From Alloalcanivorax xenomutans (GTDB taxonomy: Bacteria; Pseudomonadota; Gammaproteobacteria; Pseudomonadales; Alcanivoracaceae): a DNA stretch of 64,000 bases. Location of the stretch: the NCBI RefSeq assembly GCF_900217905.1, contig NZ_OBMO01000004.1:1-64000 (forward strand). The letters are read 5' to 3'. This document shows positions 1-64,000 of this stretch, piece by piece. A program made the position numbers and the translations under genes. Position 1 is the stretch's first letter. Each line of letters opens with the position of its first letter. Under the pieces are notes generated by a model. That model saw only the letters and a list, made by a program, of their open reading frames with translations, did not search any database and was not told where the DNA came from.

Positions 1-64
1 CGCCCGCACCGCCTTCGCCCTGATGAAGCAGCAACAAGAATATTGCCCCGCAAAGCTCTTTTAA
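1..64 (+). CDS. 3' end of an unidentified gene (partial)
   Basis: From base 2 one frame reads through to a TAA at 62-64 and gives about 20 residues ending in QQQEYCPAKLF. The gene would start outside the window. The tail is too short to assign to a family, and a chance open frame cannot be excluded. Bases 65-150 after it show no gene. Confidence 0.3.
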   Translation, partial: ARTAFALMKQQQEYCPAKLF

Positions 65-150
65 GCGTTGCAGGGCACCATAGAATCTCCCACAGTAGCT
101 TCGTAGCCCTTTCTGTGCCAGAGGGCGCCGTTTATCCGGGCAGGAAGAGG

Positions 151-187
151 AAAAAAAGGCCGCCTGTAAGGGAGGGGGAAGGCGGCC
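151..187 (-). terminator. Rho-independent terminator after wrbA
   Basis: GGCCGCCT (158-165) pairs with AGGCGGCC (180-187). Read on the minus strand the hairpin is followed by seven T (complement of the A run 151-157). It lies about 50 bases after the wrbA stop codon. Confidence 0.85.
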
Positions 188-236
188 AAAGGGGGGATCA
201 GAGCAAGACGAGAGAAGTGTCAGGCTGAATTGGATG

Positions 237-836
237 TCACAGTTTCGCGGTCAGGCGGGCTACCTGTTCACCCTGGTAGCGGGCCAGATTGAGTTCCTTG
301 GTGCTGGGCTGGCGGCTGCCGTCGGGACCGGCGATGGTGCCGGCTCCGTAGGGGGAGGCGCCATGTACTTCACTGATGTCCATTTGCTCCTGACCGGGGT
401 CGGCATAGCCCAGTGGCACGATGATGAAGCCGTGGTGGGCCAGGGTCAGCCAGGTGCTGATGATGGTGGTTTCCTTGCCGCCGGCGGTGCCGGTGGAGGT
501 GAACACACTGGCGACTTTGCCGGCCAGGGCGCCCTGGGCCCACAGCCCGCCGGTCTGGTCCCAGAAAGTGCGCATCTGGCCACTCATGTTGCCGAAGCGG
601 GTGGGGGTGCCGATGATGATGGCGTCGTAGTCCTTGAGTTCCGCCGGGCTGGCCACGGGGGCGGTCTGGTCGGTTTTGCCACCGGCGTTCTTGAACGCCT
701 CCGGATCCATGGTCTCGGCCACTCGTTTGACGTCCACTTCCACGCCGTCGACCTTGGCGGCGCCTTCGGCCACGGCTCGGGCCAGACTTTCGATATGACC
801 GTACATGGAGTAGTAAAGAACCAGAACGCGCTTCAT
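237..836 (-). CDS. wrbA: NAD(P)H:quinone oxidoreductase, WrbA type
   Basis: A 199-residue flavodoxin-fold protein, the usual WrbA length. These FMN enzymes reduce quinones by two electrons at the expense of NAD(P)H in the cytoplasm, avoiding semiquinone radicals. The N-terminal strand leads into an FMN-phosphate loop (YYSMYGH, about residues 8-14). The family segment [12 protein letters not shown] is in the middle, followed by a TSTGTAGG loop and the [11 protein letters not shown] segment. The gene stands alone, with its own terminator downstream and an 82-base gap to the gene before it. Identification is by recognition of family motifs. Confidence 0.95.
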
Positions 837-918
837 CGGACTCTCCTGTTGAGGATGGGAGAGCCCAAGATAGCGTTGACGCCCGGGAAGAGGGAGAGGA
901 CTGACTGAAACGAATTGA

Positions 919-1173
919 TCAGTTTTTCTGATCTGACTTCGGGGCGGCTTTCAATGACTGGATTTCCTTTTCCAGGGCGTCCAGGTAGGCCTGTTGCTGT
1001 TCCAAAAGCCGTTGTGTGGTGGCCTGCTGGTCGGCCAGGGCCGCCGCCCGCTCACTCAGTTCCTGCCGCTCTCGCAGCAGGGCGTCGCGGGTTTCGTCCC
1101 GGGCCGCGTCCGCCGCCGTGGCCGATGAAGCCCACAGCGACAGGGCGAGTGAAAAGAGAGCTACAAAACGCAT
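919..1173 (-). CDS. Small exported coiled-coil protein, unknown function
   Basis: 84 residues. The first ~20 form a signal peptide ([20 protein letters not shown]) with a likely cut after an A-x-A motif. The rest is rich in Glu, Gln, Arg and Ala with heptad-like spacing from about residue 30 to 75, so a single periplasmic coiled-coil helix is likely. I do not recognise a family. It lies between wrbA and another small exported protein on the same strand, with gaps of 64-82 bases, so cotranscription is possible but not shown. Confidence 0.6.
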
Positions 1174-1237
1174 GACGGGAATGGCGGTGACCGTGGTGGG
1201 GACAGTGTAGCAGATCCCGCCGATCCCGTGAGCCGGA

Positions 1238-1618
1238 CTACTTGATCATGCCGTTGAAGGCCTGACTCATCTGTTGCTGCAGTTCCTCACAGGCGGATTC
1301 TTGCTCGGCCTTGGACATGGTGTCCCAACGCTCATCGGTTTTTTTCTTGCCAGCGTCAAAGGCGGTGTCGAACTCCTCGGCGGTGAGACCCATTTGCGAC
1401 ATCTGCTGTTTCTGCTTAGCTTTCATGTCGGCCAGTTGGTCCTTGGTATAATCGCCGCATACTTCGGCCGCAGAGTGCATGCTGCCGCTGAAAGTGGCCA
1501 ATTGATGCCCCATCTGGGCCATGTTGGGGGCGGCTTCGGGAGACTGCGCATGCAGTGAACCGAAAGCGGTGATGGTGATGGAGGCCGCCAACAGACGGGG
1601 CAGAATGGATTTCAGCAT
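1238..1618 (-). CDS. Small exported protein, unknown function
   Basis: 126 residues with a signal peptide (residues 1 to about 24, ending LHAQ) and a mature helical, Met/Gln/Lys-rich domain. The mature part has two cysteines (in AAEVCGDYT and ESACEELQQ) that could form a disulfide in the periplasm. A purine-rich AAGGAGAGGAAACC stretch sits directly before the ATG and supports this start. No family is recognised. The two-cysteine helical layout recalls small periplasmic proteins found next to stress genes, but that is only an impression. Confidence 0.65.
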   Translation of the reverse strand: MLKSILPRLLAASITITAFGSLHAQSPEAAPNMAQMGHQLATFSGSMHSAAEVCGDYTKDQLADMKAKQKQQMSQMGLTAEEFDTAFDAGKKKTDERWDTMSKAEQESACEELQQQMSQAFNGMIK

Positions 1619-1665
1619 GGTTTCCTCTCCTTGAAGTGAAACGGGTCGATGAGTCCTGATCGGGC

Positions 1666-2283
1666 TTATCGCAGTGAACGATGCAGCGTGACCGCGGCCT
1701 CGATGACGCGATCATTGGTGACGTTCCTCAGTTCTTCCACCTTTTGCAAGTACAGTCCGCCGGCGGCGAAGGAAATGTTGACGTGGCCAACCACGACTTG
1801 TGGACCGACCATGCCCAACTGGGCGGCGGGGTCGAGTTTGCCGCCCATGTCGACGACATAACCGCCAAGCGCTTCGACGCGGGCATCGTCATACACCATG
1901 CCAAGGTCACGCAGGGTTTTCTCGTCGGAGCTGTCCCGCGGATCCACCGTGATGCCGACCGTCAGGCTGCCGCCCTTGACCATTTCGAAAGCGTTGTCGT
2001 TCCGCACCCGGGGTGTCAGCCAGGTGCAGTTGACGCCATAGCGGCCATCTTCCTGATAACGACCAGGTTCGCCATCATCGTCGGCGGGCGTCAGGCCGCT
2101 GACCAGGTCCCCGAGGAGAGCGGCCAGGCCGTCGCAATCGGGAATGCGTTCATAGGCGGGTAGCGTTGCCGCGGCGGTGTTGGCATCGCCGCTGGATTCG
2201 TCATCGCCACATCCACTCAAAACGAGTGCGGCAAACAAGAAAAGAAAAGCGGAGTGGAAAGACGGATCCTTGTACCTGCTCAT
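1666..2283 (-). CDS. Putative lipoprotein
   Basis: 205 residues from the chosen ATG at 2283. The open frame extends 16 codons further upstream, but the signal peptide begins only at MSRYKD. A lipobox (LVLSGC) follows a hydrophobic stretch, so the protein should be lipid-anchored at the Cys near residue 25. The mature part begins with a polar GDDESSGD linker, then a domain with one Cys (VNCTWL) and no motif I can name. It follows the M28-like lipoprotein on the same strand and may be cotranscribed with it, although a GC-rich repeat element sits between the two. Confidence 0.65.
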   Translation of the reverse strand: MSRYKDPSFHSAFLFLFAALVLSGCGDDESSGDANTAAATLPAYERIPDCDGLAALLGDLVSGLTPADDDGEPGRYQEDGRYGVNCTWLTPRVRNDNAFEMVKGGSLTVGITVDPRDSSDEKTLRDLGMVYDDARVEALGGYVVDMGGKLDPAAQLGMVGPQVVVGHVNISFAAGGLYLQKVEELRNVTNDRVIEAAVTLHRSLR

Positions 2284-2330
2284 ATCCCTGATTCTTTTAA
2301 GTTGAGGGTGGTCGGTCACGAACAGGGTCA

Positions 2331-2380
2331 TTATCGATGGCCCCGGAGGGGGCCGATACCCCCCAAAGGGGGGGTATTGG
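2331..2380 (-). repeat. GC-rich repeat element, copy 1 (possible terminator)
   Basis: This contains two short hairpins, GGCCCCGGAGGGGGCC and CCCCCC-AAA-GGGGGG. It resembles 4091-4140 closely, sharing TCGATGGC, a C/G-rich spacer, and CCGATA before C-run-AAA-G-run. It lies directly downstream of the M28-like gene on the minus strand. No U-tract follows. Confidence 0.55.
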
Positions 2381-2390
2381 GGAGGGAGGG

Positions 2391-3995
2391 TCAGGGTGCC
2401 ATTGGCTCGATGGTCTCGCTAAGGGTGGTAAGGTCCTCGGCGGGGACCTTGCTCAGATCGAGCACCATGCGGGTGAAGGCCACCATTAGCGAATGCACGC
2501 GCTGGAAATCGGTTTTCCCAACAGTGTCCACGCCCCAGTTGAGCAGGTAGTTGGGGCCGGTGATGTAATTGGCGTCCGACATTTTGTTGTGGCTGTAGAA
2601 GTATTGCCCCTCGCCGGGCCAGACCGCTTCATGCTTGCTGGCGTCGGCATCCGGGTTGAGTGGGGCGGAGATGATCACCGGGCCGGCGTCAGCGGCTTCG
2701 GAGGCCCGGTAGGCGGCGTCGGCCAGGCTCTGGATTCGCGGGGCGAAAAAGCAGGCCAGTTCATCCAGACCGGTGGGTTGCAGAATACCGTTGCCGTCGG
2801 GTTCCCAACGCTGGGCTCCCAGGTGTTCGACGGTGATGATGGACTTGATCCGGTCCAGCAGGCCGTCGTCCGCATGTTGCCGCAGGAAACCTTCAATGCC
2901 GACGCCACCGGCGAAATGACCGCTGGAGAACATCACCATCACGGTACGCGGTAGCGCCGATTGCGGCAGGCGCGCCAGATACTGGGCGATGCCGATGATG
3001 GCGTCCGGCCCGTTGTCCTCCAGGCCATTGGTGCCGTCGGTATGACTGTGGATCACGGTGATCTCATCGCTGGCGCCGGGGATCATGGCCACCACATTGT
3101 GAGTGGCGGTGTCGGCCACGCTGGCGGGCAGATGAAGCGTCAGCTCGGTACCATTGGAGAGTCCCTTTAATTGCTCGCCGAGGTCCCGGTCCACGTACAG
3201 CGCCGGTACCCGCCGGATGATGCCGTCATAAGGGAAATAGGAACCATGGGCGGTTTCATAGGGCATTTGCAGGATGCCGATGGCGCCCACCGCTTCGGTG
3301 TCGCCGAGCGCGTCCAGGGTACGGGTTACCGCATCGATGGCCAGATACGGGCGCGAGTAAAGCTCGTCGGGGGAGAACGAGGACAACGGATCCCACACGT
3401 GCATGGCGTTATCGAGAAAGAACCGCGTCGGCACGGTGACATTGGGGACGTCGAACAGCACGATTCTGCCGGCCACGGTGGACGGGTCCACCGGTTGGGT
3501 AATATCCACATGGACGGTGGGTGCGGTCACGCCATGCTCCGGAGTGCTGCCTGAGTAGGGGATATAGGAGGCAACCCGCAACGGCTCGCCATTCAGCGTC
3601 AGACGCCAGTCGGTGGTGGACCAGCGCGGGAAGGTTACCGGTTCCAGCACCACGTCGCGGACTCCGGCGCAGTCAAGGCGCCCGGCCAGTGTGCGGATAT
3701 AGGCGTCCTCCGCCGGCCCGCCGGTGTCGCGCAGTCCCAGGGCATCCAGTTCGCGGTGCCATTGCTTGAGCTGGTCAACGGAGATGAACTGATTGGCATC
3801 GACGTGGCGTGCGTTGTCCACGCTCAGTCCGTCGCTGGGCCAATCATGCCGGGCGGCACAACTGAACTCGCTGCCGTGATCGGAAGAGTCGCCGCCGCAG
3901 GCCGCCAGCATCAGAGTGAGAGCGGCGAGCACGCCGGTACCGGTGACGGTTTTCAGAAAGGGGAAGTGGCCGAGCCAACGGAAAAGCAATGTCAT
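2391..3995 (-). CDS. M28-like peptidase lipoprotein with a PA domain
   Basis: 534 residues. A signal peptide ends in a lipobox (LMLAAC, Cys about residue 33). A protease-associated (PA) type segment is visible around residues 150-215, followed by a domain resembling M28 zinc aminopeptidases. The motif HSHTDG, then EDNGPDA (about residues 317-335), matches the family's first His/Asp zinc-ligand region. The usual Glu-Glu catalytic pair is not evident where expected: the corresponding stretch reads SSGHFAGGVG. The metal site may therefore be altered or the enzyme non-peptidolytic. It should sit in the outer membrane or periplasm. The PAS-LuxR regulator lies upstream on the same strand. Confidence 0.7.
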   Translation of the reverse strand: MTLLFRWLGHFPFLKTVTGTGVLAALTLMLAACGGDSSDHGSEFSCAARHDWPSDGLSVDNARHVDANQFISVDQLKQWHRELDALGLRDTGGPAEDAYIRTLAGRLDCAGVRDVVLEPVTFPRWSTTDWRLTLNGEPLRVASYIPYSGSTPEHGVTAPTVHVDITQPVDPSTVAGRIVLFDVPNVTVPTRFFLDNAMHVWDPLSSFSPDELYSRPYLAIDAVTRTLDALGDTEAVGAIGILQMPYETAHGSYFPYDGIIRRVPALYVDRDLGEQLKGLSNGTELTLHLPASVADTATHNVVAMIPGASDEITVIHSHTDGTNGLEDNGPDAIIGIAQYLARLPQSALPRTVMVMFSSGHFAGGVGIEGFLRQHADDGLLDRIKSIITVEHLGAQRWEPDGNGILQPTGLDELACFFAPRIQSLADAAYRASEAADAGPVIISAPLNPDADASKHEAVWPGEGQYFYSHNKMSDANYITGPNYLLNWGVDTVGKTDFQRVHSLMVAFTRMVLDLSKVPAEDLTTLSETIEPMAP

Positions 3996-4090
3996 TGTTG
4001 TTCTCCACGACGACGATGCGCCGCCATTGTTATCGGGATGGATTATCGGGATAGGGGGCTATCGAAGCGGAGTGCTCAATAGCCGGAATA

Positions 4091-4140
4091 TTGTCGATGG
4101 CACCGGGTGGGCCCGATATCCCCCCAAAGGGGGAGAATCC
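4091..4140 (-). repeat. GC-rich repeat element, copy 2 (possible terminator)
   Basis: Second copy of the element at 2331-2380, with TCGATGGC then GGGCCCGATAT then CCCCCC-AAA-GGGGG. It lies about 30 bases after the stop of the PAS-LuxR gene on the minus strand, the same position relative to a gene end as copy 1. Confidence 0.55.
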
Positions 4141-4169
4141 CGTCAAAACGGGGGAAATGGCGGGGTGTG

Positions 4170-4940
4170 TCAGGCGCGGGTGATCAGACCCAGTTTCAAC
4201 GCCCTGGCCACCGCATCGGTGCGGCGCTTGGCGCCCAGGCGCTGCATGATGCGGCGCACATGGTCCTTCACTGTGTGGGGGCTGCGGCAGATATATTCCG
4301 CGATTTCGCTATTGGAATGGCCGGCGGCCAGCAGGTTGAGGATCTTCAGATCCTGCTCGCCGAGCCCGTGGCGGGCGGCGCTGAGCCGGCTGAGCGTGTC
4401 TTCCATTTCGCCAAACACGGTGCCGGAAGGTTCGCCCTGATCCTCGTCCCCGTACAGCAATTCCGTGAGCCGGGAATACAGCGCGGCGGCGATGCGGGTG
4501 CGTTCGTCCAATAACGCCATACGGCGGGATTTTTCCTGTACCTGCGCCTGTAACGCCTTCAGCTCGCTGATGTCCCGGGCTATGCCTTGCCGGCCAACCA
4601 CGCGACCTTCGCGCACCAGACTGGCGGCGCGTACTTCCAAATGTACTTTGCCACCGTCACGGTGGAGAGCCTCGACCTCGAAGAACGGAGCGATGCGGCG
4701 GCCGGCCACGCCGTTGAGAAAATGCTGGCTGGCCACTGGCGCGGTGGCAGGCGTGAGCAGAGTGTCGAAGTGCTGGCCCAGCAGCTCGTTTCGGTGATAA
4801 CCGAGTACTTCTTCCATGGCACGATTGCAGAAGGTGAAGCGGCCATCCAGATCCAGGGTGTAGATGATGTCGCCGGCGGCCTGCACCAGACTTTCAAAAT
4901 CCGGTTGTGCCAAGGGCGTGGAGGTCGGGGCTGAAACCAT
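4170..4940 (-). CDS. PAS-domain LuxR-family transcriptional regulator
   Basis: 256 residues. A PAS domain spans about residues 12-80 (FESLVQAAGDIIYTLDLDGRF, then a GYHRNELLG core) and continues into a PAC-like segment. A short helical linker leads to a C-terminal LuxR/GerE helix-turn-helix at about residues 190-250 (LNLLAAGHSNSEIAEY then SPHTVKDHVRRIMQRLGA). There is no receiver Asp pocket, so the PAS domain probably senses a ligand or redox state directly. It is the first gene of a possible minus-strand group with the M28-like lipoprotein, but the repeat element between them may separate the transcripts. The target genes are unknown. Confidence 0.85.
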   Translation of the reverse strand: MVSAPTSTPLAQPDFESLVQAAGDIIYTLDLDGRFTFCNRAMEEVLGYHRNELLGQHFDTLLTPATAPVASQHFLNGVAGRRIAPFFEVEALHRDGGKVHLEVRAASLVREGRVVGRQGIARDISELKALQAQVQEKSRRMALLDERTRIAAALYSRLTELLYGDEDQGEPSGTVFGEMEDTLSRLSAARHGLGEQDLKILNLLAAGHSNSEIAEYICRSPHTVKDHVRRIMQRLGAKRRTDAVARALKLGLITRA

Positions 4941-5093
4941 AGTGCTCTCCTGAGCCGGGGCGGGTGCCTGGCTTTGTTATTTTGCCCGGAGTATAAGCCA
5001 GCCCGGTCGGAACCGGCAGGCGGTGGCGGGAGGCCTCCGCACAGACCCGCTGTCCCTGATGGAGGGGCTACACGGCTTTCCTTAAAAAGACAT

Positions 5094-6146
5094 TCAAACA
5101 GCCCCGCTCAACAGGGCGGCGAAGACCACCGCCAGGGTGGCGAGCCAGAGAATCGCGCCCAGGGCCAGAGGCCGCCATCCGGCCCGGCGGAGCAAATCAA
5201 AGTGGGTGCTCAAGCCCAGTGCCGCCATCGCCAGCGCCAGCAGAATGTCGTCCAGGCCGGCCAGAGGAGAAGCCAGGGAATCGGGCACCCAGCCCAGGCC
5301 GTTGACCACCAGGGCACCGACGAACCAGAAGGCGAAAGCGGGCAGCACCGGCCGTGCCCTGATGGCACTGTTTGCGATGCTGGTACCGGCGCCAGCGGCG
5401 GCGGCGCGGTGCGCACCCATGCCCAGTATCAGCAGTACCGGCGCCAGCATCATGACCCGAACCATTTTAACCAGCAGGGCACTGTCCACCAGCGCCGGCG
5501 ACATGGCCTGGGCGGCGACGATCACCTGGGCCACCTCCTGGACGCTGGCTCCCACCAGCACGGCGAAGTGATTCTGGTCCGGAAACAGCGTTGGCAGATG
5601 GTGATACAGCAGTGGTAACAGCAGCATGTTGAGCGTGCCGAACACCACCACCGCCGCCACCGCCATGGCGGTATCCCGGTCGCGGGTTCCCAGCACCGGC
5701 TCGGCGGCGAGCACCGCGGCGGCACCGCAGATACCATTGCCGGCACCGATGGAGAGCGCGGCGGCGCGGCTCATGCCCAGCCAGCGCTGCCCCAGCCAGC
5801 CGCCGAGTATAAGGCTCAAGACGATTTGTCCCGCGTTCAGGGCGATCACGCCCAGGCCCAGCTCGCTCACGGCGTCCAGGGGGATGCGCAGTCCGTAGAC
5901 GACGATGGCGATTTTCAGAATGGGGCCCTTGAACAGTGCCAGCGCGGATCCGCCCGCCTCGCGCAGCGATGCCGGCAGCGGTTGCGCCACCACCAGGCCG
6001 AGCAGCATGGCCAGGGCCAGCGCGCCCAGCCCCCAGTGTTGAGCCAGCCGGCTGTGGGCCAGCCCTATTCCGGCCAGGGCGCAGGCCAGGACCAGCAGCG
6101 CCATGGGCCAGTGGGGGCGGGGCAGGGCGAGAGAGAGTGTGCGCAT
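5094..6146 (-). CDS. yeiH: YeiH/UPF0324 family membrane protein (putative sulfite/sulfate exporter)
   Basis: 350 residues, almost entirely hydrophobic, with about ten membrane segments. The family signature GAGNGICGAAA is at residues 134-144. YeiH proteins are annotated as putative sulfate or sulfite exporters of the inner membrane. The gene is divergent from a LysR regulator across 99 AT-rich bases, the arrangement known for yeiE-yeiH in enterobacteria, where YeiE responds to sulfite. The substrate is inferred from that context only. Confidence 0.88.
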   Translation of the reverse strand: MRTLSLALPRPHWPMALLVLACALAGIGLAHSRLAQHWGLGALALAMLLGLVVAQPLPASLREAGGSALALFKGPILKIAIVVYGLRIPLDAVSELGLGVIALNAGQIVLSLILGGWLGQRWLGMSRAAALSIGAGNGICGAAAVLAAEPVLGTRDRDTAMAVAAVVVFGTLNMLLLPLLYHHLPTLFPDQNHFAVLVGASVQEVAQVIVAAQAMSPALVDSALLVKMVRVMMLAPVLLILGMGAHRAAAAGAGTSIANSAIRARPVLPAFAFWFVGALVVNGLGWVPDSLASPLAGLDDILLALAMAALGLSTHFDLLRRAGWRPLALGAILWLATLAVVFAALLSGAV

Positions 6147-6245
6147 CGGTGGTTCCTTTGATCCTTTGGCAAGGTCAAGCCACTATGCCGAAGCGCCATA
6201 AATAATAATATTTGATAATTATAAACTTATAACTAAAATAAATTT
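6147..6245. promoter_or_regulatory. Divergent yeiH/LysR control region
   Basis: Bases 6197-6245 are almost pure A/T in an otherwise GC-rich region (ATAATAATATTTGATAATTA and similar) and abut the LysR start codon. LysR regulators typically bind an AT-rich T-N11-A site between divergent genes. Several candidates overlap here and no single one stands out. Confidence 0.5.
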
Positions 6246-7112
6246 ATGAATGAAACGACACTAAAACAATGGCGGCTGTTCCTGGCGGTGGCGGAAACCG
6301 GTTCAGTGGCGGCGGCGGCGGAACGGGTGGCGCTGACCCAGCCGGCGGTGAGTCAGGGCCTGGCGCAGTTGGAGCAGCGGCTGGACGCACGGCTGTTCGA
6401 CCGTGTTGGTCGCGGGCTGGTTCTGAATGACCGGGGGCGGGCGCTGATTCCGGAAGCCCGCGCCTTGCTGACACAGCTCGCCCGTTGCGAGAGGCTGTTC
6501 CAGTCGCCCCCGTTGGAGGTGATGCTGGCCGCCACCCACACTTTGGGCAATTACTATCTGCCGCCATTGCTATCCGCATTCAGGCAGCGCCATCCGCGGG
6601 CGCGGGTCCGGATGGATGTGGTCAATACCCGCCAGGCGGTGGCATTACTGCTGGAACTGAAAGTGGATCTGGCGCTGGTGGAGGGGCCGGTGTCCCACCC
6701 TTTGCTGCGAGTGCGGCACTGGCGCGACGACGTGCTGCTGCGGGTGGCGGCGCCGCCGGTGGCGGCGGCGCTGCATGCGGACGCCTCGCGTTGGCCCTGG
6801 GTGATGCGCGAACCGGGATCGGGTACCCGGGCGGTGATTGAGAGCAACCTGGGGGCGGCGTTTCCACGGCGGGAGCGGATATTGGAACTGGGGGCCGGCG
6901 AGGCGGTGCGCCAGGCGCTGGTGGCCGGGGCTGGTGTCGGCTATGTCAGCGAGACCAGTGTGAGCGCGGCACTGGCCGACGGTCGGCTGGGTACGGTACC
7001 GGGGCCGCACCAGCGTTTGGTTCGGCCGCTGTACTGGGTACGACACGCCCGGCATGAGCCGGGCGCGGGGGAAACGGCCCTGGGGGCCGTGTTGCGGGAA
7101 GCGGTGCCGTGA
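6246..7112 (+). CDS. LysR-family regulator, YeiE/CysB-like
   Basis: 288 residues. The N-terminal winged helix-turn-helix (residues 5-64) has the family pattern FLAVAETGSVAAAAERVALTQPAVSQGLAQLEQ followed by LFDR. The rest is a two-lobe effector domain; PREPGSGTRAVIES-like residues (MREPGSGTRAVIE) match the ligand-loop region of YeiE/CbbR-type regulators. It is divergent from yeiH, so it most likely controls yeiH and itself. It ends one base before the stop of the convergent peptide-binding protein gene, leaving no room for a terminator between them. Confidence 0.88.
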   Translation: MNETTLKQWRLFLAVAETGSVAAAAERVALTQPAVSQGLAQLEQRLDARLFDRVGRGLVLNDRGRALIPEARALLTQLARCERLFQSPPLEVMLAATHTLGNYYLPPLLSAFRQRHPRARVRMDVVNTRQAVALLLELKVDLALVEGPVSHPLLRVRHWRDDVLLRVAAPPVAAALHADASRWPWVMREPGSGTRAVIESNLGAAFPRRERILELGAGEAVRQALVAGAGVGYVSETSVSAALADGRLGTVPGPHQRLVRPLYWVRHARHEPGAGETALGAVLREAVP

Positions 7113-8822
7113 TCAGCGTGCTTTGCCCATGCTTTCCTTCATCTTCTGATCAATCCAGATGCGTGAGTAGATGGCGTTGGGTTTGACCGCGCCGATACGT
7201 TGCTCACCGTAGTAGTTCTTCACCCACGGCCACCAGGCGGAGTAGCCCATTTCCGTGGGCAGCCACACGTGCGGCACGGCTTCCTCGATGATGAAATCAT
7301 TCAACTCTTTCAGCATCGCATTGCGTTTCTCGGTGTCCGGTTCCTTGATGGCGGCGTCGATCTTCCGGTCAAACTCCTCGTTGCTGTACCAGGAAGCGTT
7401 CCAGGTCTGATCGGTGCGGAAGCTCTTGCGCAGGACCTGGATCGGGTTACCGGAGCCGTTGTTCATCAGATAGCCGCCGGCCTGGGTCTTGCCGCGCATG
7501 TTGGAGCGGAAGGCACCATACTCCATGGTCTTGATGTTCACTTTCACACCGACCTGCTGGTAGTAAGCCTGCAGCATGGGCGCCACATCCATGTGGTAGG
7601 GGCTGCAGGAGCAGACCTGCAGATCGAAGCTGAAGCCTTTTGGATAACCGGCTTCGGCCAGCAGTTTTTTCGCTTTCTCCGGATCGTACTCGAACAATTC
7701 ACGGGCTTCGGGGGAGAGCTGATCCAGCGGGGTGTAGAATTCGGTCCAGCGCTGCGCGAAGGGGTAGTTGAGCAATTCGCCCTCACCGTTGAGCAGCGAG
7801 GAGAGAATGGCTTTCTGGTCCACCGCGATGTTCAGGGCGCGGCGCACGCGTACATCATTGAAGGGCTTTTGATCGGTGCGCAGGGCGATGTAAGTGCCAT
7901 TGGTGGAAAGGTTTTTGCGGAACTGGAGCTCCGGCGCGGTTTTCTTCAACTGATCCACCAACTGCCAGCGGATCGCCTCCATGATATCGATGCGGCCGGA
8001 ACTGAGCGCCGCCACCGCGCTCGCCTCATCCTTGATGATGTGATAGACCACTTTATCGTTCAGCGGCAGCGGGTATTCCTTGCCGTTGAGGGTCACCGAA
8101 TCCCAATAGTCGTCGTTCTTCGCGTACACCTGCTGACGACCGGTCTCGATTTTTTCGATGCGATAAGGCCCGGTGCCGGCGGCATTACGCCAGTCCGCGC
8201 GTTTCTCTTCGCTGAGATTCTGCCACTCCGGCGGAGAGATGCCGTCGTAGTATCCCCAGGCAATCCGGTACGGCCAGTTGCCGTGGAACTGGTTGAAATA
8301 AGCGATCACGGTGTGGTCATCCGGCGCTTCCCAGCGCTCGATGAAATCCCAGAAGGTGGGGATGGCGCGGGGACTCTCGCCACGGCTTTGGAACGAAGTG
8401 ATGACGTCGTTGGCCACCAGCTCCCGCTTTTTCATCACGCCGGGCACTTCCTGCCACTGGACGCCCTTGCGCAGGTGGAAGATCACCCGCATGGGGTCTT
8501 CCTTCACCTCCCAGCTTTCCGCCAGGCTGCCTTCCAGCTGGTTGTAGGGAATATAGGCCTGCTCGACGAAAGAATTTTCGTTCTTGCCACGCGGGCCGTA
8601 TTGCAGATCGCCGCGCAGCAGGGATTCCAGTTGCAGATTGTCGTGGTTGCCTTTCCAGGTCCAGTTCTGCAAATCCCAGGTAGTGGCATCCAGAGTGCGG
8701 TACATGGTGGAGATATTCACGGTGCCGCCGAGCTGGGGTGTTGCTTCCTCGGCGGCCTGGATAGCACCGGCGGCGCCGAGCGTGGCCAGAACCAGAGTGG
8801 TTCGAAGGGTGCGCAGAGTCAT
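7113..8822 (-). CDS. Peptide/dipeptide ABC transporter substrate-binding protein
   Basis: 569 residues from the ATG at 8822. The longer open frame upstream is out-of-frame DNA of the ATPase gene. The start forms an ATGA overlap with the preceding stop and gives a clean signal peptide ([20 protein letters not shown] then IQA-AE). The mature part is a family 5 extracellular binding protein (DppA/OppA type), with segments such as FHLRKGVQWQEVPGV, GTGPYRIEKIETG and FDLQVCSCSPY. It delivers peptides or a similar solute to the permeases of the same operon. Placing the binding protein last in the operon is less usual than first. The substrate is unknown. Confidence 0.93.
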   Translation of the reverse strand: MTLRTLRTTLVLATLGAAGAIQAAEEATPQLGGTVNISTMYRTLDATTWDLQNWTWKGNHDNLQLESLLRGDLQYGPRGKNENSFVEQAYIPYNQLEGSLAESWEVKEDPMRVIFHLRKGVQWQEVPGVMKKRELVANDVITSFQSRGESPRAIPTFWDFIERWEAPDDHTVIAYFNQFHGNWPYRIAWGYYDGISPPEWQNLSEEKRADWRNAAGTGPYRIEKIETGRQQVYAKNDDYWDSVTLNGKEYPLPLNDKVVYHIIKDEASAVAALSSGRIDIMEAIRWQLVDQLKKTAPELQFRKNLSTNGTYIALRTDQKPFNDVRVRRALNIAVDQKAILSSLLNGEGELLNYPFAQRWTEFYTPLDQLSPEARELFEYDPEKAKKLLAEAGYPKGFSFDLQVCSCSPYHMDVAPMLQAYYQQVGVKVNIKTMEYGAFRSNMRGKTQAGGYLMNNGSGNPIQVLRKSFRTDQTWNASWYSNEEFDRKIDAAIKEPDTEKRNAMLKELNDFIIEEAVPHVWLPTEMGYSAWWPWVKNYYGEQRIGAVKPNAIYSRIWIDQKMKESMGKAR

Positions 8823-9892
8823 GCGATGTTCCTCGCTTGTTCTTGGTATGAAGGTTCGGAGTGATTCATCTCCGCCGCCCGGGACGGGTCGTGAAGGTGG
8901 CAGGCGACGCTGTGGCCGTCTTCCACGTCGAGCGGCCTTGGTGCCTCGCGGCGGCACAGATCGGTGGCGTGGGGACAGCGGGGATGGAACGGGCAGCCCG
9001 GAGGCGGATCGATGGGGCTGGGGACTTCGCCGTCGACCGAAGGGTTGAAGCGGGCCTGGACCTCCGGGTCCGGATCGGCGATGGGAATGGCGCCCAGCAG
9101 CGCCTGGGTATAAGGATGGCGCGGTGCCTGATACAGCCGCTCCCGATCCGCCACTTCCACTACCCGCCCCAGATACATCACCACGATGCGGTGACAAAGG
9201 TGGCGCACCACCGCCAGGTCGTGGGCAACGAATAAATAGGTCAGGCCGAGATCCCGTTGCAGATCTTCCAGCAGATTGATGACCTGGGCCTGGATCGACA
9301 CGTCCAGGGCGGACACCGGCTCGTCGCAGATGATCAGTGACGGATCCGCCGCCAGAGCCCGGGCGATACCGATGCGCTGTCGTTGCCCGCCGGAGAATTC
9401 GTGGGGATAGCGGTCGGCCATTTCCGCTTTGAGACCGACCCGGTCGAGCAGATCCATGACCCGTTCCCGGTATTCCGCCCGGGTGCGGGTAAGCCGGTGC
9501 ACGCGCAGCGGTTCGCCGATGATATCCAGTACGCGCATACGGGGGTTGAGCGCCCCGAACGGGTCCTGATAGACCATTTGCATCTTGCGCCGCAGCCGCT
9601 TCGTGGTGGCCGCGTCCGGATGGCTGATATCCTCGCCGTCAAAGACGATGCGTCCTTCCGTGAGCGGGGTCATACGCAGTACCGCCAGACCGGTGGTGGA
9701 CTTGCCGCAACCGGATTCGCCCACCAGGCCCAGGGTTTCGCCGCGATGCACGGTGAAATCGACACCGTCCACCGCCTTGACCATGGCGGCGGGTTTGCCG
9801 AACAGACCCGGGCGCAAAGGAAAGTGTACTTTCAGGCCGCTGACCTGGAGCAAGGGGGTGGTGACGTCGGTATGAGAGTCAGTGTGTGTCAT
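8819..9892 (-). CDS. Peptide ABC transporter ATP-binding protein, DppF/OppF type
   Basis: 357 residues. Walker A is GESGCGKST (residues 58-66), the signature is [15 protein letters not shown], and Walker B is [12 protein letters not shown]. The C-terminal OppF-type extension has the Cys-containing [15 protein letters not shown] motif. The N-terminus ([10 protein letters not shown]) matches the DppF subgroup. It overlaps the end of the upstream ATPase gene by 14 bases and the binding-protein start by four (ATGA), so it is translationally coupled on both sides. It works with the DppD-like ATPase on the inner face of the membrane. Confidence 0.94.
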
Positions 9893-10919
9893 CGAGATTC
9901 ACCCAGCAGGCTTTCCAATGTTCTTCATCTAGCCGCTCCAGCGGAGGCCGTTCCTGCTTGCAACGGGGCTGGGCGAAGCGACAACGGGGGTGGAACGGGC
10001 ACCCGGACGGAGGATCGGACAGATCCGGCGGCGAGCCGGGAATGGGTGTCAGACGATTGCCAATGGCGTCGTTGAGCCGTGGCATGGATTCCATCAGGCC
10101 CACTGTGTAGGGGTGTCGCGGCCGATGAAAAATATCGTGGGCGGTGCCGCGCTCGACGATGCGGCCGGCGTACATGACGTTGATGCGGTCGGCGTAGCGG
10201 GCCACCACGCCGAGGTCGTGAGTGATCAGCATCATCGACGACTGACTGGCGCGGGTGATATCGCGCAGCAGTTCCAGAATTTGCGCCTGCACCGTGACGT
10301 CCAGGGCGGTGGTGGGTTCGTCGGCGATGATCAGCCGGGGCAGGCAGGCCAGTCCCATGGCGATCATGACACGCTGGCGCATGCCACCGGATAGCTCATG
10401 GGGGTAGGCGTCGAGGCGTTTTTCCGGATCACCGATACGCACCTGGCGCAGCAGTTCGATGCATCGCTCACGAACCTTGTCCTTGGGCACACTGCCGTGA
10501 ACGCGCAGTGGTTCCGCCAGTTGCCGGCCGATGCGCAGACTCGGATTCAACGAGGTCATCGGCTCCTGGAAGATCATGGAAATGTCGCGGCCCCGGAGCT
10601 GACGAATGGCGTCGTCGGGCAGATCCAGCAGATCCTGTCCGTCAAACAGCACCCGGCCGCCGATGATCTGCCCCGGCGGGCTGGGGATCAAACGCAGCAG
10701 CGACATGGCGGTGATGCTTTTGCCGGAGCCGCTTTCGCCAACAATAGCGAGCACCTCTCCGCGGCGCACGTCGAAGCTGACATCGTTGACCGCGTGAACC
10801 ACGCCGTCGTCCTTCTCGAACACGGTGTGCAGATTTTCCACTCGCAACAGTGTGGCTGCGGGCTCGGTGCGCGGCGCGGTCGTGGCCGTCGCCGTCGCCG
10901 TCGAAGTTTCTGTGGACAT
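9879..10919 (-). CDS. Peptide ABC transporter ATP-binding protein, DppD/OppD type
   Basis: 346 residues. A Thr/Ala-rich N-terminal stretch of about 20 residues is unusual for the family. Walker A is GESGSGKS (61-68), the signature is [16 protein letters not shown], and Walker B is [12 protein letters not shown]. The C-terminal [15 protein letters not shown] motif is typical of OppD/DppD. GGAAGGGAGAG upstream of the ATG supports the start. It pairs with the DppF-like subunit as a heterodimeric ATPase. Confidence 0.94.
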
Positions 10920-10949
10920 GGTCTCTCCCTTCCTCGAACCAGGGGCCGG

Positions 10950-11903
10950 TCAGCTGCCGATGGTGCGTTTGACGCGGGCCAGATAGCGGCCGCCACCGCC
11001 GCGCATTCTCGGGTCGAGCAGGTCACGCAGGGCATCGCCGAACATGTTGATGCCGAACACCGCCACGGTCAGCGCGATGCCGGGCGCGATCGCCAGCCAC
11101 GGCGCTTGGAACATATAACTGCGGCCGTCCAGGCTGAGCATGCCGCCCCAGCTCGGCTCCGGCGGCGGAATTCCGAGACCGAGAAAACTGAGTCCGGATT
11201 CGGCCAGAATCACCGCCGCCAGACGCGTGGTGTAAAGCACGATCAGCGGTGCCATGACGTTGGGCAGAATATGTTTGAGCAAAATACGGGGACTGGAGGC
11301 GCCCATGGATTGCGCCGCGTGAACATAGACGTTCTGTTTGGCACTGAGCACCGCGCCGCGAATGATGCGCGAGCCGGAAATACCAAACAGCAAGCCCAGA
11401 ATAAGGATCACCTGCCAGGTGCCCGGGCCGAGGACCGCCACCGCCACGATCAGCAGAATCAGATCGGGAAAACACATCCAGCCATCCACCAGGCGTTGAA
11501 TGATCATGTCCAGACGGCCGCCGAAATAGCCGCTGAGAATCCCCAGCAGCGCGGAGATGACAATCGACAAGGTGGTGGCGGCGAAGGCCACGATCACCGA
11601 CAGTTGGGCGCCGTGCACGATGCGCGCGAAGACGTCACGCCCCAACTGGTCGGTGCCCAGCCAGTGTTCCGCTGAAGGCGCCTTCAGCCGTTCAATGGGA
11701 TTAATGGCGTTGAACCCTTCGGGGGCAATGACGTCGGCGAACAGGCCGGTCAGTAGCAGCACCAGGCAAATCATCGCGCCCAGGGCGCCGAGGGGACGCT
11801 CCTTGCACAGCCGGCGCAGGAAACGCAGCGTTTTGGGATGGGCCCGGCGGCGCGGCGGCGTGGCCGGAGCGGCGGCCGCGGGGGTCTGTATGGACAGGCT
11901 CAT
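10950..11903 (-). CDS. Peptide ABC transporter permease, DppC type
   Basis: 317 residues. A cytoplasmic N-terminal tail rich in Ala/Pro/Arg is followed by a first membrane segment and then a MetI-like permease domain. APSAEHWLGTDQLGRDVFARIVHGAQLS is the DppC hallmark and the EAA-loop region reads AAQSMGASSPRILLKHILPN. It should form the inner-membrane channel with the DppB-type subunit. Thirty bases separate it from the downstream ATPase and eleven from the upstream permease. Confidence 0.94.
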   Translation of the reverse strand: MSLSIQTPAAAAPATPPRRRAHPKTLRFLRRLCKERPLGALGAMICLVLLLTGLFADVIAPEGFNAINPIERLKAPSAEHWLGTDQLGRDVFARIVHGAQLSVIVAFAATTLSIVISALLGILSGYFGGRLDMIIQRLVDGWMCFPDLILLIVAVAVLGPGTWQVILILGLLFGISGSRIIRGAVLSAKQNVYVHAAQSMGASSPRILLKHILPNVMAPLIVLYTTRLAAVILAESGLSFLGLGIPPPEPSWGGMLSLDGRSYMFQAPWLAIAPGIALTVAVFGINMFGDALRDLLDPRMRGGGGRYLARVKRTIGS

Positions 11904-11914
11904 GGCGGTCTCCG

Positions 11915-12874
11915 TCAGCGGTCGTAACGAACTTTGGGGTCAAGGTAGCCGTAGCACAGATCAACCAGCAGGTTGACCAGCATCACCACCACGCCGGTGA
12001 CCAGAAAGACGCCGGTGATGACCGGGTAATCGCGGGTGCTCACCGCTTCCAGCAGCAGCTGTCCCAGCCCCGGCAGGCGAAAGATCTGTTCGATAATGAC
12101 GGTGCCGCCGAACAGGATGGGGACCAGGATGCCGACCAGGGTGATTACCGGAATCATGGCGTTCTTCACCGCGTGCATCAGTACCACCCGGCGCTCGCGC
12201 AGCCCCTTGGCCCAGGCGGTGCGGATGTAATCCTGACGCAGCACTTCCAGCATCATGGTGCGGGTCATGCGCATGATCACCGCCGATAGCGAGGTGCCCA
12301 GAATCAAGGAGGGCAACAGGAAGGTCTTGAGATTTTCCAGCGGGTTTTCAAAGAACGGCACCAGCTCATTGGGCGGCGACCAGCCCCACCACAAGGCCGG
12401 CAGGATCACCACCAGGGTGCCGAGCCAGAAATTGGGCATGGCCAGGGCAAGGATGGAAAAGGTGCGGCCAATATGATCGCCCAGGGTTTCCTGCCGGACC
12501 GCGGCGAAGATGCCAATGGGCAGCCCGATCGCCAGCGCGATCAGGAGCGCCAGAATGCCCAACTCCAAAGTGACGTCCAGGCGTGCCGCGATTTCCCCGG
12601 TGACCGGGGTATTGCGCCACAGCGATTCTCCCAGATCCCCTTGCAGGGCATCGCCGGCCCAATGCAGGTATTGCTGATAGAGAGGCTTGTCCAGGCCCAG
12701 CGCTTGTTCCAACTGGGCCCGGTCTTCCGGCGCGCCGGAAGAGTAGACGTTCTCGCTGAGCATCAGGTCGAGAACATCACCGGGAACGAGACGGACCACG
12801 GTGAACGCAATGACACTGGCGATGAACAGGGTGGGAATCAGCGCCAGCAGGCGCCGTAATACATAGAAACCCAT
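11915..12874 (-). CDS. Peptide ABC transporter permease, DppB type
   Basis: 319 residues, the first gene of the five-gene operon. It begins MGFYVLRRLLALIPTLFIAS, typical of DppB, and has a MetI-like domain with the EAA loop (YIRTAWAKGLRERRVVLMHAVKNAMIP). About six membrane segments are expected. A sigma70-like promoter with a TTGACA box lies about 190 bases upstream. Confidence 0.94.
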   Translation of the reverse strand: MGFYVLRRLLALIPTLFIASVIAFTVVRLVPGDVLDLMLSENVYSSGAPEDRAQLEQALGLDKPLYQQYLHWAGDALQGDLGESLWRNTPVTGEIAARLDVTLELGILALLIALAIGLPIGIFAAVRQETLGDHIGRTFSILALAMPNFWLGTLVVILPALWWGWSPPNELVPFFENPLENLKTFLLPSLILGTSLSAVIMRMTRTMMLEVLRQDYIRTAWAKGLRERRVVLMHAVKNAMIPVITLVGILVPILFGGTVIIEQIFRLPGLGQLLLEAVSTRDYPVITGVFLVTGVVVMLVNLLVDLCYGYLDPKVRYDR

Positions 12875-13065
12875 GTTGACTACCTGTTTCCCGAGCCTGG
12901 CCCCGGCGATGTTCCGCTCTTGTCGGGCCGTATTGTTGTGGATGGTTGTTATGGAACCTTGTTGTCGTAATGACCCGGCCAGGGGCGAGGTCCGTTGGTT
13001 TGGCGCAAATAAACGTCAGAGCATTAAAATAATGCCTGATCTCTCGAATAATGAACTTCAATTTC

Positions 13066-13095
13066 ACTTTAGCCCGGCACTTTTTCGGGTGTCAA
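13066..13095 (-). promoter_or_regulatory. Sigma70-like promoter of the peptide ABC operon
   Basis: On the minus strand a perfect TTGACA (13095-13090) is followed after 18 bases by TAAAGT (13071-13066). The transcript would start near 13059, about 185 bases before the first gene. A GCATTA-TTT-TAATGC dyad at 13021-13035 lies just downstream of the start site and could be an operator. Confidence 0.55.
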
Positions 13096-13371
13096 GGCAC
13101 ACTAGGAGTAGGGGAAAAAGGGGGAACAGTGGTGAGGTTTTGCTTCTATGATTGAGGTGTAACTTGTTGATTTGAAAGGTTATTTCATTTTAATAACGAA
13201 AAAGGTGATCGAAAGGACAGTGGCAAAAAAAGCGTGGTCAATGGTTCGAAGGCTCGAATTCCGGCTTCTCTCGTTCAGGAAGAACTGAGTATTTATAATG
13301 ATAAAGTTAATATAGTGACATTATTTTCGGGCGTTGTTACCAAAGGGATCAGTCGATAGGGAAGAAGGGTA

Positions 13372-13398
13372 ACAGAGCCGCCGGATGGACGGCTCTGT
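13372..13398 (-). terminator. Hairpin terminator of the AP2-like gene
   Basis: ACAGAGCCG (13372-13380) and CGGCTCTGT (13390-13398) form a perfect 9-bp stem with a 9-base loop ten bases after the stop. Only a weak T-rich tract (TTCTTCC) follows on the minus strand. Confidence 0.65.
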
Positions 13399-13408
13399 AT
13401 CGCGGGTA

Positions 13409-13969
13409 TCAGGTTTCCACCCGATGGCTGATCAGGGTGTCGCGGTTGCGACGAGCCCAGTGTTGATAACGCCGTCTGAGGTCTTCTTCGTCGGGCATCG
13501 GTTCGCCGACCCAGCGACAGCGCTGCTCCACCGCTCGGCGGAAAGCGCCATAGCCGCCGTAACGGCGCATGGAAAACCACTTCTTGCGCCCCCGGTTGGC
13601 GGTGACCGAAAAGTTACCCCCCAGGGGTTTGTCGCGAAAGGTGGCGGTGATACCCACCAGACCGAAGGGGTTGCGGGTTTCGGACATGTGATCCAGTTCG
13701 TCGGTGCTGCAAAGGATCAGCGGTCGATGCTTACCCATGGCGGCACGTACCTCCGGCCGTTGGATCTGCCGGTCGCGCCACAGCCTCGCCTGATAGAGCG
13801 CCGCTTCGGTACTGCCATACTTGCTGTCGCGGAAAGTGCAGCGTCTCTGTCGTCGTCTTGCCCGCTTATCGATATAGGGAATCGCACACCACCAGAAATC
13901 ATCTTCGCGGCTGCGATAGACATATAGAAAAGGATGAATTTTCGGGTTGGTAACCGTGGAAATATTCAT
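13409..13969 (-). CDS. Protein with two tandem AP2-like domains
   Basis: 186 residues from the ATG at 13969, chosen because GGAGGCAGGAGGC lies directly upstream. The first half (about 14-70) has the pattern DDFWWCAIPYID, CTFRDSKYGSTEAAL, ARLWRDR. The second (about 100-155) has NPFGLVGITATF, NFSVTANRGRKKWFSM, YGGYGAFRRAVEQR. Both follow the bacterial AP2/ERF-like pattern of a three-stranded sheet plus a helix with an aromatic and basic surface. Such domains bind DNA in plants and in some homing endonucleases, but no nuclease motif is visible here. It is a single gene flanked by AT-rich DNA and is strongly basic. A DNA-binding role is inferred from the fold pattern only. Confidence 0.65.
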   Translation of the reverse strand: MNISTVTNPKIHPFLYVYRSREDDFWWCAIPYIDKRARRRQRRCTFRDSKYGSTEAALYQARLWRDRQIQRPEVRAAMGKHRPLILCSTDELDHMSETRNPFGLVGITATFRDKPLGGNFSVTANRGRKKWFSMRRYGGYGAFRRAVEQRCRWVGEPMPDEEDLRRRYQHWARRNRDTLISHRVET

Positions 13970-14310
13970 TCCCTGCCTCCTGCCTCCTTGTGTGCTTTTT
14001 TGATCCGTGATGATGAACCTAGGCGGCGTTGCCCGGGGCAGGAGCAACACCTTGCCAGCTCGCCCCGAACGCTGCCGGCGGACTTATCTTTGCTCTGTTA
14101 TGCGTCGAACGCAAACTTGTTCCTATAAAAAATGCGTAATCTATAAAAAAGGGGACAGATAAAATGTTTCCCGCTTGGAAAAATCGGGAACCGGCCGGCT
14201 CTTTATGTCCCGCGTTTGAGGGCTGTAAAGGCGGAAAAAAGCCGTTATCGACGTTTGCCGGCGGACTAAAAAAAGGGGAACGAAAAAGGCGTGTATGCGA
14301 GAGATAAAGA
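13970..14310. other. AT-rich gene-free region upstream of the AP2-like gene
   Basis: No coding sequence is supported. On the minus strand two copies of TTTTTTATAG occur 18 bases apart (complement of 14122-14132 and 14140-14150). A TGCGT-CGA-ACGCA dyad lies at 14101-14113. These look like promoter and operator material for the AP2-like gene. Confidence 0.45.
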
Positions 14311-14359
14311 AGATAAAAAAGAAAGAAGAGCGCCGACCCTGTTTATACAGAGCCGGCGC
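14311..14359 (-). terminator. Rho-independent terminator of acnA
   Basis: A 12-position stem (14330-14341 with 14348-14359, two mismatches) has a six-base loop. On the minus strand it is followed by a T-rich tract (complement of 14311-14329), 14 bases after the acnA stop codon. Confidence 0.75.
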
Positions 14360-14372
14360 GGCAGGGGGAGAG

Positions 14373-17117
14373 TTACATCATTTGTCGCAGCACATAGTGG
14401 AGAATGCCGCCATTCTTGTAGTAGGTCACCTCAGCGCCGGTGTCCAGACGGCTGATCGCCTTGATGCTTTGTTCCTTGCCGTTGCTCTTGCGGAATACCA
14501 CTTCGATTTCCTGACCCGGTTTCAGGTCGTTGTTCAGTCCGGGGATATCCACTTCCTCGCTGCCATCCAGGTTGAGCGTCTTGCGGTCCACGCCTTCCGG
14601 GAATTGCAGTGGCAACACACCCATGCCGATCAGGTTTGAGCGGTGGATCCGCTCGAAGCTTTCGGCGATCACCGCGCGCACCCCCAGCAGACGGGTGCCT
14701 TTCGCCGCCCAGTCGCGGCTGGATCCGGTGCCATACTCCTTGCCAGCCACCACCACGCTGGGCACACCCTCCTTGCGGTAACGCATGGCGGCGCCGTAGA
14801 TCGGCATTTCCTCACCGCCGGGCATGTGCTTGGTGTAGCCGCCCTCAATGTTGGGTGTCATCTCGTTACGGATACGAATGTTGGCGAAAGTGCCGCGCAT
14901 CATCACCTCATGGTTACCGCGGCGGGAACCGTAGGAATTGAAATTGATCGGCTCCACGCCGTGGCCTTGCAGGTAATGCCCCGCCGGGCTGTCCGCCTTG
15001 ATCGCCCCGGCCGGGGATATGTGGTCGGTGGTGATGGAATCCCCGAGCAAGGCCAGCACACGGGCGTTCCTGACTGGCTGCACGTCTTCCTCTTCGGGGG
15101 TGAGGCCTTCGAAGAAGGGCGGATTCTGGATGTAAGTGGACTTGCTGTTCCACTCATAGGTCTTGGAATCCGGTATCGGCAGGCTTCTCCAGGTCTCGTC
15201 GCCGTCGAACACGCTGGCGTACTCGCGGGTGAACATGTCGTTGTTGACCATCACCACCGCATCCTGGATTTCCTTGCTGCTGGGCCAGATGTCCTTCAGA
15301 TAGACCGGCTTGCCATCGTTGTCGCGGCCCAACGGGTCCTTGTCCAGATCGATCCGCACGGTACCGGCCAGGGCGTAGGCCACCACCAGCGGCGGCGATG
15401 CCAGCCAGTTGGTGCGCACGCTCTGGTGTACCCGGCCTTCGAAGTTGCGGTTACCGGAGAGCACCGACGCCACCACCAGATCGCCTTCGGCGATACCGCG
15501 GTCGATCTCTTCCGGCAGTGGGCCGGAATTACCGATGCAGGTGGTACAGCCGTAGCCCACCAGGTCGAATCCCAGTTCGTTCAACGGGTCCTGGAGGCCG
15601 GTTTTACTCAGGTAGTCGGTGACCACCTTGGAGCCCGGCGCCAGCGAAGTTTTCACCCAGGGCTTGCGGATCAGCCCCCTTTCCACCGCCTTCTTCGCCA
15701 CCAGGCCGGCGGCCAGCATGACACTGGGGTTGGAGGTATTGGTGCACGAAGTGATCGCGGCGATCACCACGGCACCGTGGTCCAGGTGAAAGCGCTCGCC
15801 ATTGAGTTCCACTTCCACGCCGCTGGTGGGCTCGTGGTTGCCGACGGCAGTCTGCCCGCCTTCGCCCTCCAGCTTGCTGATCTCGGCGTCATCGAGTTTC
15901 AGCTCCTTGGCGAGCAGATCGGCGAAAGTACGTTTTACTTCCGTCATCGCTACCCGGTCCTGGGGCCGTTTCGGACCGGCCAGGCTGGGGACCACGTCGT
16001 CCAGGTCCAGCTCCAGGGTGTCGGTGAAGACCGGATCGGGATCGGCGCTGGAGCGCCACAGGCCCTGGGCCTTGCAGTAGGCTTCCACCAGGTCCACCAC
16101 TTCCTGGGGGCGGCCGGTGAGCTGTAGATACTCGGTGGTCCGTTCGTCGATGGGGAAGAAGCCGCAAGTCGCGCCGTATTCCGGGGCCATGTTGCCGATG
16201 GTGGCGCGGTCCGCCAGGCTCAGGTCAGCCAGGCCATCGCCGAAGAATTCGACGAACTTGCCCACCACGCCACGGCGGCGCAGCATTTCGGTGACGGTGA
16301 GCACCAGATCGGTGGCGGTAACGCCCTCACGCAGCTTGCCAGTGATCTTGAAACCGATGACCTCCGGGATCAGCATGGCCACCGGCTGGCCGAGCATGGC
16401 CGCTTCCGCCTCGATGCCGCCGACACCCCAGCCCAGCACGCCCAGGCCGTTGATCATGGTGGTGTGAGAGTCGGTACCCACCAGTGTGTCCGGATAGGCA
16501 TAGGTATTGCCGTCGTCGCTGTCGCCGGACCAGACGCCGCGGGCAAGGTACTCCAGGTTGACCTGGTGACAGATCCCGGTGCCCGGCGGCACCACGCGGA
16601 AATTGTCGAAGGCCTTCTGGCCCCAACGAAGGAACTGATACCGCTCGCGATTGCGTTCGTACTCAATCTCCACGTTTTCCGAGAACGCCTGGGGATTGCC
16701 GAACTTGTCCACCATTACCGAATGGTCGATGACCAGATCCACCGGCGCCAGCGGGTTGATGCGATTCGGATCGCCGCCGGCCTTGCTGATGGCGTCGCGC
16801 ATGGCGGCCAGATCCACCACTCCGGGCACACCGGTGAAGTCCTGCATCAGTACCCGGGCGGGGCGGTAGTTGATTTCGCGATCGGAAGTGCGTTTCTCCG
16901 GCCACCGCACCAGAGCTTCGATATCGTCGACGGTGACGGTGTCGCCATCTTCATGGCGCAGCAGGTTTTCCAGTAGAACTTTCAGGGAAAAGGGCAGTTT
17001 GCTGAGGTCACCCCATCCTTTGTCGGCCACGGTATTGAGATCGAAGTAATGATAGGTCCGATCGCCGACGTTCAGCGGCTTGGCGCTGTTCAGGGTGTCC
17101 TGGCCAATCCTCGTCAC
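14373..17117 (-). CDS. acnA: Aconitate hydratase A
   Basis: 914 residues from a GTG start at 17117. AAAAGGAGGTGCGCA lies immediately before this GTG, while the upstream Met codons in frame would place that Shine-Dalgarno inside the gene. The enzyme interconverts citrate and isocitrate in the TCA cycle using a [4Fe-4S] cluster. The cluster cysteines are visible in [10 protein letters not shown] (about residue 455) and [12 protein letters not shown] (about 521 and 524). The C-terminal swivel domain has [21 protein letters not shown] and [16 protein letters not shown]. Length and order match bacterial AcnA, not AcnB. It is monocistronic with its own terminator. Confidence 0.97.
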
Positions 17118-17340
17118 TGCGCACCTCCTTTTCATGCAAGTTGTGGGGTTGGGGTCCCTTGATACTACGCCCATATGGCCGGTACATGAACCTGTGGGCG
17201 AGAGGGGGTGACTATAGGTAGGATGGGGGGCGGCAATGGCGCTTCATTGGCCGAAAATGGATCCCTGGGGAGCGGGTGAGGCGCTTGGTTCGGCCCCCCA
17301 CGCCAGGACTTAATGTGGGTGGCTGGACGAAGGACGATAC

Positions 17341-18078
17341 ATGCTTGAGTGGATAACCTCTCCAGAGGCGTGGGTGGCCCTTGCCACCCTGACCGCCCTG
17401 GAAATCGTGCTGGGTATCGACAATATCATTTTTCTTTCCATTCTGGTTGACCGACTACCGGAGCGGCAGCGTCCCAAGGCGCGTTTGATTGGCTTGTCCC
17501 TGGCCATGATCATGCGGCTGCTGCTACTGGCGTCACTGGCCTGGCTGACCAGGCTCACCGCGGATTGGTTCACGGTGCTGGGGCAGGGCATTTCCGGCCG
17601 CGATCTGGTGCTGATTCTCGGCGGTTTGTTTCTGCTGGCAAAATCGGTGATGGAAATTCATCACTCCATTGATGACGCCGGCGAACAACATCAGTTCACC
17701 AAGTCCAGGGGCAGCGCTTCCTTTTTCAGTATTCTGGTGCAGATCGCGTTGCTGGATGTGGTGTTCTCGCTGGACTCCGTGATTACCGCCGTCGGCATGG
17801 CCAATCATCTGGAGGTGATGGTGATCGCGGTGGTCATCGCGGTGGGCTTCATGATGGTCTTCGCCAATGCCATCGGTAATTTCGTTACCGAACATCCAAC
17901 CTTGAAGATGCTGGCGCTGTCGTTTCTGGTGCTGGTGGGGACGGCGTTGGTGGCGGACGGTCTCGATTTCCATATACCCAAGGGCTACATCTATTTCGCC
18001 ATGGCGTTCAGCTTTGGTGTGGAAATGCTCAACCTGCGCATGAGCGCCCGCCGTCGCAGGGCGAGCAGTGGAGACTAG
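17341..18078 (+). CDS. TerC-family integral membrane protein
   Basis: 245 residues with about seven hydrophobic segments. The family motifs EIVLGIDNIIFLSILV (residues 20-36) and LLDVVFSLDSVITAVGMA carry the conserved membrane Asp residues of TerC/YgdQ/YoaE proteins. These are linked to metal ion export, notably Mn2+, and to tellurite resistance in other species. A DIHHSI-like segment (EIHHSIDDAGEQ) lies in the central loop. It stands alone, divergent from acnA across about 220 bases. The substrate cannot be read from the sequence. Confidence 0.88.
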   Translation: MLEWITSPEAWVALATLTALEIVLGIDNIIFLSILVDRLPERQRPKARLIGLSLAMIMRLLLLASLAWLTRLTADWFTVLGQGISGRDLVLILGGLFLLAKSVMEIHHSIDDAGEQHQFTKSRGSASFFSILVQIALLDVVFSLDSVITAVGMANHLEVMVIAVVIAVGFMMVFANAIGNFVTEHPTLKMLALSFLVLVGTALVADGLDFHIPKGYIYFAMAFSFGVEMLNLRMSARRRRASSGD

Positions 18079-18108
18079 GTGACGCAAGGCAAAATAGACA
18101 AGGCCTCG

Positions 18109-18145
18109 TTGTTGTGCACATACTCTTTGGTATATATACAGAGTA
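18109..18145 (+). promoter_or_regulatory. Promoter with overlapping dyad, binding-protein gene
   Basis: TTGTTG (18109-18114) and TATATA (18131-18136) are 16 bases apart. TACTCT (18121-18126) and AGAGTA (18140-18145) form an inverted repeat bracketing the -10 box, as expected for a repressor site. Confidence 0.5.
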
Positions 18146-18209
18146 AATATTACAAAGCCTTGCTTCAGGAGGCATGAATAACGCTTATCACAATAACAAC
18201 GGAGGCTTT

Positions 18210-19436
18210 ATGCGGAGTGCTATTTCTATTCTATTCGCTGCATTGATGATGATGGCGGGGCCGTTGCTGGCGGCGCCGGTGAAAATCGCGCTGATTGATC
18301 CGCTGACCGGCCCCATGGCCAGCACCGGCCTGCCGGTATTGGAGCATCTGCGTTTCGACGCGCGACGGCTTAACGCCAATGGCGGATTCAATGGTGATCC
18401 CATCGAAATCATCGGGCTGGACAACAAGATCAACCCTCAGGAGAGTCTGGTGCAGTTACAGAAGGCCATCGATGAGGGAGCCCGATACATTGTTCAGGGT
18501 AACGGCTCAGCGGTGGGGTCGGCTCTGATCGCGGCGGTGGATAAGTATAACCGGCGTAACCCCGGAAAAGAGGTGCTTTATCTGAACCATGGCGCGGTGG
18601 AGCCAAGTTTTACCAATGAACGCTGCTCGTTCTGGCACTTTCGTTTCGAAGCCCATTCCGACATGAAGATGAAGGCGCTTACCGACTGGATCGCCAAACG
18701 GGATGACATCAAGAAGATCTACCTGATCAACCAGGACTACAGTTTTGGCCATGCGCTGGCGGAAGCGGCGCGCACCATGCTCAAGGAGAAACGTCCGGAC
18801 ATCGAAATTGTCGGTACGGATTTCCACCCGCTGAGCAAGGTGAAGGATTTCACGCCTTATGTCTCCAAGATCAAGGCATCCGGGGCCGACGCCATCATCA
18901 CCGGCAACTGGGGGCAGGACATCACCTTGCTGGTCAAGGCGGCGGCGGAGTTTGGTTTGAATGTGCCGTTCCTTAGTTACTATGGCGGCAGCCCGGGGGT
19001 GGTCAGCCAGTTGGGCGAGCAGGGTGTGGATCGTATTTATGAGATTTATGGCTATTACGGTGATACCGACGATGACGCTATCGGTGAGCGTCAGAAGCAG
19101 ATGTATGAAGACAAGAAATGGGATTACTTCCTGTTTTATCCGCGTATCACGGTAATGCTGGAAATGCTGCAAAAAGCGGCGGACAAGGCTGGCAGCAATG
19201 ATCCGGTGGACGTGGCCCGGGCGCTGGAAGGACTGTCACTGGAGACGTCCTACGGCACCGTCACCATGCGTGGCGAGGACCATCAGCTGCAAACGCCGTT
19301 GTTCGTTTCTGTGCTGAAGGACGACATGCCCTATGGCGCCGAAGGCACGGACTTCAATTTCGCCAAACTGGATCGCATCGAACCGGAGGCGGTAACCATG
19401 CCGGCCACGGGTTGCCGCATGCGCCGGCCTAAATAA
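18210..19436 (+). CDS. Orphan branched-chain-amino-acid-type ABC substrate-binding protein
   Basis: 408 residues from the ATG at 18210. GGAGG at 18201-18205 precedes it, and the signal peptide (MRSAISILFAALMMMAGPLL then AA) begins here. An earlier in-frame ATG at 18174 would add an Asn-rich tail, and the AGGAGG before it is too close. The mature part is a type I periplasmic binding protein (LivJ/LivK-like) with VKIALIDPLTGPMASTG near the N-terminus and DYSFGHALAEAARTML in the middle. No matching permease or ATPase gene is in the window. It could be a scavenging receptor for a transporter elsewhere or a sensory protein. The ligand is unknown. Confidence 0.88.
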   Translation: MRSAISILFAALMMMAGPLLAAPVKIALIDPLTGPMASTGLPVLEHLRFDARRLNANGGFNGDPIEIIGLDNKINPQESLVQLQKAIDEGARYIVQGNGSAVGSALIAAVDKYNRRNPGKEVLYLNHGAVEPSFTNERCSFWHFRFEAHSDMKMKALTDWIAKRDDIKKIYLINQDYSFGHALAEAARTMLKEKRPDIEIVGTDFHPLSKVKDFTPYVSKIKASGADAIITGNWGQDITLLVKAAAEFGLNVPFLSYYGGSPGVVSQLGEQGVDRIYEIYGYYGDTDDDAIGERQKQMYEDKKWDYFLFYPRITVMLEMLQKAADKAGSNDPVDVARALEGLSLETSYGTVTMRGEDHQLQTPLFVSVLKDDMPYGAEGTDFNFAKLDRIEPEAVTMPATGCRMRRPK

Positions 19437-19441
19437 CGGAC

Positions 19442-19465
19442 CTGGCGGCCCCTGGTGGCCGCCAG
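19442..19465. terminator. Bidirectional hairpin between the binding protein and hpaR
   Basis: CTGGCGGCC (19442-19450) and GGCCGCCAG (19457-19465) form a perfect 9-bp stem with a six-base loop. It lies between convergent genes and is followed on the plus strand by CTTATTTA, a weak U-tract. Confidence 0.7.
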
Positions 19466-19496
19466 CTTATTTACGGGTTCAGGACTGCTCCTGGGC

Positions 19497-19925
19497 TCAG
19501 GGCTGCAGGTCCCGCAGCCGGCTCAGCAGATCCATCAACGTCTGATAGTCGTCTTCGCCGAGCCGCTGCTGGATCTTCTGATATTGCCGGTTCATGCCTT
19601 TGCTCATTTGCGCGAATACCTCATGTCCCTGATCGGTGAGGGTGACGCACAGGCGCCGTTGATCCGTTTCCGGTTTCCAGCGGCGAACGTGGCCGGCTTT
19701 TTCCAGACGTACCAGCACGCCGGTAAGGCTGGGCCGGAGAATACAGGCCAGGGCGGCCAGATCACGACTTTCCAGGGTAAAGTCAGGAGCTTGTTTAAGA
19801 ATACGAATGACTCGCCATTGCTGCTCGGTCAAGTTGTGTTTGTTGAGCAAAGGGCGGAAGTACGCCATCACGGCTTCGCGACCCTGCAACAGGGCCAGGG
19901 TGAGGGAGGGTGCGGCTTTGGGCAT
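19497..19925 (-). CDS. hpaR: HpaR-like MarR-family repressor
   Basis: 142 residues, MarR winged-helix length. The core LLNKHNLTEQQWRVIRILKQ, then LESRDLAALACILRPSLTGVLVRLE and the wing around KPETDQRRLCVTLTDQG, match the homoprotocatechuate repressor HpaR. In Escherichia coli strains HpaR represses the hpa meta-cleavage operon and is released by the aromatic substrate. Here the gene is last in that operon, 33 bases after gabD, so it should be under its own control. The likely target is the palindrome CATTAATATATTAATG in the hpa promoter and its near copy upstream of the TRAP genes. Confidence 0.88.
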   Translation of the reverse strand: MPKAAPSLTLALLQGREAVMAYFRPLLNKHNLTEQQWRVIRILKQAPDFTLESRDLAALACILRPSLTGVLVRLEKAGHVRRWKPETDQRRLCVTLTDQGHEVFAQMSKGMNRQYQKIQQRLGEDDYQTLMDLLSRLRDLQP

Positions 19926-19958
19926 GCGGGATCGGCGTCCTTACAGTTGGAATGGGCA

Positions 19959-21431
19959 TTAACCGATGCCCAGACACATGTATTTTACTTCCAGATAATC
20001 CTCTATTCCGTAACGGGAGCCTTCGCGGCCCTGACCTGATTCCTTGATGCCGCCAAAGGGTGCCCGCTCGTTGGAAATAATACCTTCATTAACGCCGACC
20101 ATGCCATATTCCAGCGCTTCACCGACACGCCAGGCGCGTCCCAGATCCCGGGTGTAGACGTAGGCGGCCAGTCCAAACGGCGTATCATTGGCCAGGGCCA
20201 GCGCTTCGTCTTCGTCATGAAACCGGAACACCGGTGCCAGCGGTCCGAAAGTCTCTTCCTGAAACAGCAACATGTCCGGTGTCGCGTCGGCCAGCACCGT
20301 GGGCTGGAAAAAGGCGCCGCCCAGCGCATGGCGTTGTCCGCCGCTGAGGACCCGGGCCCCTTTGCCAATGGCGTCGGCCAGGTGCGTCTCTACTTTACGC
20401 AAGGCGTCTTCATTGATGAGAGGGCCCTGTTGCACGCCTTCCTCGAAGGCCGGGCCGACTCGCAGCGCCGCCACCGATGTGCTGAAGCGCTGGCAGAACG
20501 CGTCGTAGATGCGATGGTGGACCAGAAAGCGGTTGGTGCATACACAAGTCTGGCCACTGTTGCGAAACTTGGAGGCGAGGGCGCCTTCCACGGCGGCGTC
20601 CAGATCGGCGTCGTCAAAAATGATGAACGGTGCGTTGCCGCCCAGTTCCAGGCTGACTTTCTGCATGTGCTGGGCGCTTTGCGCCATCAGTAGCTTGCCC
20701 ACGGGAGTGGAGCCTGTGAACGACAACTTGCGGACCCGCGCATCACCGGTGAGCACCGTGCCTATGGCGGCGGCATCACGTCCGGTCACCACATTGAATA
20801 CACCGGCGGGTATGCCGGCCTGTTCCGCCAGTGCCGCCAACGCCAGCGCCGACAGCGGTGTTTGCGGATCCGGTTTGAGCACCAGAGTGCAACCGGCGGC
20901 CAGCGCCGGCGCCGCCTTGCGAGTGACCATGGCGTGGGGAAAATTCCACGGGGTGATCGCCGCCGCCACGCCCACGGGTTGCTTAAGCACCACCAAGCGC
21001 CGTCCGGTGCGATCGTGGGGAATGATGTCGCCATACACCCGCTTGGCTTCCTCGGCGAACCATTCGAGGAAGCGGGCACCATAGTCGATTTCGCCGAGGC
21101 TTTCCGTCAGTGGCTTGCCTTGCTCCAGACTCAGCAGGCGGGCGAGATCCTGACGGTTCGCCATGACAAGGAGGAACCATTCCTTCAGCAATTCGGCGCG
21201 TTCGCCACTGCTGAGATCACGCCAGGCCGGTAATGCCCGATGGGCGGCGTCCACGGCCATGCTGGTGGCCTCCGCGGCAAGATCCGCCACTTGTGTCACC
21301 TCGGCGCCAGTGGCCGGGTCAGTGACTGAAAAGCGTTGCATGGCGCTGATCCATTTGCCGTCGATATAGGCGTCCTGCCGTAACAGCGCGCTATTTCCGA
21401 GAGCGATTGAGGAGGCAGTGGTGTCAGTCAT
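19959..21431 (-). CDS. gabD: Succinate-semialdehyde dehydrogenase
   Basis: 490 residues of the aldehyde dehydrogenase superfamily, closest in appearance to GabD. The catalytic Glu lies in LELGGNAPF (about residue 262) and the catalytic Cys in NSGQTCVCTNRF (about 295). It oxidises succinic semialdehyde to succinate with NAD(P)+. That aldehyde is the second product of HpaI, encoded two genes upstream, so the gene completes the pathway into the TCA cycle within the same operon. It overlaps the end of the preceding gene by eight bases, which suggests coupling. Confidence 0.92.
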   Translation of the reverse strand: MTDTTASSIALGNSALLRQDAYIDGKWISAMQRFSVTDPATGAEVTQVADLAAEATSMAVDAAHRALPAWRDLSSGERAELLKEWFLLVMANRQDLARLLSLEQGKPLTESLGEIDYGARFLEWFAEEAKRVYGDIIPHDRTGRRLVVLKQPVGVAAAITPWNFPHAMVTRKAAPALAAGCTLVLKPDPQTPLSALALAALAEQAGIPAGVFNVVTGRDAAAIGTVLTGDARVRKLSFTGSTPVGKLLMAQSAQHMQKVSLELGGNAPFIIFDDADLDAAVEGALASKFRNSGQTCVCTNRFLVHHRIYDAFCQRFSTSVAALRVGPAFEEGVQQGPLINEDALRKVETHLADAIGKGARVLSGGQRHALGGAFFQPTVLADATPDMLLFQEETFGPLAPVFRFHDEDEALALANDTPFGLAAYVYTRDLGRAWRVGEALEYGMVGVNEGIISNERAPFGGIKESGQGREGSRYGIEDYLEVKYMCLGIG

Positions 21432-22377
21432 TCAGGTTGATTTCCATTCCATCTCGGCCCACCACGATGGGGCCTTTATATTGATCTCCCACCGCCTTAC
21501 GCCAGACGTCGTCGGTGACCAGAGGATCATCGGCGGGAACGAAATGGCTCAGCACCAGTTTTTTCACGCCAGCCTCGTTGGCGATACGGCCCACGTTTTC
21601 GGCGGTAACATGGTGGGAGATGATGGCCTTGGCCAAGGTGGAGCCGTTGCCGATACGTTTAGCCAGGCGCTCCACTGCTTCCACGTGGACCACCTCGTTG
21701 ATCAGCACGTCGGCGTCTTTGGCGAACCGCGCCAACGGCGGAAAGTAGTTCAGGTCTCCGGAGAGAACGATGGTCTTGCCGCCAGTCTCGAACTTGTAGG
21801 CGAAGGCCTGACCGTCCTTGAACGGAGGGTGCGGCACGCGCAAGGCAGAAACCTTGAGGTGTTCATCCCGATAAACCATGCCCTCATCGATTTCCTTCAC
21901 GGTGACCAGTTCGCGTGGATCGGGCTTCCCTTCGTCGTCAATGCGAAGGCCGATATCCACCTGGAAAGTCTTCCAGGTGTTATCGGTCATCGATTGGGTG
22001 CCTGGAGGGCCGAACACCCGCACCGGCTGCTTCAGACCGCTGGCCCAGCCGTTCATCAATACCGATGGATAATCCAGTACGTGATCGCTGTGCAGATGAG
22101 TGATGAACACACCTTTGAGGCGGGCCAGAGGAATACCGGCCTGAACCAGACGCAGGCTGGCGCCGTAACCTGCATCGAGTAAGTACAGATCATCTCCGAC
22201 CATCAGCGCGGTGGACTGAGGCAGTCGTTGATCGGAAAGCAGGGAGGGGCCGCCCTTGGTTCCCAGCAGTATCAAACGAACCTGCTGCTGCTCCGCCGGT
22301 GCGGCGGCGGCGGTGAACGGAAGCAGAGCGGCTGTGAGTAGCAGCGTCGCGATCAGCGTTGAGCGCAAACGAAACAT
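21424..22377 (-). CDS. Exported metallo-beta-lactamase-fold hydrolase
   Basis: 317 residues from the ATG at 22377. This start has an AAGAGGAAAA upstream and gives a normal signal peptide ending LPFTAAAA; the open frame continues 24 codons further without such signals. The metal motif THLHSDH (about residues 92-98) is intact, with later ligands visible in HPPFKDG, LSGDLNYF and LVLSHF. The layout resembles RNase Z-like or arylsulfatase-type MBL enzymes. It sits inside the hpa operon between hpaI and gabD, so it may prepare a substrate in the periplasm by cleaving an ester, sulfate ester or lactone. That role is inferred from location alone. It is not part of the classical hpa cluster. Confidence 0.82.
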   Translation of the reverse strand: MFRLRSTLIATLLLTAALLPFTAAAAPAEQQQVRLILLGTKGGPSLLSDQRLPQSTALMVGDDLYLLDAGYGASLRLVQAGIPLARLKGVFITHLHSDHVLDYPSVLMNGWASGLKQPVRVFGPPGTQSMTDNTWKTFQVDIGLRIDDEGKPDPRELVTVKEIDEGMVYRDEHLKVSALRVPHPPFKDGQAFAYKFETGGKTIVLSGDLNYFPPLARFAKDADVLINEVVHVEAVERLAKRIGNGSTLAKAIISHHVTAENVGRIANEAGVKKLVLSHFVPADDPLVTDDVWRKAVGDQYKGPIVVGRDGMEINLND

Positions 22378-22414
22378 GATTTTTCCTCTTGTTTTAATGA
22401 TGATGGGGAGAGCG

Positions 22415-23215
22415 TCAATACACTGAAGATGGGGTAGGGTTGTCGTCATCCGGTTTAAACTGACCGGCCAGGTTTTTCAGAGCCCCCATCAACAGGCTGG
22501 TGTCCACGCCGACGGCCACGAACAGACAACCCAGGTCAAGAAAATGGCGGGTTTTATCGATATTGGCATAAAGTATGCCGGGGGCCTTGCCCGCGGCCAG
22601 GATGCGGCGAATGGCATCCTCGATGGCGTTTTGCACTTGCGGATGGCCAGGGTTGCCGCGATGGCCCAGAGCCGCACTCAGGTCCGCCGGGCCAATGAAG
22701 ACACCATCGACGCCATCCACCGCGGCGATGGCGTCCAGATTATCCAGGCCGGCCTGGGACTCTATCTGCACCAGCAGACACATTTCGTCATTGGCCTTGT
22801 CCAGGTAGCCGGGCACGCTGTTCCAGCGTGATGCCCGGGCCAGAGCGCTGCCGACACCGCGTATGCCCTCAGGGGGATAGCGCATGTCGCGAACCAACTG
22901 ACGCGCCTGGTCCGCCGTCTCCACCATTGGCACCAGCAGCGTCTGTGCGCCCAGATCCAGATACTGCTTGATCAGAGCAGTGTCGCCCACGGGGGGGCGC
23001 ACCACCGGTTGCGAGCGGTACGGGGCAATAGCCTGCAATTGGGACAGCAGGCTGCGCAGATCATTGGGCGCGTGCTCACCGTCAAGTAACAGCCAGTCAA
23101 AACCGGCGTTGGCCGCCAGCTCGGCGCTATAGGGATGGGCCAGCCCCAACCACAGCCCGATTTGCGGTACGCCTTGCAGCAGGGCCCGTTTGAATGTGTT
23201 CACCGGCATGTCCAT
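22415..23215 (-). CDS. hpaI: 4-hydroxy-2-oxoheptane-1,7-dioate aldolase
   Basis: 266 residues of the class II HpaI/HpcH aldolase family. It splits 4-hydroxy-2-oxoheptanedioate into pyruvate and succinic semialdehyde, using a divalent metal. Visible family features are the N-terminal [20 protein letters not shown], the catalytic [28 protein letters not shown], the metal-binding [11 protein letters not shown], and [18 protein letters not shown] precedes the ATG. It lies 12 bases after hpaH. The C-terminus (about 15 residues, [12 protein letters not shown]) is a polar tail. Confidence 0.96.
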
Positions 23216-23227
23216 GAGATTTCTCCG

Positions 23228-24034
23228 TTAAACAAAACGGCAGGCGATGGCGCCGAGATCACCGTAGTCCACATGAAAGGTGTCGCCGGGGCGCACCGCC
23301 ACCGGGCGAGTGAAGGAGCCACCGAGGATCAACTGGCCGGGTTCCAGACCGATACCGTAGGGGGCCAGCCGGTTGGCGAGCCAGGCCACGCCCTTGGCCG
23401 GATGATTGAGCACCGCCGCCGCGACGCCGGACTCCTCGATCACGCCGTTGCGGTAAAGCACCGCCGAGACACGTCTGAGATCCACGTCCATGGGCCGGAT
23501 GGCGCGGCCGCCCATGACCACGCCGGCGTTGGCGGCATTGTCGGAAATAGTGTCGAAAACCTTGCGGGTCACGCCGCTTTCCGCATCCACCTGCTGAATG
23601 CGGGCGTCGATGATTTCCAACGCCGGAATTACATACTCGGTGGCATCGTAGACATCGAAGAGGGTGCAATCCGGTCCTTGCAGCGGCTTGCCGAGCATGA
23701 AGGCCAGTTCCACTTCCAGGCGCGGCACGATGAAACGGTCGCAGGGAATGTCACTGCCCTCATTGAACAGCATGTCATCCAGCAAGGCGCCGTAGTCCGG
23801 TTCGTCAATGTTGGATGAAACCTGCATGGCGCGGGAGGTGAGGCCGATTTTATGACCGATCAGCTTGCGGCCGTCGGCGATTTTTTTTTCCACCCAGGCG
23901 CGTTGGATGGCATAAGCGTCCTCGATGGTGATGTCCGGTTGTTCCAGTGACAGCTGCCGGATCTGGGTACGCCGCTGTTCGGCGTCGTCGAGCCGCCGCG
24001 CGGCCTGGCGAATGAAAGCCTCGTCGAGCATCAA
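23228..24034 (-). CDS. hpaH: 2-oxohept-4-ene-1,7-dioate hydratase
   Basis: 268 residues, the usual HpaH/MhpD length. It adds water to the 2-oxohept-ene-dioate formed after decarboxylation, giving the HpaI substrate. Recognisable segments are [33 protein letters not shown], then [15 protein letters not shown] with the metal-ligand Glu residues, and [31 protein letters not shown]. Its start overlaps the hpaF stop (ATGA). Confidence 0.96.
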
Positions 24035-24420
24035 CTCTCCCCTTTGAGAAAGGCGTGGATGTTGTTGTGTTTGAAGTTCAGATCCGGGTTCAACTCGGTC
24101 ATCTCGAAGGACACCGCCAGCAGTCGCTTTTCCTGTAACGGGGCGAAGTGGGCCTTGATGACCTCGAACAGTGTTTCCGCCACCCGCCGACGTGTCGCCA
24201 GATCGCGGCCGCTGCCGACCTTGAGCGTCATGTGTACGAAAGCATAATCGTGTTGGCCGTCGGCGATGCGCCAGGTGTCGTGACGAATGGCGCGGCTGCG
24301 GATGCCGCCGAGTGGAAACACGCCACTGTTACCGAGAGCCTCGTGGACGTTGGCGAACAGACCGTCGAAATCCACTTCGGGTTCGAGGTTGCCGCTGTAT
24401 TCAGCAATGAAATGGGGCAT
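24031..24420 (-). CDS. hpaF: 5-carboxymethyl-2-hydroxymuconate delta-isomerase
   Basis: 129 residues, tautomerase-superfamily (CHMI) size. The N-terminus after Met is [12 protein letters not shown], giving the conserved catalytic Pro-1 once Met is removed. The segment around [32 protein letters not shown] carries the substrate-binding Arg and His residues of the family. It isomerises the muconate produced by HpaE before decarboxylation by HpaG. CGGAG precedes the start and the gene is coupled to hpaH downstream. Confidence 0.95.
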
Positions 24421-24462
24421 GGCTCTTACTCCGTTTGAGTACGTCCGTGTCAGTGCGCGCGG

Positions 24463-25326
24463 TTACCAGGGCAGGGGGAACACCGCGTTGATCTGGCCGG
24501 TGCCGGAACTGCCGAACGGTTCGGTAAGAATCTCCACCGGCTTGTCGTATTCGGCGCCGCCGAGCAGGCCCAGCAACATGGCGGTGTCATGCATGCCGCC
24601 TTCGCCATAGCAGTGCTCGGCATAGTCCGGCAGCATGGCGCAGAACTCCCCGAAGCGGCCCTGGCGCCACAGGTCCACCACCCTCATGTCCACCTGGCGA
24701 TCGAACTCGCGGGTCCATTTGTGCAGGTTGTTCTCCGCTTCACGATCGTCGGAAAAACGGTGGGAAAGCGATCCCGAAGCCAGTACCAGAACTTTGTGAT
24801 CGCTGGCCTCGATGGCGCGGCGTACGGCGGCGCCGAAGGTGAAACTGTCCTCCAGCCGGTGCCAGGCGTTCCAGGCGGCTATGGAAATGACACTCAGATG
24901 CTGTTCCTCGGGCACGTCCATGTGCATGTAGCGCATGGGCACCAGGGTGCCGTACTCCAGTTCCAGACTGGGGATGTTGTGAGCCAGGGTGCGCACGCCA
25001 GCGGCGTTGGCCTCGGCGGCTATGTTTTCTCCCAGCGCGGGGTTACCGCCATAACGGTAGCGCATGTCCTTGATGAAGTGCGGCAGCTCGTTGCTGGTGT
25101 AGATGCCTTCAAACCGTTCACCGCAGTTGATGTGAAAGCCGCTGTTGACCAGCCAGTGCACGTCGAACACCACGGCGGTATCGGCGCCGAGCTCACGGGC
25201 ACGGCGGCCGATTTCCTTGTGGCCGTCGATGGCCGCCTGCCGGCAGCCTTGATGTTTGCCCGGCAACTCCGACAGGTACATGGAGGGCACGTGGGTGATT
25301 TTAGCGGCGAGAACGACTTCGCCCAT
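24463..25326 (-). CDS. hpaD: 3,4-dihydroxyphenylacetate 2,3-dioxygenase
   Basis: 287 residues of the LigB-type (class III) extradiol dioxygenases, matching enterobacterial HpaD. It opens the ring of homoprotocatechuate with O2, giving 5-carboxymethyl-2-hydroxymuconate semialdehyde. The N-terminus has AAKITHVPSMYLSELPGKHQGC, with a His in the iron-ligand position. FDVHWLVNSGFHINC and LVLASGSLSHRFSDDR carry other conserved His residues. AAGGAGAAAAA precedes the ATG. The gene fixes the pathway substrate as a homoprotocatechuate-type catechol. Confidence 0.96.
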   Translation of the reverse strand: MGEVVLAAKITHVPSMYLSELPGKHQGCRQAAIDGHKEIGRRARELGADTAVVFDVHWLVNSGFHINCGERFEGIYTSNELPHFIKDMRYRYGGNPALGENIAAEANAAGVRTLAHNIPSLELEYGTLVPMRYMHMDVPEEQHLSVISIAAWNAWHRLEDSFTFGAAVRRAIEASDHKVLVLASGSLSHRFSDDREAENNLHKWTREFDRQVDMRVVDLWRQGRFGEFCAMLPDYAEHCYGEGGMHDTAMLLGLLGGAEYDKPVEILTEPFGSSGTGQINAVFPLPW

Positions 25327-25380
25327 GATTTTTCTCCTTATCCGAGATTGGCGCTCCGCCCTTGAATCTTAAGCTGGCGT

Positions 25381-26841
25381 TCACACGCCCCAGCGGGGAA
25401 TGTGGTGACTGCCCATGGAAAGGCAGACGTTTTTGACTTCGGTGAAGGCCTCGAAACTGTATTCACCACCTTCGCGGCCGGTACCGGACTGTTTGACGCC
25501 GCCAAACGGCTGACGCAGATCGCGCACGTTCTGGCTGTTGATGAACACCATGCCGGCCTCGATGCCACGGGCCACCCGGTGAGCCTTGCCGACGTCCCGG
25601 GTCCAGACATAGGAGGCCAGACCGTATTCCACGTCGTTGGCCAGTTCCAGCGCTTCGCGTTCGTCCTTGAATTTACCCAGACACACCACCGGGCCAAAGA
25701 TCTCTTCCTGGCAAATGCGCATGCGATTATCCACGTCGGCGAACACGGTGGGTTGAATGAACTGACCGTTGGCGACCCGTTCCGGCAGCCCGGCCGGACG
25801 CTCCAGGCCGCCGGCCACTAATTTGGCGCCTTCCTCGATACCCAGACGAATATAGCCGGTGACCTTCTCGTAATGCTGACGAGTGATCATCGAGCCCACC
25901 TGGGTTTCCGGATCGGTGGGGTCGCCCACTTTCAGGCGTTTGGCGCGCTCGGCGAAGGTCTTCACGAACTCGTCGTAAACACTTTCCTGAATGAAAATAC
26001 GGCTGCCGGCGGTGCAGCGCTCGCCGTTCAAGGAGAAAATGGTGAACAACGCCGCGTCCAGGGCCCGATCCAGGTCCGCGTCCTCGAATACCAGCACTGG
26101 CGACTTGCCGCCCAGCTCCATGGAGTATTTCTTCATGCCGCCGTTCTGCATGATCTTGCGGCCGGTGGTGGTGCCGCCGGTGAACGACACCGCGCGGACG
26201 TCCGGGTGGCGTACCAGGGCGTCACCGGCGGTGGCGCCGTAACCCTGGATCACGTTGAACACGCCGTCGGGCAGGCCCGCTTCCTTGGCCAGCCGGCCCA
26301 GTTCGTTGGCGGTGAGCGGCGAGAGTTCCGACATCTTGAGCACGGCGGTGTTGCCCAGTGCCAGGCAGGGAGCGGTCTTCCAGGTGGCGGTCATGAACGG
26401 CACATTCCAGGGCGATACCAGTGCGCAGACCCCGACCGGCTGGTACAGGGTGTAATTGAGCATCTGGTCGTCCACCGGATAACTGTGCCCGTTCATGCGG
26501 GTGCACACCTCGGCGAAAAAGTTGAAGTTATGCGACGCGCGTGGAATCAGCACGTTTTTGGTCTGATGGATCGGCAGACCGGTATCCAGCGTTTCCAGCT
26601 CCGCCAGTTTCGGTACGTTCTCATCGATCAGCTCCCCGAGCCGGCGCATCAACCGCGCCCGTTCCTTCGCGGGTGTGGCGGCCCAGCCTGGAAAAGCGGC
26701 CTTGGCGGCGGCCACCGCCTGATGGACTTCCTTTTCGGTACCGCTGGCCACCTGGCCGATCACTTCGCCGGTGGCGGGGTTGATGTTGTCGAAGGTCTCG
26801 TCGCTGGCCACCTGCTGGCCGTTAATCCAATGCTTGATCAC
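25381..26841 (-). CDS. hpaE: 5-carboxymethyl-2-hydroxymuconate semialdehyde dehydrogenase
   Basis: 486 residues from a GTG start, with GAGGAG seven bases upstream overlapping the end of hpaG2. It is an aldehyde dehydrogenase with catalytic Glu in MELGGKSPV (about residue 243) and Cys in NGERCTAGSRIF (about 277). N-terminal KHWINGQQVASDETFDNINPATG is typical of HpaE. It oxidises the ring-cleavage semialdehyde to the dicarboxylate with NAD+. The gene order G1-G2-E-D-F-H-I is the classical hpa order. Confidence 0.96.
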   Translation of the reverse strand: MIKHWINGQQVASDETFDNINPATGEVIGQVASGTEKEVHQAVAAAKAAFPGWAATPAKERARLMRRLGELIDENVPKLAELETLDTGLPIHQTKNVLIPRASHNFNFFAEVCTRMNGHSYPVDDQMLNYTLYQPVGVCALVSPWNVPFMTATWKTAPCLALGNTAVLKMSELSPLTANELGRLAKEAGLPDGVFNVIQGYGATAGDALVRHPDVRAVSFTGGTTTGRKIMQNGGMKKYSMELGGKSPVLVFEDADLDRALDAALFTIFSLNGERCTAGSRIFIQESVYDEFVKTFAERAKRLKVGDPTDPETQVGSMITRQHYEKVTGYIRLGIEEGAKLVAGGLERPAGLPERVANGQFIQPTVFADVDNRMRICQEEIFGPVVCLGKFKDEREALELANDVEYGLASYVWTRDVGKAHRVARGIEAGMVFINSQNVRDLRQPFGGVKQSGTGREGGEYSFEAFTEVKNVCLSMGSHHIPRWGV

Positions 26842-26844
26842 GGG

Positions 26845-27615
26845 TTACTCCTCGGTATTCCTGAAAAAGTCGCTCTCGCTGACCATGTGGTTGCGCAGCC
26901 TGCCGATCCCTTCTATCTCCACGTCCACCACATCACCGGGCTGGACGTCGGCCATGCCCTTGGGGGTGCCGGTAGCGATCATGTCGCCGGGAGACAGGGT
27001 CATGAAGCCGGACAGATACTCGATCAGGAAAGCGACATCGAAAATCATGTCGGCGGTGGTACCTTCCTGGCGCAGCTCACCATTGATGTAGGTGCGCAGG
27101 CGCAGGTCATTGGGGTCGGGCACATCGTCACGGTCGACGATCCACGGGCCCACCGGGGTGGTGCTGTCGCGATTTTTCACCCGCAAATTGGGGCGGTAGT
27201 AGTTTTCCAGGTAATCGCGAATGGCGTAGTCGTTACACAGGGTGTAGCCGGCCACAAAGTCGAGGGCGTCGGCGCGCGGCACATTACGCGCGGTCTTGCC
27301 GATGACCGCCACCAGCTCGCACTCGTAATGCATGTACTCGACGTTGTCCGGGCGCCAGCTGCGGCCGTTGTGACCGGTGTAGGCATTGGCGGCCTTGACG
27401 AACACCAGCGGTTCCTTGGGCGCTGCCTTGAAGGACAGTTCAGCGGCGTGGTCGGCGTAGTTGAGTCCCAGGGCGAACATGGTGCCGGTGGCGGGCGGCA
27501 GCCAGGTGACCTGTTCCGGGTCCAGTATCGTACCGTCCGCGAGCAGCGGATGGCCGTCGTCATTCACGGCCACCGCCAGCGTGTCGCCGTGGTATTGAAT
27601 GCGTGCACTTTTCAT
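26845..27615 (-). CDS. hpaG2: Homoprotocatechuate pathway decarboxylase/isomerase, HpaG2-type subunit
   Basis: 256 residues of the fumarylacetoacetate-hydrolase fold. In many bacteria HpaG is one bifunctional protein of two such halves; here the halves are separate genes. This half keeps the metal-ligand pattern: YECELVAVIGK (Glu-x-Glu) and later WIVDRDDVPDPNDL. TGTPKGMADVQPGD is also conserved. It should carry the decarboxylase/isomerase activity. Its ATG overlaps the hpaG1 stop by four bases. Confidence 0.93.
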   Translation of the reverse strand: MKSARIQYHGDTLAVAVNDDGHPLLADGTILDPEQVTWLPPATGTMFALGLNYADHAAELSFKAAPKEPLVFVKAANAYTGHNGRSWRPDNVEYMHYECELVAVIGKTARNVPRADALDFVAGYTLCNDYAIRDYLENYYRPNLRVKNRDSTTPVGPWIVDRDDVPDPNDLRLRTYINGELRQEGTTADMIFDVAFLIEYLSGFMTLSPGDMIATGTPKGMADVQPGDVVDVEIEGIGRLRNHMVSESDFFRNTEE

Positions 27616-28388
27616 TGTTTCGCCTCCCCGCCGTGGTCGGTGACGATAAGGTTGCGGAGGGTGCCGATGCTCTCGATGGTGGTGTCCACCTGATCCCCTT
27701 CGCTGACATCCACCCGGCCTGGCGGTGTTCCAGTGATCAGCACGTCGCCTTCGTTCAAGGTCATGAATTCGCTCAACTCGGCGATCAGGCGGGGAATGGG
27801 CCGAATCAGATCGGCGGTACTGCCGCGCTGCTTTTCGACCCCGTTAACCGTCAGGGTCAGCGTGAGGTCATGGGGGTTGGCGATATCGTCGCGGTCTACC
27901 CACCAGGGGCCCAATGCGCAGAAACCGTCCCGGCACTTGGCTTTGATCGCCGGCCGGTAGTAGCTGTCTTCCGGCAGGCTGAACTCGTTGACCACGGTGT
28001 AGCCGCGAACATAATCGAGGGCGTCCTGCTCACTGATACGACTGGCGCGGCGACCGATCACCACGCCCAGGGCGGGACCCGGTTGCAATCGCTCCCCCTG
28101 AGGCCGTGCCACGGTGCCCTGGTGCGCATTGCGCGTGTTCGGGGTCTTGATGAACAACACCGGCTTCTCCGGTGGCTTCTGGTAGGGCGGCTGGTGAAAC
28201 TCCGGTAGCCGGGCCTCCAGCAGACTCCGATAGTTCAAGGCCACACCGAACAGAGTGCCACCACTGGCCGGGAGCCAGCGCAGCGCGGTGACGTCAAGAA
28301 CCGCGCCGTCGTCGCTTATGGGGAGGTCGTCCGGACCGATCGTGACCGTCCGGACGCGCCCTTGATATTCCACTTTAGCGTGCCGCAT
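27612..28388 (-). CDS. hpaG1: Homoprotocatechuate pathway isomerase/decarboxylase, HpaG1-type subunit
   Basis: 258 residues, FAH fold, first gene of the operon and similar along its length to hpaG2. Where HpaG2 has the Glu-x-Glu metal motif this protein reads QPGPALGVVIG, so at least two metal ligands appear to be missing. It probably forms a heteromeric complex with HpaG2, equivalent to the N-terminal half of fused HpaG. AAGGAG precedes the ATG. The promoter with an embedded palindrome lies 30-60 bases upstream. Confidence 0.92.
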   Translation of the reverse strand: MRHAKVEYQGRVRTVTIGPDDLPISDDGAVLDVTALRWLPASGGTLFGVALNYRSLLEARLPEFHQPPYQKPPEKPVLFIKTPNTRNAHQGTVARPQGERLQPGPALGVVIGRRASRISEQDALDYVRGYTVVNEFSLPEDSYYRPAIKAKCRDGFCALGPWWVDRDDIANPHDLTLTLTVNGVEKQRGSTADLIRPIPRLIAELSEFMTLNEGDVLITGTPPGRVDVSEGDQVDTTIESIGTLRNLIVTDHGGEAKQ

Positions 28389-28417
28389 GAAGGCTCCTTG
28401 TTTTGTTAATAGGTTAA

Positions 28418-28446
28418 TGTTTACATTAATATATTAATGAAATCAA
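28418..28446 (-). promoter_or_regulatory. hpa operon promoter with palindromic operator
   Basis: On the minus strand TTGATT (28446-28441) and TAAACA (28423-28418) are 17 bases apart. The perfect palindrome CATTAATATATTAATG (28424-28439) fills the spacer. Further TTAAT half-sites continue to 28405. HpaR is the likely ligand; a repressor here would block RNA polymerase directly. Confidence 0.7.
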
Positions 28447-28508
28447 GAAGACGTTGCCGGATCCGCTAAAGCGGTGAATGATGCCGGTATCAGGCGGCGG
28501 GCAGGACC

Positions 28509-29408
28509 ATGACAACAACCGACCCCATACCCAACATCAACATCGGTCAGGTGTACGACAAGCGCTACGCCGACGCTGAAGTGCACTACGACGCGCTCGG
28601 CCGCATGGCGGACTTCTTCGGACGCAACATGCCGGCGCACCGCCATGTGCGCTTCTTCCAGGTACATTACGTCAAGTCCGGCATGGTGCGGGTGTACCTG
28701 GATGAGCATCAGTACCATCAGCGGGCCCCCCTGTTCTTCCTCACGCCACCCACGGTGACCCACGCCTTCGTCACCGATGCGCACGCTGATGGCCATGTGC
28801 TCACGGTGCAGCAGCAATTGGTGTGGTCGCTGCTGGAGGAAAGCGGTGACCTGGGCGACGTCAGTGATATCGCCGCGCTGTGTGTGGCGGCTTCCCAACT
28901 GCCGGCGGCACAGGCACCGGCGATGGCGGGACTCGACCGTCTGTTTGATCAGCTGCGCGCGGAAATTCAACGGCCGCGGCCAGGGCAGTCTCAGGCGGTG
29001 CGGGCCCTGGCGCAGTTGATCTTCATCGATCTGTTCCGGCTGGCACGCAACCGCGTGACGCCGCAGCCGGTACGTCATGAGGACCTCTCCCTATTTCAGC
29101 GTTTTCAGATGCTGATCGAGGATCATTACCCGCATCACTGGACCCTGACCCGCTATGCCGACGAACTGGGTGTTACCGAGAACCGGCTCAACGAGATTTG
29201 CCGGCGCACCGCCGGCAAATCCAGCAAGCGGTTGGTGTTCGACCGACTGATGCAGGAGGCCCGCCGGTTGCTGATCTTCACCACCGCGTCGATCAACGAG
29301 ATCGGCTACCAGCTGGGCTTTAATGACCCCGCTTATTTCTCACGCTTTTTTACCCGCGAAGCGGGCATGACACCGGGGCGCTACCGCGCCGACAAGCGGG
29401 CGCCCTGA
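28509..29408 (+). CDS. hpaA: HpaA-like AraC-family activator
   Basis: 299 residues, the length of enterobacterial HpaA. The N-terminal part is a cupin-like effector domain (PNINIGQVYDKRYADAEVHYDALGRMADFFGRNMPAHRH). The C-terminus has two helix-turn-helix units: YADELGVTENRLNEICRRTAG and INEIGYQLGFNDPAYFSRFFTREAGMTPGRYR. In E. coli HpaA activates the hydroxylase genes hpaBC in response to hydroxyphenylacetates. Here it is divergent from hpaG1 and convergent with the FAD monooxygenase gene, ten bases apart. It probably activates the monooxygenase and/or TRAP promoter. Confidence 0.9.
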   Translation: MTTTDPIPNINIGQVYDKRYADAEVHYDALGRMADFFGRNMPAHRHVRFFQVHYVKSGMVRVYLDEHQYHQRAPLFFLTPPTVTHAFVTDAHADGHVLTVQQQLVWSLLEESGDLGDVSDIAALCVAASQLPAAQAPAMAGLDRLFDQLRAEIQRPRPGQSQAVRALAQLIFIDLFRLARNRVTPQPVRHEDLSLFQRFQMLIEDHYPHHWTLTRYADELGVTENRLNEICRRTAGKSSKRLVFDRLMQEARRLLIFTTASINEIGYQLGFNDPAYFSRFFTREAGMTPGRYRADKRAP

Positions 29409-29418
29409 GTCCGGGGTG

Positions 29419-31320
29419 TCATCGGCGCTGCCGCAGCATGGCTCCATCGAAGAAGGCGGCCAGTTCATCGGTGGCGTCCAGAGCGGTCACCAGTGAAACG
29501 TACTGATCCGGCCGCACCACCACCACCGCGCCTTTTGGATCGATACCCCGGGCCTCGAAGATGTCGTGCTCCGGGTCGACGGCGTAAACCTTTTCGTAGT
29601 CCGTCAATTGGAACGGGCCGACCTTTGGCATGAACAACGCCGGAATCATTGGGCCGAACTCCACCTCGCCATGGGGCCGTCGATAGATCACCTTTATATC
29701 GAAGAGACTGTCGAGATCAGTTTTTTCCGGAGTGTATTTCACCACCGGAGAACGGGGGCTGTTGAGCATCCAGTCGGCCCAGTTGGCCAACGGGGAGTGC
29801 CCGGTGGGAGCCGATTGATCGGCGAAGACATAGATCCGCCAGCGGCCATCGGCGGTGGCATGGTGCCCCAGGTGAACGTCATTGCCATCGCACACCCGCA
29901 TGGCGGGGGCGGATTTGAACCGCTTGCCGACCGGGAAGCCGGTGGCCAGATGTTGGTGTGCCTTGCCGCCGGTGATCATCGACGGTTGATATTCGGTCAT
30001 GAAGCCCGCTGGGAATTCGGCGGTTTTGACATAGAACTCCTTCAGCTCTTGCGGGTTGCTGAATTCCTCGGCCGGTTTGGCCATCAGGCTCGACCATTCG
30101 CGATCAAAATCAATCAGGTTCTGAGCCACCACCTGACGCTCACTGGAATAGGTTTCCAGCAGCGATTCCGGAGCGATGCCGGAGAGCACGTGGCCCAGTT
30201 TCCAGGCGATGTTCCAACCATCCTGCATGGACACATTCATGCCCTGGCCGGCCTTGGCGCTGTGGGTATGGCAGGCATCGCCGGTGATGAAAACGCGTGG
30301 CGCGCGGGTGCCGGTAGCCTCGGGGGGCACGTCATCGAACTTGTCGGTTACCCGGTGGCCCACTTCGTAGACGGTGTACCAGGCGCAATCCTTAACTTCC
30401 AGGGTGTAGGGGTGGAGGATTTGGTTGGCCTTGGCGATGGTGGTTTCCAGCGTGGTTTGGCGTATGCGGCGGTTGTCATCCCCGGCCACTTCGCCAAGAT
30501 CGACGTACATGCGAAACAGGTGACCGCCCTCGCGGGGAATGTGCAGAATACTGCCACCGGAGGCGGACTGGATCGCGCACTTGGTGCGGATGTCTGGAAA
30601 ATCGGTGGTGGCGAGAACATCCATGACGCCCCAGGCGTGATTCGCGACCTTGCCGATGTGCTTGCGGCCGATCGCTTCGCGCACGCGGCTATGAGCCCCA
30701 TCGCAACCGATCACGTACCTGGCTTTCACGGTACGTTCCAGACCTTCCTGATCGCCGCAGACATGGCGCAACGTCACCGTCACCGGATAGTCCTCGCCAT
30801 GATCGATGCGTAAATCCTGGAATTCCAGCCCATAGTCCGGAGTCAGGCGGGCGGGGGCGTTACGGGCGAACTCGGCGAAATAATCCAGCACCCGAGCCTG
30901 GTTGACGATGAGATGAGGGAACTCGCTGATTTCGCCGCTGGCGTCATCGGGAGCCACCGAGGAGCGGACAATGTGGGAGGGGTTGTCCGGGTCCGGTGTC
31001 CAGAACGCCATCTCGGTGATCCGGTAGGCCTCGGCGGTGATCCGTTCGGCGAAGCCGAACGCCTGGAAGGTTTCCACACTGCGCGCCTGGATACCATCGG
31101 CCTGGCCCAGCCGCAGGCGCCCGGGGCGGCGTTCGACGATACGGGTGGTGATATTCGGAAACTTCGCCAGCTGGGCGGCGGCGATCATTCCCGCCGGTCC
31201 GCTGCCGACAATCAGCACGTCGACCTGGTCCGGCAAAGTGTCGGGGCGGTTGACCCCGGTGCCGGACGCTTCTTCGATTCTCGGGTCTTCGGATACATAG
31301 CCGTGATGGTGGAACTGCAC
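29419..31320 (-). CDS. FAD-dependent aromatic monooxygenase, 3-hydroxybenzoate 4-monooxygenase-like
   Basis: 633 residues from a GTG start at 31320, which has CAGGAG eight bases upstream. Upstream Met codons in frame lack a ribosome site. It is a group A flavoprotein hydroxylase: VDVLIVGSGPAGM (FAD binding, about residue 35), VIGCDGAHSRVREAIG, and GDACHTHSAKAGQGMNVSMQD (about 347). A C-terminal thioredoxin-like domain has AVDPEHDIFEARGIDPKGAVVVVRPD. Length and motifs resemble MobA and phenol hydroxylases. It should add a hydroxyl ortho to an existing phenolic hydroxyl using NAD(P)H and O2. Beside the hpa operon it is the best candidate for making homoprotocatechuate; the exact substrate is not readable. 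Confidence 0.85.
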   Translation of the reverse strand: MQFHHHGYVSEDPRIEEASGTGVNRPDTLPDQVDVLIVGSGPAGMIAAAQLAKFPNITTRIVERRPGRLRLGQADGIQARSVETFQAFGFAERITAEAYRITEMAFWTPDPDNPSHIVRSSVAPDDASGEISEFPHLIVNQARVLDYFAEFARNAPARLTPDYGLEFQDLRIDHGEDYPVTVTLRHVCGDQEGLERTVKARYVIGCDGAHSRVREAIGRKHIGKVANHAWGVMDVLATTDFPDIRTKCAIQSASGGSILHIPREGGHLFRMYVDLGEVAGDDNRRIRQTTLETTIAKANQILHPYTLEVKDCAWYTVYEVGHRVTDKFDDVPPEATGTRAPRVFITGDACHTHSAKAGQGMNVSMQDGWNIAWKLGHVLSGIAPESLLETYSSERQVVAQNLIDFDREWSSLMAKPAEEFSNPQELKEFYVKTAEFPAGFMTEYQPSMITGGKAHQHLATGFPVGKRFKSAPAMRVCDGNDVHLGHHATADGRWRIYVFADQSAPTGHSPLANWADWMLNSPRSPVVKYTPEKTDLDSLFDIKVIYRRPHGEVEFGPMIPALFMPKVGPFQLTDYEKVYAVDPEHDIFEARGIDPKGAVVVVRPDQYVSLVTALDATDELAAFFDGAMLRQRR

Positions 31321-31674
31321 TGTTACTTCTCCTGTTTTCCGGGCCGGCCGGAGGTCTGTGAACATCAAACCGGCCCGCCGCGATTGTTGTTATCGGCGTA
31401 TGACGTTCCGCATCTTGGCCGAGGGGAGAAAACGAACCCAGGTGATTTACGCGGGAAAAATTGCACTTTTCGTGGGGTGCTCGTCGGGGGCGGTACGGAG
31501 AGTGACAAAAGAAAGGCGCCGGCGGTTTTTCCTAATCCTCCGTTGACCTGATCGGGGCGAGGTGTTAGAAATTCATTAATACATTAATGGAATCCGGACG
31601 GGCCAGTGAAAGGAATCGATGGCGAGGATGGATTCCGATGAATAACAATCAGGGTATCAACCCGAGAGGTGTGT
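31321..31674. other. Control region between the monooxygenase and TRAP genes
   Basis: About 350 bases with no credible gene. Its right end holds the TRAP promoter and the CATTAATACATTAATG operator (31543-31589). The left end holds the ribosome site of the monooxygenase gene. I find no comparably clear operator close to the monooxygenase start. Confidence 0.6.
31543..31589 (+). promoter_or_regulatory. TRAP operon promoter with HpaR-like operator
   Basis: TTGACC (31543-31548) and TAGAAA (31566-31571) are 17 bases apart. CATTAATACATTAATG (31574-31589) matches the hpa promoter palindrome in 15 of 16 positions and covers the predicted transcription start. Confidence 0.68.
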
Positions 31675-32724
31675 ATGCATTGCAAAAAAATCATGGCCCT
31701 TCTGGCGATCGTATGGCTGTCCTTGAGCGCCCAGACCCAGGCGGCGGAACAAAAAGAAAAAGTCACTTTACGTATCATGCATTTCCTGCCGGCGGTGGCG
31801 AATGCACAGAAAAACGTGCTGGAGCCCTGGTGCGCCGATCTGGCGGAACAATCCGGTGATCGCATCGAATGTCAGATCTATCCGTCCATGCAATTGGGCG
31901 GTACGCCCGCTCAGCTGGCCGATATGGCTCGTAATGGCGTGGTGGATATTGTCTGGACCGGTCTCGGTTACGCCGCCGGCCGTTTCCCGCGTAGCGAGGC
32001 GCTGGAGTTGCCGTTCGTGATGCCCTCCGGTGGGGTTGATGGCAGTGAAGTGGCGTGGGAATTTTATCAACGCTACGCCAAGGATGATTTCCGTGATTAC
32101 CACGTGCTGGCCATTCAGAGCGACGGTGGTGGTACTTTGCACACCGCGCGCCGCAAAGTGGCCTCCCTGGACGACATGAAAGGGCTGCGAGTACGGGCGT
32201 CCACCCGGCTGGCTTCCGAGTTGCTCACCTCCCTGGGCGCCACGCCGGTGAGCATGCCGCCGGCGCAAATCGCCGACACGCTGGCCAAGGGCGTCATCGA
32301 CGGGGCCCTGGCGGTGTGGGAAGTGGTGCCGCCGACCAAACTGGATGAGACCACTCATTACCATATGCGGACCGCGCCGGATCAGGCCACGCCCACGGTG
32401 ACCACGCTGGCGGTATTGATGAACAAAAAGCGTTATCAGAATCTGCCCGACGATCTGCGAGCGATTATTGACCGGTTTAGCGGAGAGGCCCTGTCCCGCC
32501 GTTTCGGGGAAGCCTGGGATGTGACCATCGATCAGGTGGTGGAGAAACTGTCCGCCGACCCGGACCACGAGATCGTGACGCTGGACGATGCCACCTATCA
32601 GTCCATGCGTGAGGCCTCGCAAAGAGTCACCGATGAGTGGGTGGCCTCCGATAAGGGCGGTATCGACCGCCAGGCGCTGTATCAGGGGCTGCGGGATATC
32701 GTGCGTGAACACGCCGCCCGCTAA
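31675..32724 (+). CDS. TRAP transporter substrate-binding protein, DctP family
   Basis: 349 residues from the ATG at 31675 (GAGAGG five bases upstream; a GTG two codons earlier is too close to it). The signal peptide ends AQTQA-AE. The mature protein begins VTLRIMHFLPAVANAQKNVLEPWC. The family core LDDMKGLRVRASTRLASELLTSLGATPVSMPPAQIADTLAKGVIDGAL contains the conserved Arg that binds the substrate carboxylate, and DGALAVWEVV follows. It captures an organic acid in the periplasm. Given the context, an aromatic acid of the hpa pathway is the likely ligand. A 63-base gap separates it from the small permease gene. Confidence 0.92.
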   Translation: MHCKKIMALLAIVWLSLSAQTQAAEQKEKVTLRIMHFLPAVANAQKNVLEPWCADLAEQSGDRIECQIYPSMQLGGTPAQLADMARNGVVDIVWTGLGYAAGRFPRSEALELPFVMPSGGVDGSEVAWEFYQRYAKDDFRDYHVLAIQSDGGGTLHTARRKVASLDDMKGLRVRASTRLASELLTSLGATPVSMPPAQIADTLAKGVIDGALAVWEVVPPTKLDETTHYHMRTAPDQATPTVTTLAVLMNKKRYQNLPDDLRAIIDRFSGEALSRRFGEAWDVTIDQVVEKLSADPDHEIVTLDDATYQSMREASQRVTDEWVASDKGGIDRQALYQGLRDIVREHAAR

Positions 32725-32787
32725 CGCCGCTCATTAATGCCGCCTTTCAACTCCGCCCTTCAACTCTGATAAAGGCCGAGGTTTCCC

Positions 32788-33279
32788 ATGGTTGAAACGG
32801 TATTGCGCCGTCTCAGCATCGTGGTCGCCGTGCTTGGCGGTGCCGTGGTGTTGTCGGTGATCGCCATGTCGCTGGTTTCTCTGCTGGGGCGCAAGTTGTG
32901 GTCCGCGCCGATTCCCGGTGACATAGAAATTCTGGAAATGGCGATCGCCGTGGCGGTGGCCTCGTTCATGCCGTTGTGCGAGCTGCGCGATAACCACATC
33001 CGCGTGGATCTGATCGCCGGGCTGCTACCGGCGGGAGTGAACCGGGTGCTACTGTCACTCAGTCATCTGCTGCTGGCGCTGGTGGCGGCGTTGCTGATCT
33101 GGCGCACCGGCCTGCTCACCCTGGACAGTCATGAATACGGGTCCACATCCACCATGCTGGCGGTGCCGCTGTGGATTCCGCAGATGCTGATGCTGCCCGG
33201 TCTGGCGCTGTTGTGCGCCTGCGCTCTGTATCAGGCGGCACGATCGCTGACCAGCAAGCCGCTGCGGGTGCCGTCATGA
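32788..33279 (+). CDS. TRAP transporter small permease, DctQ family
   Basis: 163 residues with four membrane segments. The segment SLLGRKLWSAPIPGDIEILEMAIAVAVASFMPLCELRDNHIRVDLI is the DctQ hallmark. It forms the membrane complex with the large permease, whose ATG overlaps this stop codon (ATGA). GCCGAGG precedes the ATG. Ion-coupled, usually Na+-driven, uptake is known for the family. Confidence 0.92.
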   Translation: MVETVLRRLSIVVAVLGGAVVLSVIAMSLVSLLGRKLWSAPIPGDIEILEMAIAVAVASFMPLCELRDNHIRVDLIAGLLPAGVNRVLLSLSHLLLALVAALLIWRTGLLTLDSHEYGSTSTMLAVPLWIPQMLMLPGLALLCACALYQAARSLTSKPLRVPS

Positions 33280-34587
33280 GTGGTATGGAAATCGGACTCT
33301 GGGTACTCGGCGGCGTTCTGCTGATTCTGGCGCTGCGCGTGCACGTGGGCGTGGGCATGTTGCTGGGTGGTGTGGCGTGCTATCTGATCGTCAATCACGG
33401 TGACACCACGGCGCTGCTGTTCACCATCAATAATCTGGTTTACGCCCGCTTTTCCAATTACGACCTGGCGGTGATTCCACTGTTCGTGTTGATGGGGCAG
33501 TTCGCCATTCACGGCGGTCTGTCGCGCGCCCTGTTCAAAGCGGCGGCGGCTTTCATTGGTCATTGGCGCGGTGGTCTGGCGATGTCCGCCGCCGGTGCCT
33601 GTGCCGGTTTCGGTGCTATTTGCGGCTCGTCCCTGGCCACCGCCGCCACCATGAGCCAGGTGGCGTTACCGGAGCTGGAGAAACATCAGTACCCGCCCAA
33701 ACTGGCCGCCGGGACGGTGGCGGCCGCTGGTACTCTGGGCATTCTGATTCCGCCGTCGGTGCCGTTGATCATCTATGCCGTGCTCACCGAGGAGTCCATC
33801 GCCAAGCTGTTCATGGCGGCGGTGATTCCTGGTCTGGTGGCGATGTTCGGTTATCTGGTGGTGATCCGCCTGGTGGCGGTACGTACCATGGCGTCGGTGC
33901 CGAGGGTGGACAAGGCCGGCTGGCCTCAACGGTGGCGGGCGTTGCTGGAGGTGTCTCCGGTGCTGTTGATCTTCATCGTGGTGATCTTCGGTATCTATGG
34001 AGGCTGGGCCAATCTCACCGAAGCGGCGTCCATTGGCGCCGCCGCCTGTGGCGTGTTTGCGGTAGTACGCGGTGGCTTGCGCTGGAAAGGGTTGTACCAA
34101 AGCCTGATCGGCACCGCCGAGGCCACCGCCATGATCTACCTGGTGGTGGTCGGCGCCGATCTGCTCAACAGCGGCCTGGCGCTCAGTCAGATGCCGGCGG
34201 AACTGGCGTCCTGGGTTGCCGACAGTGGGTTGGCGCCTTTCGTGGTACTGCTCTCGATTCTGGCCATCTACCTGCTGTTGGGTTGCGTGATGGACTCCCT
34301 GTCCATGATTCTGCTCACCGTGCCGATCTTTTATCCGATCGTGGTCAACCTGGAATTCTTCGATCTCACCTATACCGAAAAGTCGATCTGGTTCGGTATC
34401 CTCGCTCTGATGGTGGTGGAGATCGGTCTGATCACGCCACCCATGGGAATGAACCTGTTTATCGTGCAGAAGTACAGTGCCAATACGTCTTTGGGCACGG
34501 TGAGCCGGGGTATTGTCCCGTTCCTGTACGCGGATGTGATTCGTATCGGCATCCTGGTGATGATCCCTGCCTTGTCGCTGCTTTTGC

Positions 34588-34610
<23 letters not shown>
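33276..34610 (+). CDS. TRAP transporter large permease, DctM family
   Basis: 444 residues from the ATG at 33276, coupled to the small permease. There are about eleven to twelve membrane segments. Family motifs are IPLFVLMGQFAIHGGLSRALFKAAAAFIGHWRGGLAMSAAGACAGFGAICGSSLATAATM, GTLGILIPPSVPLIIYAVLTEESIAKLF, and the C-terminal EIGLITPPMGMNLFIVQ. It is the transport channel of the tripartite system. Its last 23 bases overlap the end of the convergent desaturase-family gene. Confidence 0.94.
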
Positions 34611-35481
<871 letters not shown>

Positions 35482-35655
35482 GGGGACCTCGCGAAAAAAC
35501 GGTCGCCACCACCGCCATGGTGGGCGGCGGGACGGTCCGGGAAGATTGACGGACCTCAAGATTGTTCCCCGATGGCGCAGAAAACGCTTGACGCAGCCGG
35601 ACTCTTTTTTGACAAATGACGACAAGGGCGCGAAACACGGTCAGAGAGAAGGCAC

Positions 35656-37221
35656 ATGGGGTACATAAGCTCCAGCCTGGGCGGTCTGGGACTGTTCTTG
35701 CTGGGCATGTGGTTGATCACCGAAGGCTTGCGGGTCGCCGCCGGACCCTCCCTGGAGCGGCTGCTGTCCTCCTGGACCTCGAGCCGGTGGCGCGGCCTGG
35801 TGTCGGGCACTTTGTTGACCGTCATGGTGCAATCCTCAAGCGCTGTCACCGTGGCGGCCCTGGGGTTCGTCAATACCGGATTGTTGCGCTTCGAGCGGGC
35901 GGTTTGGGTGATTTTCGGCAGTAATCTGGGAACCACTCTGACGGCGTGGCTGGTGGCGATGATCGGCTTCAGCTTCAAGATCGACCTGTTCGCCTTGCCC
36001 ATCATCGGGGTGGGTGCGCTGCTGCGCGTGTTCGCCCCTTTTGACCGTTACCGCAGCCTTGGCATGGCCTTGGCGGGATTCGGCTTGCTGTTCATGGGTA
36101 TCCAGGTGCTGTCCTCCGGCTTTGGCCAGATGGGAGAGCGGTTGTCGCTGGGCATGGCGGGCCAGCCGTTGGTGCTGATGGTGGGAATAGGCGTGCTGCT
36201 GACCACCTTGATGCAGTCTTCCAGTGCCGCCCTGGCGGTGGTGCTCACCGCCCTGGCCGGTGGCGTGATCGATTTCGGCGGCGCCGCGGCGCTGGTGATC
36301 GGCGCCAACGTGGGCACCACGTCCACGGCGCTGCTGTCCACCCTCGGTGCCACCGTTCAGGCCCGGCGTTTGGCGGTGGCCCATGTGTTGTTCAATCTGC
36401 TGACCGCGCTGGTCGCGTTGGCGTTACTGGGGCCCGGCGTCGATCTGGTCGTGGCTGTCGCCAGTGGTTGGGGGCTGGCGCCGCCGGGGCAGCTGGCTCT
36501 GTTTCATACCGCGTTCAATGCCTTGGGCATAGTGCTGATGTGGCCATTGGAGCCGGTGCTGACGCGTTTTTTGCTGACGCGCTTCAAGGAACGTCAACGG
36601 GCCACGGCGCAGTTGCAGTTCCTGGATCGTAACGTGGCGGATTTGCCGGACGCGGCAAGGACGGCGCTGGCCAGGGAGATCGAACGGATCCTTGCGCGCT
36701 ATCCGGATGCGCTCGGTGGCTTGCCGCGGCCTCATGACGAGCGTCTCAAGGGCATCGCCGAGCGGCGCCAGCTGCTGGCGGGATTGGGTGATTTTCTGGC
36801 CATGGCCGGTCGGCAACAGCTCACCGAGGAACAGGTGAACGGCTTTCGTATCGGCTGGCGGATCCAGTTGAACCTTTCCAACATGGAAGATGCCCTGGCC
36901 GGGATGAACGAGCATGGCCGCCAGATGATCCGGCAGCCGGATCATGAGGTCGCCATGGCGGTACTGGCGGCCTGGTTCGAGCAAATGCACCAGCAACTGC
37001 GGCGCGGGGGGGATCCCACGGAGCCGTTGCGTTTCGCCTACGAGCAGGTCAAGGACGCTTTGATGCAACGCGCCATGGACGGCGCGCTGACACGCTATAC
37101 GTTGGATTTGGCCTTGCAGGACTTGAGTTTGTCCCGCCGCTTTCTGGAACAATGGTGGCGGGCCACGGTACATCTCCGTGCTCTGCTCGATGATCCCGAG
37201 CAACAGGCACCGCTACCATGA
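35656..37221 (+). CDS. Na+/phosphate cotransporter family protein
   Basis: 521 residues. Two repeated Na/Pi cotransporter domains each contain the QSSSA signature (VQSSSAVTVAALGF about residue 57; MQSSSAALAVVLTAL about 188). About eight to nine membrane segments lead to a C-terminal cytoplasmic region of about 200 residues with PhoU-like helical composition. The family imports phosphate with Na+ or mediates related transport. The AraC-type gene downstream overlaps its stop by four bases (ATGA), so the two are cotranscribed. Confidence 0.9.
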   Translation: MGYISSSLGGLGLFLLGMWLITEGLRVAAGPSLERLLSSWTSSRWRGLVSGTLLTVMVQSSSAVTVAALGFVNTGLLRFERAVWVIFGSNLGTTLTAWLVAMIGFSFKIDLFALPIIGVGALLRVFAPFDRYRSLGMALAGFGLLFMGIQVLSSGFGQMGERLSLGMAGQPLVLMVGIGVLLTTLMQSSSAALAVVLTALAGGVIDFGGAAALVIGANVGTTSTALLSTLGATVQARRLAVAHVLFNLLTALVALALLGPGVDLVVAVASGWGLAPPGQLALFHTAFNALGIVLMWPLEPVLTRFLLTRFKERQRATAQLQFLDRNVADLPDAARTALAREIERILARYPDALGGLPRPHDERLKGIAERRQLLAGLGDFLAMAGRQQLTEEQVNGFRIGWRIQLNLSNMEDALAGMNEHGRQMIRQPDHEVAMAVLAAWFEQMHQQLRRGGDPTEPLRFAYEQVKDALMQRAMDGALTRYTLDLALQDLSLSRRFLEQWWRATVHLRALLDDPEQQAPLP

Positions 37222-38225
37222 TCAACGATACTACAATGACGACTTCCGCCGATAATTATGTGGCCGCCGCCTATGTGCGGTTGCTTTACGATTACCTGGA
37301 AAGCCAGGGGGTGGAGGCCGAGACCCTGCTGGGCGCGCCGACGGTGCTGGCCGAGGATGGGTTGGAGAAAGTGCCGCTGGCGTTCTGGCGGCACAGTCTT
37401 GAGATTGCCAGCCAGCACCTGGATGAGCCGGCCCTGGGGTTGGCGGTGGCGCGTACCATCACCGCCCGGCATTTCGATGTGCTTGGCTATGTGGTGTCCC
37501 ACTGCGGCACACTGGGCGAAGCGCTGGCACGGCTGGAGCGATATCACCGGCTGGTTTATGACGTGAATCCGGCCCGGGTGGCCACCGTGGGCGACAGTCT
37601 GGAAGTGCGTTGGGGAGTGGAACGTGGCCGCCCGGGCGCGCTGGTGGATGAAACCGGCGTGGCGGCGGTGGTGCAGTTCATTCGCAACCTGGTGGGCCGG
37701 GATTTGCCGGTGGAAGCGGTGCATTTCGTCAATCCAGAACCAGCGGATCTGGCGCCTTATCGGGCGTTTTTCGGTGCCGAGGTGCGTTTCGATTGCGCGC
37801 GGACGGTATTGCGGATACCGCTGACCTATCTGGCGCTGCCGCTGGGCGCGCCGGACCCGGGCCTGGTGGATATCCTCGACCGGCAGGCGCAGTCGTTACT
37901 GGAACGTCAGCCGCGCGCGGGGTCGCCCTACGACGCCGATCTGGTGCGTTTGATGCGCGAAGGGCGGCCGACGCTGGAAGCACTGGCGGAGCGCTATCAT
38001 GTCAGTGCGCGTACCATGCAACGCCGTTTGGCGGAACAGGGGGAGACGTTCCAGGCGGTGTTACAGCGAGTCCGCTACCAACTGGCCCGGGAATACCTGG
38101 CGGATGGCCGCCTGGAATTGACGGAAGTGGCGGCACTGCTCGGTTACTCCGAGCACAGCGCCTTTACCCGGGCGTTTCGTCAATGGGCCGGGGTCGGCCC
38201 CAAGCGCTGGCGCCGCGAGCGTTAG
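37218..38225 (+). CDS. AraC-family regulator with arabinose-binding-like N-terminal domain
   Basis: 335 residues. The N-terminal two thirds match the OruR/ArgR-like AraC subgroup: VAAAYVRLLYDYLESQGVE, LGYVVSHCGTLGEALARLERYHRLV, RDLPVEAVHFVNPEPAD. The C-terminal DNA-binding part has LEALAERYHVSARTMQRRLAEQGETFQ and LTEVAALLGYSEHSAFTRAFRQWAGVGPKRWR. It starts inside the stop of the Na/Pi cotransporter gene. The coupling suggests control of phosphate or lipid functions nearby, but the target is unknown. Confidence 0.9.
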   Translation: MINDTTMTTSADNYVAAAYVRLLYDYLESQGVEAETLLGAPTVLAEDGLEKVPLAFWRHSLEIASQHLDEPALGLAVARTITARHFDVLGYVVSHCGTLGEALARLERYHRLVYDVNPARVATVGDSLEVRWGVERGRPGALVDETGVAAVVQFIRNLVGRDLPVEAVHFVNPEPADLAPYRAFFGAEVRFDCARTVLRIPLTYLALPLGAPDPGLVDILDRQAQSLLERQPRAGSPYDADLVRLMREGRPTLEALAERYHVSARTMQRRLAEQGETFQAVLQRVRYQLAREYLADGRLELTEVAALLGYSEHSAFTRAFRQWAGVGPKRWRRER

Positions 38226-38279
38226 CCTGGATATTTCCCATTGGCCCGGTGTTAAGTGCGGGCGGGTGAGATACCCGGG

Positions 38280-40238
38280 CTAACCGCCGAGCAATTTTTC
38301 CTCGGTGGCTTCCACTGCCTCCAGAGGCCCGTAGAGGATGAGAATGTCACCGGCCATCAGTGTCTGATCCTCGCCGGGGTGATTGATGGTCTGTTCCCGC
38401 CGGCGCAGGGTCTGCACTTCCACCTTACGGGCAGGCAGATCCAGATCACCCAGGGTTTTGCCGATGCACGCGGCCTGCTCGTCGAGGGTGACCGCGTGCA
38501 GAAGCCGATAGGGATTGCCGGCGCTGTCGCTGGTGGGCAGCGATTCGCCGTGGTAGTAACCGCGCAGCAGCTTGTAGCGTTCGCGGCGGCTCTGGCGCAG
38601 CATGGCCAGCACTTTTCCGAACGGCGTATCCAGCATCATCAGGGCATGGGCCACCAGCATCAGCGAGGCTTCCAGCACTTCCGGCACCACTTCGGCGGCA
38701 CCGGCCTGCAGCAATTCATCCAGATGGGTGTCGTCGCGGGTGCGCACCAGAATTCGCAAGTCCGGACACAGCTGATGGGCGGTATGCAGGATACGCTCGG
38801 CCTGGCGTGCGTCGTCGAAGGTCACCACCAGCAAGCTGGCGCGATGAATGCCCGCCCGTTCCAGGATCTCCTTGCGGGTGGCGTCGCCAAAGATAATACG
38901 CTCGCCGGCCTGGCTGGCCTCCTGAATCCGCACCAGGTCGGTATCGATGGCCACCGCCTGATGATGAAAGCGGTTGAGATAGCGCATCAGGTTCTGACCG
39001 ACGCGGCCATAACCGCACAGCAACACATGCCCGGTGGTATTCTCGTCCACCGCCGGGGTGTCCGGTTCCTGTTCCCAGCGCCGGAGCAGGTGACGGGTGA
39101 GAAAGCGGCCGTGCTCCAGGAGGGCGGGGGTGGCCGCCATGGTCAGCACGGTGATCGAGACCAGAACACCGGCCTGTTCGCTGTTCATCAAGCCGTGTGA
39201 CACCGCCAGGGCCACCAGTACGAAACCGAACTCGCCGCCTTGCGCCAGCATGATACCGCTGCGCAGGGCGGTTTCCTTGCGCTCGCCCAGCAGCTTCAAC
39301 AGCGCCGTCACCAGCAGGGACTTGAATACCATCAGCGCGGCGGCACCGAGCAGGATCCAATGCCAGTGTCTGGCGAATAATTGCGGGGACACCAGCATGC
39401 CCACACCCATGAAAAACAGTCCCAACAGCAGATCACGGAAGGGCCGGATATCGGCCTCGATCTGATGGCGGAAGTGACTTTCGCCAAGCATCATGCCGGC
39501 CAGAAAGGCGCCCAGGGCCATGGACAGGCCGAGGGCATGCGTCACCCAGGCGGCCAGCAGCGCCAGCAGCAGAGCCGTCATCACGAACACTTCATCGGAG
39601 CGGGCGCGGCCGGTTTCCTCCAGGGCGCGGGGCAATACCCACTTGCCAATCACGTAGATGCCAAAGAACAACAGCAGGGCTTTGCCCAATGTCGTCCCGG
39701 CGGTGATCAGAGGGTCGCCGATTTCCGGGTGCGCCAGCACCGGCAACAGCACCAGCATGATCACCGCCGCCAGATCCTGGAACAGCAGAATGCCGGTGCT
39801 GGCGCGGCCATAGCCGGTGTTGACCGCGCCCCGGGCGATCAGATCGCGGATCACGATGGCGGTGGACGATAGCGCGAAAGCGCCCCCGGCGATCAGGGCG
39901 ATGGCCAGTGGGAAATCCAGCAGCCACATGATCAGCAGTACCGGCAGGCCGGTCAGCAGGATTTGCAGCGGCCCGGCGCCAAACACCACCCGGCGCAGGG
40001 CGAGCAGACGCGGTATGGAAAATTCCAACCCCAGGGAAAACAACAGAAACACAATGCCGAACTCGGCCAGATACTGCATGCCCGTGGTGTTGCCCACCCA
40101 GCCCAGGCCGCCTGGTCCGGCGAGAATGCCGGCACCCAGATAGGCCAATATCGGTGGCAGATGCAGGCGCCGGAACAGCACCACGGCGAACACCGCGGTG
40201 GCAAGCAGAATCACGACTAGAGTGAGGGCATCGGGCAT
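38280..40238 (-). CDS. CPA2-family cation/proton antiporter with TrkA domains (KefB/YbaL type)
   Basis: 652 residues. The membrane domain (about 1-380) has LPPILAYLGAGILAGPGGLG, GIVFLLFSLGLEFS and FALSSTAIVIRDL, as in KefB/KefC/YbaL. A TrkA-N (RCK) domain follows with the Rossmann motif LLCGYGRVGQ (about residue 408) and the acidic AIDTD. A TrkA-C domain is at the end (residues 560-650). It probably exports K+ or another monovalent cation in exchange for protons, gated by a nucleotide. No ancillary KefF/KefG gene is adjacent. Confidence 0.92.
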   Translation of the reverse strand: MPDALTLVVILLATAVFAVVLFRRLHLPPILAYLGAGILAGPGGLGWVGNTTGMQYLAEFGIVFLLFSLGLEFSIPRLLALRRVVFGAGPLQILLTGLPVLLIMWLLDFPLAIALIAGGAFALSSTAIVIRDLIARGAVNTGYGRASTGILLFQDLAAVIMLVLLPVLAHPEIGDPLITAGTTLGKALLLFFGIYVIGKWVLPRALEETGRARSDEVFVMTALLLALLAAWVTHALGLSMALGAFLAGMMLGESHFRHQIEADIRPFRDLLLGLFFMGVGMLVSPQLFARHWHWILLGAAALMVFKSLLVTALLKLLGERKETALRSGIMLAQGGEFGFVLVALAVSHGLMNSEQAGVLVSITVLTMAATPALLEHGRFLTRHLLRRWEQEPDTPAVDENTTGHVLLCGYGRVGQNLMRYLNRFHHQAVAIDTDLVRIQEASQAGERIIFGDATRKEILERAGIHRASLLVVTFDDARQAERILHTAHQLCPDLRILVRTRDDTHLDELLQAGAAEVVPEVLEASLMLVAHALMMLDTPFGKVLAMLRQSRRERYKLLRGYYHGESLPTSDSAGNPYRLLHAVTLDEQAACIGKTLGDLDLPARKVEVQTLRRREQTINHPGEDQTLMAGDILILYGPLEAVEATEEKLLGG

Positions 40239-40289
40239 GGCGCGTCCTGGGAGTACAATCGTTTGAGAATCAGAGTACCGCAGTTCGCG

Positions 40290-40784
40290 TCACGGAGAGG
40301 GCATGAAGATCAAGTCCGTGATGCCCACATCATGGCCCAGTTGGCCATAGGCGGTGGTGAGCTGGCCGCGATGGTGGGTCTGGTGATTGAAAAAATGCGT
40401 CAGGCAAAGCCGCAATGGATAGCTTCGGGATTGGCCGGTGGAAGCCGAGACGTAGCTGAGCTCACCGTCCAGACGGCTTTCCTCGAGTCCGGCGATATAG
40501 TCCAGAATGGCCTGATCGGTACTGTCCCGCTCCCGCCATAATTGATCGAAATCCTCATACAACTGCTGATCCAGGCTCCGGACCTGAAAAGGGCGGTCAA
40601 GGAACCGGCCCAGCCACAGCCGGTCGGTGAGCAGTAGATGGTTGAGCGTGCCGTGAATGGAGTGGAAGAACAGGCCCTGGTCCGCCTTGCGCTGGGTGTC
40701 GTCCAGTTTGGCACAGAGTTGGTAGTGTTGCCGATTCTGCCACCGGTTATAGAGTGCCAGTGTCGAGTAGTGCGATAACCACAT
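40290..40784 (-). CDS. DinB-family protein
   Basis: 164 residues from the ATG at 40784 (GGGAGG five bases upstream; a GTG one codon earlier is possible). It is a four-helix DinB/YfiT-type fold with metal-ligand His residues placed as expected: one in HSIHGTLNHLLLTDRLWLGRF and two in LTHFFNHQTHHRGQL. Many DinB-like proteins are metal-dependent thiol transferases or are uncharacterised. Function is not assigned. It lies 51 bases upstream of the antiporter gene on the same strand. Confidence 0.85.
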   Translation of the reverse strand: MWLSHYSTLALYNRWQNRQHYQLCAKLDDTQRKADQGLFFHSIHGTLNHLLLTDRLWLGRFLDRPFQVRSLDQQLYEDFDQLWRERDSTDQAILDYIAGLEESRLDGELSYVSASTGQSRSYPLRLCLTHFFNHQTHHRGQLTTAYGQLGHDVGITDLIFMPSP

Positions 40785-40937
40785 CACAACCTCCCGGGTT
40801 TGGGCCGTTCAGGCTGGCATGTTGGCAGGTAATCCGGGGCTTGCCAAATTTCGTGGGCTGTGAACTGGCGTGGCACGGCGATCAGAAAAGAGACACCCCG
40901 GGGGGGGTCTTCAAAGTCTACGTGAGGGCTCATGAGG

Positions 40938-41756
40938 TCACGGATTACAACTTAATCGGAAGCTGCCATCCAGTAGTTCCGGCAGTGTAAGTGTGCGGAA
41001 TCCGAGCCCCTGAGTGTACAGGCACAGTTGGTCGCGACCGACCGGATCGTTGGCGTACAAATAGTCGATGTGCAGTACGGGTTTACCGGCCTGAGTGAAT
41101 GGTGTCAGTAACTCGCATTCGTCCCATTCATGACAGGATTCGTTGATGGCGAAATCGAAATGCGCCACCAGATCCTGGATCTGGCCCAGGTCATTCTTTA
41201 GTGAGACCGCCAATCCCCGTTGGTGGGCTTCACCGGCAAGCCAGATATTGTAGTCAAGCTGATTCTGGTAGGTCAGCGGCAGGCCAGTGTGGTTGGAATA
41301 GCCGTCCACGTTATCCGGGTCGACACCGTCGCAGCCTTTTTCCACCGCCAGATCGAGTCGGTCGGCCATGATCTCACGGACATTCTGTGAGCGGATATCG
41401 AGCCAGCGTTCGCCGGGCCAGTTGCCCAGCCGTCGGCCTTTGTCACCGGGCAGGAAACGCCCGGCGTCGTCCCGCCAGTTTTCGAAAGTGCCGGCGGAAA
41501 AGTAGCAGATCATTTTAGCGCCCTGGGCATGCAGGCCGCCAATCACGCTTTGTTCGGTGTCAAACAGGTCGAGCACGTAGAGCTCCACGTCGTAGTGGGT
41601 GTCCGGTGTGCCCTGGAGCTGTACCTGCCAGTTTACGTCCATGGCGGGCTGGTACCAGCCGCCGTTGGCAAGAGCCGGCTGGACGAGCGCGGCGGTGCCC
41701 AGCAATGTCGACAGAAGCTCGGGAAGAGACAGGAAAGTAGACATGATGGTGTCCAT
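40938..41756 (-). CDS. Exported GH114-like glycoside hydrolase (endo-alpha-1,4-polygalactosaminidase family)
   Basis: 272 residues from the ATG at 41756; another ATG four codons later is equally plausible, and the open frame beyond 41756 runs through the divergent gene. A signal peptide ends QPALA-NG. The mature barrel has MICYFSAGTFENWRDD, WLDIRSQNVREIMADRLDLAVEKGCDGVDPDNVDGY and LAVSLKNDLGQ, matching TM1410/GH114 proteins. The acidic pair in GVDPDNVD is in the expected catalytic region. The family attacks galactosamine-type exopolysaccharide. It is divergent from the SMP-30-like gene, with 57 bases between. Confidence 0.85.
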   Translation of the reverse strand: MDTIMSTFLSLPELLSTLLGTAALVQPALANGGWYQPAMDVNWQVQLQGTPDTHYDVELYVLDLFDTEQSVIGGLHAQGAKMICYFSAGTFENWRDDAGRFLPGDKGRRLGNWPGERWLDIRSQNVREIMADRLDLAVEKGCDGVDPDNVDGYSNHTGLPLTYQNQLDYNIWLAGEAHQRGLAVSLKNDLGQIQDLVAHFDFAINESCHEWDECELLTPFTQAGKPVLHIDYLYANDPVGRDQLCLYTQGLGFRTLTLPELLDGSFRLSCNP

Positions 41757-41813
41757 GTGCCGGGATTTAAACAAGCATACAATGCGGATCGAATCAATCG
41801 TTAGAGGTTTTCG

Positions 41814-42758
41814 ATGAGCGATCATGCGACAGGGATAAAGGGGCGTGGCCACCGGGACACAGGGTGTCTCTGGCCAGGTGTTGCCGTCGCGCTGCTGTGG
41901 CTGTGCGCGCCTGTCGGAGCGATGGAGCCGGCGTCGAGGGACTGGGTGGCGGAGGGCACTTTCCCGCGCGGTATTGAAGGGCCGGCGGTGGCGCCGGACG
42001 GCCGTTTGCTGGTGGTCAACTACCAGCGGCCGGGGACCCTGGGGGTGATAAGCGGACAGTTCCAGGCCGGCCTGTTGCTGGTGTTGCCGAGGGGCAGCGT
42101 GGCCAGTGGTTTGCGGTTTGGCCCCGATGGTTTCCTTTATGCCGCCGATCATCGCGGCCACAATCTGTTGCGCATCGACCTGGATGACGGCAGCGTCAGC
42201 GTCTGGGTTCACGAGCCACGCATGCATCAACCCAATGATCTGACCATCGCCGCCGATGGGGGCATCTACGCCAGCGATCCGGACTGGAACAATGGCACGG
42301 GCCGGGTTTGGTATGTGAGCCCCGCCGGTCAGGCGCGTGTCGCCGCCGATCATCTGGGCACCACCAATGGCCTGACGTTGAGCCCGGACGGCCGGTGGCT
42401 CTATGTGGCCGAGACGGTGCAGCGTCGTATCCGTGTCTTCGAGGTTGGGGACGGTGGCGCGCTGGATGGTGGTCGCGTGCTGGTGGAATTTCCACGGCAC
42501 AAGCTCGATGGGCTGCGCGCGGATGTGGATGGCAATCTGTATGTGGCGCGGTATGGCGCAGGCGAGATCGCGGTGGTGGCGCCGTCTGGAGAGGTGCGGC
42601 GGACAGTAAGGCTCAAAGGAGCGTACCCGACTAACCTGACCTTCGGCGGCGAGGACGGGCGGAGGATGTTCGTGACCGTGGATAAGAGGGGACTGGTGGA
42701 ATCATTCCGGGTCCCGCGTCCCGGAGCCGACTGGGTGCGGCTGCAAGACTTGCGGTAG
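41814..42758 (+). CDS. Exported SMP-30/gluconolactonase-like beta-propeller protein
   Basis: 314 residues. A signal peptide ends in VGAMEPA. The mature part shows regular propeller blades: GPAVAPDGRLLVVNY, SGLRFGPDGFLYAADHRGHNLLRIDLDDG, HQPNDLTIAADGGIYASDPDW, TNGLTLSPDGRWLYVAETVQRRIRVFEV and DGLRADVDGNLYVAR. The PND and NGL motifs carry the metal-binding Asn/Asp of SMP-30 lactonases. AGAGG precedes the ATG. It probably hydrolyses a sugar or other lactone in the periplasm; the substrate is unknown. Confidence 0.88.
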   Translation: MSDHATGIKGRGHRDTGCLWPGVAVALLWLCAPVGAMEPASRDWVAEGTFPRGIEGPAVAPDGRLLVVNYQRPGTLGVISGQFQAGLLLVLPRGSVASGLRFGPDGFLYAADHRGHNLLRIDLDDGSVSVWVHEPRMHQPNDLTIAADGGIYASDPDWNNGTGRVWYVSPAGQARVAADHLGTTNGLTLSPDGRWLYVAETVQRRIRVFEVGDGGALDGGRVLVEFPRHKLDGLRADVDGNLYVARYGAGEIAVVAPSGEVRRTVRLKGAYPTNLTFGGEDGRRMFVTVDKRGLVESFRVPRPGADWVRLQDLR

Positions 42759-42764
42759 GGGAGT

Positions 42765-42793
42765 ACACCGTTCCCGCCAGGCGGGAACGGTGT
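42765..42793. terminator. Perfect hairpin between convergent genes
   Basis: Bases 42765-42778 and 42780-42793 are perfect inverted complements (14 bp, centre at 42779). It lies between the SMP-30-like stop and the ThDP-enzyme stop. There is no T-run on either side. Confidence 0.6.
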
Positions 42794-42800
42794 CAGCGGC

Positions 42801-44444
<1,644 letters not shown>

Positions 44445-44529
44445 GAACAGGGGCTCCCTAACGCAGCAACTCTCGATATGCGGCAACATATGCAGCAACT
44501 CTTACATGAACAGCAGTGCGGCAATATGT

Positions 44530-44563
44530 AAAAAGACGGCGCGACCTTCCGGTCAGCGCCGTC
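44530..44563 (-). terminator. Rho-independent terminator of the mdtJ-mdtI pair
   Basis: GACGGCGCGACC (44535-44546) pairs with GGTC-A-GCGCCGTC (44551-44563, one bulge) around a TTCC loop. On the minus strand five T follow (complement of 44530-44534). It lies about 80 bases after the mdtI stop. Confidence 0.85.
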
Positions 44564-44642
44564 ACTCACTATAACGCCTTGGGCGCGCGGTTGCGCGTGG
44601 ATTGGCTGATGGATGTCATCGGATTATCCAATCAGCGCGGGT

Positions 44643-44969
44643 TTAACCAAATTTGAGCAATGCCAGACCAGTCAGCAATACGACGATCCCCAATACGCCC
44701 AGGCCGCCGAGGCGCTGGCCGAACAGCACCGCGCCGGCGGTGACCGTGGCGAGAATGCCGAAGCCGCCCCACAGGGCATAGGCCACCGCCAGATCCAGGT
44801 GGCGCACGGATTGCGTCAGGGCGGTGAAGGCGGCCAGCACACAGACAATGGACAACAAGGCCGGCACGCGGCGGCGGAAACCCCGCGAGTACTTGAGCAT
44901 GACGTTGGCGACCACATCCAGCACCACGGCCAGGAGCAACCAGCACAGCGCGATCAGAGTCGGGCTCAT
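44643..44969 (-). CDS. mdtI: SMR-family transporter subunit, MdtI type
   Basis: 108 residues with four membrane helices. [23 protein letters not shown] and [22 protein letters not shown] match E. coli MdtI closely, including the GFRR loop. MdtI works only with MdtJ as a paired small multidrug resistance transporter and exports spermidine in E. coli. Its ATG overlaps the mdtJ stop by four bases. Spermidine as substrate is inferred from the homologue. Confidence 0.88.
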
Positions 44970-45316
44970 GATGCCTCCCCCTGCTCATCGGCCGAATCGC
45001 GGGTGCCAACCTTGAGCAGGGCGATGCCGCTCAACAACAGCAGCATGCCGAGCCATTGCCAGAGGGACAAGGACTCGGCGAACAGGGTCAGCCCCACCAG
45101 GGCGATCAGCAGTAGCCCAAGGGCTTCCCAGAGGGCGTAGGCCACGCCCAGGGGAATATGTTCCACCGCCCGTGCCAGGCAGTAGTAGGACAGGGTGATC
45201 AGAACATACATGGCCAGGTGACCGGTGATCGGCGCTTCGCCGCTGGCCAGTTTCATTACGCTGGTCCCCATCACCTCGGTGACGATGGCGGCCAGCAGGA
45301 ACAACCACGGATTCAT
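44966..45316 (-). CDS. mdtJ: SMR-family transporter subunit, MdtJ type
   Basis: 116 residues with four membrane helices. [48 protein letters not shown] and the KVGTR tail match MdtJ. The family Glu of TEVMGT is the proton/substrate site. It is the partner of MdtI in the same operon. A leader of about 200 bases separates it from its promoter. Confidence 0.88.
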
Positions 45317-45628
45317 GGTCGGGTCTCCATATGGAACAGCCCGGATCGGTTCCGGGAAATTGGAAAAGAGGTATCAGGGAAGGGCCGTCAAAGCCGCCTG
45401 GGCAGGGGCGATCGGCCGTCAGTCGTGGGGAGACCTACAGATAGTGGCGCCAGCACAACTCACTGTGGATGGCGTGGTTGAGCGGCGGAAGCCGCAAAGC
45501 AAACAGGGGAGACATGGTGAAGGGATTATAAGTCGCGGAATAAAAAACCGCCAGACAGCGCCAGGACGGCGGGAAGCACCCCGCGGAGATAAGGAACCCG
45601 ACAGGCCGCTTGGGACGGCCTGACGGAG
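45317..45628 (-). promoter_or_regulatory. mdtJ promoter, long leader, and terminator of the upstream gene
   Basis: On the minus strand a perfect TATAAT (45530-45525) lies 17 bases after TGGCGG, a poor -35. Transcription would start near 45518, leaving about 200 bases before mdtJ. The leader has GC-rich self-complementary stretches and a 26-codon open frame (45515-45435). I do not find the conserved elements of guanidine riboswitches. CCGCC-N15-GGCGG followed by T6 (45542-45572) is a plausible terminator of the small acidic gene upstream; 45602-45622 holds another short stem without a U-tract. Confidence 0.5.
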
Positions 45629-45844
45629 TCAGTGCCAGGTGCCGCCCAGATTCTCGCAGCGTTCGAGGAATTCCTCGGCGGTCAGTTCCTCGGTTTCGTC
45701 TTCCAGGTGGGAAGCCACCTGTTCCTTGAGTTGGGCCACCACGGTGCTCATCACCGTCAGAGCTTCTTCCACCTGCTCAATGGTATCGAGCAATTCGCGG
45801 GCTTCCTGTTTATCATGGCCGTCGTAATCTTCGTGGTCGCTCAT
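45629..45844 (-). CDS. Small acidic protein, unknown function
   Basis: 71 residues, strongly acidic, with no signal peptide. MSDHEDYDGHDKQEARELLDT opens it, and a long helix with heptad-like Leu/Val spacing (about 18-55) follows. The C-terminus ECLG-like region reads FLERCENLGGTWH, with one Cys. I do not recognise a family. It lies between nrdB and the mdtJ pair on the same strand, separated from nrdB by a strong hairpin, so it probably has its own promoter. Confidence 0.6.
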   Translation of the reverse strand: MSDHEDYDGHDKQEARELLDTIEQVEEALTVMSTVVAQLKEQVASHLEDETEELTAEEFLERCENLGGTWH

Positions 45845-45919
45845 TCACGCCTCCGGGAAGGGTTGTGCTTATGGTGCCAAAGCATTGCCGGAGAAACAAT
45901 GCGAAGCCGGCTATCGGAC

Positions 45920-45950
45920 ATCGACCGCGGCCCAGGGGGCCGCGGTCGAT
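45920..45950 (-). terminator. Strong hairpin after nrdB
   Basis: Bases 45920-45933 and 45937-45950 form a perfect 14-bp stem with a three-base loop (AGG). It lies about 30 bases after the nrdB stop. No U-tract follows on the minus strand. Confidence 0.65.
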
Positions 45951-45981
45951 TCGAAATGTCAGCACAGTGCCCGGAGCGGAC

Positions 45982-47295
45982 TCAGTCCCAGCTCAGCGCT
46001 CCACCGACCTGATACTCGGTGACCCGGGTCTCGAAGAAGTTCTTCTCCTTGCGCAGATCCATGATCTCGCTCATCCAGGGGAAGGGGTTGCTCACGCCCT
46101 TGAACTGCTCGGGCAGGCCCAACTGGGTGAGACGGCGGTTGGCGATGAACTGCAGGTACTCTTCCATCATCGCGGAGTTCATACCCAGCACGCCACGGGG
46201 CATGGTATCGCGGGCGTACTGAATCTCCAGTTCGGTGCCTTCCAGGATCATCTGAGTGGCCTTGTCACGCATGGCCTGATCCCACAGGTGCGGGTTCTCC
46301 AGTTTGATCTGGTTGATCACGTCGACGCCGAAGTTCACGTGCATGGACTCGTCGCGCAGGATGTACTGGAACTGTTCGGCCACGCCGGTCATCTTGTTAC
46401 GGCGGCCCATGGACAGAATCTGGGTGAAGCCGCAGTAGAAGAAAATACCTTCCAGTACGCAGTAGAAGGCGATCAGGTTCTGCAGCAGCGCCTTGTCGGT
46501 TTCCGGGGTGCCGGTCTTGAATTCCGGGTCGGACAGCTCACGGGTGTACTGGATGCCCCATTGAGCTTTCTTGGCCACGGAGGGGATTTCCCGGTACATG
46601 TTGAAGATCTCGCCTTCGTCCATGCCCAGGGATTCGATGCAGTACTGGTAGGCGTGGGTGTGAATCGCCTCCTCAAAGGACTGACGCAGAATGTACTGGC
46701 GGCACTCCGGATTGGTGATCAGCCGGTAAATGGCCAGCACCAGATTGTTCGCCACCAGGGAGTCGGCGGTGGAGAAGAAGCCCAGGTTGCGCTTGACGAT
46801 GCGGCGCTCGTCCTCGGTCAGACCGTCGCCGCGCTTCCACAGCGCCAGGTCGGCGTTCATGTTGATTTCCTGGGGCATCCAGTGGTTGGCGCAGCCGTCC
46901 AGGTATTTCTGCCAGGCCCAGTCGTACTTGAAGGGGACCAACTGGTTGAGGTCGGCCCGGCAGTTGATCATGCGTTTGTCGTCCACCTGCACGCGGCCGG
47001 CGGTGCCTTCCAGCTCCGCCACGCCCTCGGCCACGTCCATCTGCGCCACGGCCTGTTGCGCGCGGGCCACGGCGTCGCTCAGGGCGCGTTCCCGGGGGCT
47101 TTCGTTGGCGGCGTCAGCGGCTCTTCCTCGCTCTTGTTGAGGTTCAGCATTCGCTGCACTTCCCGCTGCCGGTGCTTGAGGTGCAGATGCCGCTTTCTCA
47201 GAGACCGGCTCAGATTGCGGCGGCGTCGGCTGTGTGACGCGGGGCTGCTTGTTGGCGGGCGTCTCTTGCGCATCAAAATCGTCCCAGCTCAGCAT
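45982..47295 (-). CDS. nrdB: Ribonucleoside-diphosphate reductase, beta subunit (class Ia)
   Basis: 437 residues from the ATG at 47295 (GGAGAG four bases upstream; MLSWDDFD is the usual opening). About 90 residues of low-complexity Pro/Ala/Glu-rich linker follow the N-terminus, longer than in E. coli NrdB. The ferritin-like core has the iron ligands in [24 protein letters not shown] and [10 protein letters not shown], with the radical Tyr expected near the second. The conserved C-terminus that docks to NrdA ends [10 protein letters not shown]. It supplies the tyrosyl radical for dNTP synthesis. It is separated from nrdA by a large hairpin. Confidence 0.96.
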
Positions 47296-47355
47296 GATTC
47301 TCTCCATTCTTTCAGAGTGACGTCTTGGCGTCACCGGTGGTGCATTCTGTAAGTG

Positions 47356-47409
47356 GCCTGATGCCCGGCGCCGTACGCATGGAACGGCGTTTGGCGCCGG
47401 GCATCAGGC
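47356..47409. other. Perfect 17-bp hairpin between nrdA and nrdB
   Basis: GCCTGATGCCCGGCGCC (47356-47372) and its exact complement (47393-47409) enclose a 20-base loop. The loop itself holds ACGC/GCGT (47375-47378 and 47387-47390). It lies 12 bases after the nrdA stop and about 60 before the nrdB start. It could attenuate, process or stabilise the operon transcript. Confidence 0.75.
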
Positions 47410-47420
47410 GCCCGGCGTCC

Positions 47421-50297
47421 TTACTGGCACGCCTCGCAGTCCGGGTCGTCGATGGAGCAGGCCTGCGGTACATCCGCCGCCTTGTCGAACTGGGCCGGCT
47501 CCTCCGCCACGGCGGATACCCGGTTGAGCTTGTTGTCGTTGACCGTGGACTTCTCGGTCTGGGTGGCGCCGATGGCACGCAGGTAATAGGTGGTTTTCAG
47601 ACCCAGCAGCCACGCCATTTTGTAAGTCACATCCAGCTTTTTGCCGTTGGCTTCGGCGATGTACAGGTTCAGGGACTGGGCCTGATCGATCCATTTCTGG
47701 CGTCGGCTGGCGGATTCCACCAGCCAGCGCGGCTCCACCTCGAAGGCGGTGCGGAAACGCTCCTTCAGGTCCGCCGGCACCCGCTCGATCGGCTGCACGG
47801 AACCGTCGTAGTACTTGAGGTCGTTGACCATCACGTTGTCCCACAGACCACGTTCCTTGAGCGCGTTCACCAGATAGGGGTTGACCACGGTGAATTCGCC
47901 GGACAGGTTCGATTTCACGTACAGGTTTTGATACGTGGGCTCGATGGATTGGGATACGCCGGTGATGTTGGCGATGGTGGCGGTGGGCGCGATCGCCATC
48001 ACGTTGGAGTTGCGCATGCCCTTGCGCGCTCTTTCTCGCACGCTGTCCCAATCCAGGGTCTGGCTGCGATCCACCTTGCAGTAGTCCTCGCCACGCTGTT
48101 TCACCAGGATGTCGATGGAGTCGATCGGCAGCACGCCCTGGCTCCACAGGGACCCGTCAAAGGTCTGGTAGGCGCCGCGCTCCTCGGCCAGATCGGCGGA
48201 AGCCTGGATCGCGTAGTAGCTCACCGCTTCCATGGACTGGTCGGCGAACGCCACCGCGTCGGCGGAAGCGTAGCTGATGCCCTGCTTATACAGCGCGTCC
48301 TGGAAGCCCATGATGCCCAGGCCCACCGGGCGGTGCTTCAGGTTGGAGTTCTCCGCCTGCGGCACGCTGTAGTAGTTGATGTCGATCACGTTATCCAGCA
48401 TGCGCACGGCGGTTTTCACGGTGCGCGCCAGCTTTTCCCGGTCCAGGCCGTTGTCGCCGATGTGCTGGGCCAGGTTCACGGAACCCAGGTTACACACCGC
48501 GATTTCCTCGCGGTTGGTGTTCAGGGTGATCTCGGTGCACAGGTTGGAGGAGTGCACCACGCCCACGTGCTGCTGCGGGCTGCGCAGGTTGCACGGATCC
48601 TTGAAGGTGAACCAGGGGTGGCCGGTCTCGAACAGCATGGAGAGCATCTTGCGCCACAGATTGATGGCCGGCAGCCGCTTGTAGTGCTTGATGCGGCCGT
48701 CACGGGTCATTTCCTCGTATTCGTTGTAGCGTTGCTCGAACGCTTCACCGTAGAGATCGTGCAGGTCCGGCGCGTCGTTGGGGCTGAACAGGGTCCACTC
48801 CTGCTCGTTCACCACCCGCTTCATGAACAGATCCGGGATCCAGTTGGCGGAGTTCATGTCGTGGGTACGGCGGCGGTCGTCACCGGTGTTCTTACGCAGC
48901 TCGAGGAATTCCTCGATGTCCATGTGCCAGGTTTCCAGGTAGGCGCAGACCGCGCCTTTGCGCTTGCCGCCCTGGTTCACCGCCACCGCGGTGTCGTTGA
49001 CCACTTTCAGGAACGGCACCACGCCCTGGGATTTGCCGTTGGTGCCCTTGATGTAGGAGCCCAGCGCCCGCACCGGGGTCCAGTCGTTGCCCAGGCCGCC
49101 AGCGAATTTGCTCAGCATGGCGTTGTCGTGGATGGCGCTGTAAATGCCGGACAGATCATCGGGCACCGTGGTCAGGTAGCAGCTGGAGAGCTGCGGACGC
49201 AGGGTGCCGGCGTTGAACAGGGTCGGCGTGGAGCTCATGTAATCGAAGCTGGACAGCAGATTGTAGAACTCGATGGCACGCTCTTCGCGGTTGTTCTCGC
49301 GCAGCGCCAGACCCATGGCGACACGCATGAAGAAGCACTGCGGCAGCTCGATGCGGGTGTCGTTATGGTGGATGAAATAACGGTCGTACAGGGTTTGCAG
49401 GCCCAGGTAGGAGAACTGCAGGTCGCGCTCGCCCTTGAGCGCGGCACCCAGTTTTTCCAGATCGAAATCCGCCAGTTCCCGGTTCAGCAGCTCACACTCG
49501 ATCCCTTTGTGCACGTAAGCGGCGAAAGTCTGGCTGTACAGCGCTTCCATCTCTTCCTGGTTAGCGCGCTCGGCCACGTCCAGGTACTGCAGCGCTTCGG
49601 CGCGGATCTTGTCCAGCAGCAGGCGGGCGGTGACCAGGGAATAGTTCGGTTCCACCTCGATCAGGGTGCGGGCGGTGATCACCATGGAGGTGTTCACGTC
49701 CTTGATGGAGACGCCGTCGTACAGGTTCTTGACGGTCTCGGCGATGATCTTGTCGGCGTCCACGTAATCCAGGCCGCGGCAGGCCTCGCGGATCAGGTGT
49801 TCCAGGCGGCCCATGTCCAGCGGCGCGCGGCTGCCGTCTTCCATGGTCACGGTCAGATCCACCTGATGGGTGGGCTCGGGGAACTGGCTGTCGCGCTCGG
49901 CGCGTTTGCGGGCCTGCTGCTCACGGTAGAGGACGTAATCGCGCGCCACCTTGTGTTCGCCGCCGCGCATCAGCGCCAATTCCACCTGGTCCTGGATTTC
50001 CTCGATGTGGATGGTGCCACCGGAGGGCATGCGGCGCTTGAAGGTGGCACTGACCTGCTCGGTGAGCCGGGCGACGGTGTCGTGGATGCGCGAGGAAGCC
50101 GCGGCGGTGCCGCCCTCCACGGCCAGGAAAGCCTTGGTGATGGCGACGGTGATTTTGTCGTCATCGTAGGGAACCACCTTGCCGTTGCGTTTGATCACGC
50201 GCAGCTGGCCCGGGGCGGTGGTGGATACGCCTGCGTCCTCGATGTCGATCGCATCGCGGTCGTCGGGTTGCGAGTCGCGATTCATCTCCGTTTGCAT
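47421..50297 (-). CDS. nrdA: Ribonucleoside-diphosphate reductase, alpha subunit (class Ia)
   Basis: 958 residues. Two ATP-cone type segments stand at the N-terminus (VIKRNGKVVPYDDDKITVAI, about 33-130, and a second about 150-240), longer than the single-cone E. coli protein and like the Pseudomonas form. The catalytic barrel has SSCYLTTVPDDLSGIY and CNLGSVNLAQHI, with the active-site cysteines. The C-terminal CEAC pair re-reduces the active site. It converts ribonucleoside diphosphates to deoxy forms, with allosteric control by dATP/ATP at the cones. CGGAGAGGG precedes the start. NrdR-like boxes and a DnaA box lie upstream. Confidence 0.97.
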   Translation of the reverse strand: MQTEMNRDSQPDDRDAIDIEDAGVSTTAPGQLRVIKRNGKVVPYDDDKITVAITKAFLAVEGGTAAASSRIHDTVARLTEQVSATFKRRMPSGGTIHIEEIQDQVELALMRGGEHKVARDYVLYREQQARKRAERDSQFPEPTHQVDLTVTMEDGSRAPLDMGRLEHLIREACRGLDYVDADKIIAETVKNLYDGVSIKDVNTSMVITARTLIEVEPNYSLVTARLLLDKIRAEALQYLDVAERANQEEMEALYSQTFAAYVHKGIECELLNRELADFDLEKLGAALKGERDLQFSYLGLQTLYDRYFIHHNDTRIELPQCFFMRVAMGLALRENNREERAIEFYNLLSSFDYMSSTPTLFNAGTLRPQLSSCYLTTVPDDLSGIYSAIHDNAMLSKFAGGLGNDWTPVRALGSYIKGTNGKSQGVVPFLKVVNDTAVAVNQGGKRKGAVCAYLETWHMDIEEFLELRKNTGDDRRRTHDMNSANWIPDLFMKRVVNEQEWTLFSPNDAPDLHDLYGEAFEQRYNEYEEMTRDGRIKHYKRLPAINLWRKMLSMLFETGHPWFTFKDPCNLRSPQQHVGVVHSSNLCTEITLNTNREEIAVCNLGSVNLAQHIGDNGLDREKLARTVKTAVRMLDNVIDINYYSVPQAENSNLKHRPVGLGIMGFQDALYKQGISYASADAVAFADQSMEAVSYYAIQASADLAEERGAYQTFDGSLWSQGVLPIDSIDILVKQRGEDYCKVDRSQTLDWDSVRERARKGMRNSNVMAIAPTATIANITGVSQSIEPTYQNLYVKSNLSGEFTVVNPYLVNALKERGLWDNVMVNDLKYYDGSVQPIERVPADLKERFRTAFEVEPRWLVESASRRQKWIDQAQSLNLYIAEANGKKLDVTYKMAWLLGLKTTYYLRAIGATQTEKSTVNDNKLNRVSAVAEEPAQFDKAADVPQACSIDDPDCEACQ

Positions 50298-50499
50298 GAT
50301 GCCCTCTCCGTAAAAGTGTGGTGCGATGCTGTTTAGTGTCCGGCCCGGCTGGCCGGGGCAGCGTCGTTGTGGTGCTGCCGTGGTGTCGGATCCGTGTTCT
50401 GTCCGGTGTCGCGACCTGCTTCCGCGAGGCCCGTCGCGGCCCTGGCGCCGCTTTCACCGTCTTCTTCCGCCTTTTCCGTGCGCCCGTGATGCCTGGATA

Positions 50500-50515
50500 C
50501 CACTATATCTTGTGT
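50500..50515. promoter_or_regulatory. NrdR-like box 1
   Basis: CCACTATATCTTGTGT matches the NrdR consensus acaCwAtATaTwGtgt in 14 of 16 positions. It lies about 200 bases upstream of nrdA. Confidence 0.6.
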
Positions 50516-50634
50516 GCCCGGATGGGCCGGGTACCCAGCGGGAGAAGCTGCCGCCGGCCCCGTGGCGCCGGCCCGCCACCGTTTCCAACTGCCTTCGGCC
50601 ATGACCGAACAACGGGGCGGTGACATTTTACAAA

Positions 50635-50650
50635 ACCCAATATATTGGGT
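50635..50650. promoter_or_regulatory. NrdR-like box 2
   Basis: ACCCAATATATTGGGT is a perfect 16-bp palindrome and matches the NrdR consensus in 14 of 16 positions. Its centre is 32 bp from that of a weaker box at 50667-50682, about three helical turns, the spacing typical of paired NrdR sites. Confidence 0.7.
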
Positions 50651-50666
50651 TGCTGGTTCTGATTGG

Positions 50667-50682
50667 GTACAAGTTATAGTCG
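50667..50682. promoter_or_regulatory. Weak NrdR-like box, partner of box 2
   Basis: GTACAAGTTATAGTCG keeps the outer C and G and eight of the ten core positions of the NrdR consensus. It is called mainly from its spacing to box 2. Confidence 0.4.
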
Positions 50683-50720
50683 AGCGGGCGGATTTGCAAG
50701 ATGCCGGCCTGGGGAAATCC

Positions 50721-50729
50721 TGTGGATAA
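50721..50729 (-). promoter_or_regulatory. DnaA box
   Basis: TTATCCACA on the minus strand is a perfect match to the DnaA consensus TTATNCACA. DnaA control of nrdAB is known in E. coli. Confidence 0.6.
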
Positions 50730-50790
50730 TGTGTGAACTTCTGTGAGTCTTTTCCGGCGCCGGAAATGACACTGGTAGTGCGGCGCCGCT

Positions 50791-50806
50791 ATCCCATATA
50801 TTGTGT
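50791..50806. promoter_or_regulatory. NrdR-like box 3
   Basis: ATCCCATATATTGTGT matches the NrdR consensus in 13 of 16 positions. It lies about 490 bases from nrdA and 143 from the response-regulator gene, so it could serve either promoter or be chance. Confidence 0.4.
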
Positions 50807-50948
50807 CATCTTGCCGCCACCGCCATGGTTGCCGCCGCCGGGGTGTATGCGCTAAAAGAAGAATATCGCCACGCCACTGGGGGTGGGGCAGTTTGTACCG
50901 GGGCAACCCGGTCCCTTGTGAACAGAAACGGATAAGGATAACGACGGG

Positions 50949-51671
50949 ATGACAACCGTGCAGGATAACCCGCCGACCATCATGATCGTCGAGGACGATG
51001 ACCGCCTCGCCGACCTGACTCGAGAATACCTGGAATCCAACGGCCTCGCCGTTACCGTGGTGCGCGATGGGGAAGACGCGATCCGCCGGATCCGCGCCGA
51101 GCAACCGGATCTGGTGGTACTGGATCTGATGCTGCCGGGGGCGGACGGTCTGACGGTGTGCCGGGAAGTCAGGGGGGCGTACAAAAAGCCGATCCTGATG
51201 CTGACCGCCCGCACCGACGACATGGATCAGGTGCTGGGGTTGGAGATGGGCGCCGACGATTACGTCGCCAAACCGGTCAAGCCGCGGGTATTGCTGGCGC
51301 GGATCCGCGCCCTGCTGCGGCGGGTGGAAACCGACAACGAGCGTGACAACTCACCGGCCCGTCTTGAATTCGGTGCCCTGGTGATCGACAACGCCGCCCG
51401 TGAAGTGACGCTGAGAGGCGAATCCGTGGATCTCACCAGCGCCGAATACGATCTGCTCTGGTTATTGGCCTCCAATGCCGGCACCGTGCTGTCCCGGGAG
51501 ACCATCTTCGAGAAACTCCGCGGCATCCAGTACGATGGTCAGGACCGTTCCATCGACGTGCGCATTTCCCGGATCCGCCCGAAAGTTGGTGACGACCCGG
51601 AAAATCCCAAGCGTATCAAGACCGTACGTTCCAAGGGCTACCTGTTCGTCAAGGAAATGAGTTCCGGTTGA
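50949..51671 (+). CDS. OmpR-family response regulator, RstA-like
   Basis: 240 residues. The receiver domain has acidic residues at EDDD, the phosphorylation Asp at 59 in VVLDLMLPG, and TAR then the Lys of DDYVAKPVKP. The C-terminal winged helix has AEYDLLWLLASNAGTVLSRETIFEKLRGIQYDGQDRSIDVRISRIRPKV and ends KTVRSKGYLF, which matches RstA. The histidine kinase gene follows on the same strand. The target regulon is unknown. Confidence 0.93.
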   Translation: MTTVQDNPPTIMIVEDDDRLADLTREYLESNGLAVTVVRDGEDAIRRIRAEQPDLVVLDLMLPGADGLTVCREVRGAYKKPILMLTARTDDMDQVLGLEMGADDYVAKPVKPRVLLARIRALLRRVETDNERDNSPARLEFGALVIDNAAREVTLRGESVDLTSAEYDLLWLLASNAGTVLSRETIFEKLRGIQYDGQDRSIDVRISRIRPKVGDDPENPKRIKTVRSKGYLFVKEMSSG

Positions 51672-51767
51672 GGGCACCGTGCCTGCTTCCCCGCCGTGCC
51701 GTGAGCGGCGCCGGCGGCGCGGGCCCGGCTGTTGGCGCCACTTGCCCGGGTTGACCGGAGAGGCCTC

Positions 51768-53381
51768 TTGAACAGCATTTTTGTGCGCATCTACGGTGGC
51801 ATCCTGGTGGCCTTGCTGATCATCGGTGCCGCCACTTATGTCGGCGTTGATCTGATCAATCAGTACCGTGCCGGTCAGTACCGCGAGCGCATGGCGGAGG
51901 GGACTTTCTTTCTGCTCGGGGAGGGGCTGCGGGAGCAGTCCGGAGCCGACCGTGCCGAATGGTTGCGGGAAATGAGCCGCCGGCTTGGCGCGTCCCTGCG
52001 GATACACCCGGGGGCGGACCTCAGCCTGACCTACCGGGAGCGGTTGCACCTGGACGAAGGCCGGGTGGTGATCCGCGAACACCAGAAGTCCGAACGGATC
52101 ACCGTGCTGTATCACGTTCCCGGCGGCGACGATTATCTGGTTACCAGTCTTGAACGTCTCTCCGAGCAGCAGGCGCGCGCCACCGCCGGTCTGATCCTGG
52201 ACCGCCTCAAGGCGGTGGCGCCGGAGCAGCGGGCCGAGTCCCTGGCGCGGCTGGTGCCGTACTTCGGGTTTCCGCTGTCCCTGGCGGAGTGGGGGGAAGT
52301 CGGTCTGGACGAGGAACAGTACCAGCGTCTGGATCGCAACGAGACGGTGCTGCTGCTCACCGACAGCACGCGCCGGGACGCCACCCTCTACCTTTACGTG
52401 CCTATCCCGGGGGACCATCGGGTGCTGGTGCTCGGGCCGATGACCCTGTTCGATCCGTTCCCCTGGGAGCTGCTGGTGGTCGCCAGCTTGCTGGCCTTAT
52501 GTCTGGTGGCGTTGTCCACCTATCTCCAGGTCCGGCCGTTGCAAACCCGTCTGCGTCATCTCGAGCGCGCGGTGAAACGGCTCGGCGGTGGCGACCTTAC
52601 CGCCCACGCCGACGTTCGCGGCGGTGACTCCATCGGTCAACTGGCCGCCACTTTCAACGGCATGACCGCCCACATCCGCCGGTTGATCCATGCTCAGCGG
52701 GAGATGACCCGGGCGGTCTCCCACGAGTTGCGCACGCCGGTGGCGCGGCTGCGTTTCGGCCTGGAAATGCTGGCCGACAGTGAATCCGCCGAGGCCCGCC
52801 GGGAGCGGCTGGATGCTCTGGACCGGGACATTGACCAACTGGATCAATTGATCGATGAGATTCTTACCTACGCGCGGCTGGAGCAGGGCACGCCGACCAT
52901 CGATTTCCAGCCGGTGTATCTGGTGGAAGTGTGCGAGCAGTTGCGAGGGGAACTGGACACGATTCGCGGGGACATCGTGATCGACGTGGAAGGGGACCGG
53001 GCCCTGGCCGTGGATGGCGACCCCCGCTACCTGCACCGTATCCTGCAGAATCTGGTCACCAACGCTTTGCGCTACGCGCAGGCGCGCATTCGCATGACCA
53101 TACGCCTGGAAGGAGACGGTGAACGGGTGGTGCTGGACGTGGACGACGACGGTTCGGGGATCCCGGAACATCAACGTGAGCGGGTGTTCAAACCCTTCGC
53201 CCGCCTGGACCAATCCCGCCATCGTGCCAGCGGCGGCTACGGCCTGGGGCTGTCCATCGTCAAGCGTATTGTCGACTGGCACGGCGGCGAAGTGAGGGTG
53301 CTGGAAAGCGACTGGGGCGGCGCCCGTTTCCAGGTTATCCTGCCCCGCGAACAGCAGCGCCAGCATGTGCTGGGAAGATAA
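51768..53381 (+). CDS. Sensor histidine kinase, RstB-like
   Basis: 537 residues from a TTG start at 51768. GGAGAGG lies four bases before it and the protein then begins NSIFVRIYGGILVALLIIGA, the RstB opening; an earlier TTG at 51732 lacks a site. A periplasmic sensor of about 200 residues lies between two membrane segments (about 8-28 and 225-245). HAMP follows, then the phospho-acceptor SHELRTPVARLRFGLEML (His near 320), and an ATPase domain with NLVTNALRYAQA, DVDDDGSGIPEHQRERVF and GYGLGLSIVKRI. It should phosphorylate the RstA-like partner. Confidence 0.92.
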   Translation: MNSIFVRIYGGILVALLIIGAATYVGVDLINQYRAGQYRERMAEGTFFLLGEGLREQSGADRAEWLREMSRRLGASLRIHPGADLSLTYRERLHLDEGRVVIREHQKSERITVLYHVPGGDDYLVTSLERLSEQQARATAGLILDRLKAVAPEQRAESLARLVPYFGFPLSLAEWGEVGLDEEQYQRLDRNETVLLLTDSTRRDATLYLYVPIPGDHRVLVLGPMTLFDPFPWELLVVASLLALCLVALSTYLQVRPLQTRLRHLERAVKRLGGGDLTAHADVRGGDSIGQLAATFNGMTAHIRRLIHAQREMTRAVSHELRTPVARLRFGLEMLADSESAEARRERLDALDRDIDQLDQLIDEILTYARLEQGTPTIDFQPVYLVEVCEQLRGELDTIRGDIVIDVEGDRALAVDGDPRYLHRILQNLVTNALRYAQARIRMTIRLEGDGERVVLDVDDDGSGIPEHQRERVFKPFARLDQSRHRASGGYGLGLSIVKRIVDWHGGEVRVLESDWGGARFQVILPREQQRQHVLGR

Positions 53382-53387
53382 GAAGAG

Positions 53388-53517
53388 CAATTAACAGGGA
53401 ATAGTGAATAGTTGACAGCGCGCGAAGCGATATCGAAGGGTGCTGAGCTCCTTGCCTCGTTTTTTGCGCTTTGGTTTTGTCTTTCGCTGTTAACTGTTCA
53501 CTATTAATTATTAACTG
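53388..53517. repeat. Imperfect inverted repeat of a TTAACAG/TAGTGAA element
   Basis: The left arm (53388-53420) matches the reverse complement of 53485-53517 in 26 of 33 positions. The motif core is like AATAGTGAACAGTTAACAGCG. A third copy lies at 57521-57550. It fills most of the space between the kinase and glpK genes. Confidence 0.7.
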
Positions 53518-53532
53518 ATTCCCGGGGTTTTC

Positions 53533-54985
<1,453 letters not shown>

Positions 54986-55002
<17 letters not shown>

Positions 55003-55049
55003 GATGCGCCGGGTGATGTGAGGCGCCTCAGGGGGGGAGGAGGCGCCTC
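54986..55049. repeat. Duplicated glpK tail and paired GAGGCGCCTC palindromes
   Basis: TGCGCCGGGTGATGTGA at 54986-55002 (including the glpK stop) recurs at 55005-55021. Immediately after, the palindrome GAGGCGCCTC occurs at 55020-55029 and again at 55040-55049, each followed by AGGGG. A weaker AGGCGGC/GCCGCCT stem lies at 55074-55091 and may help end glpK transcription. Confidence 0.7.
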
Positions 55050-55254
55050 AGGGGATGTGACTTTCTTTTACACAGGCGGCATGGGCCGCCTCACCGGGTT
55101 TCAGTATCATTTCCGGGCTGCTCTAGGAAAATAGCCTGATGCCTGTTGCCGATACCGCCCTTGCGCGCCGCCGGCAAACCCGGATCCGGCTCCGGAACAG
55201 CGTTCGGCGTGTGGTGCATAGGCCCCCGCCTGCCATCATTCGGGGACCCGGCGC

Positions 55255-56343
55255 ATGCAGCAAAGAATCTCGCGGGGATATGACAAACAGGAATTTCAGC
55301 GGCTGTCCCTGGCGGCGCTGCTGGGCGCCGGCGCTCACACTCTGGTGTGCTGGCTGGCGTTGCAATGGGGCTTTTTCGCATTGTCCCCAGAGGCTTTTTT
55401 CCTCACCTTCCTGGCGCTCTGGTTCGGCCATCTGGTGGTCTGGAGCCTGGCCTGCCTGACCCTTCGCAACGGGGGCGATGTCGGCCGTTTTACCGAGCCG
55501 GTGCTGGTATGGAGCACGGTGGCGTTGCTGGTCAGCGCCTTGTTCCTCAGTGACCATCGCCTGCTGGTCATGGTGTTTTTTCTCGCCGTGCTGCAAATCG
55601 GGGTGTTCCGCGTCGGCCGCTGGCAATTGCTGCGCCTGGCACTGCTCGGTGTGGGTGGTTACGCGCTGGTGTTGCTGGAACTGCAAAGTAGTGCGCGGTA
55701 TGCCTTCAACGCCATGGTGGAGTGGCAGCACTGGCTGCTGTTCACCCTGGCGGTGGTGCTGATGATGTTGCTGGCGCTGGAGATCGTCGGCATTCGCCGC
55801 CGCATCGACGGCCGTAACGAAACCTTGCAGCAAATGGCACGGCAGGTCCGTGATCTGGCGATCCGCGATGAGCTGACCGGCCTGTACGGTCGCCGCCACG
55901 CCATGGAGTTGCTGACCAAGGCCTGTGGTCAGGCCCGCCGGGGAGCCTATCTGCTGGCGGTGGTGTTCGTCGATCTGGATCATTTCAAAACCATCAATGA
56001 CCGATATGGGCACCTGACTGGCGACCGTGTTCTGATCCGTTTCGCCGATTTGCTGCGTCGCCATCTGCAACCGCCGGCCCTGGCGGCGCGGATGGGGGGC
56101 GAGGAGTTCCTTCTGATTCTGCCGGTCAGCCACCGGCAGCAGGCACGGGAGCTGGTGGAGCGGATACTGGCGGAACTGCGTGAAGAGGGCTTCGAGGGCC
56201 AGCCGGACTTGAGCGTGACCGCCTCCGCTGGCCTTGCCCTGGCCGGTGCCGGGGAAGAGGCGGAGCAGGTGCTGGCTCGCGCCGACCGGCTGCTGTATCA
56301 GGCCAAGCAGGCCGGCCGTGACCGCTTGCTGGAGGATGCGTGA
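55255..56343 (+). CDS. Membrane diguanylate cyclase (GGDEF family)
   Basis: 362 residues. The N-terminal half (to about 185) has about six hydrophobic segments and no recognised sensor domain. The GGDEF domain starts near LAIRDELTGLYGRRHAMELL, has FVDLDHFKTINDRYGHLTGDRVL, and the active-site GGEEF at about 281. No RxxD inhibitory site is seen at its normal place before GGEEF. It should make cyclic di-GMP from GTP. The second cyclase gene starts on the last base of its stop codon. Confidence 0.92.
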   Translation: MQQRISRGYDKQEFQRLSLAALLGAGAHTLVCWLALQWGFFALSPEAFFLTFLALWFGHLVVWSLACLTLRNGGDVGRFTEPVLVWSTVALLVSALFLSDHRLLVMVFFLAVLQIGVFRVGRWQLLRLALLGVGGYALVLLELQSSARYAFNAMVEWQHWLLFTLAVVLMMLLALEIVGIRRRIDGRNETLQQMARQVRDLAIRDELTGLYGRRHAMELLTKACGQARRGAYLLAVVFVDLDHFKTINDRYGHLTGDRVLIRFADLLRRHLQPPALAARMGGEEFLLILPVSHRQQARELVERILAELREEGFEGQPDLSVTASAGLALAGAGEEAEQVLARADRLLYQAKQAGRDRLLEDA

Positions 56344-57446
56344 TGAAGCCGGACTGGCAGCCGCTGGGGCGCCTGACAGTGAACGAGCGCCGCCTGCTGC
56401 GGGTGCACGGCCGCTCGGTGGTGGCGGTGGCATTGTTTTATTCGGCGATGGCGGCGGTGCTGTGGAAACTGGGGCACAACCGTGTCGACGGGGAAGTACT
56501 GGCGTGGGCGCTGGTTTTGCTATGGAGTCTGATGCTGCCCTACCTGGCCATGATCGAGCGCGGTCTGACCCGGGCCTGGCAGGAACCGACGCTGTCGTTT
56601 CCGGCCGGGATCGTACTGGCCGCCATGCTGCTGCTGACGGCGGTACACACCACGGACGGCCGCCTCGCCGTGATGTTGCTGTATTTCCCGCTGCTGTTGC
56701 TGCTGTCGTTCCGGTTGGAGCCAAGAGCTCTGGGTTTGTTGTCGGTGGTGGTCAGCGCGGCTTACGGGTTGGCGTTGCTCGGCCTGTATCAGCACCGGGA
56801 TGCGCAACTGGAGCTGGCGTCGGCGCTGCTGCAGTGGCTGGCTTTCGTGGCGGTGAGCGCTTGCTTCACCATTACCGGGGGCGGCGTCAACGCGTTGCGC
56901 CGGACCCTTGGCCGGCACAACCGGGAGCTAGCCAGAATGGTGCGGCAAAGCCGGGAGCTGGCGATCCGCGACGATCTGACCGGGCTGTTCAACCGCCGTC
57001 ATATCGTGGAGGTGCTGGACTATCAGAAGAGTCTGGCGGACCGCCATCATTATCCGTTCGCCGTGTGTTACCTGGACATGGACCACTTCAAGGCGATCAA
57101 CGACCGTTACGGCCATCAATGGGGCGACCAGGTGCTGCGCGCCTTTGCCGACCACGCCGCCGCTCTATTACGCGAAGGCGATTACCTGGCGCGGCTCGGC
57201 GGCGAGGAGTTCCTGATGGTGCTGCCGCAAAGTAACGAGGCCGGTGCCTTGCGCGTGGTGGAACGCCTGCGCCAGCAGTGGGCCAACGCCGGTTTCGACC
57301 ATATGGGCGGGCCGGCCACGGTGACACTGTCCGCCGGGGTCGCCGGTTATCAGCCGGGGGAAACCGTGGAAGCCTTGCTGGCCCGCGCCGATCACGGGCT
57401 TTACCTGGCCAAGAGCCATGGCCGCAATCAGGTGCGGACGGGGTAG
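56343..57446 (+). CDS. Membrane diguanylate cyclase (GGDEF family), second tandem copy
   Basis: 367 residues, starting at the ATG at 56343 within TGATG, so it is coupled to the first cyclase. It has the same layout: a hydrophobic N-terminal half, then LAIRDDLTGLFNRRHIVEVL, YLDMDHFKAINDRYGHQWGDQVL and GGEEF at about 285. The two proteins are paralogues; they share the signalling helix wording before the domain (ARQVRDLAIRD versus VRQSRELAIRD), but the membrane parts have diverged. It probably senses a different cue. Confidence 0.92.
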   Translation: MKPDWQPLGRLTVNERRLLRVHGRSVVAVALFYSAMAAVLWKLGHNRVDGEVLAWALVLLWSLMLPYLAMIERGLTRAWQEPTLSFPAGIVLAAMLLLTAVHTTDGRLAVMLLYFPLLLLLSFRLEPRALGLLSVVVSAAYGLALLGLYQHRDAQLELASALLQWLAFVAVSACFTITGGGVNALRRTLGRHNRELARMVRQSRELAIRDDLTGLFNRRHIVEVLDYQKSLADRHHYPFAVCYLDMDHFKAINDRYGHQWGDQVLRAFADHAAALLREGDYLARLGGEEFLMVLPQSNEAGALRVVERLRQQWANAGFDHMGGPATVTLSAGVAGYQPGETVEALLARADHGLYLAKSHGRNQVRTG

Positions 57447-57520
57447 GCGCGGCGTGCAACATGCTTACGCCAACACGCTAATCGTGGCCATGGCCTTGCT
57501 ATGAGGCCGCAGTCGAGTTG

Positions 57521-57550
57521 ACAGTTAATAGTGGACAGTTAACAGCGAAA
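57521..57550. repeat. Third copy of the TTAACAG/TAGTGAA element
   Basis: ACAGTTAATAGTGGACAGTT followed by AACAGCGAAA matches the right arm of the repeat at 53485-53517 read in reverse complement with few changes. Confidence 0.7.
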
Positions 57551-57571
57551 CAAAGCAGTCGTGGTTCTTTA

Positions 57572-57650
57572 GCCGCTGTGGGAGCCAGCCTGCTGGCGAA
57601 TACGGCCTCCGGTATTGGGCATTCGCTTGCGGGCAAGCTCCCACAGCGGC
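57572..57650. repeat. REP-like inverted pair, Pseudomonas type
   Basis: The left arm starts GCCGCTGTGGGAGC (57572) and the right arm ends GCTCCCACAGCGGC (57650). The arms are 29 bases, matching perfectly at both outer ends with a few mismatches inside, around a 21-base spacer. The core GTGGGAGC with a GC-rich stem is typical of pseudomonad REP sequences. Confidence 0.75.
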
Positions 57651-57789
57651 TTCGGCGCCCTCTCTGAATTCGTGTTCCCGGCACCTGCCGATAGGGCATT
57701 GCGGGAATTCACAAGCCAGAGCGTCGGACTCTCCTGCAATTATGGGACAGCCGTGGTTCACGGACCGCGATCTTCCTGGGCGTCCAGTG

Positions 57790-58845
57790 CTAGTCTTCGT
57801 CCTGAAGCGGGAAGGCCACCAGGGTGGTGGGCGCCATGGTCACCGACAGGGTTTCGCCGGGGCGTGCTGGTGGTTCCCGGCCGCTGGTCTGACACAACAA
57901 GGTGCCGCCGTCCGGCAGACGTAACCGGTGCAGAACCGTGGGACCGGTGAACAGGCTCTTCTCCACGGTCAGGGGCGTGCCCTGGGGATCCGGCAACAGG
58001 TCATCCGGCCGCAATAATACATCCACCTCGGTGCCGGCCGGCCAGGGCAGGGGGCCGTCACGCAGTTCCCCCAGCACGGTGCCAACCGCGCCCGCGGCGG
58101 TGACGGTGCCGCGCAGGAAGGTGCCGTAGCCGGCGAACTCCGCCACGAAACGGCTGCTCGGCGCGTGATAGATGCGATGGGGACTGTCCCACTGGGCCAG
58201 GGTCCCGGCCCGCATGACGCCGACCTGGTCGGCGAGCAGAAACGCCTCTTCCTGATCGTGAGTGACCATCAGTGCCGCCACCTGCTCCTGACGCAGAATA
58301 TCACCCATCTCCTCGGCCAGGGCCCGGCGCAAATCCAGGTCGAGGCTGGCGAAGGGTTCATCCAGTAACAGTAAGCGCGGGCGCGGCGCCAGGGAGCGGG
58401 CAAGGGCCACCCGCTGTTGCTGGCCGCCGGACAATTCGTGGGGATAGCGCTGATCCAGCCCTTCCAGACGTACCCGGCGCAGGCACTGGGCGACCCGTTC
58501 GCGGCGTTGCTCCGCTGTCTCCCGGCGCAGTGCGAAAGCCACGTTCTCGGCCACGGTCAAATGGGGGAACAGGGCGTGTTCCTGAAACACCATACCGAGC
58601 CGCCGGCGTTCCGGCGCCAGTTGATAGCCGGGGCGGGCCACTTCCTCGCCGCCGATATGGATGTGGCCGGCCTGGATCGGTTCCAGCCCGGCCACCGCTC
58701 TCAGGGTGGTGGTCTTGCCGCAGCCGCTGGGCCCCAGCAGACAGGCGATCCGCCCTTCCTCCAGGGTGAAACTGACGCCGTTCACGGCGCGGTAGTCACC
58801 GTACTGGCAGGCCAGATCGGTAACGGTCAGCAGAGGCTGGGACAT
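57790..58845 (-). CDS. ABC transporter ATP-binding protein, FbpC/PotA type
   Basis: 351 residues from the ATG at 58845; the longer open frame runs back through argF. Walker A is GPSGCGKTT, the Q-loop VFQEHALFPHLTVAENVAFAL, the signature LSGGQQQRVALARSLA, and Walker B LLLLDEPFASLDLDLR. The C-terminal TOBE-type domain (about 240-350) resembles FbpC of ferric-ion importers. No binding protein or permease gene is in the window, so its partners are elsewhere. It starts 14 bases after argF on the same strand. Confidence 0.88.
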   Translation of the reverse strand: MSQPLLTVTDLACQYGDYRAVNGVSFTLEEGRIACLLGPSGCGKTTTLRAVAGLEPIQAGHIHIGGEEVARPGYQLAPERRRLGMVFQEHALFPHLTVAENVAFALRRETAEQRRERVAQCLRRVRLEGLDQRYPHELSGGQQQRVALARSLAPRPRLLLLDEPFASLDLDLRRALAEEMGDILRQEQVAALMVTHDQEEAFLLADQVGVMRAGTLAQWDSPHRIYHAPSSRFVAEFAGYGTFLRGTVTAAGAVGTVLGELRDGPLPWPAGTEVDVLLRPDDLLPDPQGTPLTVEKSLFTGPTVLHRLRLPDGGTLLCQTSGREPPARPGETLSVTMAPTTLVAFPLQDED

Positions 58846-58859
58846 GGGCCGCGATATTG

Positions 58860-59768
58860 TCAGTGCTGGCCGTGGAGCAGGAATTCCAACAGCGCCTTCT
58901 GCGCGTGCAGGCGGTTTTCCGCTTCGTCCCAGACCACGGAGCGCGGGTCGTCGAGCATGTCGTGGCTGATTTCCTCGCCACGGTGGGCGGGCAGGCAATG
59001 CATGAACAGCGCCTGCTCGTCGGCCAGGTCCATCAGCGCCGGGGTTACCTGATAAGGGGCGAAATGCCGGGCCCGCTCCTGCTGTTCCTGCTCCTGACCC
59101 ATGGAGGCCCAGACATCGGTGGTGACCAGATGAGCGCCGGCCACCGCTTCGCGCGGGTCGCGCACCACCGACACCCGCCCGGCGTTGTCCGCCATCAGGG
59201 CGGCGTCGGGTTCAAAGCCTTCCGGGCAGGCCACCACCAGTTGGAAATCGAACTGGCGGGCGGCATTGATGTAGCTGTTACACATGTTGTTGCCGTCGCC
59301 GACCCAGACCACCTTGCGGCCCTTGATCTCGCCCCGATGCTCCACGTAGGTCTGCATGTCGGCCAGCAACTGGCAGGGGTGAAAATCGTCGGTGAGGGCA
59401 TTGATCACCGGTACCCGGGAATGTTGCGCGAAGGTTTCCACGGTGCGGTGATCAAAAGTACGGATCATCACCGCGTCCACCATGCGCGAGAGCACCCGGG
59501 CGGAATCCTCCACCGGCTCGCCACGGCCCAACTGGGTGTCGCGGGAAGACAGGAAAATACTGGCGCCGCCGAACTGGGTCATGGCCACTTCGAAGGACAC
59601 CCGGGTACGGGTGGACGACTTTTCAAAGATCATGCCCAGGGTTTTGCCGCGCATCGGCTCATGGAACTGGCCGGTGCGCTGCATGGTTTTCAACTCCACC
59701 GCCCGTTGGATCAGGTAGCCCAGTTCTTCCGGGGTCAGGTCCAGCAAAGTCAGAAAGTGGCGGGTCAT
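58860..59768 (-). CDS. argF: Ornithine carbamoyltransferase
   Basis: 302 residues, the anabolic OTCase length. The carbamoyl-phosphate loop is [13 protein letters not shown] (about residue 50), and [22 protein letters not shown] and the C-terminal [13 protein letters not shown] carry the ornithine-binding and His-Cys-Leu-Pro motifs. It makes citrulline in arginine synthesis. Its ATG overlaps the argD stop by four bases. Confidence 0.97.
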
Positions 59769-60946
59769 GAGGCCTCCTGCTCATCGGCATAGCGGTGGAT
59801 CACAGTGCTCAGGGTGTGGACCAGTTGATCGCGCTCCGCGTCGCTGATAATCAACGGCGGCAGCAGCCGGATCACCGAGCCGGCGGTGACATTGATCAAC
59901 AGCCCGGCTTCGCGGGCCCGATCCACCAGTTCGCCGCAGGGACGATCCAGTTGAATGCCCACCATCATGCCCCGGCCGCGGACCTCCTGGACCAGGGACA
60001 CACCGGACAGCGCCTCGCGCAGTTGCGCGCGCAGAGCCTCGCCCTTGTCGGCGACCTGCTCCAGCACGCCGTCCTGCAGCGTATCGATGACCGCCAGCGC
60101 CACCGCGCAGCCCAGTGGGTTGCCGCCGAAAGTGCTGCCGTGATTGCCGGGTCCGAACAGATCGCTGGCCGCGCCACTGACCAGGCAGGCGCCAATCGGG
60201 AAGCCGTTGCCCAGTCCCTTGGCGGTGGTCAGCACGTCGGGGCGGACCTGCTCCGCCTGGCAGGCGAAGTAGGTGCCGGTGCGGCCGTTGCCGGTCTGAA
60301 TCTCGTCCAGCATCAACAGCCAGCCGCGCTGATCGCAGAGTTCGCGCAGCTTTTGCAGATAGCCGGGGCTGGCCGCGTTGACGCCGCCTTCGCCCTGGAC
60401 CGGTTCCACCAGCACCGCCACGACATTGTCATCGGCGGCTTGGTGGACCGCATCGAGGTTGTCGTAAGGCAAACGGCGGAAGCCTTCCAGCAGCGGTCCA
60501 AAGCCTTCCTGGACTTTCTGGTTGGCGGTGGCGGACAGCGTCGCCATGGTGCGGCCATGGAAACTGCCTTCCATCACCAGTACCACCGGCTTTTCCACGC
60601 CGCGGCGGCGGCCATGCAGCCGCGCCAGCTTGATCGCGGCCTCGTTGGCCTCGGCGCCGGAATTGCCGAAGAACACCTTGTCCATGCCGGACAGCTGGCA
60701 CAGTCGCTCGGCCAGTCGTTCCTGAACGGGAATACGATACAGGTTGGAGGTGTGCATCAGGCGTTCGCTCTGCTCACGAAGCGCCTGGACCACCGCCGGA
60801 TGGCAGTGACCGAGATTACACACGGCGACACCGGACACCGCGTCCAGATACGCCTTGCCTTGTTCATCGTACAACCATACCCCCTGGCCGCGAACGAAAG
60901 CGATGGGCTGCCGCGCGTAGGTGGGGATCAGGAACTGCTCGCTCAT
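59765..60946 (-). CDS. argD: Acetylornithine aminotransferase
   Basis: 393 residues from the ATG at 60946, where [20 protein letters not shown] is the standard opening; the open frame upstream is intergenic. It is a class III PLP aminotransferase: [18 protein letters not shown] near 105, [12 protein letters not shown], and the PLP lysine in [14 protein letters not shown] (about 250). It transfers the amino group to N-acetylglutamate semialdehyde in arginine synthesis. argD-argF-ATPase form a minus-strand operon, divergent from the hydantoinase-B-like gene. Confidence 0.96.
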
Positions 60947-61093
60947 GATATTAGGGTCCGTGAAAATAAAAACGGCAGCCGAGGCTGCCAGTGGACCAAC
61001 GATAATACTCACGCTTGAAGGGCGGCGCAACGCGCGGGCCCTGGGGCGCTCGGCCTATGGCATACTGCCTGTTCACTCTCCGCCGACCCGACA

Positions 61094-62668
61094 ATGTCCA
61101 TGAACCCCGTACAATTGAGTATCTTCGCCAACCGCCTGTCCGGCATCTGTGACGAGATGGGGGCGCTGCTGCGGGCCAGCGCGCTGTCACCGAACATCAA
61201 GGATCGCCTGGATCTGTCCTGCGCGCTGTTCGACGCCGCCGGCCAGCTCTGCGCCCAGGCCGCCCATATACCAGTGCATCTGGGTTCCATGGCCTACGCC
61301 ATGGCCGATCTGGTGGGGCAGCGGGACTGGGCCGCCGGCGACCTGCTGGTGGTCAACGACCCTTACCTGGGCGGCACCCATTTGCCGGACGTCACCGTGG
61401 TGGCGCCGGTGCTGGTGGCCGGTGAACTCATCGGTTTCGCCGTTACCCGTGCTCATCACGCCAACATCGGCGCCCACTCGCCGGGATCCATGCCGGTGTC
61501 CCGGACGCTGGAAGAAGAAGGTCTGGTGATCGCGCCGCAGTGGCTGAAGCGGCGCGGTGAATGGCAGGTGCCGCTATGCCGGCGACTGGCCGGGCTGGAC
61601 GGTCCGGGGCCGCTGCCAGTGGATGTGCCCCGGTTCGCCGACTTCGCCGCCCAGGCCAGCAGCTGTCTGGCCGGCGCCCATCGTTTGGCGGAACTGACCG
61701 GGGAGCGGGGCGCGGAGTGGGTGGCGGCGGCGATGGGCGCGCTGAACCGCTATGGCGAGCGGCGTATGCGTCAGCGCCTGGCGGCGCTGCGTGACGGCGC
61801 TTATCGCTTCCGCGACTGGATGGATGACGATGGCCAGGGCCATCGCGATATCGCCATTGCCGTGACGTTGACGGTGGACGGCGAGCGGGCCCATCTGGAC
61901 TTCAGTGACAGCGCCGGCCAGGTCGACGGCAACATCAATTGCCCGCTGTCGGTGGCGGCGGCCGCGGCTTATTACTGTTTCCGCTGCCTGTTGCCTGACG
62001 ACGCGCCGTCCTGCGCCGGGCTGTTCCGTCCGATCACCCTGGAAGCGCCCGAGGGCAGTCTGGTCAACGCCCGCCGCCCCGGCGCGGTGGCCGCCGGCAA
62101 TGTGGAAACCAGCTCCCGTATCGTTGACGTGGTGCTGGGGGCGCTGGCCCAGGCGGAGCCTGAAGCAATCCCCGCAGCCAGCCAGGGCACCATGAACAAC
62201 CTGGCCATGGGCGAGGGCGGCGAACGGCCCTGGGATTATTACGAGACCATGGCCGGCGGCACCGGCGGTCATGCCTTGGGGCCGGGGCTGTCGGCGGTGC
62301 ACAGCCATATGACCAATACCCTGAATACGCCCATCGAAAGCCTGGAAGAGCACTATCCGCTGCGCGTCTGGCGGTACCGGCTGCGCCGCGGCAGCGGTGG
62401 CGAAGGCCATCACCCTGGCGGCGATGGCATCGAGCGGGAACTGGAATTCCTGGCACCGGCCCGTTTCACCCTGCTCACTGAACGCCGCCACCATCGGCCC
62501 TGGGGGCTGGCCGGTGGCGGCGCCGGGGCGGCAGGGGAGAACCGGCTCAACGGCGAGTTGCTGCCGACCAAGGTCAGCGCTCACGCCAAATCCGGAGACC
62601 GGCTGTTGCTGGCCTCTCCCGGCGGCGGTGGCTATGGCCCGGAGAAAGGTCACCAGGGACGGCGGTAA
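61094..62668 (+). CDS. Hydantoinase B/oxoprolinase family protein
   Basis: 524 residues of the HyuB family, the usual subunit size. SIFANRLSGICDEMGALLRASALSPNIKDRLDLSCALFDAAGQL, then VNDPYLGGTHLPDVTVVAPV and AHHANIGAHSPGSMP, are family hallmarks. The C-terminal third has NVETSSRIVDVVLGAL and GGEGHHPGGDGIERELEFL. These proteins cleave hydantoin or 5-oxoproline rings, using ATP with a HyuA partner. No hyuA gene is adjacent on the same strand within the window, which is unusual. An RBS is not obvious before the chosen ATG; one at the third codon is possible. Confidence 0.9.
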   Translation: MSMNPVQLSIFANRLSGICDEMGALLRASALSPNIKDRLDLSCALFDAAGQLCAQAAHIPVHLGSMAYAMADLVGQRDWAAGDLLVVNDPYLGGTHLPDVTVVAPVLVAGELIGFAVTRAHHANIGAHSPGSMPVSRTLEEEGLVIAPQWLKRRGEWQVPLCRRLAGLDGPGPLPVDVPRFADFAAQASSCLAGAHRLAELTGERGAEWVAAAMGALNRYGERRMRQRLAALRDGAYRFRDWMDDDGQGHRDIAIAVTLTVDGERAHLDFSDSAGQVDGNINCPLSVAAAAAYYCFRCLLPDDAPSCAGLFRPITLEAPEGSLVNARRPGAVAAGNVETSSRIVDVVLGALAQAEPEAIPAASQGTMNNLAMGEGGERPWDYYETMAGGTGGHALGPGLSAVHSHMTNTLNTPIESLEEHYPLRVWRYRLRRGSGGEGHHPGGDGIERELEFLAPARFTLLTERRHHRPWGLAGGGAGAAGENRLNGELLPTKVSAHAKSGDRLLLASPGGGGYGPEKGHQGRR

Positions 62669-62771
62669 CAAGAGAGTCACAAAAGGTAAAGTGACTTCGC
62701 TGTAAATACGAATTGTTTTCATTAATCTTCCTGCTTCTTTACAAAGCTGACAAAGTTGCGGGAACGATAAT

Positions 62772-64000
62772 ATGCAAATTCGTACTCTTTTCTGGGGCGC
62801 GGCGCTAACGCCGGCCCTGGTGCTTGCCGAAACCGAGTCCCACCGGCTGCCGGCGGTGGACATCATCGGCTCCTCCGCCGACGCTTTCAGTCTGTCGGGC
62901 TCCGCCTACGTATTGAGCAATGAGGATCTGGAAAAGAAAGAGTACACGGACGTACATCGCATGCTGCAGGATGCGCCCGGCGTTTACCTGCAGGAGGAGG
63001 ACGGCTACGGCTTGCGCCCGAATATCGGTATTCGCGGGGCCGCCAGCGGCCGTTCCGAACGGGTGTCGCTGATGGAGGATGGTGTGCTGATGGCACCGGC
63101 ACCCTACGCGGCCCCGGCGGCGTATTATTTTCCCAGTGCCGGCCGCTTTCACGGCATCGAGGTGCTGAAAGGGCCGGACACTCTGCGCTACGGCCCCTTT
63201 ACCGTCGGCGGGGCGATCAACTTCCTGTCCACGCCGATTCCCGACTCGCCGGCCGGCATGGTGCAACTGGAAACCGGTGAAAACGGTCACCAGCGTGGCC
63301 ATGCCTGGTATGGCGCCACGCATGGGCAATGGGGCTTCCTGCTGGAAACCCATCAGCAAAGCAGTGACGGGTTCAAGGATGTGGATCGCTCTGATCGCGA
63401 TACCGGTTTCGACAAGCGCGACTATATCGCCAAGCTGCGCTGGACCAGCCCGGCGGAGGCGTCGCTGCGGCAGGCGCTGGAACTCAAGCTGTCCCATTCC
63501 AGTGAAGTCTCCAACGAAACCTACCTGGGCCTCAGCGATGGCGATTTTCACGACGACCCCAACCGGCGCTACGGACTCAGCGCCCTGGATCAGATGGACA
63601 ACGATCATGATGGCATCGCCCTGCGCCACCATCTGGTGCTCGGCGACCGCACCCAGCTGGAGTCGGTGATTTACCGCAATGAGTTTCAGCGTGACTGGTT
63701 CAAGGTCAGTGGTGCCGGTGGCCGCGGCCTGGGCGGTCTGATCGATGACGCCAACGGCGGTGACGCCGATGCCCGGGCGATCCTGGACGGCAGCCAGGAC
63801 GTCTCCGATGTGACGGTCAAACACAATAACCGGGAATACACCGCCAAGGGGGTCCAGAGCGAGCTGGCCCACGCCTTCACCACCGCCGCTCTGGAGCATG
63901 AGATGGTGGTGGGCGCGCGTTTCCATCAGGACGAGGTGGATCGTTATCAGCCGGTGGAGGTGTTCTCGCAGACCAATGGCGTGCTGGTGCCCAGCGGCTA
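62772..64000 (+). CDS. TonB-dependent outer-membrane receptor (partial, 5' two thirds)
   Basis: About 409 residues are visible before the window ends, with no stop. A signal peptide ends ALVLA-ET. The plug domain has a TonB-box-like start (LPAVDIIGSS), then SNEDLEKKEYTDVHRMLQDAPGVYL, NIGIRGAASGRSERVSLMEDGVLMAPAPYAAPAAYYFP and GIEVLKGPDTLRYGPFTVGGAINFLS. Barrel strands begin after about residue 160. It resembles FecA-type receptors for ferric chelates. A weak AT-rich stretch at 62708-62726 could be a Fur site. The gene would be missed by a caller that requires a stop codon. Confidence 0.92.
   Translation, partial: MQIRTLFWGAALTPALVLAETESHRLPAVDIIGSSADAFSLSGSAYVLSNEDLEKKEYTDVHRMLQDAPGVYLQEEDGYGLRPNIGIRGAASGRSERVSLMEDGVLMAPAPYAAPAAYYFPSAGRFHGIEVLKGPDTLRYGPFTVGGAINFLSTPIPDSPAGMVQLETGENGHQRGHAWYGATHGQWGFLLETHQQSSDGFKDVDRSDRDTGFDKRDYIAKLRWTSPAEASLRQALELKLSHSSEVSNETYLGLSDGDFHDDPNRRYGLSALDQMDNDHDGIALRHHLVLGDRTQLESVIYRNEFQRDWFKVSGAGGRGLGGLIDDANGGDADARAILDGSQDVSDVTVKHNNREYTAKGVQSELAHAFTTAALEHEMVVGARFHQDEVDRYQPVEVFSQTNGVLVPSG

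Follow-up and report, generated by a model that had tools for sequence, protein, structure and literature searches.

A predicted HpaR regulon joining homoprotocatechuate degradation and a TRAP transporter in Alloalcanivorax xenomutans

Within the 64,000-nucleotide stretch of Alloalcanivorax xenomutans DNA that was analysed (the window), the homoprotocatechuate meta-cleavage genes are encoded together with the regulator HpaR in one operon of the order hpaG1-G2-E-D-F-H-I-mbl-ssadh-hpaR, with genes for a second regulator, a flavin monooxygenase and a TRAP transporter beside it:

27612..28388, minus strand: hpaG1, first gene of the operon (TIGR02305)
26845..27615, minus strand: hpaG2 (TIGR02303)
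25381..26841, minus strand: hpaE, semialdehyde dehydrogenase (TIGR02299)
24463..25326, minus strand: hpaD, homoprotocatechuate 2,3-dioxygenase (TIGR02298)
24031..24420, minus strand: hpaF, 5-carboxymethyl-2-hydroxymuconate isomerase (NF011605, 179.5 bits, below the cut-off of 215)
23228..24034, minus strand: hpaH, 2-oxohept-4-ene-1,7-dioate hydratase (TIGR02312)
22415..23215, minus strand: hpaI, 4-hydroxy-2-oxoheptanedioate aldolase (TIGR02311)
21424..22449, minus strand: metallo-beta-lactamase-fold hydrolase (mbl), within the operon (PF12706)
19959..21431, minus strand: succinate-semialdehyde dehydrogenase (ssadh; TIGR01780, above cut-off)
19497..19925, minus strand: hpaR, MarR-family regulator, last gene of the operon (TIGR02337, 163.3 bits, cut-off 121.2)
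28509..29408, plus strand: hpaA, AraC-family regulator, divergent from hpaG1 (TIGR02297, 401.8 bits)
29419..31323, minus strand: single-component FAD monooxygenase, candidate HPA hydroxylase (PF01494 and PF07976; NF006144, 'phenol 2-monooxygenase')
31675..32724, plus strand: dctP, TRAP solute-binding protein (PF03480)
32788..33279, plus strand: dctQ, TRAP small permease (PF04290)
33273..34610, plus strand: dctM, TRAP large permease (PF06808, TIGR00786; start chosen by us in a frame open from 33171)

The place of hpaR at the end of the operon, as the first-pass annotation had it, recurs in the seven congener clusters fetched; the metallo-beta-lactamase-fold hydrolase is matched in two congener loci (L025 and L027), with no match in the other six. 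The three TRAP subunits are encoded together, and the best PDB matches of DctP are 5im2, 5iga, 5i5p, 7nsw and 7nr2 (E 1e-66 to 9e-62), several of which presumably stem from work on aromatic acids. These structural matches liken dctPQM to TarPQM and related aromatic-acid TRAP transporters, from which it differs by a putative HpaR operator in its promoter. The predicted control elements are as follows:

28418..28446, minus strand: predicted hpaG1 promoter, TTGATT (28446-28441)-N17 (28440-28424)-TAAACA (28423-28418), weak consensus, assigned by eye
28424..28439, unstranded: predicted HpaR operator 1, CATTAATATATTAATG, a perfect palindrome filling 16 of the 17 spacer bases of the predicted hpaG1 promoter
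28404..28419, unstranded: predicted HpaR operator 2, TGTTAATAGGTTAATG, over the predicted hpaG1 transcription start
31543..31571, plus strand: predicted dctP promoter, TTGACC (31543-31548)-N17-TAGAAA (31566-31571), assigned by eye
31574..31589, unstranded: predicted TRAP-transporter HpaR operator, CATTAATACATTAATG, directly 3' of the predicted dctP -10

The sequence bears out the earlier description of two 16-mers one base apart, one in the 17-base spacer of the hpa promoter and one over the predicted TRAP start; the TRAP-side operator begins at 31574, the -10 ends at 31571, and the two bases at the operator's centre depart from the palindrome. The accompanying remark that the window holds no further copies stands for the exact form, which occurs only twice, but it overlooked the weaker TTAA-N4-TTAA site of operator 2, which lies 20 bp from operator 1, centre to centre. 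A strict sigma-70 scan lists neither the hpaG1 nor the dctP promoter, both of them weak; the transcription starts are therefore predictions. By eye, the arrangement of the promoters round the operators (-35, 17-base spacer, -10) is preserved in the alignment of the two diverged clades of the genus, the hpaG1 promoter of the other clade reading TTGAAT-N17-TACAAA.

The exact pattern CATTAAN4TTAATG occurs at two places in the 4.35-Mb genome, both in the hpa-TRAP cluster and neither at an unrelated gene. The genome scan proposed in the first-pass annotation, run with CATTAATNNATTAATG and up to two mismatches, returns seven places (two exact, none at one mismatch, five at two) against three for the reversed control, and CATTAANNNNTTAATG with up to one mismatch returns four (two exact) against five; as these mismatch-tolerant counts lie near the reversed control, the exact form alone stands out. 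In the 64-kb window, CATTAATRYATTAATG with up to three mismatches is matched twice, compared with a mean of 0.12 in dinucleotide shuffles, two of 100 of which reach two matches. The exact pattern is present twice in each of the eight Alloalcanivorax genomes in which the cluster was seen, and otherwise in none of five further Alloalcanivorax genomes and one of 33 genomes from the rest of the family (1/38 together); reversed, the pattern is matched exactly in none of 46 genomes.

An annotated E. coli genome carries the operator 1 16-mer unchanged ahead of hpaG (L167:12749); there, by eye, the operator directly follows the likely -10, as the TRAP-side operator does here. A Yersinia study (PMC7180172) describes HpaR footprints that contain TTAA-N4-TTAA, 'similar to E. 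coli W', and an increase in expression when hpaR is mutated; the same inverted repeat is present at the hpaG promoter here, as expected of an HpaR operator. Of 69 Enterobacterales loci (L040-L108), 61 have hpaG together with an hpaR hit that could be used, many of them closely related to one another, and the other eight were left out; in all 61, TTAAN4TTAA lies within 450 bp upstream of hpaR, as against 0 to 8 of the 61 for seven control motifs. A matrix trained on Enterobacterales sites only places the three window sites at the top (33.1, 26.5 and, for operator 2, 20.4); the next-best window score is 7.2, and 20 random 64-kb sequences reach 11.2 at most. Alloalcanivorax thus shares with the HpaR-hpaG systems of E. 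coli and Y. pseudotuberculosis the MarR regulator HpaR, the TTAA-N4-TTAA of the hpaG promoter and the homoprotocatechuate meta-cleavage operon, whereas in E. coli hpaR is divergent from the operon instead of being its last gene, and the permease gene hpaX is found in place of a TRAP transporter with its own predicted operator.

Among HpaR-bearing congener loci, CATTAAN4TTAATG stands at the operator 1 position in seven of eight, and operator 2 is retained with small changes in L025-L027 and missing from L021-L024. The hpaG1- and TRAP-side sites are retained together, and the exact pattern is kept across diverged clades while the flanking bases vary. A site is found within 160 bp upstream of dctP orthologues (60-100% identical) in all eight sampled cases, which include the window copy and fall in two families only, so that they are not eight independent events; upstream of dctP paralogues (41% or less identical) it is found in 0 of 22, with a best matrix score of 4.6 (30 of 34 matches were examined, and one paralogue had only 289 bases upstream). 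With further instances at two congener loci (L022, L024) and in Larsenimonas (L038), the TRAP site follows orthologous dctP, not its paralogues, into other genera. Counting against the regulon, exact TTAAN4TTAA is missing from three of 24 HpaR loci with hpa genes (L132, L140 and L150), of which L140 ends early and is adjoined in the same genome by a stretch (L168) that does carry sites. L031, from Halomonas organivorans, likewise lacks it, the top scores close to its hpa genes being 17.8 and 11.1, and so do L032, L033, L035 and L036, stretches that end before most hpa genes. In one genome (G023) hpaR persists although the 20-kb stretch fetched gives no match to an hpa gene and the whole genome contains no exact site, so that HpaR has another role there or none.

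HpaR is 47% identical to E. coli HpaR, with ACILRPSLTG common to both, and matches (E 7.1e-35) a solved structure whose chain bears the same name, homoprotocatechuate degradation operon regulator HpaR (PDB 7el2/7el3), which we take to be from Acinetobacter baumannii. It also matches PDB 5aip, presumably NadR. HpaR Ser7, Trp37, Arg41 and Tyr115 align with NadR Ser9, Trp39, Arg43 and Tyr115, and NadR Asn11 and Asp36 are replaced by Thr9 and Glu34. According to PMC4841544, with whose residue numbers those of 5aip agree, NadR of Neisseria meningitidis is a MarR-family protein with a 4-HPA pocket, in which the aligned residues hold the 4-HPA carboxylate. Alloalcanivorax HpaR keeps these carboxylate-binding residues and differs from NadR in its regulon and in two pocket residues.

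The palindromes are very probably HpaR operators, through which HpaR represses the hpaG1 and dctP promoters, and itself, until an aromatic inducer releases both. Without inducer, HpaR dimers would occupy two adjacent sites at the hpaG1 promoter, one in its spacer and one across its start, and a further site across the start of the dctP promoter, keeping both promoters off; a hydroxyphenylacetate or homoprotocatechuate would bind HpaR and release it, switching on the meta-cleavage operon and the TRAP importer together. HpaR would also repress itself, being encoded at the end of the very operon that it is predicted to repress. From sequence we infer HpaR binding, the sign of regulation, the inducer and the transported substrate; the first proposal, a single HpaR regulon that couples uptake to degradation under negative feedback, appears well supported by the sites, the gene order, their conservation, the ortholog-specific distribution and the ligand and DNA-binding residues that HpaR retains.

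The sign of regulation is not guaranteed, since HpaR of Y. pseudotuberculosis activates the T6SS4 promoter through a different, imperfect bound site (PMC7180172). HpaR might accordingly bind both promoters here and activate or only modulate that of the TRAP genes, with no simple joint derepression, but this is improbable: in that study the activating site stands 241 bp ahead of the start and does not contain TTAA-N4-TTAA, whereas the position of the TRAP operator directly after the predicted -10, as by eye at E. coli hpaG, is a geometry of repression. Even less probable is that the palindrome is read by another regulator, either HpaA, whose gene lies between the two sites, or one of the other MarR proteins of the genome, in which TIGR02337 has ten further matches. 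All ten fall below the cut-off that HpaR alone exceeds, the same sequence is the HpaR-associated site in enterobacteria, and a different box, AAAAGTRC, recurs before enterobacterial hpaB. That chance in AT-rich DNA or an unrelated repeat accounts for the two sites, as the two shuffles with two matches and the genome counts close to the reversed control might suggest, is scarcely credible; the genome scan, the 46-genome count, the alignment and the comparison of dctP orthologues with paralogues led us to reject it, given exact copies confined to the cluster, sites kept between clades as their flanks changed, and a reversed pattern without exact matches.

If true, repression of both promoters by HpaR would bring a TRAP transporter of Alloalcanivorax, Larsenimonas and Kushneria-type bacteria into the HpaR regulon and give a specific substrate prediction for the TRAP system and for the flavin hydroxylase. 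As the operator is equal in E. coli and Alloalcanivorax although the repressors are only 47% identical, it can serve as bait for further uptake genes. Judged by title, none of the open-licence papers listed joins HpaR with a TRAP transporter or bears on a TRAP transporter, hydroxyphenylacetate and a repressor together, and a regulon database may already hold the link. Possibly more novel than the regulon itself is a single-component monooxygenase in the place of the expected HpaBC, with a candidate HpaA box ahead of its gene:

31454..31470, minus strand: conserved box AAAAGTGCAATTTTTCC, candidate HpaA site, upstream of the monooxygenase gene

Control of the monooxygenase by the 31574 operator was not adopted; that site lies about 250 bp upstream of the monooxygenase start, and none of the 12 best HpaR-like sites of the window falls between the two. 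By eye, the conserved block ahead of the gene was also considered as a sigma-54 promoter and dropped, the GG-to-GC spacing being wrong. We tentatively propose, as a reading slightly more apt to fail than to hold, a rebuilt hpa system in which HpaR directly represses a TRAP importer that takes the place of the HpaX permease, and in which the single-component flavin monooxygenase replaced HpaBC as a 3- or 4-hydroxyphenylacetate hydroxylase, with an AAAAGTRC HpaA box like that before enterobacterial hpaB. The box is identical in six of eight Alloalcanivorax regions; single changes in L024 and L027, and four loci without the box, lower the standing of this proposal. Unlike E. coli-type systems, the Alloalcanivorax genome has no match to the HpaB oxygenase (PF03241), an absence that was rejected as proof of replacement by itself, because HpaB is rare anyway (6 of 51 HpaR-bearing genomes, among 55 scanned) and one of 15 genomes with an hpaR-linked monooxygenase (G024) has both. 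The best PDB match of the monooxygenase is 2dkh, a 3-hydroxybenzoate hydroxylase that we take to be MobA. It resembles 2dkh and the phenol 2-monooxygenases, to which NCBIfam assigns it, as a single-component FAD hydroxylase, and differs from them in lying in an hpa cluster, its substrate probably being a hydroxyphenylacetate; close homologues are linked to hpaR in 15 of 15 genomes.

Comparative genomics lends good support to the proposal of the first-pass annotation that a single HpaR regulon would join uptake and degradation, with negative feedback. Alloalcanivorax xenomutans (genome size 4.35 Mb) encodes a minus-strand operon in the order hpaG1-G2-E-D-F-H-I, a metallo-hydrolase, a succinate-semialdehyde dehydrogenase and, last, hpaR (19497..19925), the product of which is 100% identical to HpaR of A. 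balearicus MACL04. The hpaA gene is divergent from hpaG1; beyond it lies an FAD monooxygenase on the minus strand (29419..31323), from which the TRAP transporter genes dctPQM are divergent. In one congener (G019, L026:17250-17523), the metallo-hydrolase gene is unmatched and the succinate-semialdehyde dehydrogenase is matched as a fragment only, ahead of hpaR. Both 16-mers of the first-pass annotation were located in the window sequence exactly where it had placed them, and the features of interest are:

28404-28419, weaker, second putative HpaR operator of hpaG1
28424-28439, palindrome in the hpaG1 promoter spacer, first putative HpaR operator
31454-31470, minus strand, AAAAGTGCAATTTTTCC, upstream of the FAD monooxygenase, candidate HpaA box
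31574-31589, palindrome at the dctP promoter, putative TRAP operator

The distribution of the site between orthologues and paralogues of DctP is the strongest evidence pointing to a functional TRAP operator. DctP matches (E <= 1e-60), found in 26 of the 390 genomes of the order, fall into orthologues (61-100% identity, 8 genomes) and paralogues (at most 41% identity); with 4 of 34 matches left out for want of a locus, a strong site is present upstream of all 8 orthologues, beginning 83-160 bp before the match start, and upstream of none of the 22 paralogue regions. Six of the orthologue-bearing genomes come from two Alloalcanivorax clades and the rest from two genera of another family. Larsenimonas rhizosphaerae (L038) has the same pattern at a dctP cut by the locus edge, and two congener loci outside the 8-orthologue sample (L022 and L024) also possess the dctP site. 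The dctP-hpa link is not universal, because no dctP orthologue is found in the fetched stretches of 5 of the 15 genomes with close monooxygenase homologues (G136, G163, G293, G311 and G356).

Alignment indicates that CATTAA-N4-TTAATG is kept at both promoters in two clades of the genus despite differing intergenic DNA. By eye, the promoter layout also persists in both clades: TTGAWT and TAMAMA bracket a 17-base spacer that contains the hpaG1 operator, and the dctP operator immediately follows the predicted -10. The second hpaG1 operator occurs only in the window's clade, 20 bp (about two helical turns) from the first, a spacing that would fit two HpaR dimers side by side. Two congeners have a third strong HpaR-type site (L021:18242-18257, L024:1519-1534), 2.4 kb beyond dctM, where a gene judged porin-like by eye begins; the same regulon may include outer-membrane uptake.

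Exact CATTAANNNNTTAATG has 2 copies genome-wide, both in this cluster, so that the restriction of the palindrome to these promoters stands for exact copies; it does not extend to mismatched copies, which occur elsewhere (4 places with up to one mismatch versus 5 for the reversed control; for the 16-mer with up to two mismatches, 7 versus 3). A survey of the family spanned 46 genomes: exact copies number exactly 2 in every one of the 8 Alloalcanivorax genomes found to carry the hpa-TRAP cluster; of the 38 others, 37 lack an HpaR match (E <= 1e-25), and the reversed pattern has 0 exact matches across all 46. Only one of the 38, itself without an HpaR match, contains the exact form: two CATTAAN4TTAATG copies with differing spacers, on two contigs (G030:C92:15227 and G030:C99:48098). 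In genome G023, operator sites and target genes are missing together: hpaR is an open gene (L028:17540-17968) flanked, by eye, by Kef-type, AraC-type and sterol-desaturase-like genes on one side and a TerC-like gene on the other, which resemble the outer neighbours of the window cluster; the 20 kb fetched around it has no match to other hpa, monooxygenase or TRAP genes, and the whole genome has neither a monooxygenase match nor an exact operator.

The operator itself is already known; the present system is a variant by its TRAP target, its operon-end hpaR and its linked monooxygenase. In Escherichia coli SCZE5, a site about 30 bp upstream of hpaG matches 28424-28439 in all 16 letters. In the Yersinia study, HpaR footprints are reported to contain TTAA-XXXX-TTAA, "similar to E. 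coli W", with operon expression raised in an hpaR mutant (PMC7180172). In Enterobacterales, the motif lies within 450 bp upstream of hpaR in all 61 usable loci (8 of 69 dropped; seven control motifs, 0-8 of 61), and a matrix trained on enterobacterial sites places only the three sites of the window above the random maximum. Order-level HpaR loci with at least two hpa genes have the motif somewhere in 20 kb in 21 of 24 cases (five free-spacer controls, 2-6); those with fewer hpa genes give no clear excess, since 9 of 18 compares with 1-7 for controls. Outside the enterics and Alloalcanivorax, the exact motif is present in four of nine named loci (L034, L037, L038 and L039 among L031-L039) and absent from five, four of which end before most hpa genes; that of Halomonas organivorans (L031) does not. 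Serratia loci also have HpaR-type sites 188-261 bp before a regulator gene that looks LuxR-type by eye, some 5-9 kb from hpaR:

L084:15279, HpaR-type site by the LuxR-like gene
L066:16405, the same
L106:18270, the same
L107:17831, the same
L076:15083, the same

HpaR scores above its family cut-off and has 47% identity with its E. coli counterpart. It shares ACILRPSLTG in the DNA-binding domain with three of four other aligned proteins, that of E. coli among them; in the orphan HpaR of G023 this stretch reads ACIPRPSLTG. We take PDB 5aip to be NadR. Its residue numbering matches the NadR paper, according to which Ser9, Trp39, Arg43 and Tyr115 bind the 4-HPA carboxylate (PMC4841544). The aligned Ser7, Trp37, Arg41 and Tyr115 of HpaR are invariant in the five proteins aligned. 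At the positions of NadR Asn11 and Asp36, HpaR has Thr9 and Glu34.

At hpaG1, occupancy of both spacer and start by HpaR would shut out RNA polymerase, as would HpaR over the start at dctP; inducer would free both promoters, and hpaR at the operon end would complete a negative loop. The sign of regulation and the inducer are inferred by analogy with HpaR of E. coli and Yersinia and with NadR. The first inducer molecules would enter by basal expression or diffusion.

The monooxygenase, a single-component enzyme, is a candidate hydroxyphenylacetate hydroxylase. Its closest solved structure is a 3-hydroxybenzoate hydroxylase and its NCBIfam family is phenol 2-monooxygenase. A scan for it covered 55 genomes, of which 51 bear HpaR and were selected for that: all 15 matches of at least 64% identity are within 17 kb of hpaR, against only 1 of 18 matches of at most 49%. 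Of 8 Alloalcanivorax regions, 6 keep the box AAAAGTGCAATTTTTCC unchanged, while L024 and L027 carry a single change apiece. AAAAGTRCAAT precedes the monooxygenase in five of nine loci of other genera (L038, L039, L162, L168 and L169) and was not found in L170-L173; AAAAGTRC lies between hpaA and hpaB in 44 of 55 enterobacterial stretches, many from close relatives (14 of 69 loci dropped; permuted patterns, median 0, maximum 11). HpaA activates hpaBC in E. coli. Because a search of the A. xenomutans genome finds no HpaB, the monooxygenase is hpaR-linked and the AAAAGTRC box recurs, replacement of HpaBC by an HpaA-driven monooxygenase is plausible. At L162:5320, between dctP and the monooxygenase, an HpaR-type site lies 233 bp before a gene for a 1012-aa protein, the N-terminal part of which looks cytochrome P450-like by eye.
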